Source: Marinomonas foliarum
GTDB lineage: Bacteria; Pseudomonadota; Gammaproteobacteria; Pseudomonadales; Marinomonadaceae
Assembly (NCBI RefSeq): GCF_003337275.1
Contig: NZ_QPJQ01000022.1
Location: forward strand, 1 to 64,000
Direction: 5' to 3'
Length of the DNA: 64,000 bases
Shown here: in pieces, positions 1 through 64,000 of the stretch
How the letters are laid out: each line of letters opens with the position of its first letter
Position numbering within the stretch: position 1 is the stretch's first letter
The notes under the pieces: model-generated
Database searches by the model: none
Seen by the model: only the letters and a program-made list of their open reading frames with translations
What the model was told of the DNA's origin: nothing
Position numbers and translations under genes: made by a program

Positions 1-1
1 A

Positions 2-85
2 CGCCACAGTGCCAATGATATGCTGTCACCTGTTGAGTATGAAAAACTGTTCGAAAAGATGATTGAGAAGTGTCTACTGAACTAG
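2..85 (+). mobile_element. C-terminal end of an IS3-family transposase (OrfB), cut by the window edge
   Basis: The open frame from base 2 to the TAG at 83-85 gives 27 residues beginning RHSANDMLSPVEYEK. This is the usual end of the DDE transposase of IS3-family elements, where the RRHS..N...SP.EYE block precedes the stop. The rest of the element lies left of the window. The right inverted repeat should follow within a few tens of bases; the stretch at 86-108 ends in CA, as IS3 ends do, and is the best candidate. The transposase stop overlaps the stop codon of the pilin gene on the other strand. Confidence 0.65.
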
Positions 86-486
86 TGGCGATTCAAAAGG
101 CACGTCCAGTTCCTACTACTATCACGGGAGTATCTAAGGTACTGGTTTTCATCAATGCCAGTATTGCTATTAAGCGTGAGGATTAGGCTTCCAGTCATTT
201 TATTAGCGCTATCAACGGTAATGGACTTAGCGATAGACTTGTCTGCTAGTGAATTTTTGATGAGGTTGAATTCTGCTTTGTTTGGAAATGAGCCATGTAG
301 AAGAATAAATTCTTCAATGACTGATTGGTGTTGTGTGGCAAGGTTTTGCGCTTCAATTAATTTCGCTTTTGCGATTTGCCGAGTAAACGTTGGTACAGAA
401 AGGCTTGCTAAGATGGAAATTATGGCGATAACAACCATAAGTTCCAATAGGGTAAATCCGCGCATTAATTGGCGAGAAAGTAACAT
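82..486 (-). CDS. type IV pilin / prepilin, 3' end probably cut by an insertion sequence
   Basis: Small type IV pilin of 134 residues. It starts with a short leader and a class III prepilin signal, RG/FTLLELMVV, so a PilD-type peptidase would cleave before Phe-9 and methylate it. Glu at mature position 5 is present and is followed by the hydrophobic alpha helix (about residues 10-32). The start has a good AAGGAG site. A W-T-C at residues 127-129 resembles the first cysteine of the pilin C-terminal disulfide loop, but the protein stops five residues later inside what looks like the end of an IS3 element. It therefore lacks the second cysteine and is probably truncated. Pilin genes lie near nadC in pseudomonads; nadC is 4 kb upstream here. 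It could be a minor pilin rather than PilA. Confidence 0.75.
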   Translation of the reverse strand: MLLSRQLMRGFTLLELMVVIAIISILASLSVPTFTRQIAKAKLIEAQNLATQHQSVIEEFILLHGSFPNKAEFNLIKNSLADKSIAKSITVDSANKMTGSLILTLNSNTGIDENQYLRYSRDSSRNWTCLLNRH

Positions 487-510
487 TCTTCACTCCTTGA
501 AGATTTTTGA

Positions 511-530
511 TATTAGCGTCCTTGCTAATA
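511..530. promoter_or_regulatory. inverted repeat in the pilin leader
   Basis: TATTAGC (511-517) and GCTAATA (524-530) are perfect 7-bp arms around a 6-base loop. It sits 25 bases upstream of the pilin start on the minus strand. There is no T-run after it on the minus strand, so it is more likely a leader hairpin or operator than a terminator. Function unknown. Confidence 0.35.
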
Positions 531-555
531 GTGTTTTATGTTAATGTTTTTTTGA

Positions 556-918
556 TTATACAATCTGGTCGAGGAAATCTCCGGTATTCGATTTTTCTTC
601 ATAGCCTTCGGTTGACTGATTCTGAGCTAAGGGCACAAGGTCATCTTCACCAAACTCTTCTTCTAACTCTCTAAGCATATCATTTTGTTTTTTTGCATCA
701 ATTTCATCGGCTGTTTTTTTATTATGCTGGGATAACGCCTGACCTTCTTCAGAAATGGTGACAACTAGGTCACTTGATGCTTTCGCATTACGCGCATTCA
801 GAGCCGCTAAGTTTTTATCTTCGTCTGACCTTATATCAAATGTTGTGTAGCCGGGCGTAGTCGTATTATTTGGCACTTGGCCAGATAAGGCTATCGAGTG
901 AGGAAGGCTACCAGACAT
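556..918 (-). CDS. hypothetical protein, acidic, 120 aa
   Basis: I do not recognise a family. The ATG at 918 is preferred over the in-frame GTG nine bases upstream because CTGGTGG lies just before it. There is no signal peptide or membrane segment. The middle (about residues 35-95) is rich in Asp, Glu, Lys and Ala and predicted helical, with an EELEEEFGEDDLV-like acidic stretch. The gene lies between pta and the pilin gene on the same strand but is separated from pta by a terminator-like hairpin. Codon use looks native. Real but uncharacterised, moderately sure. Confidence 0.5.
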   Translation of the reverse strand: MSGSLPHSIALSGQVPNNTTTPGYTTFDIRSDEDKNLAALNARNAKASSDLVVTISEEGQALSQHNKKTADEIDAKKQNDMLRELEEEFGEDDLVPLAQNQSTEGYEEKSNTGDFLDQIV

Positions 919-974
919 AACAACCACCAGCTAAAAAAGTATAAACAAATATTAATCGGCAATTTTAAATATGT

Positions 975-1037
975 CCACTTTCTAGACAATAGTCGCAATA
1001 AAAAGGTGCTAGGGCAGTTGAACTGCCTAGAAAGTGG
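975..1037 (-). terminator. terminator region downstream of pta with two overlapping helices
   Basis: On the minus strand, downstream of pta, CTAGGCAGT pairs with ACTGCCCTAG (about 1009-1030) and is followed by CACCTTTTTATTG, an intrinsic terminator. A second perfect 11-bp helix, CCACTTTCTAG (975-985) with CTAGAAAGTGG (1027-1037), encloses it and shares the CTAG bases, so the two cannot form fully at once. Confidence 0.6.
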
Positions 1038-1044
1038 CATTAAT

Positions 1045-3144
1045 TTAAAGGTCTTTCGGGTCACCAGCTTGAATTGCTGTAATTGCAATAGTATAGACAA
1101 TGTCATCAACTAAAGCGCCACGAGACAGATCGTTAACAGGTTTACGAATTCCTTGTAGCATAGGTCCTATGCTGACTACGTCTGCGCTTCTTTGAACTGC
1201 TTTGTAAGTGGTGTTGCCAGTATTTAAGTCCGGGAAAATAAACACGGTGGCTTTGCCGGCTACTTTGCTATTAGGCGCTTTTTGCTTGGCAACTTTTTCC
1301 ATGATGGCGGCGTCGTATTGTAAAGGGCCGTCAATCAGAAGGTCTGGACGTAGCTTTTGCGCAATTGCTGTAGCTTCTCTGACTTTATCTACATCGTTAC
1401 CTGTGCCAGAGCCACCAGTGCTGTAACTGATCATGGCGACTTTAGGAGTGATGCCAAATGCTGTTGCAGAGTCCGCACTTTGAATCGCAATTTCTGCAAG
1501 TTGCACAGCAGTCGGATCCGGATTAATCGCGCAATCACCATAGACCAGCACTTGGTCAGGTAAGCACATGAAGAAGACTGAAGATACAAGGCTCGCGTTC
1601 GCGGATGTTTTGATTAACTGCAGAGCCGGCCGAATGGTGTTAGCCGTTGTATGTACAGCGCCAGAAACCAGACCATCCACATCACCAACTTGCAGCATCA
1701 TAGTGCCTAGCACAACATTGTCTTCTAGTTGCTCGCGAGCAACGATGTCAGTTAGCCCTCGACTTTTTCTTAGCTCTACCATTGGCGCAACATAGCGTTC
1801 ACGAATGCTGCTAGGGTCGAGTATTTCAACACCATGGCTTAATTCAATGCCATTGTTTTGTGCGATTCTCAAAATTTCAGTTTCGTTGCCCAGCAATGTG
1901 CAGCGGGCGATACCGCGTTCGGCACAAATTGAAGCGGCTTGAATAGTACGAATTTCTTCGCCTTCAGGAAGAATGATTCGTTTGTTCAGAGAGCGAGCAA
2001 GCTCAATTAAACGGAATCGGAAGGCTGGTGGAGAGAGTTTTCTCTCTTCTTGGTTTAAGGCGAAAGAGTTTATCCAGTCGTGATCGATACAACGGGCGAT
2101 GTGCTCTTTTACCATCAATACGCGTTCTTTATCGTCAAGCGGTATTTCTTGGTTAAAAGATTGCATATTAATGACTGTCTCCCAGCTGTTCGACTCTACA
2201 GAGAGAACGGGTAAGCCTTTGGCCATTGCTTTGCCGCAAAGACCCATTAAAGCTTCGCTTGGTTGGTAACCGCCAGTTACAACCAAGGCTGCGATCTTGA
2301 TATCGTTCAGTGCAGCAATAGCTGTCGCCATGATGATGTCGGTACGATCGCCTGGAGTGAAAACCAACACGCCGGGTCGCAAGGCTTCAAGCATATTCTC
2401 GACACCACGAGCACAAAGAGTGTAAGACTGTACGCGACGAGATTCGATGTCGCCTGCATTAATGATGCGAGCACCAAGGAAATCAGCAACATCTTTTACT
2501 CGAGGGTAAGTGAGTTCATCGGCTTTTGGTATTTGACCAAGCAGGCTAAAATTGCGTTTAAAAATGCCACGTTGAGCAAACAAATCCCCATAGGATTTAA
2601 CGCCTAATGACCCAGGTGTGGTCTTGTTTAAAATACAGCCAATAACATCGTTGGCTTTAATGCCACCATAAGAGCCTGCCGCAATTTCAACATGGTGTTC
2701 AAGCTCGTTAACTCGCATGTTGTTCGGTGCTGTCACCAACACTAAACCAGCATCAAGTGTACGAGCAATGGCTTTGTTTAGTCTTGTTGCGTACGGGTGG
2801 CCTGCAATTTGAGCAAGACCTTCCACGATAACCGTTGAATCTGGCTCTACGCTGGCTTGGAATCGACCAACAATTTCTTCCATCAGTTCATCAATATTGT
2901 CGTTATACAAATAACGCTCAGCTTCATGGAGCGGAATAGGCTCAGCTGGTGTAAGGGTTGAGCCTTGTGCAACCATGGCAGTTGACTTGTCAGGTCCCTT
3001 GTCACCCGGTTGAGGCTGGGCGATTGGCTTGAAAAAACTGGCCTTTAAACCTTGCTGCTCAAGCGCACGGACAAGACCGACAGAAACAGATGTTAGTCCT
3101 ACACCAGGGCCTGTGGGAACGGTCATAAGTACATTTATTGACAT
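1045..3144 (-). CDS. pta: phosphate acetyltransferase, long form
   Basis: Interconverts acetyl-CoA plus phosphate and acetyl phosphate plus CoA; with acetate kinase it forms the acetate overflow/assimilation pathway. At 699 residues it is the long gammaproteobacterial form: an N-terminal P-loop-like dethiobiotin-synthetase-type domain (VPTGPGVGLTSV near residue 10), a central DRTGG domain (about 215-335; FTPGDRTDI is visible) and the C-terminal catalytic PTA domain (about 375-695). It lies 46 bases downstream of ackA on the same strand, with an AGGA 10 bases before the ATG, so it is the last gene of nadC-ackA-pta. It is followed by a terminator. No anomalies. Confidence 0.97.
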   Translation of the reverse strand: MSINVLMTVPTGPGVGLTSVSVGLVRALEQQGLKASFFKPIAQPQPGDKGPDKSTAMVAQGSTLTPAEPIPLHEAERYLYNDNIDELMEEIVGRFQASVEPDSTVIVEGLAQIAGHPYATRLNKAIARTLDAGLVLVTAPNNMRVNELEHHVEIAAGSYGGIKANDVIGCILNKTTPGSLGVKSYGDLFAQRGIFKRNFSLLGQIPKADELTYPRVKDVADFLGARIINAGDIESRRVQSYTLCARGVENMLEALRPGVLVFTPGDRTDIIMATAIAALNDIKIAALVVTGGYQPSEALMGLCGKAMAKGLPVLSVESNSWETVINMQSFNQEIPLDDKERVLMVKEHIARCIDHDWINSFALNQEERKLSPPAFRFRLIELARSLNKRIILPEGEEIRTIQAASICAERGIARCTLLGNETEILRIAQNNGIELSHGVEILDPSSIRERYVAPMVELRKSRGLTDIVAREQLEDNVVLGTMMLQVGDVDGLVSGAVHTTANTIRPALQLIKTSANASLVSSVFFMCLPDQVLVYGDCAINPDPTAVQLAEIAIQSADSATAFGITPKVAMISYSTGGSGTGNDVDKVREATAIAQKLRPDLLIDGPLQYDAAIMEKVAKQKAPNSKVAGKATVFIFPDLNTGNTTYKAVQRSADVVSIGPMLQGIRKPVNDLSRGALVDDIVYTIAITAIQAGDPKDL

Positions 3145-3190
3145 ATCTGATGAATCCTAAATTAGTCCATTATGGGGTGCATGGTTTCGA

Positions 3191-4381
3191 TTAATGCTGA
3201 ATTAAACTTATTGTATCCAGTGCAATCATCAACTCTTCATTAGTAGGTATAACCCAAACATTAGTATTACTGTCTTTTGCACTAATGTTTAAAGTCTCAC
3301 CACGAGGAGCATTATCATTTATATCTGAGTCTATACGGATATTCAGTGCTTTCAAATGATTGCAGATAGCTTGACGTAAATAGCTTGAATTTTCACCGAT
3401 GCCACCGGTAAATACCAAATGATCAATACTTTCTAAAGTGGTTGCTACACTTGCTAAGTGCTTCGCTGTTCGGGCTGCAAACATGTCTAAAGCCAGTTTA
3501 GCTCTCAGGTCGCCTGATTCCATTGCCTCTTCTAATGTTCGGCAGTCATTTGAAATTTCTGATACACCAAGCAAACCACTTTGTTTGTTCAGAATATCAA
3601 GTGTGGATTCAAAAGAGATATTTTCAGCTTGGCTAATAAATGACAGTAGGCTTGGGTCAAGGCTGCCAGAGCGGGTGCCCATCATTAAGCCTTCTAATGG
3701 CGTGATGCCCATACTAGTATCGGAAGACTTGCCTTTATTAATGGCGCAGGTACTTGCTCCGTTACCAAGGTGAGCGACAAGCACGCCCTGTTGATCGCTA
3801 CCGTTCGCTATTTGTGCTAAGCGCTGACTTATATATCGATAACTTGTGCCATGGAAACCATACTTGCGAAAATGATGCTCTCGATAAAAGTGCATTGGAA
3901 TCGGGTAAAGATACTGTTCTGGTGCCAGTGTCTGATGAAACGCGGTATCAAATACAGCAACTTGTGGAAGCCCTGGGAAAAGCTCAAAAGCCACTTCTAT
4001 ACCTTTAACATGTGCAGGGTTATGCAATGGTGCAAATTGAGAACACTTTTTAATCCCAGTAACAACATCTTGATTAATCAAGACGGATTTGCTGAAGGTT
4101 TCACCACCGTGAACCACTCGGTGACCAATACCTGCTAGTGAATGCTCAATGGTAGGGTGGCTGTTAAGCCAGCTTTTGATCTGATCCACAGCATTTTTAT
4201 GGCTACCAATGTCTAATTGTATTTCGTTTTTTTTGCCTTCAAATTTAAACGTGATACTACTTTCATCTGTCCCTAATCTATCTGCAATACCTTCTACTAA
4301 GGTTTCTTGCCCAGCATTAGCAAGAATCGCAAACTTCAACGAAGAGCTTCCACAGTTGATGACTAAAATACTATCTTTCAT
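3191..4381 (-). CDS. ackA: acetate kinase
   Basis: ATP-dependent phosphorylation of acetate, and the reverse reaction that makes ATP from acetyl phosphate; cytoplasmic. At 396 residues it has the usual length. Family landmarks are all present: VINCGSSSLK at the N-terminus, GHRVVHGG, VFDTAFHQT with the catalytic Asp, HLGNGAS, and the C-terminal GGIGENS nucleotide site. It starts two bases after the nadC stop (TAACTATG) with AGGAA upstream, so it is translationally close-coupled to nadC. pta follows. Confidence 0.97.
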   Translation of the reverse strand: MKDSILVINCGSSSLKFAILANAGQETLVEGIADRLGTDESSITFKFEGKKNEIQLDIGSHKNAVDQIKSWLNSHPTIEHSLAGIGHRVVHGGETFSKSVLINQDVVTGIKKCSQFAPLHNPAHVKGIEVAFELFPGLPQVAVFDTAFHQTLAPEQYLYPIPMHFYREHHFRKYGFHGTSYRYISQRLAQIANGSDQQGVLVAHLGNGASTCAINKGKSSDTSMGITPLEGLMMGTRSGSLDPSLLSFISQAENISFESTLDILNKQSGLLGVSEISNDCRTLEEAMESGDLRAKLALDMFAARTAKHLASVATTLESIDHLVFTGGIGENSSYLRQAICNHLKALNIRIDSDINDNAPRGETLNISAKDSNTNVWVIPTNEELMIALDTISLIQH

Positions 4382-4383
4382 AG

Positions 4384-5232
4384 TTATTCCTGAGATACTC
4401 GCAAAGAAAGGTCAATTGCCTGAATATGTTTTGTTAGGGCGCCGATGGAGACGTAATCAACGCCAGTTTCAGCCACTAGTAACAAACGGTCTTTGTCCAT
4501 GTTTCCAGATGCTTCAAACTTGACCTGACCTTTAAAATCAGTAACCGCTTTGCTCATGTCTTCGTAAGAGAAATTATCTAACATGATAATGTCGGCACCT
4601 GCAGCAACAGCCATGGAAACTTCTTCTAAGTTTTCTGTTTCAACTTCAATGGTTTTTCCAGGGGCAATATTTTTCGCCATGCTTACAGCATTAGCAATCG
4701 ACCCTGCCGCCATGATGTGATTTTCTTTGATTAGAAACGCATCGTATAACCCCATCCTGTGGTTCTTTCCTCCACCAATAGCCACCGCATATTTCTGCGC
4801 ACGGCGCATACCTGGTATGGTTTTTCTAGTGTCCAAAATGGTGAGTTGTGTGTTCGCTACAATTTGACTGTATTGATTAGTTACAGTCGCAGTATAAGAA
4901 AGGGATTGTAAAAAATTTAGGGCAGTACGCTCCCCCGTTAATATTGTTCTTGCATGGCCATTGATCGTTAAAAAAGGCTTGTTGCTTTCCAGCATATCAC
5001 CTTCATTGTTGTGCCATGAGAGCGTAACTTGATTGCCTAATTGAGAGAATACTTCGTTTACCCAAGCTTGACCGCATAAGACTGCAGGTTCCCGACTAAT
5101 TACGGTGGCTGTTATTTCTTGATCATCAGGAATAAGTTGAGCGGTTATGTCTCCTGATCCAATATCTTCTTTTAATGCAAACGCCACTTGCGATTGAATG
5201 TGCTCAGTTAATAGAGCGTTCAAAAGAGTCAT
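4384..5232 (-). CDS. nadC: nicotinate-nucleotide pyrophosphorylase (quinolinate phosphoribosyltransferase)
   Basis: Converts quinolinate and PRPP to nicotinate mononucleotide in de novo NAD synthesis. The 282-residue length is standard. The DTRKTIPGMR block and the following GGGKNHRMGLYDAFLIKENH region carry the conserved substrate-binding Arg, Lys and His residues; EVETENLEE and DIIMLDNFS are the later barrel motifs. It is the first gene of a unit with ackA and pta. In pseudomonads nadC neighbours ampD and pilin genes; here ampD is absent, and a 950-base non-coding region separates nadC from the divergent aceE. Confidence 0.96.
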   Translation of the reverse strand: MTLLNALLTEHIQSQVAFALKEDIGSGDITAQLIPDDQEITATVISREPAVLCGQAWVNEVFSQLGNQVTLSWHNNEGDMLESNKPFLTINGHARTILTGERTALNFLQSLSYTATVTNQYSQIVANTQLTILDTRKTIPGMRRAQKYAVAIGGGKNHRMGLYDAFLIKENHIMAAGSIANAVSMAKNIAPGKTIEVETENLEEVSMAVAAGADIIMLDNFSYEDMSKAVTDFKGQVKFEASGNMDKDRLLLVAETGVDYVSIGALTKHIQAIDLSLRVSQE

Positions 5233-6183
5233 GTACTATCCTAATCTTGCTAAATAAATTACGGATATTGTAGCGCTATATTGGTAGTGCGTCAGTGTTG
5301 ATTTTTTTATATTCATTGATTTGCATGATCTTTCTATATGAAAAAGTGCGACAGTTTTGCTTTTTAGCACACACGATCAGCCTTCCACGTTAGATTGACT
5401 TACAGTCGTTGATTATTTTTGATAGCTGTATCATTTGAATTTTGATAAGCGAATAAAATGATACTAATCATCGATTTTTGAATGGTACTTTGGAGCAGAT
5501 GCTGTGTATTCTTTATGGATTGAAGTGTGGCTATGGATTCACGGTGCTTATACGTCTCATGTATGCTGTGAATTTTGGTGGTGCCGACTGACTCTTTAAC
5601 GCTTTTGTCTTAGGCTTTTCGACTACTTTTAAATTAATTTTAGGGTATTTAAAAGCTTCAAAAGTTCTGTGAGTGTCTCAATCTTCATGTGGGTGGCTAG
5701 GCGATCTCTTGATTAGGTGTTAATCTAACGCCCAAATTAGATGCTTCTGATATTTAAAAAAGCCCTGTTTAATGTAAGGGTTTAGTAAAATACCTAGAAT
5801 GCAAAATCCTTAGAAACAGTCTATCTATGCGGTTTCTAAGTAAATAGCTTTGATTTTTTACATGCATTAGTAAGGCTATATGCATGTGGAAATTTAATGT
5901 TGGGTTTGATGAACCAAACCCAAATTGGAAGCGAACTGACTAGATTTTTAGTGGTCGATGCAATGGAAATAAAATTAAAACAATAATAATTACCATTGGA
6001 ACGGATAAAAACGACGCGTTTTAAAGCTTATTAAACAGTGTGTCGTTTTATCCTAGGTCGGCTGGAACTTTGTGGCTATTCATATAAGTTCCGACGGTTC
6101 GTTTAAGTAGCCTCCAAGGCTTAAATACACATAATGTCCTTGGTAGGTTAGTATCTGTTCTAATAGCGGGAGTTATTAACACG
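5233..6183. other. 951-base intergenic region dense in inverted repeats (nadC / aceE)
   Basis: No convincing gene is present. Inverted repeats occur throughout. The clearest are nested GGCG..GATTA/TAATC..CGCC at 5700-5732; AAGCCCT/AGGGTTT at 5760-5783; CTTAGAAAC/GTTTCTAAG at 5809-5840; ACATGCAT/ATGCATGT at 5860-5887; TGGGTTTG/CAAACCCA at 5901-5922; and three more in the last 180 bases, described separately. ATTCAC/GTGAAT at 5537-5573 encloses further short pairs. The region must hold the divergent nadC and aceE promoters. The number and regularity of hairpins suggest a structured leader or small RNA. Confidence 0.6.
6003..6145 (+). promoter_or_regulatory. three consecutive stem-loops in the probable aceE leader
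   Basis: First: GGATAAAAACGAC (6003-6015) pairs with GTCGTTTTATCC (6042-6053), 12 pairs with one bulged A. Second: GGAACTT (6064-6070) pairs with AAGTTCC (6086-6092), extended by GTC/GAC. Third: CCTCCAAGG (6111-6119) pairs with CCTTGGTAGG (6138-6147) with one bulge. They end about 35 bases before the aceE ATG. None is followed by a T-run, so they are not a simple terminator. It does not match a riboswitch class I know. Confidence 0.5.
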
Positions 6184-8850
6184 ATGACTGAGCAGCATAT
6201 TCTCGAAGACATCGATCCAATTGAAACTAAAGAGTGGGTCGATGCGCTTGAGTCTGTCCTTCGCGAGGAAGGTCCTGATCGCGCGCAATACATTTTAAAT
6301 CGTTTGACGAATGAGGCTTCAAAAGCTGGTACGTCATTACCGTCATCCATTACGACGGCATACCGGAATACAATTGCTCCTGAAAATGAGAAGCCATTGC
6401 CGGGTGATGTATTTATGGAGCGTCGTATACGCTCTATAATTCGTTGGAATGCATTGGCTATGGTAATGAAGGCAAACCGTGTTGATTCAACACTTGGTGG
6501 CCACATTACAAGCTTTTCTTCTGCAGCAACGCTTTATGATATCGGCTTTAACCACTTTTTCCGTGGTAATGACGGTAAACAACAAGCGGATATGGTCTTT
6601 TTCCAAGGTCATATATCCCCAGGTATTTACGCTCGTTCATACATTGAAGGGCGCTTGACAGACGAGCAGCTAGATAACTTCCGCCGTGAAGTCGATGGCA
6701 AAGGTATTTCTTCTTACCCGCACCCTTGGTTGATGCCTGATTACTGGCAGTTCCCAACAGTGTCTATGGGTCTTGGGCCTTTGCAAGCGATTTACCAAGC
6801 ACACGTAATGAAGTATCAGCATAGCCGTGGTCTTATTGATCAAGGTGATCGTAAGGTGTGGGCTTTCCTAGGTGATGGTGAGTGTGATGAGCCAGAATCT
6901 TTAGGAGCTATTGCTCTTGCTGGTCGCGAAAATCTAGATAACCTTATTTTTGTTATCAACTGTAACCTACAGCGCCTTGATGGTCCTGTTCGTGGTAACA
7001 GTAAAATTGTTCAGGAACTTGAAGGTGTCTTCCGTGGTGCTGGCTGGAATGTCATTAAGTGCCTATGGGGTCGTCATTGGGATCCTCTTTTTGCGAAAGA
7101 TCACAACGGTTTGCTAGTTAAACGTATGAATGAAGTTTGCGATGGCGAACTACAGAACTACAAAGCAAATGGTGGTGCTTATACTCGTGAACATTTCTTC
7201 GGCAAATATCCAGAATTGCTAGAAATGGTTAAAGACATGACTGACGATGAGATTATGAATCTAAATCGTGGCGGACATGATCCTTACAAAGTTTACGCGG
7301 CGTACTCCGAAGCAACTTCTCATAAAGGTCAACCGACTGTTATCTTGGCGCAAACCGTTAAAGGTTACGGCATGTTTAAAGCGGCTGAAGCGCAAAACAC
7401 AGCGCACCAAACGAAGAAGCTGGACGAAGAGTCTCTTGCTCAGTTTCGTGATAAATTTGGTATCCCAATTAGCGATGAAGAGCTAAAAGATTTACCGTAT
7501 TACAAACCGGCTGAAGATAGCCCAGAAATGCAATACATGCGCTCTCGTCGTAAAGAATTGCATGGTGCTTTCCCTATCCGTAACCATGATTGCGAAGCGC
7601 TTGAAGTGCCTTCTTTGGAAGCGTTTAAGTCTCAAATCGCGGGAACGAATGGTCGTGAAATCTCTACGACTATGGCGTTTGTGCGTGCACTAAACGTTAT
7701 GGTTAAAGATAAAGAAATTGGCAAACGTGTTGTGCCAATTGTTGCCGATGAAGCTCGTACCTTTGGTATGGAAGGTATGTTCCGCCAGCTAGGTATTTAC
7801 TCATCTGAAGGTCAGCGTTATACGCCTCATGACCATACGCAGATTATGTATTACAAAGAATCTGCTGATGGTCAAATCCTTCAAGAAGGCATCAATGAGC
7901 CAGGGGCATTCTCTGCTTGGTTAGCATTGGCTACATCTTATGCAAACAGCGCTCTTCCAATGATTCCTGTTTACATTTATTACTCAATGTTTGGTTTCCA
8001 GCGTATTGGTGACTTAGCTTGGGCGGCAGGTGATTCTCAGGCTCGTGGATTCTTGATTGGTGCTACTGCAGGTCGTACTACGCTAAATGGTGAAGGTTTG
8101 CAGCACGAAGATGGTCATTCCCATATTCAAGCAGGTCTAATCCCTAACTGTGTGTCTTATGACCCTACTTATTCATACGAAGTCGCTGTTATCATGCAAG
8201 ATGGCTTACGTCGTATGTATAAAGAGAAAGAAAGTGTTTTCTATTACTTAACTGTAATGAATGAAAACTATACGCACGAAGATATGCCTGAAGGTGTTGA
8301 AGAAGGCATTATCAAGGGGATGTATAAGCTTAAGTCTCATGCTAAGAAAGCCAATAAGAAACAAGTTCAATTGCTTGGTTCTGGCGTTATTCTGCGTGAA
8401 GTGGAAGCCGCTGCAGAGATTCTATTTAATGATTTCGGTGTTAACTCTGATATATGGAGTGTAACGTCTTTCAATGAATTGCGTCGTGAAGGTCTTGATG
8501 CAAGTCGCTGGAACATGCTTCACCCTGAATCAGAAGCACGCCCTTCTTACGTAGAGTCTTGCCTGAATGACAATGGCCCTGTGATTGCATCTACCGACCA
8601 TATTAAATTGTTCGCAGATCAAATTCGTCCATTCGTAAAAGGTACTTACAATGTACTTGGTACTGATGGTTTTGGCCGCAGTGATACTCGCGCTCAATTG
8701 CGTCACTTCTTTGAAGTTAACCGTTATTGGGTAGTGGTTTCTGCTTTAAGTGCACTGGCAAAAGACGGTGTAATTGATGCATCTGTAGTTAGTGAGGCAA
8801 TTGCTAAGTTTGGTCTAGATCCTGAGAAGCCAAACCCTGTAATGTGCTAA
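6184..8850 (+). CDS. aceE: pyruvate dehydrogenase E1 component, homodimeric type
   Basis: Thiamine-diphosphate-dependent decarboxylation of pyruvate and reductive acetylation of the E2 lipoyl groups; core of the pyruvate dehydrogenase complex in the cytoplasm. 888 residues, against 887 in E. coli. The ThDP/Mg motif GDGECDEPES (about 230-239) with NCNLQRLDGPV further on is plain, and the transketolase-like central domain (FGMEGMFRQLGIYS) and C-terminal domain are complete. The ATG at 6184 has GGGAG upstream at slightly long spacing. aceF follows after 96 bases. The long structured upstream region suggests regulation at the RNA level. Confidence 0.98.
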   Translation: MTEQHILEDIDPIETKEWVDALESVLREEGPDRAQYILNRLTNEASKAGTSLPSSITTAYRNTIAPENEKPLPGDVFMERRIRSIIRWNALAMVMKANRVDSTLGGHITSFSSAATLYDIGFNHFFRGNDGKQQADMVFFQGHISPGIYARSYIEGRLTDEQLDNFRREVDGKGISSYPHPWLMPDYWQFPTVSMGLGPLQAIYQAHVMKYQHSRGLIDQGDRKVWAFLGDGECDEPESLGAIALAGRENLDNLIFVINCNLQRLDGPVRGNSKIVQELEGVFRGAGWNVIKCLWGRHWDPLFAKDHNGLLVKRMNEVCDGELQNYKANGGAYTREHFFGKYPELLEMVKDMTDDEIMNLNRGGHDPYKVYAAYSEATSHKGQPTVILAQTVKGYGMFKAAEAQNTAHQTKKLDEESLAQFRDKFGIPISDEELKDLPYYKPAEDSPEMQYMRSRRKELHGAFPIRNHDCEALEVPSLEAFKSQIAGTNGREISTTMAFVRALNVMVKDKEIGKRVVPIVADEARTFGMEGMFRQLGIYSSEGQRYTPHDHTQIMYYKESADGQILQEGINEPGAFSAWLALATSYANSALPMIPVYIYYSMFGFQRIGDLAWAAGDSQARGFLIGATAGRTTLNGEGLQHEDGHSHIQAGLIPNCVSYDPTYSYEVAVIMQDGLRRMYKEKESVFYYLTVMNENYTHEDMPEGVEEGIIKGMYKLKSHAKKANKKQVQLLGSGVILREVEAAAEILFNDFGVNSDIWSVTSFNELRREGLDASRWNMLHPESEARPSYVESCLNDNGPVIASTDHIKLFADQIRPFVKGTYNVLGTDGFGRSDTRAQLRHFFEVNRYWVVVSALSALAKDGVIDASVVSEAIAKFGLDPEKPNPVMC

Positions 8851-8867
8851 TTACCTGACAAGCTAGG

Positions 8868-8904
8868 TATCTGGCTTAGTGTATGTTTTTAACTAAGTCA
8901 GATA
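8868..8904 (+). other. intercistronic stem-loop between aceE and aceF
   Basis: TATCTGGCTTAGT (8868-8880) pairs with ACTAAGTCAGATA (8892-8904): 13 pairs including one G-U, 11-base loop. It lies between the two cistrons, without a following strong T-run, so it more likely sets mRNA processing or stability than full termination. Confidence 0.55.
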
Positions 8905-8946
8905 AGTTTTTAAGTTTGATGCGTCTATAAGACAAAGGAGATTTCT

Positions 8947-10869
8947 GTGAGTACTGAAATCATTCGAGTACCGGATATTGGTGGTGCGACTGATGTCGAA
9001 ATTATCGAGATCAGTATTGCGGTTGGTGACACAATTGAAGTGGATCAATCAATTATTGTTTTAGAAACAGATAAAGCTTCTATGGATGTTCCATCTTCCA
9101 TGGCAGGTAAAGTAAAAAGTATTTCTGTGAAAGAAGGCGAAAAAGTTTCTGAAGGTGATGAGATTCTTATTATTGAGGTTGAAGGTGCGGAAGAGTCTGC
9201 TCCTGAGGCACCTGTAGAAGATTCTGCACCAGAGAAGTCCGCTGAGAAAGCTCCAGCTTCTTCATCTTCCAGCGAAGAAAAAGTTTCAGTGCCAGATATT
9301 GGTGGTGCAACTGACGTTGAAGTTATAGAGGTTTGTGTTGCTGAAGGTGATATGGTTGAAGAGGGTGATTCAATTATCGTTCTTGAAACTGATAAGGCTT
9401 CTATGGACATACCTTCACCATTTACAGGTAAGATCGCCAAGATTTCTATTAAAGTTGGTGACACTGTATCCGAAGGTGCTGATATTCTTGTGCTGACAAC
9501 TGAGTCATCTTCAGTGGCGCCTGCTGCTAAAGAAGAAAAAGCTGAAGAGCCAAAATCATCTGCTCCTGCTGCAGCACCAGCTTCTGGTGGTGTTGAGTCG
9601 GTTAAAGTGCCTGACATTGGCGGTGCTGAAGGCGTTGAAGTTATCGAGGTTGCTGTTGCAGCCGGAGATAAAGTTCAAGAAGGTGATTCTATCATTGTTC
9701 TTGAGACTGATAAGGCCTCTATGGAAATTCCTGCGCCGAAATCAGGAACAGTGAAGTCTGTTTCTATTAAGGTTGGTGATAAGGTTTCTGAAGGCGATCT
9801 TGTTCTTGAGCTTGAAGTAGAAGGTGGTTCTGAAGTGCCTGCGCCTGCGCCGGCTGCTGAAAAAGCGACTTCTGCACCAACTGAAAAGCCTAAAGCAAGT
9901 GCCGAAAAGTCAGCTCCTGCAGTAGATCAATCTGCTGTACTGTCTGAACCTTCTAAGAAAGTTCATGCTGGTCCAGCTGTTCGTATGCTCGCTCGCGAGT
10001 TAGGTGTTGATCTGTCTCTTGTTCGTCCTACTGGCCCTCGTGGTCGTATTACGAAAGAAGATTTGCATGCTTATGTGAAAGCAGCTGTGCAAAAGGTGGC
10101 TTCTGCTCCGGCTGGTGGTGTTGCAACAGGTTCCGGTCTGCCAACTGTGCCAGATCAAGACTTTAGCAAGTTTGGTGAAGTTGACGTTGTTAAGATGAGC
10201 AAGATCCAGCGTCTAACTGCTCAGAACATGGTTCGCAACGCGCTTGTTGTGCCTCAAGTTACTCAGTTTGATAAAGCTGATATTTCTGATCTTGAAGCAT
10301 TCCGTAAAGGCTTAAAAGGCGAAATGGAGAAACAAGGTGTTAAATTAACGCCGCTTCCATTCCTGATTAAAGCAGTTGCGCAAGCAATGGTTGCTAATCC
10401 AAGCTTTAATGTGTCGCTAATGGCCGATGGCGAAAGCTACGTTCAAAAGCATTATGTACACATTGGTATTGCTGTGGATTCACCTGCTGGTTTGGTTGTT
10501 CCTGTTTTGCGTGACGCAGATAAGAAATCTGTCGTCCAAATTGCAAAAGAAGCGGGAGAGCTAATTAAGAAAGCACTAGATAAACAACTTAAGCCGGCTG
10601 ACATGCAGGGTGGTTGTTTCACTATTTCTAGTTTGGGTGCAATTGGCGGAACAGGATTTACTCCTATCGTTAACTGTCCTGAAGTGGGTATTTTGGGTGT
10701 TTCTAAAGCGGACGTTGAGCCACGCTGGAATGGTAAAGAGTTTGAGCCTCGTACAATGTTGCCATTGTGCTTGTCTTACGATCACAGAGCGGTGAATGGT
10801 GGTGATGCAGGTCGTTTTATGACTTTCTTGAACTCCTTGCTGAGTGATGTACGTCGCTTGTCTCTTTAA
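8947..10869 (+). CDS. aceF: pyruvate dehydrogenase E2, dihydrolipoyl acetyltransferase with three lipoyl domains
   Basis: Moves acetyl groups from E1 via lipoyl-lysine to CoA and forms the complex core. 640 residues: three tandem lipoyl domains with lipoylated Lys in ETDKASM at about residues 43, 150 and 256, joined by Ala/Pro/Glu-rich flexible linkers; a peripheral subunit-binding domain (about 336-378); and the catalytic domain, with HRAVNGGDAG near 613 carrying the active-site His. The start is GTG at 8947, chosen for the AAAGGAG six bases upstream. lpd (E3) does not follow; a terminator does, so E3 must be encoded elsewhere. Confidence 0.98.
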   Translation: MSTEIIRVPDIGGATDVEIIEISIAVGDTIEVDQSIIVLETDKASMDVPSSMAGKVKSISVKEGEKVSEGDEILIIEVEGAEESAPEAPVEDSAPEKSAEKAPASSSSSEEKVSVPDIGGATDVEVIEVCVAEGDMVEEGDSIIVLETDKASMDIPSPFTGKIAKISIKVGDTVSEGADILVLTTESSSVAPAAKEEKAEEPKSSAPAAAPASGGVESVKVPDIGGAEGVEVIEVAVAAGDKVQEGDSIIVLETDKASMEIPAPKSGTVKSVSIKVGDKVSEGDLVLELEVEGGSEVPAPAPAAEKATSAPTEKPKASAEKSAPAVDQSAVLSEPSKKVHAGPAVRMLARELGVDLSLVRPTGPRGRITKEDLHAYVKAAVQKVASAPAGGVATGSGLPTVPDQDFSKFGEVDVVKMSKIQRLTAQNMVRNALVVPQVTQFDKADISDLEAFRKGLKGEMEKQGVKLTPLPFLIKAVAQAMVANPSFNVSLMADGESYVQKHYVHIGIAVDSPAGLVVPVLRDADKKSVVQIAKEAGELIKKALDKQLKPADMQGGCFTISSLGAIGGTGFTPIVNCPEVGILGVSKADVEPRWNGKEFEPRTMLPLCLSYDHRAVNGGDAGRFMTFLNSLLSDVRRLSL

Positions 10870-10900
10870 TCAGATTCTTTGATTAACAACTAAGCAAATA

Positions 10901-10929
10901 AAAAGCCGCTTTTCTAAGCGGCTTTTTTT
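10901..10929. terminator. bidirectional terminator between aceF and the SulP gene
   Basis: AAAAGCCGCTT, loop TTCT, AAGCGGCTTTTTTT. A-run on one side and T-run on the other, so it can end the convergent aceF and SulP transcripts. Confidence 0.9.
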
Positions 10930-10954
10930 GATCTAATGTTTTTGCATTGCTTTA

Positions 10955-12607
10955 TTACGAAGTGGGTAAGTTTTTAACAGCTTGCTGCAAAGCGGATTTA
11001 CGAGAATCACAAAACGCATTATGCGGCAGTCTATTTGATACGCCCAGCTTTTCAAGTCGTTCTGTAGTTTGTCCATTAGGGCTAAAGATATAAACGGCAC
11101 AGTTAGCTTCTATCGCGTCTTTTATGGCGTTTTCTAGTGCAAGCCCTATGGTGAGGTCCATCATAGGAACGGCGCTCAGATCTAATACCACAGCTTTGTA
11201 GTTGTGTATGCGGTTGTGATGCTTTGCGATGGCTTTACTTGCACCAAAAATCATTGGGCCAGATAGATAGAAAAGCAATACGTTTCCATCAGCCTGGTCT
11301 AGTAATGATTTTTCCTCTTCTGATAGTGGAATATCGTCGTCAGCATCACTGATGGCTTTTACATTCCCTGACTGTAATCGGCTGAGTTTTTCTATTGTCA
11401 TGATATTGGCTATAAACACTCCAATTCCAACCGCAACCATTAGGTCAACAAATACAGTTAGCGCCATCACTCCGTACATTATAATGGTAGGGGAAAGGGC
11501 GACTTTGTGTGCACGTTTTAAGAAGCTCCAGTCGAGTATGTTGATCCCCACATACAAGGCAATACCAGCCAGTACAGCCATTGGAATTGGGCTAATTAAG
11601 TCAGATGCACCAAGTACAACCAATAAAAGAATTAACGCTCTTGTTATGCCTGCAAGCGGTGATTTGCCGCCAGATTGTATATTAACGACGGTTCCCATGG
11701 TTGCGCCAGCGCCAGGAAGTCCACCAAGAAGGCCGGAGAAAAAATTAGCGGTGCCTTGCCCAATAAGTTCTCGGTTTGAGTCATGTTCTTTACGCGTAAG
11801 ACTGTCTGCAATAACTGCTGTAAGTAAGGTGTCTATGCAGCCCAAAGTCCCCAGTACAAGGCCGTTAATGATCATTTCTATAAACACAGACTGTTCAAAG
11901 GTGGGCCAATGAATGGATGGTAGACCAGACGGGATAATACCTATTCGGCGCACATCTGAATCGTTAAATAATAGAATGGAAATAAGCGTGATTGCGACCA
12001 AAGCAACCAGTTGAGGAGGAACGTACCGGCGCCAGTGTTTAGGGAGATAAAACAATACGCCCAGCGTTAGTAAGCCCAAAAATAATTCAGAAAACTTAAG
12101 GTTAACAATTAGGTTGGGGAGGGCGCTTAGTGTACCGATCACACCGCCTGATGGTGATGAATGTCCCAAGAAGGGTGCTATTTGTAAGATAATTAAAATA
12201 ATGCCAATACCAGACATAAAGCCTGATATTACGCTATATGGCATAAGGGTGATGTATTTACCGAGTTTCAGATAGCCTAATGTAATTTGGAATAGGCCGG
12301 CGATCATGACAACAGTAAATGCCATGGCAACCCCTCCTTCTGGGCTGCTGGCAAGCATGCTGGTAAGAACAGCTGTCATGATAACTGTCATTGGGCCGGT
12401 TGGTTCTGAGATTAAGCTGGTTGAGCCGCCAAATAGTGCAGCAAAAAGCCCAACGAGTATTGCTCCCCATAGACCGGCTTCTGCACCAGCTCCTGATGCT
12501 ACTCCAAATGCTAGTGCGAGTGGTAGCGAAACAATGGCAGTCGTTGCGCCACCAAATAAATCGCCTACAAGAGTCCAATCTTTAAAGCGAGAAAAATCAA
12601 TGATCAT
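10955..12607 (-). CDS. SulP-family anion transporter with STAS domain
   Basis: Inner-membrane anion permease, 550 residues. The N-terminal part has about ten to twelve hydrophobic segments, including the SulP signature around LISEPTGPMTVIMTAV (about residues 65-80) and the later GLPGAGATMGTVVNI-like loop; the last 110 residues form a cytoplasmic STAS domain (LDLSAVPMMDLT near 480). Substrate cannot be read from sequence: SulP members carry sulfate, bicarbonate (BicA type) or dicarboxylates. The N-terminus resembles BicA-like proteins, but no carbonic anhydrase gene is adjacent. It lies downstream of rne, with a terminator between them. Confidence 0.85.
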   Translation of the reverse strand: MIIDFSRFKDWTLVGDLFGGATTAIVSLPLALAFGVASGAGAEAGLWGAILVGLFAALFGGSTSLISEPTGPMTVIMTAVLTSMLASSPEGGVAMAFTVVMIAGLFQITLGYLKLGKYITLMPYSVISGFMSGIGIILIILQIAPFLGHSSPSGGVIGTLSALPNLIVNLKFSELFLGLLTLGVLFYLPKHWRRYVPPQLVALVAITLISILLFNDSDVRRIGIIPSGLPSIHWPTFEQSVFIEMIINGLVLGTLGCIDTLLTAVIADSLTRKEHDSNRELIGQGTANFFSGLLGGLPGAGATMGTVVNIQSGGKSPLAGITRALILLLVVLGASDLISPIPMAVLAGIALYVGINILDWSFLKRAHKVALSPTIIMYGVMALTVFVDLMVAVGIGVFIANIMTIEKLSRLQSGNVKAISDADDDIPLSEEEKSLLDQADGNVLLFYLSGPMIFGASKAIAKHHNRIHNYKAVVLDLSAVPMMDLTIGLALENAIKDAIEANCAVYIFSPNGQTTERLEKLGVSNRLPHNAFCDSRKSALQQAVKNLPTS

Positions 12608-12676
12608 TGTTTTTTACCTGTCCGTTATTCATGTTCAAATCAATCCTTTGAAATAATCCATATTGCTCTTGTTGCA

Positions 12677-12703
12677 AAAGAGCCCGCATAATGCGGGCTC
12701 TTT
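12677..12703 (-). terminator. terminator after rne
   Basis: AAAGAGCCCGCAT and ATGCGGGCTCTTT are perfect arms around one or a few bases; a T-run follows on the minus strand. It separates rne from the SulP gene. Confidence 0.85.
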
Positions 12704-12731
12704 GTTATTTCACGAAAATTTCATGCAGTTT

Positions 12732-15700
12732 TTACTCTGCATTAGTCTCTGAGGCAGGCTCAGGGCTTGTTTCTTCTCGTGAGACTCTTGGGTCATTTTT
12801 TACCCGACCAGAAGAAGCGCGACGGCGCGATGTTGCAGCGTTACGCTTTTCTTCTTGCTCTAAACGAAGCTTTTCTTGCTGAGCTAAAATAGCGGCTGGT
12901 AATTCTACCGGTGCTTTGACTTCAGTGTTGGCCGCTTTCGCTACTGGCTTACCACGCCCACGACGAGGAGTTCGAGTCGAGCGGCCTATATTGTCAGGCT
13001 TCTCTTCTGTTGTCTCTTCTTCGGTGGTAATCTGCACTGTTTCGGCTTCTGGAGGAGTCGACTCGATAACTGCTTCAGGTTGAGTATCTTCTTTTGCTAG
13101 CGTGCTTTCAGTTGGCTCTGTCACTACTAAGGCATTGTCATAATTTTCTTGCTCAATTTTTCTCATTTGAGCTTTTACTGACATCTTAGGCTTCGTAGGT
13201 TTAGTATCAACTTCATTTTCAGATGCTTCCTTAGAGGTTTCTTCAGTTTTTTCTTTAGGAGCTTCTTCCGTTACGCCTTTAGCAGTAGTTGCTTCAGTTG
13301 TTTCTTTAGGGGCCTCTTCAGTTACGTCTTTAGCAGTAGTTGCTTCAGTTGTTTCTTTAGGGGCCTCTTCAGTCACGTCGTTAGTTGTGTCAACTTCAGT
13401 CGTTTCTTTAGGAGTTTCTTCAGTCACGTCGTTAGTTGTGTCAACTTCAGTCGTTTCTTTAGGAGCTTCTTCAGTCACGTCGTTATTTGTGTCAACTTCA
13501 GTCGTTTCTTTAGGAGCTTCTTCAGTCACGTCGTTATTTGTGTCAACTTCAGTCGTTTCCTTAGATACCTCTTCAGTTGTGTCTTTAGAAACTACAGCTT
13601 CCGCTCTGTCTTGTTTTGCTTCTTTAGCCTTGCTTTCTTTTTGTGTTGCAGGCTTTTGAGCTTCAGTATTTTCTAAGGTCTCAGCTGCTTGAGCTTCATC
13701 GGTGATGCTAGATTCATTGCTTTCCTGCTGTTCATTGTTTTCTTCTTTCTGAGGGCGACGAGAGCGACGAGAGCGACGAGAGCGGCGCTGAGGCTCATCA
13801 CCATTTTCACTTTTCTCTGTTACCGCATTTTGAGCTGCCTCTACTAAAGCTGCATCTTCTTGCTCTTGTAGTTTGCTTGCTTCTAACGCTTCATCCTTTA
13901 GTTTTCCGTTGCGACGGCGATTGTCGTTACGGTCGCGTTTGCGCTCTTTCACTTCAGGAACGTCTTTGGCCTTCGGTTGCTGACGAGGTGCTTTTACCAC
14001 CGCTTCTTGCTTTTCAACTCGAGTATCTTGAGTTTCTTGCTTGTTATTGCGGTTATTACGACGACCGTTATTTTTGCTGCCAGCTTCAGCTTGTTCACGA
14101 CGAGACTGACGAGTTGAGCGTGCGTTTTCTGCAGTGCTGTCATCTTTATCTGAGTTCTGATGTTTAACATTACGCTTGTTATTTCTATTTGGGCGACTGT
14201 TTGTGTTTTTGCTGGATGTATTTCTGTTGCTCTGCGTGTTCGTATTTGTTGGTGCTTTACTTGTGCTCTTTGGTTTTGCATTAGTTTGTGGTTCACCAAA
14301 TAGCGCTGTCATTATGCGTTTCAACAAACTTGGTTTGCTCGGCGACTTTTTAGCGGCTTTAGGGGTGCTTGTTGGTGCGGTGTGCTCAGGTGCTGGTGCC
14401 TTTGGTGCAATGCTTGTTACTGCCGCTTGTGGGCGAACATTTTCATTTGCTTTGCGTGGCTCGTAAGGAGGCTGCTCTGGTGTTTTTACAAGTGAGTAAC
14501 TGTTTTCGTTTTGTGTAACGACTGTGCTGTCATCACGAATACGTTCTACTTCAAAGTGCGGTGTTTCCATATGAGGATTTGGCACAAGGATGATGTGAAC
14601 GCTGTTACGCTTTTCAATTTTAGCAATATTGGTGCGCTTCTCGTTTAGCAAAAAGGTCGCAACTGAAACAGGTAAAACTGCTCGAATTTGGGCTGTGCGT
14701 TCTTTAGAGCATTCTTCTTCGATAAGGCGAAGTACAGAAAGCGCTAGAGACTCAACGTCACGGATAAAGCCTTGGCCATTACAGCGAGGGCAAACGATGC
14801 CGCTGGTTTCGCCAAGAGAAGGGCGCAAACGTTGACGTGACATTTCTAATAGACCGAAGCGAGAAATACGACCAAGTTGAACGCGAGCACGATCCGCCTC
14901 TAGAGCGTTTTTCATGCGGTTTTCAACTTCTTTTTGGTTGCGTACTGGTGTCATATCGATGAAATCGATAACAACCAACCCACCGATGTCGCGAAGACGT
15001 AATTGACGAGCTATTTCATCAGCCGCTTCTAAGTTGGTTTGTAGTGCTGTTTCTTCGATATCTCCGCCTTTCGTCGCGCGGGCTGAGTTGATATCGATAG
15101 ACACTAGTGCTTCTGTTGGGTCAATAACAATTGAACCGCCAGAAGGTAGGCGAACTTCACGCTGGAAAGCCGTTTCGATCTGAGTTTCGATCTGGAAACG
15201 GTTAAACAGTGGTGTGGAGTCAGTATACATTTTAATGCGCGACTTAAAGTGCGGCATTACTTGCATAACGAAGTTTATAGCGTCTTGGTAAGCGCTTTTC
15301 TCATCAATCAACACTTCGCCAATGTCTTCGCGTAGATAATCGCGAATGGCACGGATGACGATGTTGCTTTCTTGATAGATTAAGAAAGGGGCAGGTTTTT
15401 CAGATGCTGCTTTGGTGATGGATGACCATAAAGTATCAAGGTAATCCAAATCCCACTGCAACTCTTCAGTTGAACGACCAACGCCAGCGGTACGAACAAT
15501 AAGGCCGCCGTTTTCTGGTGTGTTCAGGCCTGACATAGCTTCTTTAAGGTGTGATCTATCATCACCGTCGATGCGACGAGAAATACCACCAGCGCGAGGA
15601 TTGTTTGGCATCAAAACCAAATAACGACCCGCTAAACTAACGAAGGTAGTCAAGGCCGCACCTTTATTACCACGTTCCTCTTTGTCCACTTGAACAATCA

Positions 15701-15998
15701 CTTCTTGACCTTCGCTTAACACATCTTTGATGTTAATTCGGCCTTCGTGGTTCGATTTTTTGGAAAAATAGGTCTTGGAGATTTCTTTTAGAGGTAGGAA
15801 GCCGTGGCGATCTGCTCCGAAGTCAACAAAAGCTGCTTCTAGACTCGGCTCAATGCGAGTGATGCGACCTTTATATATATTTGACTTCTTCTGTTCGCGA
15901 GAACCGGATTCGATGTCTAGATCATATAGACGTTGTCCGTCTACTAGGGCGACGCGCAACTCTTCTTGTTGAGTTGCATTAATAAGCATTCTAATCAT
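12732..15998 (-). CDS. rne: ribonuclease E with long repetitive acidic C-terminal tail
   Basis: Essential endoribonuclease for mRNA decay and rRNA/tRNA processing, and scaffold of the degradosome. The start at 15998 gives [18 protein letters not shown], the family N-terminus; an upstream in-frame ATG would add 13 unconserved residues. 1088 residues: S1 RNA-binding domain (about 35-120), 5' sensor and DNase-I-like catalytic core with the metal Asp residues in [12 protein letters not shown] and VVIDFID, then the Zn-link CPRCNGQG. After about residue 510 the tail is unstructured, with Arg-rich patches ([13 protein letters not shown]) for RNA binding. Residues about 800-916 are seven imperfect 17-residue repeats of the form [17 protein letters not shown]. 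The core is typical and the repeats are unusual. Confidence 0.96.
13245..13605 (-). repeat. about seven tandem 51-bp repeats inside rne
   Basis: The block GTTTCTTTAGG (plus strand) recurs at intervals of exactly 51 bases near 13250, 13301, 13352, 13403, 13454, 13505 and 13556, each followed by TTCAGT(C/T)ACGTC. The unit is 17 codons, so copy-number change keeps the rne frame. Inner copies are nearly identical, which points to recent expansion. Confidence 0.9.
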
Positions 15999-16468
15999 TA
16001 TATGTGTGAACTCTGTGGGCTGATACGAAAGAGTCACAACAGTGATAGGGTAACCATTAATAAATCTGACTCAGAATTAGAGCAAGTCATTCAGTGTTCT
16101 CTGGCGAGAGGAGTACGCGATTCGTTTATTTATGTTAAACGCTTTTATGCGGTCGCTGCCGTGATCAATACCAAATAGTCTCTTTAACCGGTCTCGTTTC
16201 TTTGCTTTTACGAAACAACGCGAACGCGTGGCCTAGCAATTTAATGAGAGTTCCTTCCACTGAAGCGGATTTTTCCGAATCATGCGGTTTATTATTTAAG
16301 ATTAACTGTTACAGAGGTAAGATAGGGGGCCAAAGTGTCGCTTCGGCAATTGTCATTCAATTCTTGCATCTTATCTTCGAGGTGTTTTGTTGCCTCTTAC
16401 CCTTTGCGAATGTGAATATAACAGTAAAAACTAAGTGCTTCAATTATAAAGGAAACCAATCTTAGCTT
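15999..16468. promoter_or_regulatory. rne / rluC divergent intergenic region
   Basis: 470 bases without a gene, holding the divergent promoters and probably a long rne 5' leader. In enterobacteria the rne leader is about 360 nt and mediates autoregulation by RNase E cleavage; the size here is compatible, but the hairpins differ from what I remember. Small inverted repeats are seen, such as AATTG/CAATT near 16350 and GAGG/CCTC near 16380-16398. No terminator. Confidence 0.5.
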
Positions 16469-17440
16469 ATGTCGGACTCAGAACTAAATTCAACAGAGCG
16501 TCCCGCGGTTCGTTACGTCACGATTGACGACAATAATACGGGGCAGCGAATCGATAATTTTTTGGTTACCTTTTTAAAGGGTGTTCCGAAAGGCAAGATT
16601 TACAACTTACTTAGGAAAGGTGAAATACGCGTTAATAAGAAGCGAACTAAGCCTGATTACCGTCTTCAGAATGAAGATGTTGTGCGTATTGCGCCGATTG
16701 TGATTGCGCCAGAATCAGACAAGCCTGTCTTGTCTGATCGTTTAAAAAGCGAGATAGAATCACGCATTGTCTATGAGGACAAAGGGTTGATCGTTGTTAA
16801 TAAACCGTCAGGCCTAGCTGTTCATGGTGGCAGTGGCTTGAGTTTTGGTTTGGTTGAGGTGATCCGCCAAATGCGGCCGTTAGAGAAGTTTGTTGAGCTT
16901 GTTCATCGACTCGACCGTGATACTTCGGGTCTTATCATGATCGCAAAAAAACGTGCAGTGTTAAAAGAACTGCATACTGCGTTACGTGAAAAAGAAGGCG
17001 TACAAAAAACGTATCTGGCTTTGGTCTATGGCAGCTGGCCTAAGCGGAAATTACAAGTTAATGCGCCTTTGTTAAAGAATGAGCTGAAATCTGGCGAGCG
17101 CGTGGTGAAGGTTCATACAGATGGGAAAGAAAGTTTAACTCGCTTTAAGTTAGTTCGTCAGTTTGAGGGATATAGTTTGGTTCAGTGTGAGCCAGTAACA
17201 GGGCGTACGCATCAGATTCGCGTTCATACGCTTCATGCGGGCTATCCAATTGTTGGTGATGACAAATACGCGCCAATGGAATCTTTAAAAGAAACAAAAG
17301 CCCTGGGCTTTAAGCGCTTATGTCTCCATGCAACACGACTAGACATTATGTTGAATGGAGAGCGTATGTTATTTGAAGCGCCACTGGATAAAGAGTGGCA
17401 AAACTTGATGAATGAAAAATTGACCGGGATTTTCTCGTAA
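16469..17440 (+). CDS. rluC: 23S rRNA pseudouridine synthase (955/2504/2580 type)
   Basis: Makes pseudouridine in 23S rRNA, at E. coli positions 955, 2504 and 2580. 323 residues: S4-like RNA-binding domain (about 25-80, with GKIYNLLRKGEIRVNKKR) followed by the RluA-type catalytic domain, with the catalytic Asp in HRLDRDTSG near 150 and GRTHQIRVH further on. Divergent from rne, the same pairing as in E. coli and Pseudomonas. The phosphatase-sppA pair that follows rluC in Pseudomonas is 42 kb away here (59.4 kb). Confidence 0.95.
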   Translation: MSDSELNSTERPAVRYVTIDDNNTGQRIDNFLVTFLKGVPKGKIYNLLRKGEIRVNKKRTKPDYRLQNEDVVRIAPIVIAPESDKPVLSDRLKSEIESRIVYEDKGLIVVNKPSGLAVHGGSGLSFGLVEVIRQMRPLEKFVELVHRLDRDTSGLIMIAKKRAVLKELHTALREKEGVQKTYLALVYGSWPKRKLQVNAPLLKNELKSGERVVKVHTDGKESLTRFKLVRQFEGYSLVQCEPVTGRTHQIRVHTLHAGYPIVGDDKYAPMESLKETKALGFKRLCLHATRLDIMLNGERMLFEAPLDKEWQNLMNEKLTGIFS

Positions 17441-17469
17441 CTATATTGTCGTTTTTGAATCGTTAGTTC

Positions 17470-17498
17470 AAAAGACTTGCTGAGGCAGGTCTTTTTTT
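17470..17498 (+). terminator. terminator after rluC
   Basis: AAAAGACTTGC, loop TGAG, GCAGGTCTTTTTTTT: one G-T mismatch in the stem and an eight-base T-run. Confidence 0.85.
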
Positions 17499-17779
17499 TG
17501 GCTTATTGTTAGTAGGTACGGCCTTTGCTTTCCTTATGGGTGACGCGGACTTTACGGTATTGGCGATTGGGTTCAGATTTATTATGTAAAAAATAGCCAC
17601 CAATAATGGATTTAAATTAGGCTTTTTTGAAAGGAAATAGAGCGTCACACCTGTAGTGCTTGAAAGCGAAAAGATAAGATTAAAATGTGCATGTGCTCTT
17701 GGAGTGTTGTTCTTGTTGTTTTGCCTCAATAGAATCAAGTATTAGTTTCATTGCATCTACATTGAGCAAGAAGGTACGC

Positions 17780-18238
17780 ATGAAGAAAGTTTTACTGAAA
17801 AAACTGCAGTCTCTCACTGCGATTCTTGTATTGAACACTGTTCCTGTTAGTTTTGCGCAAGCGAGCAACATTAGCTATGAGGCAGAGGTACTGCAAGCTA
17901 GGGTGTTGGTTGATGACAAAAGAAATGCGCTTAAGAGTGTTCATTATCAGAAAGATACATTAAAGCAGCTATATTTTGACAACTCACTGACCTATATACA
18001 AAAACACTCAAAAAAAGCAGCGACTTATCAGCATCAAGTCGCTTTAGCTTTGGTGGAGGAGGCGTATCAAGATGATTATGATACTTTATTGGATCAGTAT
18101 GAGCTCGAATTGGAAAATGTCACTGATGCAAACGGTAGAATGACAGCAAAGAATAGAGTTAAAGAGCAACTGCAGGATTTAAAGGTTATGCGTGGTACAA
18201 AAATCGCAGAGTTTGATCGGCAATTTGGTATTACGTAG
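17780..18238 (+). CDS. secreted hypothetical protein, 152 aa
   Basis: Family not recognised. The ATG at 17780 is chosen because AGAAGG precedes it and because it starts a clean signal peptide: MKKVLLKKLQ, a hydrophobic core, then a likely cleavage at SFAQA/S near residue 26. The mature 125 residues are highly charged and helical, with a heptad-like pattern (DDYDTLLDQYELELENV) and a C-terminal Lys/Arg-rich helix. No cysteines in the mature part. Probably periplasmic. It is followed after 46 bases by the CLCA_X gene on the same strand, so the two may be cotranscribed. Confidence 0.65.
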   Translation: MKKVLLKKLQSLTAILVLNTVPVSFAQASNISYEAEVLQARVLVDDKRNALKSVHYQKDTLKQLYFDNSLTYIQKHSKKAATYQHQVALALVEEAYQDDYDTLLDQYELELENVTDANGRMTAKNRVKEQLQDLKVMRGTKIAEFDRQFGIT

Positions 18239-18284
18239 AACTCACTATTGCATTAAGTTTCGTCTAGTTAATTAGAGAGTTTGC

Positions 18285-19040
18285 ATGTCTTTCAGTCAAG
18301 CCCCAATAAACTTTGTCATGATACGTCGACAATTTGATTTTCGAGGTATTGAAATGGGGCGTTGGGTAACGCCAGAAGAAAGAGATCGAGCCGCGGTGAA
18401 CTTCTATCGAGCATTAGAGGATTTAATGTTCGTATTGCAAGGGCCGGAGCTATTAATATCATTGCGAGGTACTCTTGGGCTTCAATATGGAAAGGGCGGA
18501 AGACCAGGCGTAGCCGCTCACTATGTGCCTGCAACGCGGCAGCTATCATTAGCAAAAAATGCGGGAGCTGGTAGTCTCGCTCACGAATGGTTTCATGCCT
18601 TCGACCATTACATGGGTGAAAAAATGTTCCAGCATGTATCGACTTCTCATTTTGCTTCTGCATGCTGGCTAAACAGTGCCCAATTACAACTGTCTCGTAA
18701 CAAGCAACCTCATCCATTGAGCTTATTATTAGCCGAGTGTTTCAAAGCCATTATGCTGAACGAGCAAGGTGATGAGCCAAGCGACATGTGTCAAATATCC
18801 CGCCTTACAGATCAAAAGTTAAAAGTCATCTATTACGCTAAACCAGAAGAGATGGCAGCACGCGCTTTCGAGGCGTTCGTTGAGGACACAAAACCTACCA
18901 GCACCTTCTTAGTAAAAGGAAGTCGCCATTCTGAAGAGGCCAAAATGGGCCTTTACCCTCAAGGTGAGCAGCGACTTCGTATTAATCAAGCCTTTCAGAA
19001 TTATTTTAGTTTGCTTGGTCACGCGTTAAGTAAAGCGTAA
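18285..19040 (+). CDS. CLCA_X family protein (LPD1-like, zincin motif)
   Basis: 251 residues. It matches what I remember of the CLCA_X family of marine gammaproteobacteria: GRWVTPEER near residue 25, then LISLRGTLGLQYGKGG, AHYVPATRQLSLAKNAGAGSLAHEWFHAFDHY. HEWFH (about residues 103-107) is an HExxH zinc-metallopeptidase-type motif, and a Glu-rich YAKPEEMAARAFEAFVED helix could supply the third ligand, as in polyvalent-protein LPD1 domains. No signal peptide. Substrate and role are unknown. GAGAG before the ATG supports the start. A bidirectional terminator follows. Confidence 0.75.
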   Translation: MSFSQAPINFVMIRRQFDFRGIEMGRWVTPEERDRAAVNFYRALEDLMFVLQGPELLISLRGTLGLQYGKGGRPGVAAHYVPATRQLSLAKNAGAGSLAHEWFHAFDHYMGEKMFQHVSTSHFASACWLNSAQLQLSRNKQPHPLSLLLAECFKAIMLNEQGDEPSDMCQISRLTDQKLKVIYYAKPEEMAARAFEAFVEDTKPTSTFLVKGSRHSEEAKMGLYPQGEQRLRINQAFQNYFSLLGHALSKA

Positions 19041-19124
19041 TACTTATATTTAATAAATAAAATACCATTTATATTTTAATTATCCTATGGGTTCGATGCT
19101 GTAAAGGATCAGAGATCAATGAAA

Positions 19125-19160
19125 CAAAAAAAGGCGAATCATTGCTGATTCGCCTTTTTT
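19125..19160. terminator. bidirectional terminator between CLCA_X and gcvP
   Basis: AAAAAAAGGCGAATCA, short loop, TGATTCGCCTTTTTT; perfect stem with A-run and T-run, serving the convergent genes on both sides. Confidence 0.92.
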
Positions 19161-19190
19161 GGTTCTAGTACTTTTTAGTAGCTTCGAATA

Positions 19191-22055
19191 TTAGTCTTCG
19201 TAGCTGTCTATTGGTGGGCATTCGCAGAATAGGTTGCGGTCACCGTAGACATTGTCAATACGACCAACGGGTGGCCAGTATTTACGTGCTTTGATCCAAT
19301 TTAAAGGATAGGCGCCTTCTTTGCGTGAGTAAGCGTGGTTCCACTCCATATCTAAAAGGCTGTCTGCTGTGTGTGGTGCATTGACTAGCGGGTTGTCTTC
19401 TAGAGGCCATTCGCCGGCTTGCACCTTGCTGATTTCTTTGCGAATTTGAATCATTGAATCACAGAAGCGGTCTAGCTCTTCTAGGTTTTCTGATTCTGTT
19501 GGCTCGATCATTAGTGTTCCAGCAACAGGGAAAGACATGGTTGGTGCATGGAAGCCAAAGTCCATCAAACGCTTAGCGATGTCTTCTTCACTGATGCCTG
19601 ATTCTGCTTTTAGTGGACGAATGTCGATAATGCACTCGTGTGCCACTGTGCCGTTTTTACCTGTGTAAAGAACTGGGTAATGTTCGCCTAAGCGCTTAGC
19701 AATGTAGTTGGCATTCAAGATTGCGTTGAAGGTGGCATCGCGCAAGCCTTTGTCGCCCATCATTTTGATGTACATCCAAGTGATCACAAGAATACTTGCA
19801 CTACCGTATGGTGCAGCTGAAACCGCGCCGTGTTGCTCAAGCATACCCATCACAGGAGAGACTGCGTGACCAGGTAAGAAAGGCGCAAGGTGAGATTTAA
19901 CACCGATTGGGCCCATGCCTGGGCCGCCGCCGCCATGTGGAATGCAGAATGTTTTGTGTAAGTTAAGGTGCGAAACGTCACCACCAAATGAGCCTGGAGG
20001 TGCAACACCCACTAGAGCGTTTAGGTTGGCGCCATCAATGTACACTTGGCCACCAAACTTATGAACAATGTCGCATACTTCGCGAATGTGTTCTTCAAAT
20101 ACACCGTGAGTGGATGGGTAGGTCGCCATGATGCAACTAAGTTGAGCGGCATGTTTTTCCGCTTTTTCTGCAAGGTCAATTAAATCAATGTTGCCGTCTT
20201 CGTCGCATTTCACGATGACAACTTTCATGCCTGCTAGAGCAGCAGAAGCAGGGTTCGTTCCATGAGCTGAACTTGGGATTAAGCAAACATCACGATCATG
20301 GTCGCCACGAGATTTGTGGTACTTATCGATAGCGATAAGACCAGCGTACTCACCTTGTGCGCCAGAGTTTGGTTGCAAAGAAACAGTGTCATATCCCGTT
20401 GCTTTAGAAAGCATGTCGATAAGTTCTTGCAATAATGCATGATAGCCAGCAACTTGAGTGCTTGGTGCAAATGGATGGATGCGACCAAATTCAGCCCAAG
20501 TAACAGGGATCATTTCAGATGCTGCATTTAACTTCATTGTACAAGAGCCAAGAGGGATCATGCTTTGGTTGAGTGCAATGTCTTTTACTTCCAATTGGTG
20601 CATGTAGCGCATCAATTCAGTTTCACTGTGATGACTATTAAATACTGGGTGAGTCAGTATGTCATCTTGACGCAATAGGGCATCATCAAAGCCATAAGCG
20701 CTTTCCGTGTTTGTGATGTCTTCTAGTGATAGTTCTGCGCCGAAGCATTCAGCCAAGTCGATAAGATCATTCGGGGTGATTGTTTCGTTTAGTGCGATAG
20801 ACACTTGGCTGTCAGACGCTTTGTGGAAGTTCATTAACTTCTCAGCACCTTTTGCCATGATGCTATCAGTTTGCTCACCAGTGTTAACGATAACGGTATC
20901 AAAGTAACTTGAGTTAGTGGTGAAGCCTTTTGATTGGATGGTATTGGCAAAGCAGTTGGTAAGCGCCGCAACGCGGTTCGCTATCTTTTTAAGGCCAGCA
21001 GGGCCGTGATAAACTGCGTAGAAGCCAGCCATCATTGCTAGTAGTGCTTGAGCGGTACAAATGTTCGATGTCGCTTTTTCACGGCGAATATGTTGTTCAC
21101 GTGTTTGCATTGCCATGCGTAATGCTGGTTTGCCATGACTGTCTTTCGATACGCCGATAACACGACCTGGCATAGAACGTTTGAATGCATCTTTGGTTGC
21201 TAAGAATGCAGCGTGTGGGCCACCAAAACCCATTGGCACACCAAAGCGCTGAGCGGAGCCGAACACGATGTCTGCACCCATATCACCTGGTGATTTCAAT
21301 AGAACAAGAGACAGTAGGTCGACGGCAATGCTGACAAGTGCGCCTTGCTCATGTGCTTGGGCAATAACAGGGGTTAAATCAGTCACTGTGCCATCAATGC
21401 CTGGGTATTGAATAATGGCGCCGAATACATCGTGTTTTGCGAAATTTGCGATATCATCAACGATGACTTCAATTTCAAGTAGTTCTGCTCGAGTTTTAAC
21501 GACGTCTATTGTTTGTGGCAAGCAGTGGCTTGCAACGAATAATTTATCGCTCTTCTTGCGGTTGGAGCGTTTCATTAGTGTCATCGCTTCGGCTGCGGCC
21601 GTCGCTTCATCTAATAAAGAGGCGTTGGAAATTTCCATGCCAGTTAGGTCGATAATGACTTGTTGGAAGTTTAATAGTGCTTCCAAGCGACCTTGAGATA
21701 TTTCTGGTTGGTAAGGCGTGTAAGCCGTATACCAGCCTGGGTTTTCTAGTAGGTTGCGCAGAATCGGAGAGGGCACATGTGTGTCGTGGTAACCCATGCC
21801 GATAAAAGAGCGCGCAACTTTGTTTTGATTGGCGATGGTCTTTAGTTGAACAAGTGCTTCGTTTTCACTAACAGGGTTAGCTGAAAGATCTAGATTTGCT
21901 TGACGAATGGCTTCCGGGACTGTTTTTTCGATTAGTTCTGGAAGGCTGTTGATGCCAATTGTAGATAGCATTTTTGCCTGCTCTGATGCGTCAGGGCCAA
22001 TGTGGCGAGCAATAAATTCATCACTGTTTAACAAATCGCGAATGCACGAGGTCAT
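19191..22055 (-). CDS. gcvP: glycine dehydrogenase (decarboxylating), P protein
   Basis: PLP enzyme that decarboxylates glycine and passes the aminomethyl group to the GcvH lipoyl arm. 954 residues, the single-chain form with two homologous halves. The PLP lysine is in [16 protein letters not shown] at about residue 701. The N-terminus [17 protein letters not shown] is typical. Last gene of glyA-gcvH-gcvP on the minus strand. Between gcvH and gcvP is a 75-base gap with a perfect 9-bp hairpin. Confidence 0.97.
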
Positions 22056-22089
22056 GGTTTAATTACCTATTAAGATTAGATCGAGGAGT

Positions 22090-22121
22090 TAGGCTCTCAA
22101 TACGGATAGAGGGAGAGCCTA
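22090..22121 (-). other. intercistronic hairpin between gcvH and gcvP
   Basis: TAGGCTCTC (22090-22098) and GAGAGCCTA (22113-22121), perfect 9-bp arms, 14-base loop, no T-run on the minus strand. Possibly a stability or processing element that sets unequal H and P protein levels. Confidence 0.5.
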
Positions 22122-22130
22122 GATTTGAGG

Positions 22131-22514
22131 TTATTCGATTGTGGCTGAATAGCCTGCAGCATCAAGTAGTTTGTCAAGATCAGCAGGGTCGCTGAGCTTG
22201 ATTTTAGCAATCCATGCGTCTTTAAAAGGTGCTTCATTGATTAGCTCTGGTGAGTCATTTAGAGCTTCATTAACTTCAATTACTTCGCCATTAACAGGGG
22301 CATAAATATCAGAAGCCGCTTTCACAGACTCAACTAAAGAAAATTGCTCTGTAGCAGTTACGTCGGCGCCAACTTCAGGTAGTTCAACGTAAACTACATC
22401 GCCTAGTAGGTCTTGTGCGTGATCGGTAATGCCAACAGTAACTGTTCCATCGCCGTTATCCAACACCCATTCATGGGAGTCAGCGTATTTTAGGTTTTCT
22501 GGGATAGTGCTCAT
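22131..22514 (-). CDS. gcvH: glycine cleavage system H protein
   Basis: Small lipoyl carrier protein of 127 residues that shuttles the aminomethyl group between GcvP, GcvT and lipoamide dehydrogenase. The lipoylated lysine is K65 in [12 protein letters not shown], in the usual position; HEWV near the N-terminus is the other family landmark. It lies between glyA and gcvP on the same strand, but a strong terminator-like hairpin separates it from glyA. Confidence 0.97.
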
Positions 22515-22531
22515 AGTATTTATGCCTCTTT

Positions 22532-22566
22532 AAAAAAATACCCAAGGAGGGTTGCCCCATTGGGTA
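22532..22566 (-). terminator. intrinsic terminator or attenuator between glyA and gcvH
   Basis: On the minus strand TACCCAA and TTGGGTA enclose an inner GGG/CCC pair and are followed by seven Ts. It stands only about 20 bases before the gcvH start, so glyA transcripts would end here unless antiterminated. Confidence 0.75.
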
Positions 22567-22573
22567 CGTGATC

Positions 22574-23851
22574 TTAGCGGTAAAGTGGGAAGCGTTTGCA
22601 AAGCTCTTTAACTTCTGCAAGTACGCGAGCCTCTACTTCTGGGTTTCCTTCTGGCATTGCTACCAAGCCATCAAGTACATCGCTGATAAGATGACCCACT
22701 TTTTGGAATTCTTCAATACCAAATCCACGAGATGTTGCTGCCGGTGTACCTAGGCGGATACCAGAAGTTACCATCGGTTTTTCTGTGTCGAATGGAATGC
22801 CATTTTTGTTACAGGTAATGCCAGCGCGTTCAAGGGCGGCATCTGCTGCGTTACCTTTTAGTCCTTTTGGACGAAGGTCAACTAGCATTAGGTGTGTATC
22901 GGTACCACCAGTAACGATGTCACAACCACGTTCAACCATTACTTCAGCAAGCGCTTTAGCGTTAGCAACGACTTGTTTAATGTAATCAGTAAACTCTGGC
23001 TTCAATGCTTCGCCGAAAGCGACTGCTTTACCAGCAATAACGTGCATCAATGGACCACCTTGGTAGCCAGGGAATACCGCAGAGTTGATTTTTTTGCCAA
23101 GATCTAGGTCATTGGAAAGAATCATACCACCACGTGGGCCGCGAAGTGTTTTGTGTGTTGTTGTTGTAACAACGTGTGCATGTGGAAGTGGAGATGGGTG
23201 AACACCCGTCGCAACAAGTCCAGCAATGTGAGCCATGTCAACGAAAAGGTAAGCACCAACTTTGTCTGCAATTTCACGGAAGCGCTTGAAGTCGATTTGA
23301 CGTGGAATGGCTGAGCCACCCGCGATAATCATCTTTGGCTTGCACTCTAGTGCTTGTGCTTCGATAGCATCGTAATCAATCAATAATGTTTCTGGGCTAA
23401 CTTCGTACTGAACAGCATTAAACCATTTGCCAGATTGAGCTGGTGCCGCGCCGTGAGTTAAGTGACCACCAGAAGACAATGACATACCCATGATAGTGTC
23501 GCCAGGCTGAAGCAGTGCTAGCATTACTGCACCGTTAGCTTGTGCGCCAGAATGAGGCTGAACGTTTACAAACTCACAGTTGAAAAGTTTTTTAGCACGG
23601 TCAATGGCAAGCTGTTCCGTTACGTCAACTGCTTCACAGCCACCATAGTAGCGACGATGTGGGTAACCTTCTGCATATTTGTTGGTTAGTACTGAGCCCT
23701 GAGCTTCTAAAACCGCTTTTGAAGTGATGTTTTCAGAAGCAATCAATTCAATGCCGGTTTCTTGGCGTTCTTGCTCTTCAACGATTGTTGCAAAAAGTTC
23801 TTGATCTCGCTCAGCTAAAGTTTGGCTGAAAAAAGCTTCGGTATTCGCCAT
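22574..23851 (-). CDS. glyA: serine hydroxymethyltransferase
   Basis: PLP enzyme that interconverts serine and glycine with tetrahydrofolate/methylene-THF. The ATG at 23851 ([16 protein letters not shown]) is chosen over one 42 bases upstream because AGAGGAA precedes it and the family starts here. 425 residues. PLP lysine in [14 protein letters not shown] at about 231; [10 protein letters not shown] and the C-terminal [13 protein letters not shown] are typical. First gene of the minus-strand glycine unit and divergent from gcvT, so glycine production and cleavage are read from one control region. Confidence 0.97.
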
Positions 23852-24007
23852 GGGGAAATTCCTCTTAAATAAACATGTATGCCAAAAAGACAATGAGTCG
23901 TGCGTATAATAACACTAAGGCAGTCTATGATGATGAAAAAAGATCATCTTTCTAGGAGCGTCAGTCATTGTTCGGTTTACGTCATTTTTGACTATGATAA
24001 TGAAAAA

Positions 24008-24023
24008 GTTTCCAATTGGAAAC
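24008..24023. promoter_or_regulatory. palindrome 1, GTTTCCAATTGGAAAC, probable operator
   Basis: Perfect 16-bp palindrome, 157 bases from the glyA start and 200 from the gcvT start. An exact copy lies at 24173-24188. Centre-to-centre distance is 165 bp. Confidence 0.7.
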
Positions 24024-24172
24024 AGTAATTGGGATGGATTTTTCAAGTTTGTTTATTAATATACTTGACCGTTCGTTTAATATTTTGCATTGAAAATATT
24101 GAGTTTAGGTTGGATGTTCTTCGATTAAATGCTGCTTGGGGCTTGTCAAGTCTGGCTGAATTTGGATACTCT

Positions 24173-24188
24173 GTTTCCAATTGGAAAC
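24173..24188. promoter_or_regulatory. palindrome 2, GTTTCCAATTGGAAAC, probable operator
   Basis: Perfect 16-bp palindrome identical to the one at 24008-24023, ending 35 bases before the gcvT ATG, a position suited to repression of gcvT. Confidence 0.7.
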
Positions 24189-24223
24189 AAACATTGTTAC
24201 TACTTTAATTAAAGGTTTTCGTT

Positions 24224-25324
24224 ATGAAACGTACTGCTCTATGTGATTTACATGTCGCTTCAGGCGCTAGGATGGTTGAATTTGCTGGTTATGAGATGCC
24301 AGTTCAATATCCGTTAGGTGTGATGAAAGAACATTTATGGGCTCGTGAAAACGCGGGGTTATTTGATGTGTCGCACATGGGGCAGGTAATGCTACGAGGT
24401 AAAAATGTAAAAGCTGCGCTTGAAGCTATTTTGCCTGTTGATGTAATTGGATTGCCTGAAGGTACACAGCGTTACGGTATGTTTACGACTGATAAGGGCG
24501 GTATTACGGACGACTTAATGTTCGCCAATTGGGGCGATGAAGTATTTATGGTTGTGAATGCTGGCTGTAAAGACCAAGACTTTGCTTATTTAAAAGCTAC
24601 GTTGGTTGATTGTGATGTTGACGTTATAGAAGATAGGTCATTGCTAGCAATTCAAGGGCCAAAAGCGCGTGAAGTGTTTGCGCGTATGGTTCCTGATGCT
24701 TCCAGTATGACATTCATGCAAAGCTTGAAGCTAGAATGGCAGGGCGTGGAGCTATGGGTGAGTTGTTCTGGTTATACTGGTGAAGACGGTTACGAAGTTT
24801 CTGTGCCAAATGACAAAGCTGAAGTTTTTGCTAATGCTTTATTGGCGTTTGACGAGGTGGAGTGGATTGGTCTTGGTGCGCGTGACTCATTACGCCTAGA
24901 GGCTGGTTTGTGCTTGTATGGTCATGATATTGACGCGACAACAACACCAGTGGAGGCTTCTCTTAATTGGGCGATACAAAAAGTGCGTCGTTTAGATGGG
25001 GCGCGTGCTGGTGGCTTTCCGGGTGCTGATATTATTTTACCGCAATTTGTCAATAAACCAGCAAGAAAGCGTGTTGGTTTTCTAGTTGATGGTCGTGCCC
25101 CGGTTCGTGAAGGTGTGGAGATAGTGGATGCTTCTGGTGAGGTTAAAGGTGTTGTGACTAGTGGTGGTTTCTCTCCAACTCTTGCTAAGCCTATCGTGAT
25201 GGCTTATGTGGCAGTCCAGGCGCTTGATGGCGGCGAAGATTTATTTGCTAGCGTTAGGGGTAAGAGTATTCCTTTGGCTCAGACGTCTATGCCGTTTGTA
25301 CCTTCTCGATATTATCGAGGCTAA
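24224..25324 (+). CDS. gcvT: aminomethyltransferase (glycine cleavage T protein)
   Basis: Transfers the aminomethyl carbon from GcvH to tetrahydrofolate, releasing ammonia. 366 residues, normal length. MVEFAGYEMPVQYP near the N-terminus, NAGLFDVSHMGQ with the catalytic-site Asp, YTGEDGYEV and the C-terminal KPARKRVGF region are all typical. Divergent from glyA-gcvHP, unlike the single gcvTHP operon of E. coli. Spaced from epmC by a GC-rich hairpin (25343-25363) without a T-run. Confidence 0.96.
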   Translation: MKRTALCDLHVASGARMVEFAGYEMPVQYPLGVMKEHLWARENAGLFDVSHMGQVMLRGKNVKAALEAILPVDVIGLPEGTQRYGMFTTDKGGITDDLMFANWGDEVFMVVNAGCKDQDFAYLKATLVDCDVDVIEDRSLLAIQGPKAREVFARMVPDASSMTFMQSLKLEWQGVELWVSCSGYTGEDGYEVSVPNDKAEVFANALLAFDEVEWIGLGARDSLRLEAGLCLYGHDIDATTTPVEASLNWAIQKVRRLDGARAGGFPGADIILPQFVNKPARKRVGFLVDGRAPVREGVEIVDASGEVKGVVTSGGFSPTLAKPIVMAYVAVQALDGGEDLFASVRGKSIPLAQTSMPFVPSRYYRG

Positions 25325-25456
25325 TGTTTAGAGTGATTTTTTAGCCCGCTCATGAGTTTGGCGGGATTGCATAAAATGCGCTGCGTGAAGTTATTTTCTT
25401 TGCGTGGCGCATTTTTCTTTCTTATGTGATAATTCTTTGCTTTTGGAGTCTATACG

Positions 25457-25996
25457 TTGGCAAGTGTAACGCAGCTTGTTGAAGCCTTTAGCGCCTGTTT
25501 TCTCTCAAGTTTTAATACCCGCCTTGTAGGTGGTGCAGATGAACCCTTATATTTGCCTGCTGAGGTTGGCGCTCCGGCGACTATATATTTTCGCTTCGAT
25601 TACTGCTCAAGTGCGCTACATGAAGTGAGCCATTGGTGTATTGCAGGCTCAGAAAGGCGTTTGCTGGAGGATTATGGTTATTGGTATGAATCCGATACGC
25701 GAGATTTGAAAACCCAGCAAGAGTTTGAGTGTGTCGAGGTTAAGCCTCAGGCTGTTGAGTGTGTTTTGCATTGGTCGGCAGGGCTGCCATTTCGTGTAAG
25801 TGTTGATAATTTGTCTATGCCTGATTATGACGCTAAGCACTTTGAACAAGCTGTAATGAAGCAGGTAGGTAGCTATATAGTTACTGGCTTGCCGAGAAGG
25901 GCTGAGGCTTTTTCAACCTATTTATTGGCACAACGCCATCCAGATTTAGTTTTTAGTGAGTTTTTAAAGCAACAGTATGAAAATTATTGCAGATGA
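25457..25996 (+). CDS. epmC: elongation factor P hydroxylase
   Basis: Hydroxylates the beta-lysylated lysine of elongation factor P. 179 residues, matching the YfcM/EpmC family. SSALHEVSHWCIAG (about residues 51-64) holds the HExxH-type metal ligands, and DYGYWYESDTRD follows, both family landmarks. The start is TTG at 25457, with GGAG ten bases upstream and no better codon near. The 3' end overlaps pdxB by 20 bases; this pairing is also known in Pseudomonas. EF-P, EpmA and EpmB are not in the window. Confidence 0.88.
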   Translation: MASVTQLVEAFSACFLSSFNTRLVGGADEPLYLPAEVGAPATIYFRFDYCSSALHEVSHWCIAGSERRLLEDYGYWYESDTRDLKTQQEFECVEVKPQAVECVLHWSAGLPFRVSVDNLSMPDYDAKHFEQAVMKQVGSYIVTGLPRRAEAFSTYLLAQRHPDLVFSEFLKQQYENYCR

Positions 25997-27113
25997 GAAT
26001 ATGCCAAATGCGAAAGCTCTTTTTTCGCATTTGGGTGATGTGGAATTGGTAAATGGCCGGACAATAACAAACAACCAAATAAAAGACGCGGATGTGCTTT
26101 TGGTTCGTTCTGTGACGAAAGTGACGCGGGAGTTGCTTGAGGGTAGTTCTGTTTGTTTTGTGGGCAGCGCTACCATAGGTGTCGATCATATCGATCTAGA
26201 TTATCTGGCTGAAGTGGGTATTGCATTTAGTAGTGCGCCCGGTTGCAACGCAGAAGCAGTCGCGGATTATGTGTTTAGTGGTTTGAGTCATCTTTATATG
26301 ACAAAAAAACTTAGCTGGTTGAGTAAGAAAATCGGCGTGATTGGCTATGGTAATGTTGGTAAAGCTGTATATGACCGTTTTGCTGATTTAGGCTGTCATG
26401 TATGCATTCATGATCCTATTAAGGAAAAAGAGGGTGGTTCAGCGAACTTTGTTTCTTTGGATGAAATTCTTTGTTGTGATGTAATTTCTCTGCATGCGCC
26501 TTTAACAAACTCAGGCCCTTGTCCAACTATGGGGATGATCGGTAGCGAGGAGCTTGCTAGGGTGTCCGCTGGTGTTACTATTATTTCGGCTGGACGAGGT
26601 GGTGTTATTGAAGAAAATGCACTGCTTGAACGCTATAAGCAATTAGACGGTAATATTCATCTGGTGATAGATGTCTGGGATGCTGAGCCAGAAATTAACC
26701 AGAATCTTGTCTCTATTGTCGATATTGCCACACCACATATCGCGGGATACAGTAAGCAAGGTCGTGAAAAAGGTACCTGGATGGTTTATCAGGCTTTGTG
26801 TCGCCATTTAGGGCTAAATTCACACGTAATTAATAAAAAAGACGCTATTAGTTCAGGTTGGCTTTCTTTTATTGATGTTACTGCCGGTGTCTCGCAAGAA
26901 GAAATGCTGGCTCGAAGTGTGCAAGCAATTTATGATGTGGCTAGGGATGATGTTCGGTTGCGCTTTAAATACCGAGAAAATAAAGAAAGTAATGTTTTTG
27001 ATTGGTTGAGAAAGCATTATGTAGAAAGAGATGAATTAAATACTTGTACTGTGCGTGCGAATAGTAATGGAGTCTCTAGTTTAATAGATGCCGTTGGTTT
27101 CTCGAGACAATAA
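25977..27113 (+). CDS. pdxB: erythronate-4-phosphate dehydrogenase
   Basis: NAD-dependent oxidation of 4-phosphoerythronate, second step of DXP-dependent pyridoxal phosphate synthesis. 378 residues, D-2-hydroxyacid dehydrogenase fold: IGVIGYGNVGKAVYD is the Rossmann nucleotide site, then SAGRGGVIEENAL with the catalytic Arg, DVWDAEPE and the catalytic His in IATPHIAGYS. The short C-terminal dimerisation domain of PdxB is present. Starts inside epmC, so the two are translationally coupled. Confidence 0.95.
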   Translation: MKIIADENMPNAKALFSHLGDVELVNGRTITNNQIKDADVLLVRSVTKVTRELLEGSSVCFVGSATIGVDHIDLDYLAEVGIAFSSAPGCNAEAVADYVFSGLSHLYMTKKLSWLSKKIGVIGYGNVGKAVYDRFADLGCHVCIHDPIKEKEGGSANFVSLDEILCCDVISLHAPLTNSGPCPTMGMIGSEELARVSAGVTIISAGRGGVIEENALLERYKQLDGNIHLVIDVWDAEPEINQNLVSIVDIATPHIAGYSKQGREKGTWMVYQALCRHLGLNSHVINKKDAISSGWLSFIDVTAGVSQEEMLARSVQAIYDVARDDVRLRFKYRENKESNVFDWLRKHYVERDELNTCTVRANSNGVSSLIDAVGFSRQ

Positions 27114-27135
27114 ATAATAAAGCTAAGGTAAAAGA

Positions 27136-27858
27136 ATGGCTGGAGTTATGCAGGTTGATTTGGGGGATCTTGATGTACCTATAGGTACAAACGTTCAAAT
27201 AGAATTTATTTCTCCTCCTGGTCGTTATATGGTGAAAGTTCTTGGAAATATTCCGGGCAGATCATTGATACTTTCTACACCTAAAATAAATGGTAAAAAT
27301 ATTTTGGTTAGAGATGGTCAGGTAGTAAATGCTCGACTAATGCTGAGTACTCACGTTTGTGCCTTTTCTAGTAAGGTGGCAAAAAGCTATTTGGAGCCGG
27401 CAGCGCATCTCCATATTGCTTACCCAGAATATGTTGAAACATCTGAAGTGCGTCAGGCGGTTCGTGTAGAGACTCGTTTGATTTCTAATTTAGAGCCAAA
27501 CGGTTCTTCGTTGTCTATTTCAGATTCATCCTCTGCTGTGATTATTGATTTAAGTCTTGGTGGGGCTAAGCTGATCTCAAAAGAAGATTTTGGCTCTGTT
27601 AATCAAACAATGAAGCTTAACTGTAATATTAAAGTGGGCCCATATAATCACCTTTTAAAGCTAGATTGTGAAATCCGTTCTCAAGAAATTCAAATGTTAG
27701 AGCAAGTTCAAGCGAGCTTAGTAGATAATGATTTTCTAGCAAGAATGGGTGTGGAATATTTTTATGTTTACGGTGTGCGATTTGTTGATTCTGGGAAAGA
27801 TGTAGGTATTCCGCTGATGGCGTTTATTTTCGAGACTCAGCGCAATAAATCTAAATGA
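27136..27858 (+). CDS. PilZ-domain c-di-GMP-binding protein, YcgR-like
   Basis: Likely cyclic-di-GMP receptor. The N-terminal half (about 10-100) has the YcgR_2-type beta fold; the C-terminal half is a PilZ domain with the RxxxR motif in VRQAVRVETR (about residues 111-117) and the (D/N)xSxxG motif in IIDLSLGGAK (about 138-147), both required for ligand binding. 240 residues, no signal peptide. Such proteins brake flagella or act on pili and secretion; partner not evident. A diguanylate cyclase gene is at 51.8 kb. Follows pdxB by 22 bases and is closed by a strong terminator. Confidence 0.85.
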   Translation: MAGVMQVDLGDLDVPIGTNVQIEFISPPGRYMVKVLGNIPGRSLILSTPKINGKNILVRDGQVVNARLMLSTHVCAFSSKVAKSYLEPAAHLHIAYPEYVETSEVRQAVRVETRLISNLEPNGSSLSISDSSSAVIIDLSLGGAKLISKEDFGSVNQTMKLNCNIKVGPYNHLLKLDCEIRSQEIQMLEQVQASLVDNDFLARMGVEYFYVYGVRFVDSGKDVGIPLMAFIFETQRNKSK

Positions 27859-27871
27859 ATTTATATACTTT

Positions 27872-27906
27872 GAAAAAAACGCCAGCATTTTGCTGGCGTT
27901 TTTTGT
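27872..27906. terminator. terminator between the PilZ gene and htpX
   Basis: AAAAAAACGCCAGCA, loop TTT, TGCTGGCGTTTTTT. Perfect stem with A- and T-runs, usable by both convergent genes. Confidence 0.92.
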
Positions 27907-27912
27907 TAAATA

Positions 27913-28791
27913 TTAAAGTGCTTGTAGTGCTTTAATACGATCTTCAATAGGGGGGTGGCTAGAAAATAGCTGTCCCATTGTTGGTTTCTTGCCGCGGCGT
28001 ATGCCGAAGGCAAGCATGGAGTCTGGCATGCGGCTTTCTTCGTGTTCTTGCTGCAAACGAGCAAGGGCTGCAATCATAGCGCCTTTGCCTGCTAATCGTG
28101 CGCCTGCTTCGTCTGCTCTGAACTCTCTGTAACGAGAGAACCACATAACAATGATAGAGGCTAAAACGCCAAAGATAATTTCAAATACAAAAGTGGCGAT
28201 ATAGTAGCCCCAGCCCACGGAGCCTTCGTTGTCGTTTCTGCGTAGGAATTGATCTACAGCGTAAGCTGCAATTCGAGCAAAAAACATTACGAAAGTGTTA
28301 ACAACGCCCTGAATAAGAGACAGAGTAATCATGTCGCCATTGGCCACGTGACCAATCTCGTGACCAAGTACTGCTTTTATTTCATCAGGAGAGAATCTAT
28401 CTAGCATGCCACTTGATACGGCGACTAAGGCATCGTTTTTGTTCCAGCCTGTTGCGAACGCGTTTGCTTCATGGGTTGGGAATATTGCCACTTCTGGCAT
28501 TTTTATTCCTGCTTGGTGTGAAAGTGCTTTTACTGTATCAAGTAACCATGCTTCTTTGTGGTTGCTTGGTTGCTTAATAACAACAGCACCAGACCCTCGC
28601 TTTGCCATGAATTTTGACAGAAGAAGTGACACTAGACTGCCGGCAAAGCCAAACACACCGCAGAAAATAAGCAGCGAGGTGAAATCTAGGCCATTACTGG
28701 ACATGTAACCATTAACGCCTAAAAGACTCAGAACGATCCCTGCAACCACCATGACTGCTAAGTTCGTCAGTAAAAACAGAATAATGCGCAT
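27913..28791 (-). CDS. htpX: membrane protease HtpX
   Basis: Zinc metalloprotease of the inner membrane that degrades misfolded membrane proteins; in E. coli it is under heat-shock/envelope-stress control. The ATG at 28791 ([18 protein letters not shown]) is the family start. 292 residues: two N-terminal membrane segments, HEIGH zinc motif at about 140-144, two further hydrophobic segments and the downstream Glu in FRADEAGA. The AAGGAG ribosome site lies inside a perfect 15-bp hairpin ending at the start codon. An in-frame ATG at 28824 is inside the hairpin and has no ribosome site. Confidence 0.96.
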
Positions 28792-28828
28792 TACTATGCT
28801 CCTTAAGAAACTGTTAAGGAGCATAGTA
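28792..28828 (-). promoter_or_regulatory. perfect 15-bp hairpin covering the htpX ribosome binding site
   Basis: On the htpX mRNA strand TACTATGCTCCTTAA, loop CAGTTTC, TTAAGGAGCATAGTA, then ATG. The Shine-Dalgarno AAGGAG lies wholly in the 3' arm and the stem ends at the base before the start codon. The 37-base structure has no mismatch. Confidence 0.85.
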
Positions 28829-28858
28829 GGGTTTTATAGGATTATTTCAAGAGAGGAG

Positions 28859-30076
28859 TTAGCGCTTTCTTAATCGGCCTAAAAAAGCAGCGAATCTTTC
28901 CATAGCGGGAGCTAGTTCTTCAACATGTGGAAGAAATACGAACCTAACATGGTCGGGGGTTGGCCAGTTGAATCCTGTGCCCTGAACGATCAGCACCTTT
29001 TCTTCGCGTAAGAATTGCAAAACCAGGTCTATGTCATTTTTAATATCGTAGACTTTCGGGTCTAAACGAGGGAATAGATATAACGCCCCATCAGGTTTGT
29101 GGCAGTGGACCCCAGGAATTGAGTCCAATGCTTCCCATGCCACCTTGCGTTGTTCGTATAGGCGTCCGCCAGGTATGATTAGCTCATTGATGCTTTGGTA
29201 GCCTCCAAGTGCTGTCTGAACGGCGTGCTGGGCTGGAACGTTGGCGCATAAGCGCATAGAGCTGAGTATATCTAAGCCTTCTATATAGTCTTGAATGCCA
29301 CTCCTGTCACCGGTTATAGCCATCCAGCCTGAACGAAAGCCTGCGGTGCGGTACACTTTCGAAAGTCCACCAAAGGTAATGCAGGGTGCGCGCCCTTCTG
29401 TGAGAGTGGCTGTTGGAATGTGCTTGGCTTCGTCATAAAGAATTTTGTCATAAATTTCGTCGGAGAAGATGAGTAAATTGTGTTCTTCGGCAAGATTGAC
29501 TATGGATTCGAGTATGCCTTTTTCGTAGACAGCACCCGTTGGGTTATTTGGGTTAATAATAACAATCGCTTTGGTCTTGTTTGATATCTTAGAGCGAATG
29601 TCATCAACGTCTGGTTGCCATCCAGAACCTTCATCGCATAGGTAGTGTTTTACGTAGCCGCCTGAGAGCGTTGCTGCGGCTGTCCAAAGAGGGTAGTCGG
29701 GGGCAGGGATAAGTATTTCATCTCCATCATTAAGGAGGCCTTGCATAGCGAGAACAATTAGCTCACTAACGCCATTCCCCATCCATACATGATTAACATC
29801 AGCAGATTTGATGCCCATGGCTTGGTATTTTTGCATAACGGCTTTGCGGGCAGAAAAAAGACCTTTTGAATCGCAGTAGCCTTGCGATGTTGGCAAGTTA
29901 CGAATGACGTCGACTAGAATTTCATCGGGAGCTTCAAAGCCGAACGGGGCAGGGTTGCCAATATTGAGCTTTAGAATCCTTTGACCTTCTTCTTCCATTC
30001 GAACGGCTTCTTTTAAAATTGGGCCGCGAATTTCATAGCATATATTAGCGAGTTTGTTGGATTTACGAATTTGCAC
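28859..30076 (-). CDS. alaA: alanine transaminase, AlaA type
   Basis: PLP-dependent aminotransferase making alanine from pyruvate and glutamate. The start is GTG at 30076, seven bases after AAGGA; this gives 405 residues, the length of E. coli AlaA, and the N-terminus S.KL.N.CYEIRGPIL. PLP lysine in GGLSKVYRTAGFRSGW; NPNNPTGAVY and SDEIYDKILYD are the cofactor motifs; LNIGNPAPFGFEAPDEILVD is nearly E. coli-like. Stands alone between htpX and the yajG-like gene, each on minus. Confidence 0.92.
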   Translation of the reverse strand: MQIRKSNKLANICYEIRGPILKEAVRMEEEGQRILKLNIGNPAPFGFEAPDEILVDVIRNLPTSQGYCDSKGLFSARKAVMQKYQAMGIKSADVNHVWMGNGVSELIVLAMQGLLNDGDEILIPAPDYPLWTAAATLSGGYVKHYLCDEGSGWQPDVDDIRSKISNKTKAIVIINPNNPTGAVYEKGILESIVNLAEEHNLLIFSDEIYDKILYDEAKHIPTATLTEGRAPCITFGGLSKVYRTAGFRSGWMAITGDRSGIQDYIEGLDILSSMRLCANVPAQHAVQTALGGYQSINELIIPGGRLYEQRKVAWEALDSIPGVHCHKPDGALYLFPRLDPKVYDIKNDIDLVLQFLREEKVLIVQGTGFNWPTPDHVRFVFLPHVEELAPAMERFAAFLGRLRKR

Positions 30077-30200
30077 CACATTATCCTTACTAAAGCTGTG
30101 TGGGAGGTGTGTCCACTTTACACCTAACTTATAGGTGATCAAGATAGGCAAAGAAAAAATTCATTATAAAATGATGAGGGGTCGAGAGGAATGAGCTAGA

Positions 30201-30243
30201 AAAACCAGCCACCTAATTCATAAGTAGAAAAGGAGGCTGGTTA
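30201..30243 (-). terminator. terminator after the yajG-like gene
   Basis: On the minus strand AACCAGCC, a loop of about 24 bases, GGCTGGTT then TTTCT. Loop is long but the stem is perfect. Confidence 0.65.
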
Positions 30244-30252
30244 TTTTGCGGT

Positions 30253-30822
30253 TTATTTAAGTAGGGTGATAATGTTGGGGTCGCTTAATAGTCGATTCAC
30301 AGTTTGGCTGGCAAGTGCATTCATATCATCTTGTACTGCCTGCTGATATGGCATTGTGCCGTACTCTCTTACTTTCTGGGAGCCATAATTTGCTTTATAG
30401 GTCTGCCCCTTTGCTGCGAGGGTGGCCTTTAGTTCAAATTCTAGAGTGGCAATGGTTTTTAAGGTCTCAACCTCAGTAGTGTAACTCATCTTACTGATTT
30501 CGATTTGTAGATCTGCAGCTGGCATGAGGCCTTGGTCAGGAGTGAAGCCAAGTTCACGCAATCCTTTAAGTACGCTTTCTTTTACACTTAACTTAATGTC
30601 ATTCGTTGTAAATATGTCTGCTCGTTCATTAATGCCTGTTTTAATAGAGCCGATGGAATTGTTAAGTTGAGTATTGGTTGAAACGTTGATTACACGGTCG
30701 TTTGTCAGGCTTGCAGTTTGTACGTCAGCTTCTGGCGTTATGCTTATATAGTGGGTTGTGGAGCAACCAGCTAATAAAATTGTTGAAAGGGATAAGGTCA
30801 AAAAGAAGTGTTTATTCAGCAT
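30253..30822 (-). CDS. YajG-family lipoprotein
   Basis: Predicted outer-membrane lipoprotein of 189 residues. Signal peptide with lipobox LLAGC at about residues 16-20, next residue Ser, favouring outer-membrane sorting. The rest (VINVSTNTQLNNSIGSIK, LKGLRELGFTPD, LQIEISKMSY) follows the YajG pattern. Exact role unknown in the family. In enterobacteria yajG neighbours ampG; not so here. A perfect 9-bp hairpin (AAGCGACTT/AAGTCGCTT, 30849-30873) lies in its upstream region. Confidence 0.75.
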   Translation of the reverse strand: MLNKHFFLTLSLSTILLAGCSTTHYISITPEADVQTASLTNDRVINVSTNTQLNNSIGSIKTGINERADIFTTNDIKLSVKESVLKGLRELGFTPDQGLMPAADLQIEISKMSYTTEVETLKTIATLEFELKATLAAKGQTYKANYGSQKVREYGTMPYQQAVQDDMNALASQTVNRLLSDPNIITLLK

Positions 30823-30848
30823 AAGAGCTCCGATCAGATTGATTTCTA

Positions 30849-30873
30849 AAGCGACTTTTTACCTAAGTCGCTT
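30849..30873. promoter_or_regulatory. inverted repeat upstream of yajG and of the tRNA cluster
   Basis: AAGCGACTT and AAGTCGCTT, perfect 9-bp arms, 7-base loop, between the divergent yajG-like gene and the tRNA promoter. No T-run on either side. Confidence 0.4.
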
Positions 30874-30892
30874 AAATTAATGAAAAAAACTG

Positions 30893-30920
30893 TTGATTTT
30901 AAGATTGGTAACAGTAATAT
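30893..30920 (+). promoter_or_regulatory. probable sigma-70 promoter of the tRNA array
   Basis: TTGATT, 16-base spacer, TAATAT, followed by the GC-rich discriminator CGCACCCGC typical of stringently controlled stable-RNA promoters; the first tRNA begins 33 bases later. Confidence 0.65.
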
Positions 30921-30953
30921 ACGCACCCGCTCACACAGCAAGATTATAACGTT

Positions 30954-31029
30954 GTCCCGTTCGTCTAGAGGCCTAGGACACTGCCCTTTCACGGCAGTAA
31001 CAGGGGTTCGAACCCCCTACGGGACGCCA
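30954..31029 (+). tRNA. tRNA-Glu (TTC), copy 1
   Basis: 76 bases with encoded CCA. Acceptor GTCCCGT/ACGGGAC, anticodon loop CTTTCAC giving TTC, T-arm GGGGTTCGAACCCC. First gene of a seven-tRNA array. Confidence 0.97.
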
Positions 31030-31089
31030 ATCTTTTCACAAGGTTGTCTATATAGTCTACTTGTTTTTGTTGTTTGCTGAGAAGTGTTT

Positions 31090-31164
31090 GCGGGAATAGC
31101 TCAGTGGTAGAGCACAACCTTGCCAAGGTTGGGGTCGCGAGTTCGAGCCTCGTTTCCCGCTCCA
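31090..31164 (+). tRNA. tRNA-Gly (GCC), copy 1
   Basis: 75 bases with encoded CCA. Acceptor GCGGGAA/TTCCCGC, anticodon GCC in CTTGCCAAG, T-arm GCGAGTTCGAGCCTCG region. Confidence 0.97.
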
Positions 31165-31218
31165 GCATCGACGTTAGCGATAGCGTGATGTGTTATCAGT
31201 TTATTAAAACTGAATTGT

Positions 31219-31294
31219 GTCCCGTTCGTCTAGAGGCCTAGGACACTGCCCTTTCACGGCAGTAACAGGGGTTCGAACCCCCTACGGGACGCCA
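31219..31294 (+). tRNA. tRNA-Glu (TTC), copy 2
   Basis: 76 bases, identical to copy 1 by eye. Confidence 0.97.
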
Positions 31295-31393
31295 CTATTT
31301 TACTATTGTTGAATAGTAATGTGATTGGCTAAGGCGGATCATAGATTAAATTACCCACTGCTTTATGCGAATAGAGAGTAGGGTAGTTGAAAT

Positions 31394-31468
31394 GCGGGAA
31401 TAGCTCAGTGGTAGAGCACAACCTTGCCAAGGTTGGGGTCGCGAGTTCGAGCCTCGTTTCCCGCTCCA
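31394..31468 (+). tRNA. tRNA-Gly (GCC), copy 2
   Basis: 75 bases, identical to Gly copy 1 by eye. Confidence 0.97.
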
Positions 31469-31515
31469 TTTCCTTTCGGGGGAATATAGTTATAGCACTA
31501 TAAAAGCTAGAATGC

Positions 31516-31591
31516 GTCCCGTTCGTCTAGAGGCCTAGGACACTGCCCTTTCACGGCAGTAACAGGGGTTCGAACCCCCTACGGGACGCCA
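31516..31591 (+). tRNA. tRNA-Glu (TTC), copy 3
   Basis: 76 bases, identical to copies 1 and 2. The spacer after it (CACTATTTTA) repeats that after copy 2, a trace of unit duplication. Confidence 0.97.
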
Positions 31592-31606
31592 CTATTTTAT
31601 GTATCT

Positions 31607-31681
31607 GCGGGAATAGCTCAGTGGTAGAGCACAACCTTGCCAAGGTTGGGGTCGCGAGTTCGAGCCTCGTTTCCCGCTCCA
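31607..31681 (+). tRNA. tRNA-Gly (GCC), copy 3
   Basis: 75 bases, identical to the other Gly copies; only 15 bases after Glu copy 3. Confidence 0.97.
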
Positions 31682-31710
31682 CTTTCTTTAAAGAGAAAGT
31701 TTATTTGTAT

Positions 31711-31786
31711 GTCCCATTCGTCTAGAGGCCTAGGACACCGCCCTTTCACGGCGGTAACAGGGGTTCGAACCCCCTATGGGACGCCA
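31711..31786 (+). tRNA. tRNA-Glu (TTC), copy 4, variant
   Basis: 76 bases. Differs from the other Glu copies by two compensated pairs: acceptor GTCCCAT/ATGGGAC instead of GTCCCGT/ACGGGAC, and anticodon stem CCGCC/GGCGG instead of CTGCC/GGCAG. All pairing is kept, so it should be functional. Confidence 0.96.
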
Positions 31787-31834
31787 TCCTTTTTTGCGCT
31801 ATCATAGCTAACCTTAATTTTTGAGTTTTTAGCC

Positions 31835-32662
31835 ATGACTTGGTTCGTCAATTACAGATTAGACAATTCGGTTTCTGTTGCTGATCGTGGTTTGGCTTAC
31901 GGTGATGGTGTTTTTGAAACCATTCGCGCGCTCCCTCACAGTTTGCTACAAACTGAAGATCATCTTTCTCGCCTTTTTCGTGGGCTATCCAAGCTTGCTA
32001 TGCCTTTTTCCATCGACCAACAAAACACTCTGAAGAATTTTCTGAATTTTCAAGTTCTGCCTTTAATTAATGAAGAGTCTGTGGTGAAAATTATAGTGAC
32101 CAGGGGTGAAGGTGGCCGAGGTTATTTGGCACCAGAAAATTGTATTCAGTCGATTGTTATCGGTATCCTACCTGCGCCCAATTATAAAGTTCATCAAGAA
32201 AAGGGGGTATCACTCTCTGTTTCGCCCGTACCTGTTAGCTCCAACCGTTTTTTGGCGGGGATTAAGCATTTAAACCGTCTTGAGAATGTGATTGCGAAGC
32301 GGTTTTTAATGCCCTTTGATTTTGAGGCCATAATGTTGAATGCTGATAAAGAGTTGGTTGAGTGCATTCAGAGTAATCTTTTTTGGTATAAACAAGGTGT
32401 TTTATATACGCCATCGCTTGAAAAAACGGGTGTTCAAGGTACTTATCGAAAAGCCATTATTGAGCAGCAAGCTGAGTACATTGTTCAAGTCGGGCGCTAT
32501 TTGCTGAGTGATCTTATGGCAGCAGATGAAGTTTTTATCACTAACAGTTTGATGGGGATTGTACCTGTTGTTGGTGTAACAGGTATGTCTTTTCCTATAG
32601 GGTGTCATACCCGAAAATTACAAATTTTAATGCAAGCTAAGGATATGCATGGCACTCATTAA
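31835..32662 (+). CDS. pabC: aminodeoxychorismate lyase
   Basis: Fold-type IV PLP enzyme that converts 4-amino-4-deoxychorismate to p-aminobenzoate for folate. 275 residues. ADRGLAYGDGVFETIR near residue 17 and the PLP lysine in GIKHLNRLENVIAKR near 145 are the family marks; AADEVFITNSLMGIVPV near the end as well. First gene of pabC-mltG-tmk-holB-tatD; overlaps mltG by 14 bases. In Pseudomonas this gene follows the fab cluster; here it follows the tRNA array. Confidence 0.94.
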   Translation: MTWFVNYRLDNSVSVADRGLAYGDGVFETIRALPHSLLQTEDHLSRLFRGLSKLAMPFSIDQQNTLKNFLNFQVLPLINEESVVKIIVTRGEGGRGYLAPENCIQSIVIGILPAPNYKVHQEKGVSLSVSPVPVSSNRFLAGIKHLNRLENVIAKRFLMPFDFEAIMLNADKELVECIQSNLFWYKQGVLYTPSLEKTGVQGTYRKAIIEQQAEYIVQVGRYLLSDLMAADEVFITNSLMGIVPVVGVTGMSFPIGCHTRKLQILMQAKDMHGTH

Positions 32663-33680
32663 ATGGTTTTATCGCGTTGCTTTTTTGTCTATTACTCTAT
32701 TGGCTGTTCTGGCTGGCTATCTTTATTATTCTATTACTGATTCGGTGACGATAGAGGATGACGAAATATTCGTAGTGCAGGCTGGTGATTCTTCTTACAG
32801 CCTGGGCAATAGCTTGAGTGATAAGGGGTTGATTGCTAACCCTTATTTAACACGGGTGGTGGCTAAGCTTCATCCAGAATGGGTGCCTAAAGTAGGCAAG
32901 TACGCTATTAAGCCTGACATGAATTTACTTGATATCATGATATTGTTCGATTCAGGCGAGTCTATATTTTATTCGATTACTCTTTTAGAAGGTAAAACGA
33001 CAAAAGAATTTTTGCTCGCGATGCAGGCAAAAGGCAATATTACTATGACATTGCTTGATGCTTCAGATGAAGAAATTGCTGAAAAGCTTGGCCTCAATGT
33101 AGATCATCCTGAAGGGCAATTTTTTGCAAATACATATCGTTATCATGATGGTGATACAGACGTTAGTATACTGAGGCACGCTCATACATTAATGACGCAG
33201 ACGTTGGCTGAATTATGGGCGAAAAAAGCAGAAAATTTACCCTATAAGACGCCGTATGAGGCTCTTATTATGGCATCTATTATTGAGAAAGAAACAGGCG
33301 TTCCTTATGAGCGTCCACTTATTGCTCAGGTCTTTATAAGTCGACTTGAAAAGGGGATGCGACTGCAAACAGATCCGACGGTTATTTATGGCCTTGGTGA
33401 CAAGTTTAAAGGCAATTTAACCCGTAAAGGCTTACAAGATTTATCTCCTTATAATACGTATCGAATTTACGGTTTACCACCATCACCTATTGCGAATGTT
33501 GGCAGAGAGGCGGTTGAAGCGGCACTTAATCCTGAGCAGACAAAGGCTTTGTACTTTGTGGCTAAAGGGGATGGTACGCATGCTTTTTCTAATACATTAA
33601 GAGAGCATAACCGCGCAGTAAGGGAATATCAGTATAAGCGCCGAGAAGATTATCGGTCGACCCCAGAAGTTACGAAATAG
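32649..33680 (+). CDS. mltG: endolytic murein transglycosylase
   Basis: Inner-membrane lytic transglycosylase that cuts nascent peptidoglycan strands and so helps end glycan polymerisation. 343 residues: one N-terminal transmembrane helix (about 7-27), a LysM-like subdomain, then the YceG catalytic domain with the Glu in ASIIEKETG at about 214 and MRLQTDPTVIYGLG. Overlaps pabC and is followed by tmk after 12 bases. Confidence 0.95.
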   Translation: MALIKWFYRVAFLSITLLAVLAGYLYYSITDSVTIEDDEIFVVQAGDSSYSLGNSLSDKGLIANPYLTRVVAKLHPEWVPKVGKYAIKPDMNLLDIMILFDSGESIFYSITLLEGKTTKEFLLAMQAKGNITMTLLDASDEEIAEKLGLNVDHPEGQFFANTYRYHDGDTDVSILRHAHTLMTQTLAELWAKKAENLPYKTPYEALIMASIIEKETGVPYERPLIAQVFISRLEKGMRLQTDPTVIYGLGDKFKGNLTRKGLQDLSPYNTYRIYGLPPSPIANVGREAVEAALNPEQTKALYFVAKGDGTHAFSNTLREHNRAVREYQYKRREDYRSTPEVTK

Positions 33681-33692
33681 AGAGGGTAGTGC

Positions 33693-34331
33693 ATGAGAGG
33701 TAAGTTTATTTCGCTAGAAGGGGGAGAAGGTAGTGGTAAGACCACTGCAATCCAATTTATTCGTCAATGGCTCGATGATAATTGTATCCCTTATACAATG
33801 ACTCGAGAGCCTGGCGGAACACCACTTGCGGAAGAGATACGCGAGCTTATACTGAGTCCTCGCGATGAAGCGGTAAACGATGTTACAGAGCTGCTTTTGG
33901 TTTTTGCTGCAAGGGCTCAACATTTAGCTGAAAAAATTCAGCCGGCTTTAGAAAATGGTACCTGGGTGATCAGTGATCGTTTCTTGGATTCCAGCTACGT
34001 ATATCAAGGTAAAGCACGAGGTGGCGATGTTGCTATGCTTGATCAACTTGCGTCGTGGGTTGTAGGCAATAATAAACCTGATGCTACTTTGCTGTTGGAT
34101 GTTCCTGTCGAATTGGGTCAAGAACGCGTTGTTCAGCGTCAGCATCAAGATCGCTTAGATAAAGAGTCTTTAGCTTTCCATCAAAAAGTTAGGGACGGTT
34201 TTCTTGAGCGAGCAACAGTTGATCCTGAAAGGGTTAGAGTCGTCGATGCTAGTCAATCACTAGACTCGGTTAAGCAACAAATAGAAGAGCAGCTTGTTAA
34301 ACTTAATAGCTCTTGGGCTGGTGATTCCTAA
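33693..34331 (+). CDS. tmk: thymidylate kinase
   Basis: Phosphorylates dTMP to dTDP. 212 residues. P-loop EGGEGSGKTT near residue 8, TREPGGTPLAEEIR, DRFLDSSYVYQG for dTMP binding, and a lid region with RQHQDRLDKE. The stop is immediately followed by the holB start. Confidence 0.96.
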   Translation: MRGKFISLEGGEGSGKTTAIQFIRQWLDDNCIPYTMTREPGGTPLAEEIRELILSPRDEAVNDVTELLLVFAARAQHLAEKIQPALENGTWVISDRFLDSSYVYQGKARGGDVAMLDQLASWVVGNNKPDATLLLDVPVELGQERVVQRQHQDRLDKESLAFHQKVRDGFLERATVDPERVRVVDASQSLDSVKQQIEEQLVKLNSSWAGDS

Positions 34332-35270
34332 ATGTCCACTATTGCTGACTGGTTGATGCCGTGTTTAAGACAGGTCCAAGTATTGAGACAGGCCAATAGC
34401 CTTTCTCATGCTTTATTAATTACTGGTGCTAATGGTGTTGGGCAAGAAGAGCTTGCTCATGAAATGGTAAAAGATCTGATGTGCGAAAGTGATCAGGCGG
34501 CGGCATGCGGGCATTGTCATTCTTGTCAGCTGATGCGTGCCGATACTCATCCAGATTTTCGCGTTTTGGATGGACAGGCCGCAACAATCAAAGTCGATCA
34601 AGTTCGATTACTGGTTCGTCAAATTAGCCAAAAACCTCAAGTCGGTCAAAATAAAGTAGTATTAATTACTCATGCTCAGGCAATGAATATTAATGCGGCG
34701 AACGCTGTGCTTAAAGCACTTGAAGAGCCAGCTGATCGAACTTACTTTGTTCTTACCAGTTCACAATCAACCAGTTTGTTGCCTACCATTCGTAGTCGTT
34801 GCCTTTTAGTGAATGTGCCGACCCCAAATGAGGCTGAGGTAAGGCAATGGTTGATGAAGCAAGCTGATGGTGATGCTTTAAGTTCATTATTCTGGTTAAC
34901 GACTCAGCCTTTTCGTTTACTGGCGGTTCAGAAGCAAGGGAAAGCGCAATTATACGCCTCGCTGCCAGATCAATTGACTGATCTATTGCGCGGATCGGCC
35001 TCAGTCAGTGCAATATTGAAGGGGTTGGATAATAGTAATATTGAAGATTACTGCAATGGCTTGGCTGCGATTCTACATCAATGTATTTGCCATTCGACTG
35101 GCGCTCCGATTGATTCTGCATTACAAGCAATATATGACACGCTCATTGCTCGCTTGGGTATTCAAACGCTTATGTTACGTTATCAATCATTGCAAAAATT
35201 AAAGTCAGACCTTCAAAAGACGAATTTAAACCCCATTATGCAACTCACACACGAATTGAATCAGTGGTAA
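34332..35270 (+). CDS. holB: DNA polymerase III delta' subunit
   Basis: Clamp-loader subunit that helps open the beta clamp. 312 residues, AAA+ fold without a functional Walker A (GANGVGQEEL), as usual in delta'. Zinc module cysteines C-x8-C-x2-C-x2-C around residues 50-66 (CGHCHSCQL), Walker B/sensor regions NKVVLITHAQ and KALEEPADRTYFVL. Starts one base after tmk and ends 7 bases before tatD. Confidence 0.93.
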   Translation: MSTIADWLMPCLRQVQVLRQANSLSHALLITGANGVGQEELAHEMVKDLMCESDQAAACGHCHSCQLMRADTHPDFRVLDGQAATIKVDQVRLLVRQISQKPQVGQNKVVLITHAQAMNINAANAVLKALEEPADRTYFVLTSSQSTSLLPTIRSRCLLVNVPTPNEAEVRQWLMKQADGDALSSLFWLTTQPFRLLAVQKQGKAQLYASLPDQLTDLLRGSASVSAILKGLDNSNIEDYCNGLAAILHQCICHSTGAPIDSALQAIYDTLIARLGIQTLMLRYQSLQKLKSDLQKTNLNPIMQLTHELNQW

Positions 35271-35277
35271 ACCAACT

Positions 35278-36087
35278 ATGTTAATTGATACCCATTGCCA
35301 TCTTGATATGCTTGATCTGGCACCACACAACAACGACATAAACTCTGTCATCGATGCAGCGTACCAGAAGGGGGTTAGGCAACTGCTGACTATTTCAGTT
35401 GACCTAAATAAAATGGATACTGTACTTGGTTTCACCCAGCGAGAAGGGGTTTATGCAAGTTGTGGAGTTCATCCATTACAGAATAAGGGCCTCGTTACAG
35501 ATGAGGAGCTTTTGCGTAAGTACGCTGCAGACCCTAAAGTCGTTGCTATTGGTGAAACGGGTCTAGATTATTTTTATGAAGCTTCAACAGAGGCGCGTGA
35601 AGCGCAGAAAATAAGTTTTATGCACCACCTTAAAGCAGCAGGTGATTTAGGTCTTCCAGTCATCGTTCATACCAGAAATGCGAAAGAGGACACCTTGTCC
35701 TTGATAAGGCAATATGGCAATCGTGAAAGCGCTGGTGTGCTGCATTGCTTCACGGAAGATTACGATATGGCGAAAGCCGCATTGGATGAGAACTACCTGA
35801 TTTCCATATCTGGGATTGTTACTTTCAAAACAGCCCAGGACTTGAAAGAAACTGTACGAAAGTTGCCCTTAGAATCATTAATTATTGAAACAGATTCGCC
35901 ATACCTTGCGCCAGTTCCTTATCGAGGTAGGAAAAATGAGCCTCAATACGTGTCTGAAGTGGCGCAATATGTTGCCGATTTAAAAGGAATTAGATACGAG
36001 GCTTTATTAGAAGCCACAGCGCAAAACTTTCATCGCGTATTTTCAAAAGCAACCCCTCAAAACCAGCTTCAGCTTGGTTCTCGTTAG
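35278..36087 (+). CDS. TatD-family metal-dependent deoxyribonuclease (YcfH-like)
   Basis: Metal-dependent hydrolase/nuclease, 269 residues. All metal-ligand motifs are present: DTHCHLDML at the N-terminus, GETGLDYFY near 95, VIVHTRNA near 128, LHCFTED near 155, and ETDSPYLAPVPYRGRKNEP near 205. It follows holB directly; in Pseudomonas a pilZ gene sits between them, here there is only a 7-base gap. No clear terminator downstream. Confidence 0.93.
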   Translation: MLIDTHCHLDMLDLAPHNNDINSVIDAAYQKGVRQLLTISVDLNKMDTVLGFTQREGVYASCGVHPLQNKGLVTDEELLRKYAADPKVVAIGETGLDYFYEASTEAREAQKISFMHHLKAAGDLGLPVIVHTRNAKEDTLSLIRQYGNRESAGVLHCFTEDYDMAKAALDENYLISISGIVTFKTAQDLKETVRKLPLESLIIETDSPYLAPVPYRGRKNEPQYVSEVAQYVADLKGIRYEALLEATAQNFHRVFSKATPQNQLQLGSR

Positions 36088-36197
36088 TTTTAAAGTGCTT
36101 TAATTACGATGCAGGTGAGAAGGATATTTTATTCCATCATATAGGCGAAGTGGAATCAGAGTGTTAGTCTCAAGCTACTGTATTTACATAACATATT

Positions 36198-36244
36198 CGA
36201 AAGAAGAGCCTTCTTCTTTCGCAAGCCTATCTTAATAGGGCTTG
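36198..36244 (+). promoter_or_regulatory. two tandem hairpins before the Lon-like protease gene
   Basis: CGAAAGAAGA, loop GCCT, TCTTCTTTCG (36198-36221) is a perfect 10-bp stem. It is followed at once by CAAGCC (36222-36227) and GGCTTG (36239-36244). Then come TAACACACAAGGA and the start codon. No T-run, so a leader structure is more likely than a tatD terminator. Confidence 0.5.
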
Positions 36245-36266
36245 TAACACACAAGGAAACCCATTG

Positions 36267-38735
36267 ATGTCCAGTATGGTTACCTCTCTACCTCACCAAG
36301 CACTTGCAGCGAAAGTGCCAAATGATCACCTCGCTTTTAAAACGTTAAATGATATTGAGCCTCTAAGTGGTATTTTAGGTCAGGAGCGTGCAGTTGAAGC
36401 CATTCAGTTTGGTGTCGCAATGCAACGTCCTGGTTACAACATTTTTGCCATGGGGGACTCTGGAACAGGCCGCTCTTCGTATGTATTAAATTACTTGAAA
36501 AGTGAAGCTAAACGCCGCCCAGCACCTAATGAATGGGCCTACATCAATAATTTTACTGAAAGTCATCGACCAAAAGCACTTGAATTTTCTCCTGGTCAAG
36601 CGTCTGAGTTTGAAAAAGAGATTCGTTCATTAATTGACGGCCTCATGGTTACCTTCCCTGCCGCTTTTGAGAACCCATCTTATCAACAGCAGAAAAGCAT
36701 TATTGATAGAGCATTTAACGATCAATATGAAGCCGCTATTAACAAAGTTGAGCGTATTTCCGGAAAGATAGGCGTTGCCATGTTTCGCGATGCGTCCTCT
36801 GTAAGTTTTGCTCCTATGAAAGATGGTAAAGCGCTAGAGGAAAATGAATTCGCAGCGTTGACTGATGACGAGCGGGATGCCTTTCAGGAAGGTGTGTCCA
36901 CTTTGGAAGGTTTGTTGAATGAAGAGCTATTGGGTTTGCCACAATGGAAACGTGCAACCTACGAACAAATTCGTCAGTTAAATCTAGATACTGTCAAAGA
37001 AGCGCTGGATCCATTAATGTCTGGCTTGTTCGAAAAATATGAAAGTAATGAAGATATTACGGCACACCTCCATGCGTTGCGTGAGGATCTAGATAAAACC
37101 ATCATTGATCAAATGGCTGATGATAAAGCGTCTGAAAACCGAGACGAAATTGGTCGTCGTCAGTTTTATGAGGAGCTGTATTTACCAAATATTGCGATGA
37201 CTCATAAACCCAATGGTGGTCAGCCAGTTGTGTATGAGCCGCACCCAACCTACCGCAATCTATTTGGTCAAGTAGAACACAGTAGCGACCAAGGTATGCT
37301 AGTAACGAACTATCGTTTGATTCGCTCTGGTAGTTTGCATGCTGCTAATGGCGGGTACTTAATCTTAGACGCTGAAAAGTTGTTAACGGACCATTATCTT
37401 TGGGAAGCCTTAAAACGCGCACTTAAAAGTAAAACGATTAAGATTGAGCACCCTTATGCTGATATGGGGTTGATGAATACCATGACTTTGTCTCCGCAGG
37501 ATTTGCCTTTGCAGGTGAAGGTTGTGTTGATTGGCGCCCGTGATATTTATTACTTGTTGCAAGATGCTGACCCTGATTTTCAAGAAATGTTTCGTGTTCT
37601 AGTGGATTTTGATGACACGCTAAAACGCTCTAAAGAATCTGAGCTGTCTTTTGCTCGCCTCATGAAAGACAGAGTGGACAAAGAAGAATACGCTAATGTA
37701 ACCAGAGACGGTGTTGCCGCTTTAATCGAATACAGTAGTCGTTTGGCTGAGCATCAGCGTGAGATGGCAGCAAAGATTGGCGATGTATTTGAATTATTGG
37801 GTGAAGCGGATTTTGTTCGTCAGATGGCCAAAGACACAGAGATTACTGCTGAACACATCGCACGTGCTTTAAAAGCCAAAAAGCACAGAACAGGCCGAGT
37901 TAGTGAAAAAATTATTGAAGAGATCATTGAGGGTACTGTATTGCTAGAAAGCGATGGGTATGCGGTTGGTAAGATTAATGGCTTAACAGTAATGCAGATA
38001 GGTGATAGCAGTTTTGGTGCGCCAGCTCGAATTTCTACAACGGTTTATCCTGGTGGAAAGGGAATCATTGATATTGAGAGAGAGTCCAACCTAGGTCAAA
38101 ACATCCACTCTAAAGGTGTGTTGATATTATCTGGTTATCTTGGCAACAAATACGCTCAGCGCTTCCCGCTGGATATTTCGGCTTCTATTGCGATGGAGCA
38201 GAGTTATGGCTATATAGATGGTGACAGTGCTTCTACTGCGGAGCTTTGCTGTTTGTTATCTGCGCTGATTCAGGTGCCGCTTCGTCAAGATCTTGCTATA
38301 ACAGGCTCATTAAACCAGTATGGTGAAATTCAAGCTATCGGTGGTGTGAATGAAAAAATCGAAGGCTTTTTTAATGTTTGTAAGGCTCGTGAGCTTACGG
38401 GTGCGCAAGGGGTTATTATTCCAAAATCCAACGCTATTAACTTAATGTTAAGCGATGAGATTGTTGACGCGGTTAAGGCTGGGATGTTCCATATTTATGC
38501 TGTATCAACAGCGGATGAAGCCTTGCATTTACTGACGGGAATTGAACCTGGTGTCGCGAATGAGGAGGGTGAGTACCCCGAAGGCAGTGTGTCGGCCAAA
38601 GTTATTGAGCGACTTGAAGAAATTTCTAAGCTTGGTGAAGAAGAGGACGACGACGAGGAGGATGGCTCCGAGGAAGAATCTACAGGCGATAAAAAATTAA
38701 ATAAAACGAAAGACGTAGAAAAAGAAAAGAAATAA
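36267..38735 (+). CDS. Lon-like ATP-dependent protease (AAA_32 / LonC-type family)
   Basis: Cytoplasmic protease related to Lon but without the Lon N-domain; P. aeruginosa has a homologue (AsrA). The ATG at 36267 is nine bases after AAGGA. 822 residues: AAA region with a modified Walker A GDSGTGRSS (about 63-71; Arg replaces the usual Lys, normal for this family), a long helical insert, and a C-terminal Lon protease domain with catalytic Ser in GDSASTAE (about 654) and Lys in GGVNEKIEG (about 696). The last 60 residues are strongly acidic then Lys-rich (EEEDDDEED). Monocistronic with its own terminator. Confidence 0.9.
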   Translation: MSSMVTSLPHQALAAKVPNDHLAFKTLNDIEPLSGILGQERAVEAIQFGVAMQRPGYNIFAMGDSGTGRSSYVLNYLKSEAKRRPAPNEWAYINNFTESHRPKALEFSPGQASEFEKEIRSLIDGLMVTFPAAFENPSYQQQKSIIDRAFNDQYEAAINKVERISGKIGVAMFRDASSVSFAPMKDGKALEENEFAALTDDERDAFQEGVSTLEGLLNEELLGLPQWKRATYEQIRQLNLDTVKEALDPLMSGLFEKYESNEDITAHLHALREDLDKTIIDQMADDKASENRDEIGRRQFYEELYLPNIAMTHKPNGGQPVVYEPHPTYRNLFGQVEHSSDQGMLVTNYRLIRSGSLHAANGGYLILDAEKLLTDHYLWEALKRALKSKTIKIEHPYADMGLMNTMTLSPQDLPLQVKVVLIGARDIYYLLQDADPDFQEMFRVLVDFDDTLKRSKESELSFARLMKDRVDKEEYANVTRDGVAALIEYSSRLAEHQREMAAKIGDVFELLGEADFVRQMAKDTEITAEHIARALKAKKHRTGRVSEKIIEEIIEGTVLLESDGYAVGKINGLTVMQIGDSSFGAPARISTTVYPGGKGIIDIERESNLGQNIHSKGVLILSGYLGNKYAQRFPLDISASIAMEQSYGYIDGDSASTAELCCLLSALIQVPLRQDLAITGSLNQYGEIQAIGGVNEKIEGFFNVCKARELTGAQGVIIPKSNAINLMLSDEIVDAVKAGMFHIYAVSTADEALHLLTGIEPGVANEEGEYPEGSVSAKVIERLEEISKLGEEEDDDEEDGSEEESTGDKKLNKTKDVEKEKK

Positions 38736-38757
38736 GTAAGGCGGACAAGAAATTATT

Positions 38758-38796
38758 GAACCAACGGCAGATTAGTGTTTGCCGTTGGTTCTTTTT
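38758..38796 (+). terminator. terminator after the Lon-like gene
   Basis: GAACCAACGGCA, 10-base loop, TGCCGTTGGTTC, TTTTT. Perfect 12-bp stem. It overlaps the 3' end of the convergent small gene. Confidence 0.9.
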
Positions 38797-39062
38797 ATGA
38801 CTTGTGCTGTGCATTTAGAGTTAACCAAAGTATATACTGTATAAAAAAGGTCGTCCGTTTTTACATAGCTGGCGACCTCTTTCCTTTTGCTGGGTAAGTG
38901 TTTTTTTAAAACCAAAGCGGGTTTAAAGGTTTTCCCATCAATGTAATCCTGAGCCAGTTTATCAGCCGCTAATTTCGCATCAAAGTCACTGCATTCTGCT
39001 AGAGTAAAGCTGCTTATCGAGAAAGCTGCTATTATCAGCAATAGATATTTAACCTTTAAAAT
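38772..39062 (-). CDS. small secreted protein, probable ATT start
   Basis: Family not recognised. The visible canonical start is TTG at 39041, but the frame continues upstream and the AGGAG at 39069-39073 lies six bases before an ATT codon at 39062. Starting there gives a proper signal peptide, (M)LKVKYLLLIIAAF followed by SISSFTLA/E, about 96 residues in all; starting at TTG removes the positive n-region. The mature protein is about 75 residues with two cysteines, one near each end, likely a disulfide. ATT starts are rare but known (infC). Convergent with the Lon-like gene. Confidence 0.55.
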   Translation of the reverse strand: MLKVKYLLLIIAAFSISSFTLAECSDFDAKLAADKLAQDYIDGKTFKPALVLKKHLPSKRKEVASYVKTDDLFYTVYTLVNSKCTAQVIKRTNGKH

Positions 39063-39274
39063 AATGAACTCCTATACTATTTGGTGTCGAATTGTTGAAC
39101 GATACACATCAAAACGCTTTTGTGCCATTCGATGTAGGTGCAATCAAAAAAGAAGGTTGCTGTTTACAATATTTTGGATGTTATTTTTAGCAAGCATGTT
39201 ATTTTAAATACAGTGTTTAGCCAATTAAACTAAGTCATTTTCTTAAGAAATTAGGAACTTTAAAGGGTGTAATT

Positions 39275-39700
39275 ATGAAAAAAAGTCTTTTTGCCGCTGC
39301 GATTATGTCTATGGTTTGTTCGTCTACCGTATTTGCTCATGGTTCATGTGATACAGAATTACATGGCTACATGATAAACATCAAAGATGAAATGCGTGCA
39401 ATGTCATCTGATGTAAAAGCGGGAGACAGCCAATCTGCAGTAGGGCATGTTGAAGCCCTTATTACATATTTTGAGAAATCACGAAGCGAGGTTCCTCATA
39501 AATTCAATCATGATGGTTTGAAAGGTGAAGAGTTAAAGATTCAAACTGCTGAGTACCAAAAAGTCGTTGATAGTACAATCACCATACTGAAAGACCTAGA
39601 AGGTGCTTTGCAATCTGGTGACTCCTCCAAGGTTAGAGAATTATTTGGTGCAATTGGAGAGCAAAGAAACTTAGGCCACAGTTCTTTTAAAGATTGCTAA
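39275..39700 (+). CDS. cytochrome b562 family protein
   Basis: Small periplasmic four-helix protein, 141 residues, with a signal peptide cleaved after VFA (about residue 21). Aligns with cytochrome b562: a Met in LHGYMINIKDEM at the axial position of helix 1 and a His in RNLGHSSFKDC in the last helix, matching Met7 and His102 of E. coli. Two cysteines, at residue 25 and the last residue, could form a disulfide tying N- and C-termini, which E. coli b562 lacks. Heme binding is inferred. Monocistronic. Confidence 0.8.
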   Translation: MKKSLFAAAIMSMVCSSTVFAHGSCDTELHGYMINIKDEMRAMSSDVKAGDSQSAVGHVEALITYFEKSRSEVPHKFNHDGLKGEELKIQTAEYQKVVDSTITILKDLEGALQSGDSSKVRELFGAIGEQRNLGHSSFKDC

Positions 39701-39761
39701 TACTGTTGGATGACCTAGCGTGAATTCACTGTTACAATGCGCGCGATAAAGAGAGGATATT

Positions 39762-40115
39762 ATGGCTCGTGTTAAAAAATCGCGCAGTATGCGTGGGAAA
39801 CTTGGAAAAACTGGTTCAAAAGAGATGATGAAAGAGCAAAATAAAGCTCGTAAGTCTTCCTCAACTCGCCGTTATGTAACAAAGAAATCCAAGGAGCGCA
39901 AAGAACAAGCGCACAAAAAACTTGATCGTTTAGGTTTGCTACCAGAAAAAGAAACTGGGGCGGCACCTGTACGTCCACGTCGTTTTGTTTTTGTTAAGCC
40001 TGCTGATGAAAAAGCAGAGCAGGCAGAAGCATTGGAACAGACTGCTAATGTCGATACAGATAGTGAAGATCTGTCATTAGACGAATTGCTATCAGCCTTT
40101 AATGAGAAAAAATAA
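39762..40115 (+). CDS. hypothetical protein with basic head and acidic tail, 117 aa
   Basis: Not recognised. GAGAGGAT precedes the ATG. Residues 1-60 are very rich in Lys and Arg (SRSMRGKLGKTGSK, RKSSSTRRYVTKKSKERK) and could bind nucleic acid or ribosomes; residues 80-117 are acidic (DTDSEDLSLDELL). No cysteines, signal peptide or membrane segment. The layout is reminiscent of small ribosome-associated factors such as YihI, but I see no convincing match. Followed by a strong terminator. Confidence 0.65.
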   Translation: MARVKKSRSMRGKLGKTGSKEMMKEQNKARKSSSTRRYVTKKSKERKEQAHKKLDRLGLLPEKETGAAPVRPRRFVFVKPADEKAEQAEALEQTANVDTDSEDLSLDELLSAFNEKK

Positions 40116-40154
40116 GCTCATAAAGAGAAGCAAAAAATTAATATGTGAAGGTAA

Positions 40155-40187
40155 AATAAAAAAGGCTGCAGATGCAGCCTTTTTTTA
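40155..40187 (+). terminator. terminator after the basic/acidic protein gene
   Basis: AAAAAAGGCTGC, loop AGAT, GCAGCCTTTTTTT. Confidence 0.9.
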
Positions 40188-40249
40188 TGTTAAAAAAACA
40201 CCGTAAAATAAAAATTTATTAAGTTCATTTGTGAAATAAGGTGATGTGT

Positions 40250-41311
40250 GTGAAAGCTTCTGTTCCTATGTCGAGTGTTCGTTATCTTTTGAAGGCTGTT
40301 GAAGGTCAAGGGTTAGATCGCCAAGCAGTACTAGACAGCTTAGAAATAACGCAAGATGAGATAGAGCAGAGTGACACTTTTCCAGCATATCGATATGGCA
40401 TGTTATATCAGAAAATCATGTGGCTCATGCAAGATGAGTCTTTCGGTATGTTAAGTGGCGGTAAGGTTCCGAACGGCACTTTTAGGATGATGTGTCTTTG
40501 CATTATACATGCACGAAGTCTTGCTCATGCTTTATATCGCTGTAGCGATTTTTATGAAATTTGTCGTGGTCCAACCGTCAAGCCTGTTCTGATTAAGAAA
40601 GGTCGCTTTGCAATGGTGACTTTTGCGCCCTTGGACTCATCTGAAGGCAATATCGATGAGCTGGTCGTACCAGAATCAAAAGAGCAGTTAAGAACCACCT
40701 TGTCTATGTGGCATCATTTTATTTGTTGGTTAATAGGGCGACGATTAAATTTAAAGGCGGCTTACTTTACTAGTGAGCGCCCAGATGATGTTGAATACTA
40801 TAAAACATTATTTCAGTCTGAAGTGAAGTTTAACCAACACGCTAATGCGTTGGTTTTTCCTGCCAGCTATCTTGATATGCCCATAGTACAAACAGAAGAC
40901 AGTTTGAGAGGCTTTTTAAAAACAGCTCCCTATCAATTGTTAGTCATGGTAGAAAATGACAACAGTCTCAAATCACAAGTGATGGCGATGTTGGGAAAAG
41001 ACTTTTCTCGCGAAATGCCAAGTGCTGATGAAGTGGCAAGTGCGCTCAATATGAGTGTGTCCACTTTACGTCGACGTCTGAATGATGAAAAGACTTCCTA
41101 CCAAAACATCAAAGATGATTGTCGAAAAGAAGCCGCGATCACTTATATGAATGCGCCACAGCTAAGTATTAATGATATTGCTGCATTAATGGGATTTGAT
41201 GAGCCAAGTGCATTTTTCCGTTCGTTTAAAAAGTGGACTGGTATGACGCCGGGCGAATATCGAAAAAGTGAGGAATACCTGAAATTCGGTAAAGCGATGA
41301 AACGCCTATAA
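40250..41311 (+). CDS. AraC-family transcriptional regulator
   Basis: 353 residues. N-terminal ligand domain of the Arabinose_bd type (about 20-200: RYGMLYQKIMWLMQDESFGML, MMCLCIIHARSLAHALYR) and a C-terminal double helix-turn-helix (about 265-345: PSADEVASALNMSVSTLRRRLNDE, SINDIAALMGFDEPSAFFRSFKKWTGMTPGEYR). The GTG at 40250 has AAGG at good spacing; GTG 40241 and ATG 40244 are too close to it. Lies just upstream of the acyl-CoA dehydrogenase gene, which it may regulate, as this regulator type often does. Confidence 0.88.
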   Translation: MKASVPMSSVRYLLKAVEGQGLDRQAVLDSLEITQDEIEQSDTFPAYRYGMLYQKIMWLMQDESFGMLSGGKVPNGTFRMMCLCIIHARSLAHALYRCSDFYEICRGPTVKPVLIKKGRFAMVTFAPLDSSEGNIDELVVPESKEQLRTTLSMWHHFICWLIGRRLNLKAAYFTSERPDDVEYYKTLFQSEVKFNQHANALVFPASYLDMPIVQTEDSLRGFLKTAPYQLLVMVENDNSLKSQVMAMLGKDFSREMPSADEVASALNMSVSTLRRRLNDEKTSYQNIKDDCRKEAAITYMNAPQLSINDIAALMGFDEPSAFFRSFKKWTGMTPGEYRKSEEYLKFGKAMKRL

Positions 41312-41451
41312 AATAGGCCGTTAACACAATCAAATTTACTTGATGAATGTTTTTGTTAGAAATATAGGTCTGAATTGTTATTGAGAGATTGGCTTTATTT
41401 TTTCATTCTATAGGTATAAATCCGCTCGGATAACTAACCGGAGAATAAAAA

Positions 41452-43221
41452 ATGAGCGAATACCTATACCCAATCAATGACATCTTATTCAGCTTACGTT
41501 CCGTTGCTAAAACTGACCGCCTTACACCTTATATAGATGACGCTGTTGATGGCGATCTTTTAGACGCTATTCTTGGTGAAGCTGGTAAATTAGCGGAGCA
41601 AGTTATTTCGCCTATAAATGCTAGTGGAGACAAAGAAGGCTCTCGTGTTGAGAATGGCGAGGTTATCGAGGCAAAAGGCTTTAAAGAGGCTTTTAAGGCT
41701 TATTCAGAAGGAGGTTGGATAGGGTTGTCTGGTGACCCTAAATACGGTGGCCAAGGCCTACCTTCTTATGTTGCAACGGCTGTCAACGAAGGAGTTCAAG
41801 CTGCTAACCTAGCCTTTTCTTTGTGTCCTTTATTAAGTCTTGGTGCAATTGAAGCCATTAGCTTGCATGCGAGTGACGAGTTAAAGGATCTTTACCTTCC
41901 TAAAATGTTGGCTGGCGAGTGGGCCGGTACCATGAACCTTACCGAACCTAACGCAGGTTCTGATCTTGCTGCTATCGCGTGTAAAGCTATACCTGACAGA
42001 GATGCATTTCGAATCAAAGGTCAGAAAATATTTATAACCTGGGGCGACCACCAAATGACCGATAACATCATTCATTTGGTGTTAGCTCGTTTGCCAAATG
42101 CACCTGAAGGTGTAAAAGGTATTTCTTTATTCATTGTGCCAAAATTCCTGTTAGATGATCAGGGTGAGCCTGGTCAACGCAATGATGTTCAAGTTGTTTC
42201 TGTAGAGCATAAAATGGGCATTCATGCTTCTCCAACTTGTGTCATGAGTTTTGGTGATAAGGAAGGTGCTGTTGGCTATCTAGTAGGGCAAGAGAATCAA
42301 GGTATTAAAGCCATGTTCACCATGATGAACAACGCTAGACAAGGTGTAGGTTTACAAGGCTTAGCCATATCTGAACGAGCATACCAACAAGCATTAGCCT
42401 ATGCTCTGGAGCGCAAACAAGGAATGAACGCGGATAGAACAGAGCGTGTCGCTATCATTGAGCACCCAGATGTGCTTCGTATGTTAATGACGATGAAGTC
42501 GCAGATTGATGCGATGCGTTCGCTTATTTATGTAGCAGCGGTTGAGAATGATATGTCGCATTTTGCTAGTGGAGAAGATCAGAAGCTCGCCATTGCAAGA
42601 ACGGCTCTTTATACACCGATTGTTAAAGGGTGGATTACTGAACAGGCTCAAGAAATTACTTCCTTAGCAATTCAAGTGCATGGAGGTATGGGTTTTATTG
42701 AAGAAACAGGCGTTGCTCAGCACGCTCGTGATGCTCGGATTTTACCGATTTATGAAGGCACGAATGGAATACAGGCGATCGATTTGATTGGCCGTAAACT
42801 ACATTCCGACAAAGGGGCTGCCATGATGTCTTTGTTGGCAGATATTGAAGCAGAAGTGGTTGAATGGCAAAAATCTAATGTCAGTGATTATGCTGAAAAG
42901 GTCAGACTCGTATTAGAGCAAGCAAAAGCAGCTACGCAAACCTGTTTGACTGAAATGGAAAAGAACCCTGTTATAGGAACCGGCTTAGCGTATTCTTATA
43001 TGATGCTCATGGGGTATTTGATTGGTGCTTGGCTGCAAGTCAGAGCATTATATGCAGCACAGAATGATAGCAAACTTGATAAAGAGCAAAGAGACTCTTG
43101 GGAGCATTCAGCTGCATTTTACTGTGATCATGTATTGCCACGCGCTTTTGGGTGCAGTCACTCAATAATGTTTGGAATTTCAACAGTTGACAAACTAAAC
43201 AGAAATGCTTTCAATCGATAA
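41452..43221 (+). CDS. acyl-CoA dehydrogenase, long form with C-terminal extension
   Basis: FAD-dependent alpha,beta-dehydrogenation of an acyl-CoA. 589 residues, the ~600-residue subclass with an extra N-terminal segment and a C-terminal Acyl-CoA_dh_C domain, which includes fatty acyl-CoA dehydrogenases of Pseudomonas and the DmdC enzymes of marine bacteria. MNLTEPNAGSDLAA (about 162-175) and the VHGGMGFIEE motif are FAD sites; the catalytic Glu is in YEGTNGIQ near 440. Followed by ETF-QO after 65 bases, so electrons go to ETF and the quinone pool. Substrate unknown; DmdC-like activity on methylmercaptopropionyl-CoA is only a possibility. Confidence 0.9.
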   Translation: MSEYLYPINDILFSLRSVAKTDRLTPYIDDAVDGDLLDAILGEAGKLAEQVISPINASGDKEGSRVENGEVIEAKGFKEAFKAYSEGGWIGLSGDPKYGGQGLPSYVATAVNEGVQAANLAFSLCPLLSLGAIEAISLHASDELKDLYLPKMLAGEWAGTMNLTEPNAGSDLAAIACKAIPDRDAFRIKGQKIFITWGDHQMTDNIIHLVLARLPNAPEGVKGISLFIVPKFLLDDQGEPGQRNDVQVVSVEHKMGIHASPTCVMSFGDKEGAVGYLVGQENQGIKAMFTMMNNARQGVGLQGLAISERAYQQALAYALERKQGMNADRTERVAIIEHPDVLRMLMTMKSQIDAMRSLIYVAAVENDMSHFASGEDQKLAIARTALYTPIVKGWITEQAQEITSLAIQVHGGMGFIEETGVAQHARDARILPIYEGTNGIQAIDLIGRKLHSDKGAAMMSLLADIEAEVVEWQKSNVSDYAEKVRLVLEQAKAATQTCLTEMEKNPVIGTGLAYSYMMLMGYLIGAWLQVRALYAAQNDSKLDKEQRDSWEHSAAFYCDHVLPRAFGCSHSIMFGISTVDKLNRNAFNR

Positions 43222-43286
43222 AAAGCATTTGATGTTTATAAAGAATGCCCTAAAAATAAAAATGTATCCGTATAGGGAGACAAAAC

Positions 43287-44936
43287 ATGTCAGATAGAGA
43301 AGTAATGGAATTTGATGTTTTGATCGTTGGTGGTGGGCCTGCTGGGCTATCTGCTGCTTGTCGAATTATGCAAAAAGCACAAGCTGAAGAAAAAGAGATT
43401 AGTGTCTGTTTGGTTGAGAAAGGCTCTGAAATAGGAGCACATATTTTATCAGGTGCTGTTGTTGATCCAAAAGCCTTAAACGAACTTTTCCCCGAGTGGC
43501 AAGAAATGGGTGCGCCACTACATACTAAAGTTAGTGTGGACGAATTACATTGGCTTGGTTCCGATAGTGCCTCGAAAAAATTCGGTAATTGGATGATTCC
43601 AAAAACACTTCATAACGACGGAAATTATATTATTAGCCTAGGTAACTTTTGTCGTTGGCTTGCTGAGCAAGCTGAATCATTAGGTGTTGAGGTTTTCCCC
43701 GGTTTCTCTGCCGCTCAGGTTGCCTACGATGATGAGGGTAATGTTGAAGGGGTGATCACCGGAGATATGGGCTTAGCAGAGGATGGTTCAGAAAAAGACG
43801 GCTATATGCCAGGAATGATACTTAAAGCTAAGTACACTATTTTTTCAGAAGGCTGTCGTGGGCATCTTGGCAAAGAGCTTCTTGAACGCTTCGATTTAGA
43901 TAAAGACAAAGCACCTCAGCATTATGGACTTGGTATTAAAGAGTTATGGGATGTTCCAGAAGGTCAAAGTAAACCTGGTACTGTAATTCATACCGCTGGG
44001 TGGCCGTTAGGTAATGAAGCTGGCGGTGGTGGTTTTTTGTATCACCTTGAAAACAATCAAGTGGTTGTAGGATTAATTGTCGATCTGAATTACAAGAACC
44101 CTTATCTAAGTCCTTACGATGAATTCCAAAAATATAAGCATCACCCTGTTATTGCAGAGCATTTAAAAGATGCAAAACGTGTTTCTTATGGTGCTAGGGC
44201 GATTGCCAAAGGTGGTTGGGCATCTTTACCTAAGATGAGCTTCCCTGGTGGTTTAGTTATTGGTTGTGATGCGGGTACGTTAAATCCTGCGAAGATCAAA
44301 GGTACTCATACTGCGATGAAGAGCGGTATGCTAGCAGCAGAAAGTGTTTATGTTGCATTGCAGTTAGAAACTCCACCAGCAGATTTAGAGCAATTTAATG
44401 ATGTGCTGCAAAGCTCTTGGCTAGGAAAAGAGTTACAGCAAGCGCGTAACTTTGTCCCTGTGATGCATAAATTTGGCACTTTCTGGGGTGGCGCATATAA
44501 CTGGTTGGACCAAAACATTTTTGCTGGTGGGTTGCCACTTACGTTTAAGGATATGATTCCTGATTATGCTTGTATGGAACTAGCTGAGAAGCATGTGGCA
44601 CCTGAGTATAAAAAGCCAGATGGATTATTAAGCTTTGATAAATTATCTTCTGTGTTCTTGTCGAATACTAACCATGAAGAAAATCAACCATGTCACCTGA
44701 AATTAAAAGATGCTGCTATTCCAATACAAAGTAACCTGCCTAAATATAGTGAGCCCGCTCAACGGTATTGTCCGGCAGGGGTGTATGAGGTAGTAGAGTC
44801 TAATGGTGAATCTATTTTCCAGATTAACTCACAGAACTGCGTTCATTGTAAAACCTGTGATATTAAAGACCCAGCACAAAATATCACTTGGGTGACACCT
44901 GAGGGTTCTGGTGGTCCGAACTACCCAAATATGTAG
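43287..44936 (+). CDS. electron transfer flavoprotein-ubiquinone oxidoreductase
   Basis: Membrane-bound flavoprotein that passes electrons from reduced ETF to ubiquinone. 549 residues, standard length. N-terminal FAD-binding VGGGPAGLSAA; central ubiquinone-binding hydrophobic region (YNWLDQNIFAGGLPLTF); C-terminal 4Fe-4S cluster ligands C495, C518, C521 and C524 in RYCPAGVYE and NCVHCKTCDIKDP. GGGAG precedes the ATG. Paired with the acyl-CoA dehydrogenase; etfAB are not in the window. Confidence 0.95.
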   Translation: MSDREVMEFDVLIVGGGPAGLSAACRIMQKAQAEEKEISVCLVEKGSEIGAHILSGAVVDPKALNELFPEWQEMGAPLHTKVSVDELHWLGSDSASKKFGNWMIPKTLHNDGNYIISLGNFCRWLAEQAESLGVEVFPGFSAAQVAYDDEGNVEGVITGDMGLAEDGSEKDGYMPGMILKAKYTIFSEGCRGHLGKELLERFDLDKDKAPQHYGLGIKELWDVPEGQSKPGTVIHTAGWPLGNEAGGGGFLYHLENNQVVVGLIVDLNYKNPYLSPYDEFQKYKHHPVIAEHLKDAKRVSYGARAIAKGGWASLPKMSFPGGLVIGCDAGTLNPAKIKGTHTAMKSGMLAAESVYVALQLETPPADLEQFNDVLQSSWLGKELQQARNFVPVMHKFGTFWGGAYNWLDQNIFAGGLPLTFKDMIPDYACMELAEKHVAPEYKKPDGLLSFDKLSSVFLSNTNHEENQPCHLKLKDAAIPIQSNLPKYSEPAQRYCPAGVYEVVESNGESIFQINSQNCVHCKTCDIKDPAQNITWVTPEGSGGPNYPNM

Positions 44937-44954
44937 TATTTCAAAGGGTTTGCG

Positions 44955-44990
44955 CAAACGGATCACTTATATGTGCTCCGTTTGTTCTTA
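44955..44990 (+). terminator. terminator after ETF-QO
   Basis: CAAACGGA, inner CAC/GTG pair, TCCGTTTG then TTCTTATT. Confidence 0.7.
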
Positions 44991-45052
44991 TTCACTACTG
45001 GATTTCATATTTCGACTGATCAATAATAGTGCCCTACAAAAAGGGGAATTCT

Positions 45053-45502
45053 ATGCGCTTGTGGGTCGACGCCGACGCCTGTCCTAATGTTATTAAAACC
45101 ATTCTTTTCCGTGCCGCTGAGCGAGTTGAAATTCCTTGTATCTTAGTGGCTAATCAAGCCATATCCATTCCGCCATCAAAATGGATAGAACGCCGCGTAG
45201 TTAGTTCTGGCTTTGATGTTGCCGATAATTACATCGTTGACAATATCAATATTCACGATTTAGTGATCACTGCAGATATTCCTTTGGCATCTGAAGTTAT
45301 TGAAAAGGGTGCGTTAGCCATAAATCCTCGTGGTGAACTTTATACCAAAGAAAACATAAAGCAGCGTTTAGGAATGCGAGATTTTATGGAGCAGATGCGT
45401 TCATCTGGTGTGCAAATGGGCGGACCAGCAACCTTTAATCAACAAGATAGAATGGCGTTTGCAAATACATTGGATAAGCTGTTAGCCCAAAGAGTGAAAT
45501 AA
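45053..45502 (+). CDS. YaiI/YqxD family protein (UPF0178)
   Basis: 149 residues. The ATG at 45053 follows AAGGGGAA and begins [15 protein letters not shown], the family N-terminus. [23 protein letters not shown] and [13 protein letters not shown] are characteristic, and the fold is PIN-like with conserved Asp residues that could bind metal. Nuclease activity is inferred from the fold only; cellular role unknown. Confidence 0.88.
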
Positions 45503-45589
45503 AAACTGCTTGGAAAGTCTCATTGAATAATTTGGAAAGGGTTTTGATGATTGCTTTCAAAATTATTTAACGTTTATAGGTGATTTTGT

Positions 45590-46879
45590 ATGAAGAAAAT
45601 CGTAGTTGTTGGTGGTGGCGCTGGTGGCTTGGAGTTAGTAACCAAGTTAGGGCATGCCTTTGGGAAAAAACGTCAAGCTGATGTTGTGCTCATTGACCGA
45701 AGCCAGACGCATATTTGGAAGCCTCTTTTGCATGAAGTTGCGACAGGATCATTAGATATAAATAGCGATGGTTTAAATTATCGAGCGCACGCGGCCAAGC
45801 ATCACTACCAGTTTCAGTTAGGTACCTTGATGGGAGTCGACCCTGAAGCTAGAACGCTAAGATTGGATTCTTTGTCTGATGACATGGGGCATGTTGTCCT
45901 ACCAGAACGTACCATCTCTTATGACGTTCTGATTATGGCTGTGGGCAGTGTCAGTAATGATTTTGGCACGCCAGGGGTTTCTGATCATTGCTACTTCCTC
46001 GACTCTCACAAACAAGCTGAACGTTTCCAGCAAGCCTTATTGAATCAATTCTTGCGTGTTCATCAAGAAGGCTCAGACGCTAAACTCAAACTCGCCATTG
46101 TTGGTGGTGGGGCAACAGGTGTTGAATTATCTGCGGAGTTGTTTCATGTCGCGGATATGCTAAAAGCGTATGGTATGCCTGAAATGTCTGGTAAACGGGT
46201 TCAAGTGCAATTAATTGAAGCTGGGCAACGAATTCTTCCAGCTCTGCCTGATCGCATTGCGTCATTAGCAACTAAAGAGCTGGTTCGTCTTGGCGTTACG
46301 GTTAGTCAAAACACTCGAGTAGTGCGTGCTTATGACGGTGGGTTTCAAACCGCCGATGAAGGAAGTATTGAAGCTGATCTAATGATATGGGCTGCAGGTG
46401 TTAAGGCGCCAGATTTTGTAGCCGATATAGAAGGTTTTGAGACGACACGTAACAACCAAATATTGGTTAAAGGGACATTGCAAACAACAAACTTTGACAA
46501 CATTTATGTGATTGGAGATTGCTGCGCCTGCAAGCAGCCCGATGGGTCTTTTGTGCCGCCTAGAGCGCAGTCGGCTCACCAAATGGCAGCGTTGGTTTTT
46601 AATAATATTAAGGCATCTTTTTTGAGTGAACCATTAAAAGAATATACTTATAAGGACTATGGGTCTTTGGTGAACTTGAGTAGTTACAGTACTGTGGGAA
46701 GTCTTATGGGGAATTTAATGGGCGGCTCAATGTTTATTGAAGGTCGCCTTGCTCGTTTCGTTTATGTTTCTTTATACAGACTTCACCTGATCGCAATACA
46801 TGGCTGGATTAAAGCAACAGTCATTATGGCTGCACAAAAAATAGGTAAAGTCGTTAAGCCTAAGCTGAAACTACACTAA
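45590..46879 (+). CDS. ndh: NADH dehydrogenase II (type II NADH:quinone oxidoreductase)
   Basis: Single-subunit, non-proton-pumping oxidation of NADH with quinone reduction at the inner membrane. 429 residues: FAD-binding VVVGGGAGGLELV, second dinucleotide fold AIVGGGATGVELSAE for NADH (about 168-182), and VIGDCCACKQPDG for FAD. The C-terminal segment (RFVYVSLYRLHLIAIHGW) is the amphipathic membrane anchor. Monocistronic with a strong terminator. Confidence 0.93.
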   Translation: MKKIVVVGGGAGGLELVTKLGHAFGKKRQADVVLIDRSQTHIWKPLLHEVATGSLDINSDGLNYRAHAAKHHYQFQLGTLMGVDPEARTLRLDSLSDDMGHVVLPERTISYDVLIMAVGSVSNDFGTPGVSDHCYFLDSHKQAERFQQALLNQFLRVHQEGSDAKLKLAIVGGGATGVELSAELFHVADMLKAYGMPEMSGKRVQVQLIEAGQRILPALPDRIASLATKELVRLGVTVSQNTRVVRAYDGGFQTADEGSIEADLMIWAAGVKAPDFVADIEGFETTRNNQILVKGTLQTTNFDNIYVIGDCCACKQPDGSFVPPRAQSAHQMAALVFNNIKASFLSEPLKEYTYKDYGSLVNLSSYSTVGSLMGNLMGGSMFIEGRLARFVYVSLYRLHLIAIHGWIKATVIMAAQKIGKVVKPKLKLH

Positions 46880-46901
46880 TATATTTAACAATTTTTCCGT
46901 T

Positions 46902-46938
46902 AAAAAAACCGAGCCTTTTTTGAGCTCGGTTTTTTTTT
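46902..46938 (+). terminator. terminator after ndh
   Basis: AAAAAAACCGAGC, loop, GCTCGGTTTTTTTTT. Confidence 0.92.
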
Positions 46939-46971
46939 GCTCAACATTTTCGCACGCAAATTATTATAAAG

Positions 46972-47003
46972 TTGACCTATGTGCTACCCATAGGTTTTAC
47001 ACT
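46972..47003 (+). promoter_or_regulatory. MerR-type promoter and operator of the merR-copA operon
   Basis: TTGACC and TACACT hexamers are separated by 20 bases instead of 17, and a dyad ACCTATG-7-CATAGGT (46975-46995) fills the spacer. This overlong spacer with an internal dyad is the hallmark of promoters activated by MerR-family metal sensors through DNA untwisting. Confidence 0.85.
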
Positions 47004-47042
47004 GGGGTTATTGTTTCAAAAAATAAAGGCTAAGGAGTCCCT

Positions 47043-47453
47043 ATGCGAGTGAGTGAACTGGCTAAAAAAAGCAAGGTAACGGCTGAGACTGTGCGTCACT
47101 ACACTAGGCTTGGACTGATTAGTGCAGATCGTGATCCAAATAATGGTTATCAAATATTCGATAAAGTGGCTTTGCAGCGATTGAACTTTATTCGCCAAGC
47201 CAGTGAATTGGGTTTTAGCTTGAAGCAGATCGAAGAGATTTTTCAGCATTCCGATAGTGGGGACTCTCCTTGCCCAATGGTTCGAGATTTGTTGGAAAAG
47301 AAAGTTCCAGAAACCAAATCAAAAATAGCCCAGCTGCAGGCTCATTTAATCAAGATGGAGGACGCTCTAGCTGCGTGGGAGAACATGCCAAATGGTGCGC
47401 CTGATGGTCATTCCATCTGCTGTTTGATTGAAGATTGGGAAGATGTCAAGTAA
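47043..47453 (+). CDS. MerR-family metal-responsive regulator
   Basis: 136 residues: winged HTH (MRVSELAKKSKVTAETVRHYTRLGLI), long dimerisation helix, and a C-terminal metal loop with GHSICCLIEDW (C126, C127). C77, in DSPCPMV, falls where zinc, cadmium, lead and mercury sensors carry Cys and where copper sensors (CueR) carry Ser. Yet the next gene is a Cu(I)-type ATPase. AAGGAG precedes the ATG. Probably activates its own operon from the promoter at 46972-47003. Metal specificity uncertain. Confidence 0.88.
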   Translation: MRVSELAKKSKVTAETVRHYTRLGLISADRDPNNGYQIFDKVALQRLNFIRQASELGFSLKQIEEIFQHSDSGDSPCPMVRDLLEKKVPETKSKIAQLQAHLIKMEDALAAWENMPNGAPDGHSICCLIEDWEDVK

Positions 47454-47487
47454 GACGATTAAGCGCGCTACTAAGAGGAAGGTTGAA

Positions 47488-50091
47488 ATGACACAAACAG
47501 ATTCAAAAATAGCTGATCAAAATGCAGTGCTTACATTGAAGGTTACTGGAATGTCTTGCCAAGGCTGCGTATCGAAAGTGCGCAAGCTTATCCAAGAGAA
47601 AAGCCCAGAAGCAATCATCGAAGGTATGCCGAAAGAGCATAAACTAGCTGTTACGTCGGATTTAGATTTGGCAACTATTGAAGCCATCGTTCAGGAGGCT
47701 GGTTATCATTCCGTGGGGTTGTTTAGTTTTGATGAGCTAGCTCATTCAAATAGCAGGAAAGGAGTCGACACAGACAAAGAGCTTATAGGTAAACAGCAGG
47801 GCAGCTCCGATAAAGTAGACGACTCTGTTAACTATCAATTTTCTATTGGTGGGATGACCTGTGCCGGTTGTGTTAATACAGTACAAAAGGCGTTGTTGAA
47901 TTCTGAGGGCGTTATTTCCGCAGACGTTAATTTCGCAAGCCATACAGCACAAGTCGTCACTAAAGGTTCTTCGGATGCATTAATCAAAGCAGTGGAGAAT
48001 TCAGGCTATCACGCAAACCTTATCCTTGATGCTGAAAAAAATGAAGAAGAGCGAGGCGAAAGGGAGCTTGCTGAGTATCGCTATAAACGTAGATCATCGG
48101 CGCTGGGTTTAGGTCTAGGGGTCCCCTTGATGCTATATGGTTTGTTGGGCGGAAGTATGATGGTGAGCTCGCTCACTGATAGGGTTGTTTGGTTTGTTGT
48201 TGGTGTTGCGTCACTGTTGATTATGGTAAGTGCCGGTAAGCATTATTTTCGTGGCGCCTGGAAAGCCTTTATTAGCCATCAGGCTAATATGGATTTATTA
48301 ATCGCGTTAGGCACTGGTAGTGCTTGGTTATACTCAATGTTAGTTGTGCTTGCGCCTATGACTTGGTTGCCTGATAACACTCGTCACTTATATTTTGAAG
48401 CTGCAGTTATGATCATTGGTTTAATCAATCTTGGTCAAGCATTAGAGTTGAGAGCGCGTCGTAAAACGAGCCAAGCCTTGCATCGGCTTTTAGACTTACG
48501 TCCTAAAATGGCCACTCTGGTAGATGGTGATACCGAATCTCTTATAAATGTGTCAGATATCAAAGTAAATGACATTTTGCGGGTTCGCTCTGGTGACAAA
48601 ATTCCTGTTGATGGCGAAGTCATAGAGGGTCTTTCGACAGTAAATGAATCCATGCTGACAGGTGAAGCAGCGCCAATAGAAAAGAGTTCTGGGAGCTTGT
48701 TATCCGCTGGTACCGTAAACGGACAAGGCAGCTTACTATTTAAAGCAACCCGAGTTGGATCTGAGACCTTACTGGCTCAGATTATAACCATGGTGGGAAA
48801 GGCGCAAAACTCAAAACCACCGATTAGTGTGTTAGCCGACAAAGTGTCATCTATTTTTGTGCCAAGCGTGGTCATTATCGCTATTATGACAGCACTTGCT
48901 TGGTTTAACCTTTCTATATTTGATGTGGGCAATGACTCTGTCTTTTCCTACATGTTGGTAACAACCATTTCAGTACTGATAATTGCTTGCCCATGTGCTT
49001 TGGGGTTAGCAACACCTATTTCTACAATGATAGGGATAGGTAAAGCTGCAGAATATGGTGGCCTTATTCGTAACGGTGAAGCCTTACAAAGAGCAAGTGA
49101 ATTGACTGTTGTGGTGCTGGATAAGACGGGCACTATTACAGAAGGCAAACCAAAAGTCGTAAATGAAACATTAAGTGAGCAAGCTCATAAAGGTTTTGTG
49201 GCTCAGGTAGTTTCATCTTTAGAGGCGCGAGCCAACCATCCTTTGGCGGATGCTTTATCGGAGTATTGTCAGGCGGATGCTGCAGAAAAAGAAAGCGTTG
49301 CCCTGGATGAGTTTGAATCATTGGTTGGCTTAGGTGTGAAAGGGCGTATTGAAGGAAAGACTTATTATCTTGGTAATGAGCGTCTGATGAAAGAAAAGGG
49401 GGTTTCTCTAGATTTAAATACTCCTGATCGGCAATACAATACGGCAACCCGTGTCTATCTTTCTGATGATACTGCGTTATTGGCTGTTTTCTATGTTGAA
49501 GACTCCATTAAACAAGGCGTTAAAACAGCTATTTCGAACTTCAAAGAACAGGGTTTAAAAGTCGTTATGTTGACTGGGGATAACCCAGAAACAGCCGCTT
49601 CAGTAGCCAATACAGTTGGTATTGAAGATTATCATGCGCAACTGATGCCAGACGATAAGTTGAACTGGGTTAAGAAGCTTCAAGCCCAAGGCGAAGTGGT
49701 TGGAATGATTGGTGATGGCATCAACGATGCTCCTGCTTTAGCTCAGGCCGATGTGGGCTTTGCGATGGGGGCAGGAACCGATGTTGCTATGGAAAGCGCT
49801 GATATCACTTTGATACATAATGACTTAAATGGTGTCGCTGATGTTATTCAAATAAGTTCAGCTACATTAAGGAATATTAAGCAGAACTTATGGGGGGCAT
49901 TTACCTATAACAGTTTAGGTATTCCTATTGCTGCGGGGATTTTATTTCCGTTTACTGGATGGTTATTAAGTCCTGTTATTGCTGGCGCCGCAATGGCTTT
50001 ATCATCAGTCACTGTCGTCACCAATGCTAATAGACTTAGATTGTTCCGTATTTCTCGTTCAAATCAAAACAGTGCTGAGGAGGACAAATGA
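47488..50091 (+). CDS. copA: copper-exporting P1B-type ATPase
   Basis: Exports Cu(I) across the inner membrane. Start at 47488 (MTQTDSKIADQ) chosen for AGAGGAAGG just upstream. 867 residues: two heavy-metal-binding domains with GMSCQGC (about 21-27) and GMTCAGC (about 121-127); eight membrane helices; TGEAAP; CPC (about 500-502); phosphorylated Asp in DKTGT (about 545); GDGINDAPAL (about 741). The last helices carry YNSLGIPIAAG and MALSSVTVVTNA, the P1B-1 copper signature, not the zinc type. Downstream of merR and overlapping a 27-codon ORF. Confidence 0.95.
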   Translation: MTQTDSKIADQNAVLTLKVTGMSCQGCVSKVRKLIQEKSPEAIIEGMPKEHKLAVTSDLDLATIEAIVQEAGYHSVGLFSFDELAHSNSRKGVDTDKELIGKQQGSSDKVDDSVNYQFSIGGMTCAGCVNTVQKALLNSEGVISADVNFASHTAQVVTKGSSDALIKAVENSGYHANLILDAEKNEEERGERELAEYRYKRRSSALGLGLGVPLMLYGLLGGSMMVSSLTDRVVWFVVGVASLLIMVSAGKHYFRGAWKAFISHQANMDLLIALGTGSAWLYSMLVVLAPMTWLPDNTRHLYFEAAVMIIGLINLGQALELRARRKTSQALHRLLDLRPKMATLVDGDTESLINVSDIKVNDILRVRSGDKIPVDGEVIEGLSTVNESMLTGEAAPIEKSSGSLLSAGTVNGQGSLLFKATRVGSETLLAQIITMVGKAQNSKPPISVLADKVSSIFVPSVVIIAIMTALAWFNLSIFDVGNDSVFSYMLVTTISVLIIACPCALGLATPISTMIGIGKAAEYGGLIRNGEALQRASELTVVVLDKTGTITEGKPKVVNETLSEQAHKGFVAQVVSSLEARANHPLADALSEYCQADAAEKESVALDEFESLVGLGVKGRIEGKTYYLGNERLMKEKGVSLDLNTPDRQYNTATRVYLSDDTALLAVFYVEDSIKQGVKTAISNFKEQGLKVVMLTGDNPETAASVANTVGIEDYHAQLMPDDKLNWVKKLQAQGEVVGMIGDGINDAPALAQADVGFAMGAGTDVAMESADITLIHNDLNGVADVIQISSATLRNIKQNLWGAFTYNSLGIPIAAGILFPFTGWLLSPVIAGAAMALSSVTVVTNANRLRLFRISRSNQNSAEEDK

Positions 50092-50171
50092 GCATGATCA
50101 TTAATATGATAGGTTTTTTGCTAATTATGTTTGTTGTTTACTGGTTTTGGTGGCCACGCCATCATAAATAA
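50088..50171 (+). CDS. 27-residue membrane microprotein coupled to copA
   Basis: ATGA overlap with the copA stop and GAGGAGG five bases upstream indicate translational coupling. The product is MSMIINMIGF, a hydrophobic run, then VVYWFWWPRHHK: one transmembrane helix with aromatic end and a basic, His-containing tail. No known family comes to mind. The strong ribosome site, overlap and following terminator make translation likely. It could be a CopA partner or stabiliser, by analogy with other transporter microproteins. Confidence 0.7.
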   Translation: MSMIINMIGFLLIMFVVYWFWWPRHHK

Positions 50172-50246
50172 GCCCAGTAACTATCATTAAGGAAACTTTT
50201 CAATAAGCAATCATGCTGCAAGTGTTGTAAAATATTTACGTGGATT

Positions 50247-50285
50247 AATAAGCTAAGAGTGCAAGCTCTTGGCTTATTTTGTTTT
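50247..50285 (+). terminator. terminator of the merR-copA operon
   Basis: AATAAGCTAAGAG, loop TGCAAG, CTCTTGGCTTATT, then TTGTTTTT; one G-U pair. Confidence 0.8.
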
Positions 50286-50340
50286 TAACTCTACGCCATT
50301 ATTTCTACTAACAAATCTTGAATTAAACTTGGGAGCTTTT

Positions 50341-51525
50341 ATGCTTGCTTATCAGTGGGGCATTTTCGCCATTGCATTAGGGACTTTTGGAATAGGGACA
50401 ACCGAGTTCATGCCTATGGGCTTGTTACCGGTTATAGCGGATGGTGTGAATGCCTCCATTCCGGCAGCTGGTTTGTTAATTAGTGCTTATGCTGTTGGTG
50501 TAATGATAGGTGCTCCTTTAATTACTTTGTATTTGACGCGATACAGTCACAAAACGTCTTTGATTGCGTTGATGGTAGTTTTCGTTATCGGTAATGTGCT
50601 ATCAGCTATTTCTATTAACTATGAGACATTCTTAGTGTCTCGTGTGATCACTAGCCTTTCTCACGGTGCCTTTTTTGGTATCGGTGCCGTTGTGGCAATG
50701 AATCTTGCACCTATTAACAAAAAAGGCTCTGCAGTAGCGTCCATATTTTTGGGCTTAACCATTGCAAATATAGTTGGTGTTCCGATTACTACCTGGCTGG
50801 GCCAGACTTTCGATTGGCGAATTTCTTTTGCAGTAACCGCTGTATTAGGTATTGTGGCGATTGTTGGTATTACTCGCAGTTTACCTGCTATGGCTAAAGC
50901 GGTTCGACCCGATGTAAAAAATGAACTTAAAGCGATCATGCAGCCTGCTGCATTGCGAGCATTCTCGACTACAGTTTTATGTGCGGGTTCCATGTTTACG
51001 CTTTATACCTATATCGCTCCTATTATGCAGACTTTGGCGCAAGCATCTGATAACGCCATCGCCACTATGCTGATGCTTGTTGGTATAGGCTTTACCTTAG
51101 GAAATTACATTAGCGGAAAAGTAACCGATAAATCTCCAGATTTTGCGTTGTTTACTTTTCTGTCTTTACAGATATTAGTGCTATTGATGTTTCGCTTTAC
51201 CTCAACAACGGTCGTTGGTGCTGGATTGACAACTTTATTATGGGGCGTGGTCATTTTTGGTAGTGGGCCTCCTTTGCAAATGCAGGTTATGAGAATTGCA
51301 GACAAAGCACCAGGCTTAGCATCTTCTATTAATATTGGTGCATTTAATTTAGGTAATGCATTAGGCGCTGCTTTAGGCGGATTAGTGATAAGTATTGGCT
51401 TTAGTTTTGACTGGGTTCCAAGTGCTGCTGCTGTTTTGTCTTTCCTCGCACTAATTATGGTTTGGCTAAATCGTCGTATAAAAGCGACCGCACCTGCAGA
51501 CTTAAGCCATGAAAAAGCGGCTTAA
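50341..51525 (+). CDS. MFS transporter, AraJ/sugar-efflux-like
   Basis: Twelve-helix major facilitator of 394 residues. The ATG at 50341 follows GGGAG and begins at the first membrane helix; an upstream in-frame start would add 24 residues from the copA terminator region. GTFGIGTTEFMPMGLLPVIA in helix 1 and SAYAVGVMIGAPL in helix 2 are typical of the AraJ / DHA1 group. R.LTRYSHKTSL is the loop 2-3 motif. Substrate not predictable; drug or sugar efflux. Own terminator. Confidence 0.87.
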   Translation: MLAYQWGIFAIALGTFGIGTTEFMPMGLLPVIADGVNASIPAAGLLISAYAVGVMIGAPLITLYLTRYSHKTSLIALMVVFVIGNVLSAISINYETFLVSRVITSLSHGAFFGIGAVVAMNLAPINKKGSAVASIFLGLTIANIVGVPITTWLGQTFDWRISFAVTAVLGIVAIVGITRSLPAMAKAVRPDVKNELKAIMQPAALRAFSTTVLCAGSMFTLYTYIAPIMQTLAQASDNAIATMLMLVGIGFTLGNYISGKVTDKSPDFALFTFLSLQILVLLMFRFTSTTVVGAGLTTLLWGVVIFGSGPPLQMQVMRIADKAPGLASSINIGAFNLGNALGAALGGLVISIGFSFDWVPSAAAVLSFLALIMVWLNRRIKATAPADLSHEKAA

Positions 51526-51548
51526 GGTTACTGAACTTTTTGCTAAAT

Positions 51549-51577
51549 AGAAGGGCGCTTAATGCGCTCTTTTTTAT
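51549..51577 (+). terminator. terminator after the MFS gene
   Basis: AGAAGGGCGC, short loop TTAAT, GCGCTCTTTTTT. Confidence 0.8.
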
Positions 51578-51792
51578 GCTTCTTCAAGCTCGTTTCATAC
51601 TTTGCTGTTGAATTTTATAAGTTGAGACATGACGTACCGGTAATGCACATTGTTTAATCGTATGTATCATGATTGAATGATAAATATTTTTTAAATGATA
51701 ATGGTCTCGATCAATTGAAGCACAACAGCCTGTTGGCTTTTATGCCAATATCCAATAAATAATGCTTAAACCAATGCAACGGATGTACTGTT

Positions 51793-53370
51793 TTGACTAC
51801 GTTAAGAAGTAAGTTTTTCAAGCTAAATCGTCTCATTTTATTTTTGGCACTGACCGCGACAGTTTTAACCTTTGCGAATAGTTTTTATTCAAACTACGAA
51901 GTGCAGAAGGAGCAGCTAATTAAGCAGTCAATTGAGGTAAACAGAGCCTACGCCAGTAAGCTAGCTGATACTACAGAGGTGTTCATAGCGTCATCCAAAC
52001 AACAACTGGTTTATGCGGCTAGCTCTTTGTTCGACAAAATGGATGATGAAGAGTATTTACAAACAGAAGCCAATAGATTGAAATTTCAAACAGACAGCTT
52101 TAATTCTGTGGTTATAAGTGATGCAACAGGGTTAACGCAAGCGGCTTCACCAGAGACGCTAGATTTAGTTGGAAGGCAACTTAAATCCGCCGGTAGTTTA
52201 GAGGCTATAGAGGAAAAAAAACTACTTGTTAGCCACCCATACCTTTCTACTTTAAAGAACTTGATAGTATTTCTTTCAGCACCAGTCTTTGATTTCAGCG
52301 GCAACTATCTAGGCTTTCTTGGCGGTTCTATCTACCTAAAAAGTCCTAATATTTTGAGTGAAATATTGGGTGAGCATCATTATAAAAACGGCTCTTACAT
52401 CTACGTGATCGACCAAGATAAACAAATTCTATACCATCCAGAGAAAAATAGAATCGGCTCTTTCCTCGCCGAAAATGATGGTGTTGATGAGATTCTGAAA
52501 CAGAAAGAAGGAGGGATGTCACTGACAAATAGCAGAGGGGTTAAAATGCTTGCTGGTTATTCGACTATTCCTAGTACCGGCTGGGTCGTTGTCACGCAGA
52601 GCCCAATGGAATCCACGTTGACGCCTTTAATAGGCATTATGGAGAAGGTGATTTTACGTACTTTACCCATGGCTTTAGCTGTTTTCTTGTTTATTTGGTT
52701 ATTTGCACGAGCCATATCTCGTCCTCTTCAGGAGTTAGCTGAAAAAGCTGGGGCGCTTGATAGCCCTACAGTTAATGAAGAAATAGAAGGTATTGATTCG
52801 TGGTATGTAGAAAGCTTAGGACTTAAAAAGGCCATGCTAAGCGGGGTTAAGCTTGTTCAAAATCAAATTGGCGAACTAAAACGAGATGCAGAAACGGATC
52901 CATTAACTGGTGCGAATAACCGCCGAGCTTTTCAGCTTAAGCTCAAACAATTTACTTTGCTGGAAATGCCGTTTTCTGTTTTAGCATTAGACATTGATTA
53001 CTTTAAACGTATTAATGATAACTACGGTCATAGTGTTGGTGATGATGTTCTAAAGCAACAAACTAAAATATTAAACCGCTTTTGCCGTGATGGTGATATG
53101 GTGGCTCGAACAGGCGGTGAAGAATTTGTGTTGTTGTTAAAAGAAACGACTGCGGATGATGCATTTTTGATAGCTGAACGATTACGGATTGCCATTTCAG
53201 AGGAAGCCTTTGACGTTGTAGGAAATATTACTGTATCAATCGGTGTGGCTGCCTGGTTTGTAGAAAGTGGATTAACAGTAGCAGAAACTTTGTCACTTGC
53301 TGATCATGCATTGTATGAAGCTAAAGGACAGGGTCGTAACCGTAGCATTATTGCAGATAAAGATATTTGA
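51793..53370 (+). CDS. diguanylate cyclase with periplasmic dCache-type sensor
   Basis: Makes cyclic-di-GMP. 525 residues: first membrane helix (about 12-30), periplasmic Cache-like sensor (about 35-280), second helix (about 284-306), linker, then a GGDEF domain (about 365-520). The active site reads GGEEF (441-445), a functional variant; R432-D435 (RDGD) five residues before it is the RxxD product-inhibition site. The start is TTG at 51793 with a weak ribosome site, so the true start may differ. Ligand of the sensor unknown. Confidence 0.9.
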   Translation: MTTLRSKFFKLNRLILFLALTATVLTFANSFYSNYEVQKEQLIKQSIEVNRAYASKLADTTEVFIASSKQQLVYAASSLFDKMDDEEYLQTEANRLKFQTDSFNSVVISDATGLTQAASPETLDLVGRQLKSAGSLEAIEEKKLLVSHPYLSTLKNLIVFLSAPVFDFSGNYLGFLGGSIYLKSPNILSEILGEHHYKNGSYIYVIDQDKQILYHPEKNRIGSFLAENDGVDEILKQKEGGMSLTNSRGVKMLAGYSTIPSTGWVVVTQSPMESTLTPLIGIMEKVILRTLPMALAVFLFIWLFARAISRPLQELAEKAGALDSPTVNEEIEGIDSWYVESLGLKKAMLSGVKLVQNQIGELKRDAETDPLTGANNRRAFQLKLKQFTLLEMPFSVLALDIDYFKRINDNYGHSVGDDVLKQQTKILNRFCRDGDMVARTGGEEFVLLLKETTADDAFLIAERLRIAISEEAFDVVGNITVSIGVAAWFVESGLTVAETLSLADHALYEAKGQGRNRSIIADKDI

Positions 53371-53387
53371 ATAGATTTCAAAAGATT

Positions 53388-53453
53388 TAGCGGTTTAAGG
53401 CCGCTATTTCCAATTAAACACTATTTCCGATAATAACATTTATCGGAAATAGT
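53388..53453. terminator. two hairpins downstream of the cyclase gene
   Basis: AGCGG/CCGCT (53389-53405) followed by ACTATTTCCGATAA (53420-53433) and TTATCGGAAATAGT (53440-53453), a perfect 14-bp stem with loop TAACAT. Only a weak T-run (TTTGGTTG) follows, so termination is probable rather than certain. Confidence 0.5.
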
Positions 53454-53617
53454 TTGGTTGTATACGGCTCTATGTGAACCCCAAAAAGCCTTTTACTCTT
53501 GCGCCACAAAATCATGCATATGCAGCGTAAAAAATCATCTCTCGTCATTTTTCTGTAACGTAACTCTTTCATTATAGTTTTGTTAACTTTAAAAAATATA
53601 TTTATACAGGTGATCTT

Positions 53618-53917
53618 ATGAAGAAAAATAAACTGATTATTGCTGCGTTGCTTGCTGGTTCCCTTAGTGCTTGTTCTTCAATGTCTTCTGAAGATTCTAT
53701 GGCGTCCAAATACGACATCAATGGGTTTACAACAAAAGTTGAAGACGGTCGTCTTTGGGTCTTTGAAGAAGGTTCCAAAGAGTTAGAATTCTTTAAAGAA
53801 CATGGTGAGCCTGCAAAACAATTTACAAATATTGGTGCTGGACCAAACGGCATGACAGTTAAATCAGCAAGCCAAGAAACCTTAGATAAGTATCTGTCCG
53901 CTACAAAAAGTAAGTAA
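53618..53917 (+). CDS. small lipoprotein, 99 aa
   Basis: Signal peptide MKKNKLIIAALLAGSLSAC with lipobox LSAC at residues 16-19 and Ser at +2, so outer-membrane lipoprotein is likely. The mature 80 residues contain GRLWVFEEGSKELEFFKEHGEPAKQFTNIGAGPNGMTVKSAS, a pattern I associate with small conserved lipoproteins of marine gammaproteobacteria but cannot name. Own promoter region and terminator. Function unknown. Confidence 0.75.
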   Translation: MKKNKLIIAALLAGSLSACSSMSSEDSMASKYDINGFTTKVEDGRLWVFEEGSKELEFFKEHGEPAKQFTNIGAGPNGMTVKSASQETLDKYLSATKSK

Positions 53918-53936
53918 TAAAATATTCTTCCAATGT

Positions 53937-53977
53937 CCCCCATATAAATAATGTTCAGTTTGTATGGGGGATTTTTG
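53937..53977 (+). terminator. terminator after the lipoprotein gene
   Basis: CCCCCATA, loop, TATGGGGG, ATTTTTG. Confidence 0.75.
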
Positions 53978-54003
53978 TATTGGATTATATAGACCCTGAT
54001 GCC

Positions 54004-54684
54004 CTATTTTGATTTCAACCAAACCAGTAAATCTACCAAGGAATTAATCTGGAGAGTTGGAGTTATCTCCATTGGATGCTCTTTGTTGTGATGGTTTAGC
54101 CAGCACGTATCAATTCCAAAGTTGTTTCCGCCTAGAATATCCGACTCCAAGGTATCACCAACCATAAGTATGTGCTCTTTGAATGGTGAGCCCATTTGTT
54201 CTAAAGCGTATTCAAAGATCTTCGCGTGTGGTTTCGCAACGCCAACGAGCTCAGAAATAACCACTGGTGAGAAATATGGCAAAAAGCCAGTTCGTTCTAA
54301 TCGGATCTGTTGTAGCTGGACAAAACCATTGGTAATGATGCCCATTTTTACGTTATTTTCATGTAAATGCGTTACGAGTTCTACAGCACCTGGTAACGTT
54401 TTACAGATATCCGCCATAGAGTCTAAAAACTGCTTATTAAGCTCTTTAGTGCTTATAGCCAGTCTATCGCTCCATAGCTTGAAGCGCCTAGTTTGTAATT
54501 GCTCTGCATTAATCTGATTGTTTTGATATTCCACCCAGAGCTGCTTATTTACAACTTGGTATTCATCGTATTCTGCTTTTTCAAAAGTAACGCCATGTTG
54601 CGCAAACATGTGTTTTAGGCCGGCGAAATTATCGAAATGAAATAGCGTTTCGTCAGCATCGAATAAGATCCATTTATATTTCAT
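54004..54684 (-). CDS. yjjG: pyrimidine 5'-nucleotidase YjjG
   Basis: HAD-superfamily phosphatase acting on pyrimidine (and non-canonical) nucleoside monophosphates. 226 residues. Motif I FDADETLFHFD with both catalytic Asp, motif II IITNGF, motif III Lys in GVAKPHAKIF, motif IV GDTLESDILGG. It lies 24 bases downstream of yjjX on the same strand; both clean nucleotide pools, a sensible pair. Confidence 0.92.
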   Translation of the reverse strand: MKYKWILFDADETLFHFDNFAGLKHMFAQHGVTFEKAEYDEYQVVNKQLWVEYQNNQINAEQLQTRRFKLWSDRLAISTKELNKQFLDSMADICKTLPGAVELVTHLHENNVKMGIITNGFVQLQQIRLERTGFLPYFSPVVISELVGVAKPHAKIFEYALEQMGSPFKEHILMVGDTLESDILGGNNFGIDTCWLNHHNKEHPMEITPTLQINSLVDLLVWLKSK

Positions 54685-54708
54685 CGTATCTACTACTTAT
54701 ATAGGTGT

Positions 54709-55275
54709 TTAAATGTAATGTTCTGGGTGTAACGCAGGAGCAAGAGCAAGCACCAAAGCTTCGGTGTATACGCTTTCTCTAGTGGCTGCATGATTGGTAA
54801 ACAAGCCTATGGCGCCGCCTTTTTGTCGGATGTTATCTGTATTAAATAACTCATCCATAACGTCGCCTAATTCATCATTGTTTAGTAAACGTTGATAAAC
54901 TTTATTCGGCAAAGGCAAATTAGCTGAACGTCCTGTCATTAAATGCCCTTCACTGTTTAAAATGGCGACGTAAGCAAAGGTAGCTGCGCCCTCCTCAAAT
55001 TCATCGACACCACCTTCCATTGCTACAAAGAAGTTCATTCCTTGGTGACTAGCGCGGTTCTCAAAACAATAGCGGGCGCGGTTCTGTGCGCCAAGACGCG
55101 TTTCTGCTTCGCTCATTGGTTGTTCAGCAACACCAGAAGGAGAATGCATTTCTTCGCAGTGAATTATGTGATTAGGAAAGGCTTGCGAAAAAGCCTGTCT
55201 TGCAGCATTTACTTTGACTGGATTACTTGATCCAACACAAACTCGAATAACGGTGGAGCCTAGTTTGTTAGCCAT
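54709..55275 (-). CDS. yjjX: inosine/xanthosine triphosphatase
   Basis: Hydrolyses ITP and XTP to keep deaminated purines out of nucleic acids. 188 residues. VCVGSSNPVKVNAARQAF at the N-terminus, SGVAEQPMSEAETRLGAQNRA and FVAMEGGVDEF with the metal-binding acidic residues, and QKGGAIGLFTNHAATRESVY are all YjjX family marks. GAGG precedes the ATG. Upstream of yjjG on the same strand. Confidence 0.92.
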   Translation of the reverse strand: MANKLGSTVIRVCVGSSNPVKVNAARQAFSQAFPNHIIHCEEMHSPSGVAEQPMSEAETRLGAQNRARYCFENRASHQGMNFFVAMEGGVDEFEEGAATFAYVAILNSEGHLMTGRSANLPLPNKVYQRLLNNDELGDVMDELFNTDNIRQKGGAIGLFTNHAATRESVYTEALVLALAPALHPEHYI

Positions 55276-55302
55276 TTAGTTGCCTCAATTAAAAATGTAA
55301 CA

Positions 55303-55335
55303 ATAAAAAAGCCGCTATAATTGTTATAGCGGCTT
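55303..55335 (-). terminator. terminator after aroC
   Basis: AAGCCGCTATAA, loop of three, TTATAGCGGCTT followed on the minus strand by TTTTATTG. Confidence 0.88.
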
Positions 55336-55356
55336 GGTATTTAGACTATTGTAAAT

Positions 55357-56454
55357 CTAAGCCTGTCCTTTAATAATTGGCGTTGGGCAAACAACATCGG
55401 CATTTTGGGCTCTGTGTCTTAGCAAATGATCCATAATGGTCAAAGCTAACATAGCTTCTGCGATAGGCGTTGCTCTTATGCCAACACATGGATCATGTCG
55501 ACCCTTTGTAATAACATCAATTGAGTTGCCTGCACGATCGATGCTTTTACCAGGAATCGTGATGCTTGATGTTGGTTTTAGTGCCATGTGAACAACAATA
55601 TCTTGCCCTGATGAAATTCCACCCAACACGCCGCCAGCATGATTGCTTAAAAAGCCTTCAGGCGTCATCTCGTCACGATGTTCGCTGCCTTTTTGTTCAA
55701 CAACATCAAAACCGTCACCAATTTCCACGCCTTTCACTGCGTTAATACTCATAATGGCTTTGGCGATGTCAGCATCTAAGCGATCAAAAACTGGCTCGCC
55801 TAGACCTGGCATAAGATTTTTTGCAATGACTGTAATCTTAGCACCAACAGAGTCACCTTCACGACGTAGTGCAGTCATGTATTCTTCAAGCTGTGGAATA
55901 GCGTCAGGATCTGGGCTGAAGAAGCTATTTTCATAAACTTGGCTTAAATCTTTGACCTCCAACTTGATTGGGCCTAATTGCGATAGGAAGCCTTGTATTT
56001 CGATACCAAATTGTTGTTTCAAATATTTCTTGGCAATGGCGCCAGCGGCAACACGCATCGCAGTTTCACGAGCAGATGAACGACCGCCACCACGATAATC
56101 GCGAAAACCGTATTTTTGATCATAGGTATAATCAGCGTGAGCAGGACGGAAAGTATCTGCAATATTACCGTAGTCTTTAGAGCGCTGATCGGTGTTTTCT
56201 ATGATTAAGCCAATGGGTGTGCCCGTGGTTTTGCCTTCAAACACACCTGACATGATTTTAACTTCGTCCGCTTCGCGACGTTGTGTGGTGTGTTTTGATG
56301 TTCCAGGTTTACGCAGGTCTAAGTCGCGCTGCAAATCTGCTTCACAAATCTCTATGCCTGGAGGGCAACCATCTACAATGGCGCCAAGCGCAAGACCGTG
56401 ACTTTCACCAAAAGTGGTGACTTTAAAAAGTGTTCCAAATGTATTACCAGACAT
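55357..56454 (-). CDS. aroC: chorismate synthase
   Basis: Last step of the shikimate pathway, EPSP to chorismate, needing reduced FMN. 365 residues. [18 protein letters not shown] at the N-terminus, RPGHADYTY-like [31 protein letters not shown], and [18 protein letters not shown] are the three signatures. Starts three bases after the prmB stop, the usual prmB-aroC pairing. Confidence 0.97.
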
Positions 56455-56457
56455 AGT

Positions 56458-57372
56458 TTATTTCTGCTCTTGTAATAGTTCGCTAAGTTGTTCTTTCGTT
56501 AGGATAAAAACACCATTACCACCCTGCTCTAATTCAACCCACATAAAGGGGATGTGAGGGTAAGCAGCTTGTAACGCTACTTCGGTGTTTCCTACTTCGT
56601 ATACTAATATACCGTCATCTTGCAGATAATGCGCGACTTGGGCTAAAAATTCGTGGGTAAAATTAAGTCCATCTTCACCGGATGTTAAGGCCAATTCTGG
56701 CTCGTTATGGAACTCAGCTGGCGCGCTTTCAAAGTCCTCGGCATCTACATAAGGTGGATTGCAAATAATAAGATCGTATTGTTTGCCTGCTAAGCCTTTA
56801 AACATATCTGAGTGAATGGCATGAACTCTGTCTTCCACTTGATGGCGCTGAATATTCTCATTGGCCACTAAAAGTGCCGCTTCGCTGATGTCTGAAATAT
56901 CGACTTCAGCATCTTCAAACACTAGGGCTGCGGCAATGCCTAAACAGCCTGAGCCGGTGCACATATCTAAAATATTTAATGGGTAGTTTTTTAGCCAAGG
57001 GGTAAATTCGCTTTCAAGTAGCGAGATAATCGGTGAGCGCGGAATTAAGGTGTCTTTGGTGACTTTAAATGGCAACCCCATAAACCAAGCTTCGCCTAAC
57101 AAGTACGGTAATGGCTCGCGCTTGGTGATACGTGTCTGAACAAGTTTAAGAATGTGCTTTTTTTCATCATAAGTCAGTGCGCAGTCCAGCATATCACGAT
57201 CAAAATCGAGAGGAAGCTTTAACGCGCCCATTACGAGTTGAACCGCTTCGTCCCATGGATTATCTGTACCATGACCGTAAAACAAGTTCGTTTGTTGAAA
57301 ACGGCTGAATGTCCAACGAATGTAGTCTTTGATGGTGGTTAAATCTCGAACGGCTGTTTGTTTGTAGCTCAT
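56458..57372 (-). CDS. prmB: ribosomal protein uL3 glutamine methyltransferase
   Basis: SAM-dependent N5-methylation of a glutamine in ribosomal protein L3. 304 residues: SAM site ILDMCTGSGCLGIAAA (about 135-150) and the NPPYVDAED motif (about 205-213) for the glutamine amide. Upstream and near-overlapping with aroC. The N-terminal helical domain with GHGTDNPWDEAVQLV is typical. Confidence 0.95.
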   Translation of the reverse strand: MSYKQTAVRDLTTIKDYIRWTFSRFQQTNLFYGHGTDNPWDEAVQLVMGALKLPLDFDRDMLDCALTYDEKKHILKLVQTRITKREPLPYLLGEAWFMGLPFKVTKDTLIPRSPIISLLESEFTPWLKNYPLNILDMCTGSGCLGIAAALVFEDAEVDISDISEAALLVANENIQRHQVEDRVHAIHSDMFKGLAGKQYDLIICNPPYVDAEDFESAPAEFHNEPELALTSGEDGLNFTHEFLAQVAHYLQDDGILVYEVGNTEVALQAAYPHIPFMWVELEQGGNGVFILTKEQLSELLQEQK

Positions 57373-57424
57373 CTTCTCTTCTTAATTTGAATGCACGGAT
57401 ACGGCGAATGAGGCATTATAGCGG

Positions 57425-58189
57425 TTATTGTTTTGGGCCTCTATCTTTGCGTTGCGTGGTTTTCATTGAACTGGTTAATGCATCAAGTTTTTTTGTCATT
57501 TCTTGCCATTTTTTCGCTTCATCTGCTGTCTTATCGTTTTGATGTTCTTCGAGCAATACGGTTAATTTTACGTTTTCTTCGGTTAGCTTTATAAGCTGAT
57601 TGTCTTGCTTGGCGAGATCTACTTCTTTTTGAGCAAGATTAATTCTGAACTCTGTACTTTCTTTTTGCTCTTGTTTGAGCTGATTTGTTAGTACTGAATT
57701 TTGAGCAATGACCTCTTGGTATCTTTGTTCGCTAAAAGCAAGTTTCTGTCGGAGCGATTCGGCTTCATTGCATACTTTCTTGTGTTCCGACGTTAATGTG
57801 TCATGCGCTGTTTGTAGCTCTATTAATGCTGAAGATAAAGACAGATAACCGCTTTGTGTTGCTTCTTGCTTAAGCTTTTGATGCTGCTCTATGTCGGACG
57901 ACTTTTCATCAAGCAATTTCCCGAGGTTTTGAGTGACTTCTCTTGAGAATCGTTTAAAAACAGGAAGCAACACGTCATTGAGCTCGCTTAATTCATTTTG
58001 CTGCTGTTCTTTATAGGTTTCTTCCCAGTCAGTAATCGCATTTAGAAAAGTGGTGTTTGAACAACGTCGTCCATCCTTTTGTAGAAAGTACTCAGTTAAG
58101 CGAGGGATATTGGGGAAGTGGTTTTTTTCAATCAAATCCCAACAGGCTTGGTGAATTTCTTCTCTTGCTATGTTCGCTTTACGAGCCAT
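57425..58189 (-). CDS. KfrA-like DNA-binding coiled-coil protein
   Basis: 254 residues. N-terminal KfrA-type DNA-binding domain (about 1-60: MARKANIAREEIHQACWDLIEK, PNIPRLTEYFLQKDGRRCSNTTFLNAITDWEE) followed by a coiled coil of about 170 residues rich in Glu, Gln, Leu and Lys. ATG at 58189 has GGAG at good spacing. KfrA is best known from broad-host-range plasmids, where it organises plasmid DNA; chromosomal copies have uncertain roles, perhaps nucleoid or stress-related. No plasmid genes around it, so transfer is not evident. Confidence 0.75.
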   Translation of the reverse strand: MARKANIAREEIHQACWDLIEKNHFPNIPRLTEYFLQKDGRRCSNTTFLNAITDWEETYKEQQQNELSELNDVLLPVFKRFSREVTQNLGKLLDEKSSDIEQHQKLKQEATQSGYLSLSSALIELQTAHDTLTSEHKKVCNEAESLRQKLAFSEQRYQEVIAQNSVLTNQLKQEQKESTEFRINLAQKEVDLAKQDNQLIKLTEENVKLTVLLEEHQNDKTADEAKKWQEMTKKLDALTSSMKTTQRKDRGPKQ

Positions 58190-58307
58190 CAATTGTCTCC
58201 AAGTCTAAATATGATAATTTATATAATTATTTTATCTTATTTATGAATTTAATCAAACGGGTAGCTTCATCCATCATGAACCGACATCTGAGTGTTAATT
58301 TTAGGCA

Positions 58308-58331
58308 ATAAAAAAGCTCCCGTAGGAGCTT
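58308..58331 (-). terminator. terminator after sppA
   Basis: AAGCTCC, loop of four, GGAGCTT; T-run on the minus strand. Confidence 0.85.
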
Positions 58332-58350
58332 AGTAGCATTGCGATTGAAA

Positions 58351-59367
58351 TTATTGAATACTCGTTGTGTTGATGACTTTTGTTGCCATTTCCACACCAA
58401 ATTCTTTGGCTAGCTCTTTCCATGAGTCTTGTTTTGGCTCATAAACAACAGGTTCAGCATCTGGAAAGCGTGAGTCTAATATGCCATTTACACTAGCTAA
58501 ACCATCGAGAAGACCAATTTTTACAGCCTGAGAGCCAGTAAATACCATGCCAGAGAAAACATCATCTGTAATGACTAGCCTATCACCACGACCTTCTTTA
58601 ACAGCATTGATAAACTGCTGATGAGTTTCATCCAATACGGCCTGCCATTTTAATTTTGCTTCTTCTGTCATTGGGGCAAACGGATCAAGAAAGGCCTTAT
58701 TGCGTCCTGCAGTGAAAGTACGTCGCTCTACACCAATTTTCTCTAATAAGTTACTTGCATCAAAACCAGATGAAATTACGCCAATAGAGCCCACTAAGCT
58801 GGCTTTATCTGCGTAAATCTCATTTGCAGCAGATGCTATGTAATATCCGCCAGAAGCCGCCATATCCTCAACAACCACGATAACCGGGATTTCTGGATAG
58901 TTTTGCTCTTTGGCGCGAATGGCATCATAAATAATACCGGAATGCACTGGGCTACCGCCCGGACTATTCATTTCAATAACGACACCTTTTAAGCGAGAGT
59001 TGCGATAGGCAGCATCAAGCAAACCTACAAATTCTGAGGACTCTATTTCATTATCAGCACCGATGACACCACGCATAGGGATCATGGCGACAATGTCCCC
59101 TTCTAGGGTGACGTCTTGAAAGTTTGATTTTGCAAACCAAGCTCCAATCACAGCCAAGAAAATAGCGAGCGTGGTAAAACGAAAGAAAATTTTCCAGCGC
59201 CTAGCGCGGCGTTTTTCAATAAGGTTTTCACTGAGTGTTTTTTCCAGTAATGACCATATTTCTTTGTTTGGGTCTCTCTCTGTCTCTGATTTTTCATCTG
59301 TCGTTGCTTGCGGGCTTTCGGTTTTTTTAAGTGACTGCTCGCGATCTTCGTCTTCTGTCCAACTCAT
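58351..59367 (-). CDS. sppA: signal peptide peptidase SppA, short S49 form
   Basis: Membrane-bound serine protease that degrades cleaved signal peptides. 338 residues: charged cytoplasmic N-terminus, one membrane helix (about 64-84), then a single S49 domain. Catalytic Ser in EDMAASGGYYI (about 169) and Lys in AGRNKAFLDPF (about 222), the Ser/Lys dyad of the single-domain form. Starts two bases after the Gph-like phosphatase gene, the same pair as in Pseudomonas, where rluC precedes them. Confidence 0.92.
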   Translation of the reverse strand: MSWTEDEDREQSLKKTESPQATTDEKSETERDPNKEIWSLLEKTLSENLIEKRRARRWKIFFRFTTLAIFLAVIGAWFAKSNFQDVTLEGDIVAMIPMRGVIGADNEIESSEFVGLLDAAYRNSRLKGVVIEMNSPGGSPVHSGIIYDAIRAKEQNYPEIPVIVVVEDMAASGGYYIASAANEIYADKASLVGSIGVISSGFDASNLLEKIGVERRTFTAGRNKAFLDPFAPMTEEAKLKWQAVLDETHQQFINAVKEGRGDRLVITDDVFSGMVFTGSQAVKIGLLDGLASVNGILDSRFPDAEPVVYEPKQDSWKELAKEFGVEMATKVINTTSIQ

Positions 59368-59369
59368 TT

Positions 59370-60014
59370 CTATAGCCCTAAAATATTTGATAGTTGATTG
59401 AAATCATTAATGATAGCGTGTGGCTGACAAGCTCTTAGGCGCTCCTCTTGATGTGCGCCATAAGTCACTCCAATGCTTTTCATTCCAGCATTGGTTGCCA
59501 TGTTTAGATCGTATTCTGTATCGCCAATCATGATGGCGTGTTCTGGGAGAATATCCAGTTCTGCTAATATTTGGTTAAGCATAAGGGGATCTGGTTTTGA
59601 TACGGCCTCATCTGCGCAGCGGGAAGTTAGGAAGTAATTGTTGGTGTTTGTCAGCGACATGACTCGATTAAGTCCACGACGGCTTTTTCCAGTTGCTACT
59701 GCCATCTTGACGCCTGCAGCATGAAGTTTATCAAGCACATTCATGACGCCAGGATACGCTAGTGGTGGTACTTGATCTGATGCAACGTAAAGTGTTTTGT
59801 AATGTTCGATAATGTCATTCTGCATTTGCGGTGAACATTCAGGCCAAACTGTATGGACTGCTTTGTCGAGAGACAAACCTATAATGTTCTTTATGTCATC
59901 TTTTGTTTTGAGCGGTGCACCTACGTTTAGACCTGCTTCTAACATACTCAGACAAATTTTGTCGATAGAGTCGAATAAGGTACCGTCCCAATCAAAAATA
60001 ACTAACTTAACCAT
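59370..60014 (-). CDS. HAD-superfamily phosphatase, Gph-like
   Basis: 214 residues. Motif I FDWDGTLFDS with both Asp residues, cap domain with an all-helical segment, motif II VATGKSRRGL, motif III KPDPLML, motif IV GDTEYDLNMA. Resembles phosphoglycolate phosphatase but the substrate is not certain. Cotranscribed with sppA. Confidence 0.88.
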   Translation of the reverse strand: MVKLVIFDWDGTLFDSIDKICLSMLEAGLNVGAPLKTKDDIKNIIGLSLDKAVHTVWPECSPQMQNDIIEHYKTLYVASDQVPPLAYPGVMNVLDKLHAAGVKMAVATGKSRRGLNRVMSLTNTNNYFLTSRCADEAVSKPDPLMLNQILAELDILPEHAIMIGDTEYDLNMATNAGMKSIGVTYGAHQEERLRACQPHAIINDFNQLSNILGL

Positions 60015-60081
60015 AGATACCTCTTAAGAATAAACCGCCGAAAGTGTAACATAACCGAAAATGACAAAATAAGGATTGGTA

Positions 60082-60498
60082 ATGACTACTGGCTATACAT
60101 TAGAGCAACTTTCTGTCGATCAAAGCATTGAATATCGTAAAGTGGTGACAGAGGCAGATGTTCATGCTTTTGCTGAAGTGACGGGTGATACAAATCCTGT
60201 TCATTTAGATTCGGATTATGCAGCAACAACATCCTTCGGTCAGCCAATTGCTCATGGAATGTTAACGGCGGGATTTATTTCTGCAGCAATTGGGACACAA
60301 TTACCAGGGCCAGGCTGTATATATTTAGAACAGACTCTGAAATTTCGTTCACCTGTTTTCATTGGTCAAGAAGTCGTGACTAAAGTAACGGTAACGGATA
60401 TTAACGAACGCCGTCGCCGTGCGACATTGAAAACCGTGTGCGAGTGTGATGGTAAAGTTGTTGTGACTGGTGAAGCAACGATTATGCTGCCAGCGTAA
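60082..60498 (+). CDS. MaoC-like (R)-specific enoyl-CoA hydratase (PhaJ-like)
   Basis: Single hot-dog domain, 138 residues. The ATG at 60082 follows AAGGA. GDTNPVHLD (about 34-42) holds the hydratase Asp and His dyad, and FGQPIAHGMLTAGFI follows, as in PhaJ. Hydrates 2-enoyl-CoA to (R)-3-hydroxyacyl-CoA and so links fatty-acid oxidation to polyhydroxyalkanoate synthesis; a phosphate acetyl/butyryltransferase fusion partner seen in other bacteria is absent here. Alone on the plus strand. Confidence 0.85.
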   Translation: MTTGYTLEQLSVDQSIEYRKVVTEADVHAFAEVTGDTNPVHLDSDYAATTSFGQPIAHGMLTAGFISAAIGTQLPGPGCIYLEQTLKFRSPVFIGQEVVTKVTVTDINERRRRATLKTVCECDGKVVVTGEATIMLPA

Positions 60499-60554
60499 AT
60501 GCAATCGTGCCATCAAAAAGAGTCTTTATCTATACTTTAGGCTTTTGCATCGCG

Positions 60555-60584
60555 AAAAAGCAAACCCCAGTAAAACTGGGGTTT
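60555..60584 (-). terminator. terminator after the fds operon
   Basis: AAACCCCAG, loop TTTTA, CTGGGGTTT, then GCTTTTTC on the minus strand. Confidence 0.8.
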
Positions 60585-60588
60585 GTGA

Positions 60589-60819
60589 TTATCCTTCTTT
60601 CGACAGTTTCTTGCTTGCCAACAAAGCAGCAGGGTGAAGATGCTCTCCCCCTTCATTGATCACATAATCATTCAAAATGACTTTCATACGACGTGGCCAA
60701 AACTTCTTAACATGTCCTGCAATCATATCGGCCACAACGGAATCATCACCTAGGCTGATATTGTTAACAGCAATCTGATTGATCATATCAATTAAATGTT
60801 CTTGTTCTGTTTGGTGCAT
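60589..60819 (-). CDS. fdsD: formate dehydrogenase delta subunit
   Basis: Small accessory subunit of NAD-dependent formate dehydrogenase, 76 residues. HLIDMINQIA near the start, VADMIAGHVKKFWPRRMK and the C-terminal LHPAALLASKKL are family marks. Follows fdsA by 82 bases that contain a perfect 7-bp hairpin (GTGACTG/CAGTCAC, 60861-60888). The usual fdsC chaperone gene between A and D is missing. Confidence 0.88.
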   Translation of the reverse strand: MHQTEQEHLIDMINQIAVNNISLGDDSVVADMIAGHVKKFWPRRMKVILNDYVINEGGEHLHPAALLASKKLSKEG

Positions 60820-60901
60820 ACATAACTCTCACTACAGCTGTTTCATTATAATAACTAATAGTGACTGACCTACCAGAAGGACAGTCACATCAGCTTATTT
60901 A

Positions 60902-63787
60902 TCATTCATCACTGGCTGCAACGGCCGAGGCTTCTGCTAAAAACTTATTCTGACGATGATGATTCGCCACAAAGTCTTTTTGCCATTCTGAGGGTTGAGA
61001 GACTTTCTCAACTTGTACTGCCGTGACTTTATATTCAGGACAGTTCGTTGCCCAATCAGAATTATTGGTAGTGATTACGTTTGCACCGCTTCCAGGATGA
61101 TGGAATGTGGTATAAACCACCCCCGGTTGCATTCGCACACTAACTCGTGCCCGTAAGACCGTGTGCCCTGCTCGGCTCGTGATGCCAAGCCAGTCGCCAT
61201 CACTGATGCCTCTTTCTTCCGCATCATGAGGGTGAAGTTCCAAAATATCTTCATCGTGCCATGCTTGGTTCTCTGTACGTCGTGTTTGTGCACCAACGTT
61301 GTATTGGCTCAGAATTCGCCCAGTGGTTAACAGCAAAGGGAATTTTCGGTTTGCCCGTTCTGTAGTTGGTACGAATTCAGTGATAGCAAAATGTCCTTTG
61401 CCTTCTGGCATCGGGAAACTTTCCATATGCATTATTGGTGAGCCATCCGGGAACTGATCATTACAAGGCCATTGTAAACTGCCGTGTTTATCGAGTTTCT
61501 CGTAACTTACACCGGCAAAGCTTGGAGCCAAGGAGGCAATCTCGTCCATAATTTCGGACGGGTGGTTATAGCTCATTGGATAACCCAAAGCATTTGCCAG
61601 ATCGACGGTTACTTCCCAATCTTCTTTTCCTGCAACGGCGGGCATTACTTTGCGTACACGGTTAATTCGACGTTCTGCGTTTGTAAAGGTGCCGTTTTTC
61701 TCAAGGAAAGAAGAACCAGGTAACAATACATGGGCAAATTTCGCTGTTTCATTCAAAAAGATATCTTGAACAATGAGGCAGTCCAATGCTTTTAAAGCGG
61801 CCTCAACGTGTTGGGTATTCGGATCGGATTGTGCAATGTCCTCACCCTGAACGTATAAGGCACGAAATTGTCCAGCGATAGCTGCATCAAACATATTAGG
61901 AATTCGCAAACCTGGTTCATCGTCTAAACTTACACCCCAAGCTGCCTCAAAGCGCCCACGTGCGATCGGGTCAGAAACGTGTTGATAGCCTGGTAGCTCA
62001 TGCGGGAACGACCCCATATCGCAAGAGCCTTGAACGTTATTTTGGCCACGTAGTGGATTAACCCCCACACCATCACGACCAATGTTCCCCGTTGCTAATG
62101 CAAGATTGGCGATCCCCATAACCATAGTGGAGCCTTGGCTGTGTTCAGTAACCCCCAAGCCATAGTAAATGGCAGAGTTGGGTGCTTTAGCGAATGTGCG
62201 AGCAGCTTCACGTACCGCAGCCGCTGATACGCCAGTAATTTCTTCTACCGCCTCTGGCGAGTTACGAGGTTCTGAAATAAATGCACGCCATTTCGCATAA
62301 GCATCGCTTTCACAGCGTTTCGCAATGAAATCTGTATCTTCCAAACCTTCAGTGATAACAACATGAGACAAAGCATTAACCATGGCAACGTTAGAGCCTG
62401 GGCGTAATGGTAAGTGCGCTGAATCACCTAGGTGCGGAGTTTTTAGCAAATCAATTTCACGTGGATCGGCAACAATCAAACTTGCCCCTTCACGTAAACG
62501 ACGACGCATCATTGAACCAAATACTGGGTGAGCATCGGTTGGGTTTGCACCTATAACCAATACACAGTCAGACTTCATAATAGAATCAAAGGTCTGTGTT
62601 CCGGCAGATTCACCTAAAGTTTGTTTTAATCCATAGCCAGTTGGGCTATGACAAACGCGGGCACAGGTATCCGTGTTGTTGTTACCAAATGCCGCACGAA
62701 TCAGCTTTTGCACAAGGTAAGTTTCTTCGTTGGTACAGCGTGAAGACGTGATACCACCAATGCTTTCACGGCCATGTTCTGCTTGAATGTTTTTTAGGCG
62801 GCTTGCAGCAAAAGAGATGGCTTCTTCCCAACCAACTTCTTTCCAAGGCTGGTCGATAGAATCACGAATCATTGGTGTTTTAATACGGTCATTGTGTGTT
62901 GCATAGCCAAAAGCAAAACGCCCTTTCACACAAGAGTGACCATGGTTTGCATCACCGCCTTTATCAGGCACCATGCGCACAAGTTGATCACCTTTCATTT
63001 CTGCACGGAACGAACAACCAACACCACAATATGCACAAGTCGTTACTACGCTGTGCTCTGGCTGGCCCAAATCAATAATTGAATTCTCAGAAAGCGTTGC
63101 GGTTGGACACGCTTGCACACAGGCACCACAAGAAACACATTCAGAGTCTAAGAAGGATTCATTCTGGCCAGCAGCCACTTTTGAGTCAAAGCCACGACCA
63201 TCAATCGTCAAGGCAAAGGTGCCTTGGACTTCTTCGCAGGCACGTACGCAGCGTGAGCAGACAATGCATTTGCTGGCATCAAAGGTGAAATATGGGTTTG
63301 ACGTATCTTTAGGGGCGTCTAAGTGGTTTTCACCTTCAAAGCCATAGCGAACTTCTCTTAGGCCGACAGCACCTGCCATATCTTGTAATTCACAGTCGCC
63401 ATTCGCAGGACAGGTCAAGCAATCAAGCGGGTGATCAGAAATATACAATTCCATGATATTACGGCGAAGTTTGGCTAACTTTTCGTTTTGGGTCCAAATC
63501 TTCATGCCCTGCTCTGCTGGTGTAGTACATGACGCAGGTGTGCCACGACGACCTTCAATTTGAACGGCACAAAGTCTACATGAACCATAGGCTTCTAAGT
63601 TATCAGTTGCACACAGTTTAGGGATATTTATATCCACTAAAGCAGCAGCACGCATGACAGAAGTCCCTTCTGGAACGCAGGTCTCAACGCCGTCTATTTC
63701 TAGTGTTACCAGCTTTTCACTAAGTGAGGCAGGTGTTCCGTAATCTTTACTTGGATCAGCTTTATTTGGATCGTAATACTGCAACAT
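60902..63787 (-). CDS. fdsA: NAD-dependent formate dehydrogenase alpha subunit
   Basis: Catalytic subunit oxidising formate to CO2. 961 residues. From the N-terminus: 2Fe-2S domain (YGSCRLCAVQ, about 67-76), His-Cys3 4Fe-4S (HPLDCLTCPANGDC), two ferredoxin-type clusters (CIVCSRCVRAC and CVSCGACVQAC), then the molybdopterin domain with a further 4Fe-4S (CAYCGVGCSF). The Mo ligand Cys lies in TDTCARVCHSPTG at about 377-380, with the following His needed for catalysis. The GGAGG ribosome site overlaps the end of fdsB. Cytoplasmic; no Tat signal. Confidence 0.95.
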   Translation of the reverse strand: MLQYYDPNKADPSKDYGTPASLSEKLVTLEIDGVETCVPEGTSVMRAAALVDINIPKLCATDNLEAYGSCRLCAVQIEGRRGTPASCTTPAEQGMKIWTQNEKLAKLRRNIMELYISDHPLDCLTCPANGDCELQDMAGAVGLREVRYGFEGENHLDAPKDTSNPYFTFDASKCIVCSRCVRACEEVQGTFALTIDGRGFDSKVAAGQNESFLDSECVSCGACVQACPTATLSENSIIDLGQPEHSVVTTCAYCGVGCSFRAEMKGDQLVRMVPDKGGDANHGHSCVKGRFAFGYATHNDRIKTPMIRDSIDQPWKEVGWEEAISFAASRLKNIQAEHGRESIGGITSSRCTNEETYLVQKLIRAAFGNNNTDTCARVCHSPTGYGLKQTLGESAGTQTFDSIMKSDCVLVIGANPTDAHPVFGSMMRRRLREGASLIVADPREIDLLKTPHLGDSAHLPLRPGSNVAMVNALSHVVITEGLEDTDFIAKRCESDAYAKWRAFISEPRNSPEAVEEITGVSAAAVREAARTFAKAPNSAIYYGLGVTEHSQGSTMVMGIANLALATGNIGRDGVGVNPLRGQNNVQGSCDMGSFPHELPGYQHVSDPIARGRFEAAWGVSLDDEPGLRIPNMFDAAIAGQFRALYVQGEDIAQSDPNTQHVEAALKALDCLIVQDIFLNETAKFAHVLLPGSSFLEKNGTFTNAERRINRVRKVMPAVAGKEDWEVTVDLANALGYPMSYNHPSEIMDEIASLAPSFAGVSYEKLDKHGSLQWPCNDQFPDGSPIMHMESFPMPEGKGHFAITEFVPTTERANRKFPLLLTTGRILSQYNVGAQTRRTENQAWHDEDILELHPHDAEERGISDGDWLGITSRAGHTVLRARVSVRMQPGVVYTTFHHPGSGANVITTNNSDWATNCPEYKVTAVQVEKVSQPSEWQKDFVANHHRQNKFLAEASAVAASDE

Positions 63788-63789
63788 GT

Positions 63790-64000
63790 CTAGACCTCCT
63801 CTGTATTCGTGGCTGAAGATGCGTTTTTAACAAAATCTTCTCTAAAATGTGTCATCGCACTTTGCACTGGGAACGGCGTCATACCGCCCATTGCACAGAG
63901 TGAACCGTCAACCATGGTTTCACATAGATCTGTTAATAGCTCAATATTGCTATCCACATTTTCACCAGAACGAATACGATCAATAACTTCAACACCGCGA
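63790..64000 (-). CDS. fdsB: formate dehydrogenase beta subunit, C-terminal part only
   Basis: The frame from the right edge to the TAG at 63790-63792 gives about 70 residues: VEVIDRIRSGENVDSNI, LLTDLCETMVDGSLCAMGG, then MTPFPVQSAMTHFREDF. This is the C-terminal NuoF-like 4Fe-4S region of the FMN/NADH subunit. Partial because the window ends. The last codons (GAG GAG GTC TAG) contain the fdsA ribosome site. fdsG should lie further right. Confidence 0.88.
   Translation of the reverse strand, partial: RGVEVIDRIRSGENVDSNIELLTDLCETMVDGSLCAMGGMTPFPVQSAMTHFREDFVKNASSATNTEEV

Follow-up and report, generated by a model that had tools for sequence, protein, structure and literature searches.

A hairpin over the htpX ribosome binding site of Marinomonas overlaps a sigma32-like promoter and may shield the gene from upstream readthrough

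Readthrough of transcription into neighbouring genes is common, and, to our knowledge, few have asked what keeps stress genes silent when it happens. The insertion sequences IS10 and IS50 are protected from external promoters in that readthrough RNA folds over the ribosome binding site, and RNA from the internal promoter escapes this folding. In pyrC of Escherichia coli, the position of the transcription start decides if a 5′-terminal hairpin buries the Shine-Dalgarno (SD) sequence, and the start shifts with nucleotide supply. RNA thermometers of the ROSE and fourU types hold the SD sequence in a stem before heat-shock genes. The nearest known case to the locus described below is gene e (lysozyme) of phage T4. 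According to the available part of the published account, longer early transcripts of gene e fold over the ribosome binding site, late-promoter transcripts without the 5′ part are well translated, and the reported effect is 100-fold (PMC3014915). A search of the literature that left most subscription journals outside its reach returned no report of such an arrangement at htpX and no paper on the IS10/IS50 protection or the pyrC switch; the available part of one paper on the subject describes no htpX thermometer.

The window analyzed here is the whole stretch of 64,000 nucleotides from Marinomonas foliarum (contig NZ_QPJQ01000022.1, positions 1 to 64,000). An earlier note on this DNA, made from the letters alone, had named the gene behind the hairpin as htpX, and profile matches agree (NCBIfam PRK05457, 424.8 bits versus a cut-off of 245; Pfam M48 also matched). 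The gene is encoded on the minus strand (ATG, 28791-28789), and its leader reads CTTGAAATAATCCTATAAAACCC-TACTATGCTCCTTAA-CAGTTTC-TTAAGGAGCATAGTA-ATG. On the plus strand, the perfect inverted repeat consists of the 15-bp arms TACTATGCTCCTTAA (28792-28806) and TTAAGGAGCATAGTA (28814-28828) around a 7-base loop. In the mRNA, the SD sequence AAGGAG (28799-28804) falls within the 3′ arm and the 3′ end of the stem is at −1, adjoining the ATG; the mismatch-free hairpin that the note had placed at 28792-28828 is therefore exactly where it was drawn. The features of the locus are collected in Table 1.

Table 1. Coordinates of the features at the htpX locus, in positions of the window
Feature	Coordinates	Strand	Basis
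htpX, M48 membrane metalloprotease, 292 aa plus stop	27913..28791	-	NCBIfam PRK05457, Pfam M48
Hairpin 3′ arm: SD AAGGAG (28799-28804) and SD-to-ATG spacer	28792..28806	-	repeat, pairing counts
Loop, 7 nt	28807..28813	-	sequence
Hairpin 5′ arm; also presumed −10 (TACTAT) and discriminator (GCTCC)	28814..28828	-	repeat, alignment, pairing
Predicted transcription start	28814..28817	-	dnaKp1 geometry (+1 = 28816); invariant A at 28815
−10 region CCCTACTAT, overlapping the 5′ arm	28823..28831	-	sequence, motif placement
−35 element CTTGAA, sigma32-like	28846..28851	-	TTGA 26 nt before ATGC in 41/47 leaders; promoter scan
Class I/II aminotransferase, co-directional, start codon uncertain; presumed source of readthrough	28859..30151	-	Pfam Aminotran_1_2 above cut-off

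Two perfect repeats with 15-bp arms (loop of 3 to 20 nt) occur in the window, the second of them terminator-like. None of 20 Markov-chain resamplings of 64 kb gave a perfect repeat longer than 12 bp, so the repeat before htpX is not a chance expectation. Its modelled energy is −20.2 kcal/mol at 37°C. The cost of opening the htpX SD sequence, 20.5 kcal/mol, is the highest of 187 leaders (median, 3.9; 95th percentile, 8.1; next highest, 11.7), which are the SD-bearing leaders of open reading frames of at least 150 codons chosen mechanically from 464 kb (the window plus 400 kb of the same genome). The ATG that had been pointed out in the 5′ arm is present and, in the window, in frame with the start codon, as it is in just 22 of the 42 leaders having an ATG there. 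As an alternative start codon it was set aside, because of this inconstant frame and because it lies upstream of the predicted transcription start. Elsewhere, the window holds a further perfect inverted repeat of 14 bp (53420-53453) and seven consecutive tRNA genes in two score groups (30954-31783).

To place the leader among its relatives, we searched 48 Marinomonas genomes, 47 of which contain htpX (G042 being the sole genome without a match). A same-strand aminotransferase gene, which we take to be alaA-like, ends 67 nt before htpX in the window; it stays below the cut-off of each of the 25 NCBIfam families shown for it. In 37 of the 47 species, the distance, measured from the last aligned residue and hence including the stop codon, is 69 to 90 nt. 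Neither this co-directional neighbor nor the promoter motif had been recognized in the earlier note. With no distance preset (10 to 45 nt allowed), TTGA precedes ATGC by 26 nt in 41 of the 47 leaders and in 36 of the 37 with the adjacent aminotransferase, and TTGA-ATGC pairs at other distances number only six in all (15, 16, and 34 nt once each, 20 nt three times). Leaders without the 26-nt pair are L108 (TTGT instead), L115 (ATAC instead), L124, L125, L126, and L130. A looser motif placement fits 44 of the 47 leaders, with the 26 nt there holding by construction, being required. In the placed leaders, ATGC lies 20 to 24 nt before GGAG, with an outlier of 37 nt in L130, which has no hairpin; GGAG lies 10 to 15 nt before the ATG in all 47. 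The 5′ arm thus appears bound to the position of the −35 motif, whereas the length between the two arms is free to vary, which fits RNA pairing.

The sigma32 −10 consensus is CCCCATnT. While the −35 element and the spacing agree with the sigma32 type in 41 of the 47 leaders, the −10 region CCCTACTAT deviates from this consensus; because of that deviation, we regard a sigma32-type htpX promoter as likely and not as shown. A promoter scan matched TTGAAA-16-TACTAT, of weak sigma70 type (3 sites in the stretch versus 4.7 in shuffles), and a start a few bases past this TACTAT would give the same conclusion. In the available part of the report on the E. coli sigma32 open complex, the dnaKp1 scaffold spans −39 to +15, with CTTGAA at −35 to −30 (PMC10216364). 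Projected on htpX, this layout makes 28816 the +1 position, within the TTAA end of the arm. The A next to it, at 28815 (column 37 of alignment A2), is invariant in all 41 rows, and its pairing partner is mismatched in 8 of the 37 distinct rows. Within this genome, a pattern for promoters that combine sigma32 and anti-SD features had four matches, htpX included, versus one in a reversed control, and a strict sigma32 pattern had five versus one. Beyond the genus, a sigma32-like motif stands upstream of htpX in 48 of 67 loci versus 0.44 expected from mononucleotide shuffles under the same ad hoc pattern. In Pseudomonas aeruginosa, the accessible part of one study gives htpX as raised 3.1-fold when RpoH is raised, and lists the gene among those not found heat-induced by an earlier RNA-seq study (PMC9866376).

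With transcription predicted to begin within the 5′ arm or at its end, mRNA from the htpX promoter would be made without the anti-SD GCTCC, and only RNA coming from the upstream aminotransferase gene would carry the hairpin. The burial of the ribosome binding site that had been proposed would accordingly hold for any RNA that has both arms, and its stem pairs covary in several clades; the promoter's own transcript is predicted to be free of the hairpin. A start inside the 5′ arm had been named as what would speak against the burial, and by prediction this is the case for the promoter's own transcript, while RNA from the upstream gene would keep the hairpin. We modelled shortened transcripts starting at −4, 0, and +2 around the A for 33 of the 47 leaders, the motif placement missing 14. 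The SD-opening cost of these transcripts is 1.2 to 8.9 kcal/mol versus 5.3 to 22.0 for the full leaders of the same 33 loci. In 32 of the 33, each of the shortened starts lowers the cost relative to the full leader; the exception is L103, which has a weak hairpin. The SD sequence still is partly paired in the shortened transcripts (modelled unpaired probability at 25°C of 0.01 to 0.47, and of 0.06 to 0.28 in the window). For the window, opening costs 5.9 to 7.2 kcal/mol in these transcripts, more than the genome median (3.9) and less than the 95th percentile (8.1).

We consider it probable that the hairpin is a readthrough shield built into the promoter, in the manner of T4 gene e but on a chromosomal stress gene. 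The 5′ arm would serve twice, supplying a sigma32-type htpX promoter with its −10 region and discriminator and also acting as the anti-SD sequence. A polymerase arriving from the aminotransferase gene would copy both arms, and the RNA would fold so that the htpX carried on it could not be translated. A polymerase starting at the htpX promoter would begin within the 5′ arm or at its end and make a leader of about 23 to 30 nt without the anti-SD sequence, which would be translated. The output of HtpX protein would then depend on the gene's own stress promoter. As in gene e, the SD sequence is predicted to lie in a stable helix of upstream-initiated RNA, in all 37 leaders with the adjacent gene; the promoter motif and its geometry fit an overlap with the 5′ strand, the start itself being a prediction. 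While the sequence supports this mode of action well, its working is so far predicted.

The cost of opening the SD sequence follows the gene upstream. It is 12.4 to 22.0 kcal/mol in all 37 leaders with the adjacent aminotransferase gene and 2.3 to 10.1 kcal/mol in the 10 without it. The comparison of relatives that had been called for thus bears out strong burial for the first group and finds it weak or absent in the second. Among the 10, L115, L117, and L125 have a divergent msrB-like gene upstream, and L103, L104, L127, and L129 have a lipoprotein-like gene ending 163 to 269 nt before htpX (both named by reading translations of the longer loci L140 to L149). L130 has another gene 203 nt upstream, and L124 and L126 have the aminotransferase gene 231 to 237 nt away, which was counted as not adjacent. 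L104 and L117 keep 8-bp stems despite the lack of adjacency. The association was noticed post hoc, after the data had been seen, and its Mann-Whitney P value of 1.6e−6 ignores kinship and is not to be relied on. Each of the two traits changes at least four times on the gene tree of htpX. Restricting the count to supported branches leaves three independent contrasts, which agree in direction (sign test, P = 0.25); over all branches there are four.

The GCTCC motif, discriminator and anti-SD sequence at once, is exact in 34 of the 37 leaders with the adjacent gene, and the other three are G-U compatible. It is absent from all seven placed leaders without the adjacent aminotransferase, and from this absence the promoter itself seems to have no need of GCTCC. 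Across the seven core pairs 28 to 34 in the 37 leaders, 254 of the 259 cells are Watson-Crick, 4 are G-U, and 1 is broken. Pair 27-59 is intact in 36 of the 37 and occurs as U-A, C-G, and G-C; its 5′ base belongs to the −10 region, and RNA started at the htpX promoter would not contain it. Cells changed on both sides number 29, versus a shuffle mean of 8.1, and none of 500 shuffles reached that number. Counting the pairs that show double changes, or the types of pair, gives no excess over the shuffles (375 and 153 of 500 as high, respectively), because the changes stem from few clades. These counts come from alignment A2, which holds 41 of the 47 leaders and excludes the hairpin-less L124, L125, L126, L127, L129, and L130, and so are biased toward structure. 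Within this scope, stem pairs covary in some clades.

Could the hairpin instead belong to the main htpX mRNA and be opened by heat or by a factor, as the earlier note had guessed? The gene is a heat-shock gene, its SD sequence is sequestered, compensatory changes occur, and in the window species a TATAAA stretch (28833-28838) might give rise to RNA that includes most of the arm. However, that stretch is not retained in the aligned relatives, the promoter geometry sets the start inside the arm, and only tRNA reached the cut-off in an Rfam scan of the window. In the model, moreover, the SD sequence of the full leader has an unpaired probability of 0.000 from 4 to 60°C, so that thermal melting is hard to credit as the trigger, and we hold an RNA thermometer or switch to be distinctly unlikely. 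It is likewise unlikely, if a little less so, that the hairpin is a 3′-end structure that stabilizes or defines the end of the aminotransferase mRNA, with SD burial incidental. Strong hairpins do go with an adjacent upstream gene, and the gap of 69 to 90 nt leaves little space for another terminator. Against this, the hairpin lacks a T-run behind it on the minus strand, and a simple scan of 27700-30300 found zero minus-strand terminators. That scan called the palindrome on the plus strand only, with the tail GGTTTTATAG, which rules against an intrinsic terminator for RNA of the htpX strand. The core stem also includes the letters of the SD sequence in all 37 leaders, which a pure 3′-end hairpin would not need, although a single origin could explain this too.

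Two further readings concern the repeat as such. A dimeric regulator might bind the near-perfect palindrome, which lies over a promoter-like site, as an operator across the −10 region; this suggestion, too, had been made before. It is disfavored by the arm-to-arm spacing, which varies from 20 to 24 nt (ATGC to GGAG) among hairpin-bearing leaders while the 5′ arm keeps its distance to the −35 element, by arm letters that covary between clades with G-U changes, and by the restriction to one locus in the genome, and we find it quite improbable. The discriminator might also merely happen to complement the SD sequence and be inherited without selection on pairing. A single origin is likely and the independent contrasts are few, as this would have it, but 258 of the 259 core cells pair (4 as G-U) over 37 species, and leaders with a different neighbor pair less strongly; such a by-product seems very improbable.

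Around the htpX promoter, hairpin potential between −100 and −35 exists in 29 of the 37 leaders with the adjacent gene, mostly at the coding end of the aminotransferase gene, and we did not accept it as a terminator. Several loci without adjacency have strong hairpins behind the upstream gene, with a clear T-tail in L140 only. There, a terminator-like hairpin with a T-tail follows a lipoprotein-like gene (L140:877-1145), no aminotransferase gene is adjacent, and the stem before htpX includes G-U pairs and a mismatch. In L147, from a species without the SD hairpin, the stretch between the aminotransferase gene and htpX contains, just before the promoter, a 17-bp inverted repeat with one mismatch at most (L147:981-1029), which is possibly another way of stopping readthrough. 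The htpX leader of L124 is longer, and a different 13-bp stem, also with at most one mismatch, separates its promoter-like motif from the SD sequence (L124:232-278).

The predicted htpX shield resembles the leader hairpins of T4 gene e, soc, 49, and I-TevI, in which the SD sequence and/or start codon is held in a helix; it differs in that the gene is a stress gene on the chromosome and its promoter is sigma32-like, whereas the T4 cases have a phage late promoter, and in being a prediction from sequence. It shares the folding of readthrough RNA with IS10 and IS50, which protect a transposase within an insertion sequence, while htpX stands in an ordinary chromosomal gene order. Like pyrC, it would bury the SD sequence depending on the start, with two promoters in place of a nucleotide-driven shift. 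With ROSE and fourU elements it has the SD stem in common, but the modelled hairpin is far too stable for them, and mRNA from the htpX promoter is predicted not to carry it. A promoter-embedded shield would be a compact answer to readthrough, known from phage T4 and from insertion sequences. Its case also advises caution: the promoter should be located before an SD hairpin of a heat-shock gene is named a thermometer.

More tentatively, and as a possibility we would not yet favor, promoter and anti-SD sequence may be fused, the same bases acting as a transcription signal in DNA and as a translational silencer in RNA. Evolution across the genus may then tune the shield to gene order, so that it is kept with a close, unterminated neighbor and decays where the neighbor is gone, diverges, or is set apart. 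Marinomonas offers natural comparisons for this, with and without the neighbor gene. Outside the genus, the aminotransferase gene lies 46 to 211 nt from htpX on the same strand in 24 of the 67 loci, and among the 65 of these 67 leaders with a recognized SD sequence, none has an opening cost above 8.8 kcal/mol. The lack of strong burial despite adjacency in 24 loci indicates that the shield is not a general need but one lineage's solution. A covariance model, which was built from Marinomonas and may miss unlike sequences, found the module once in this genome besides the same palindrome on the other strand (150 of 1,530 candidates scored). Under stricter filters, the model was run on 194 genomes representing 96 genera of the order and gave eight matches, all of them in Marinomonas. 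By eye, Halomonas-type htpX leaders (L057, L062, L070, and L072) carry GC-rich hairpins between a promoter-like motif and the SD sequence.
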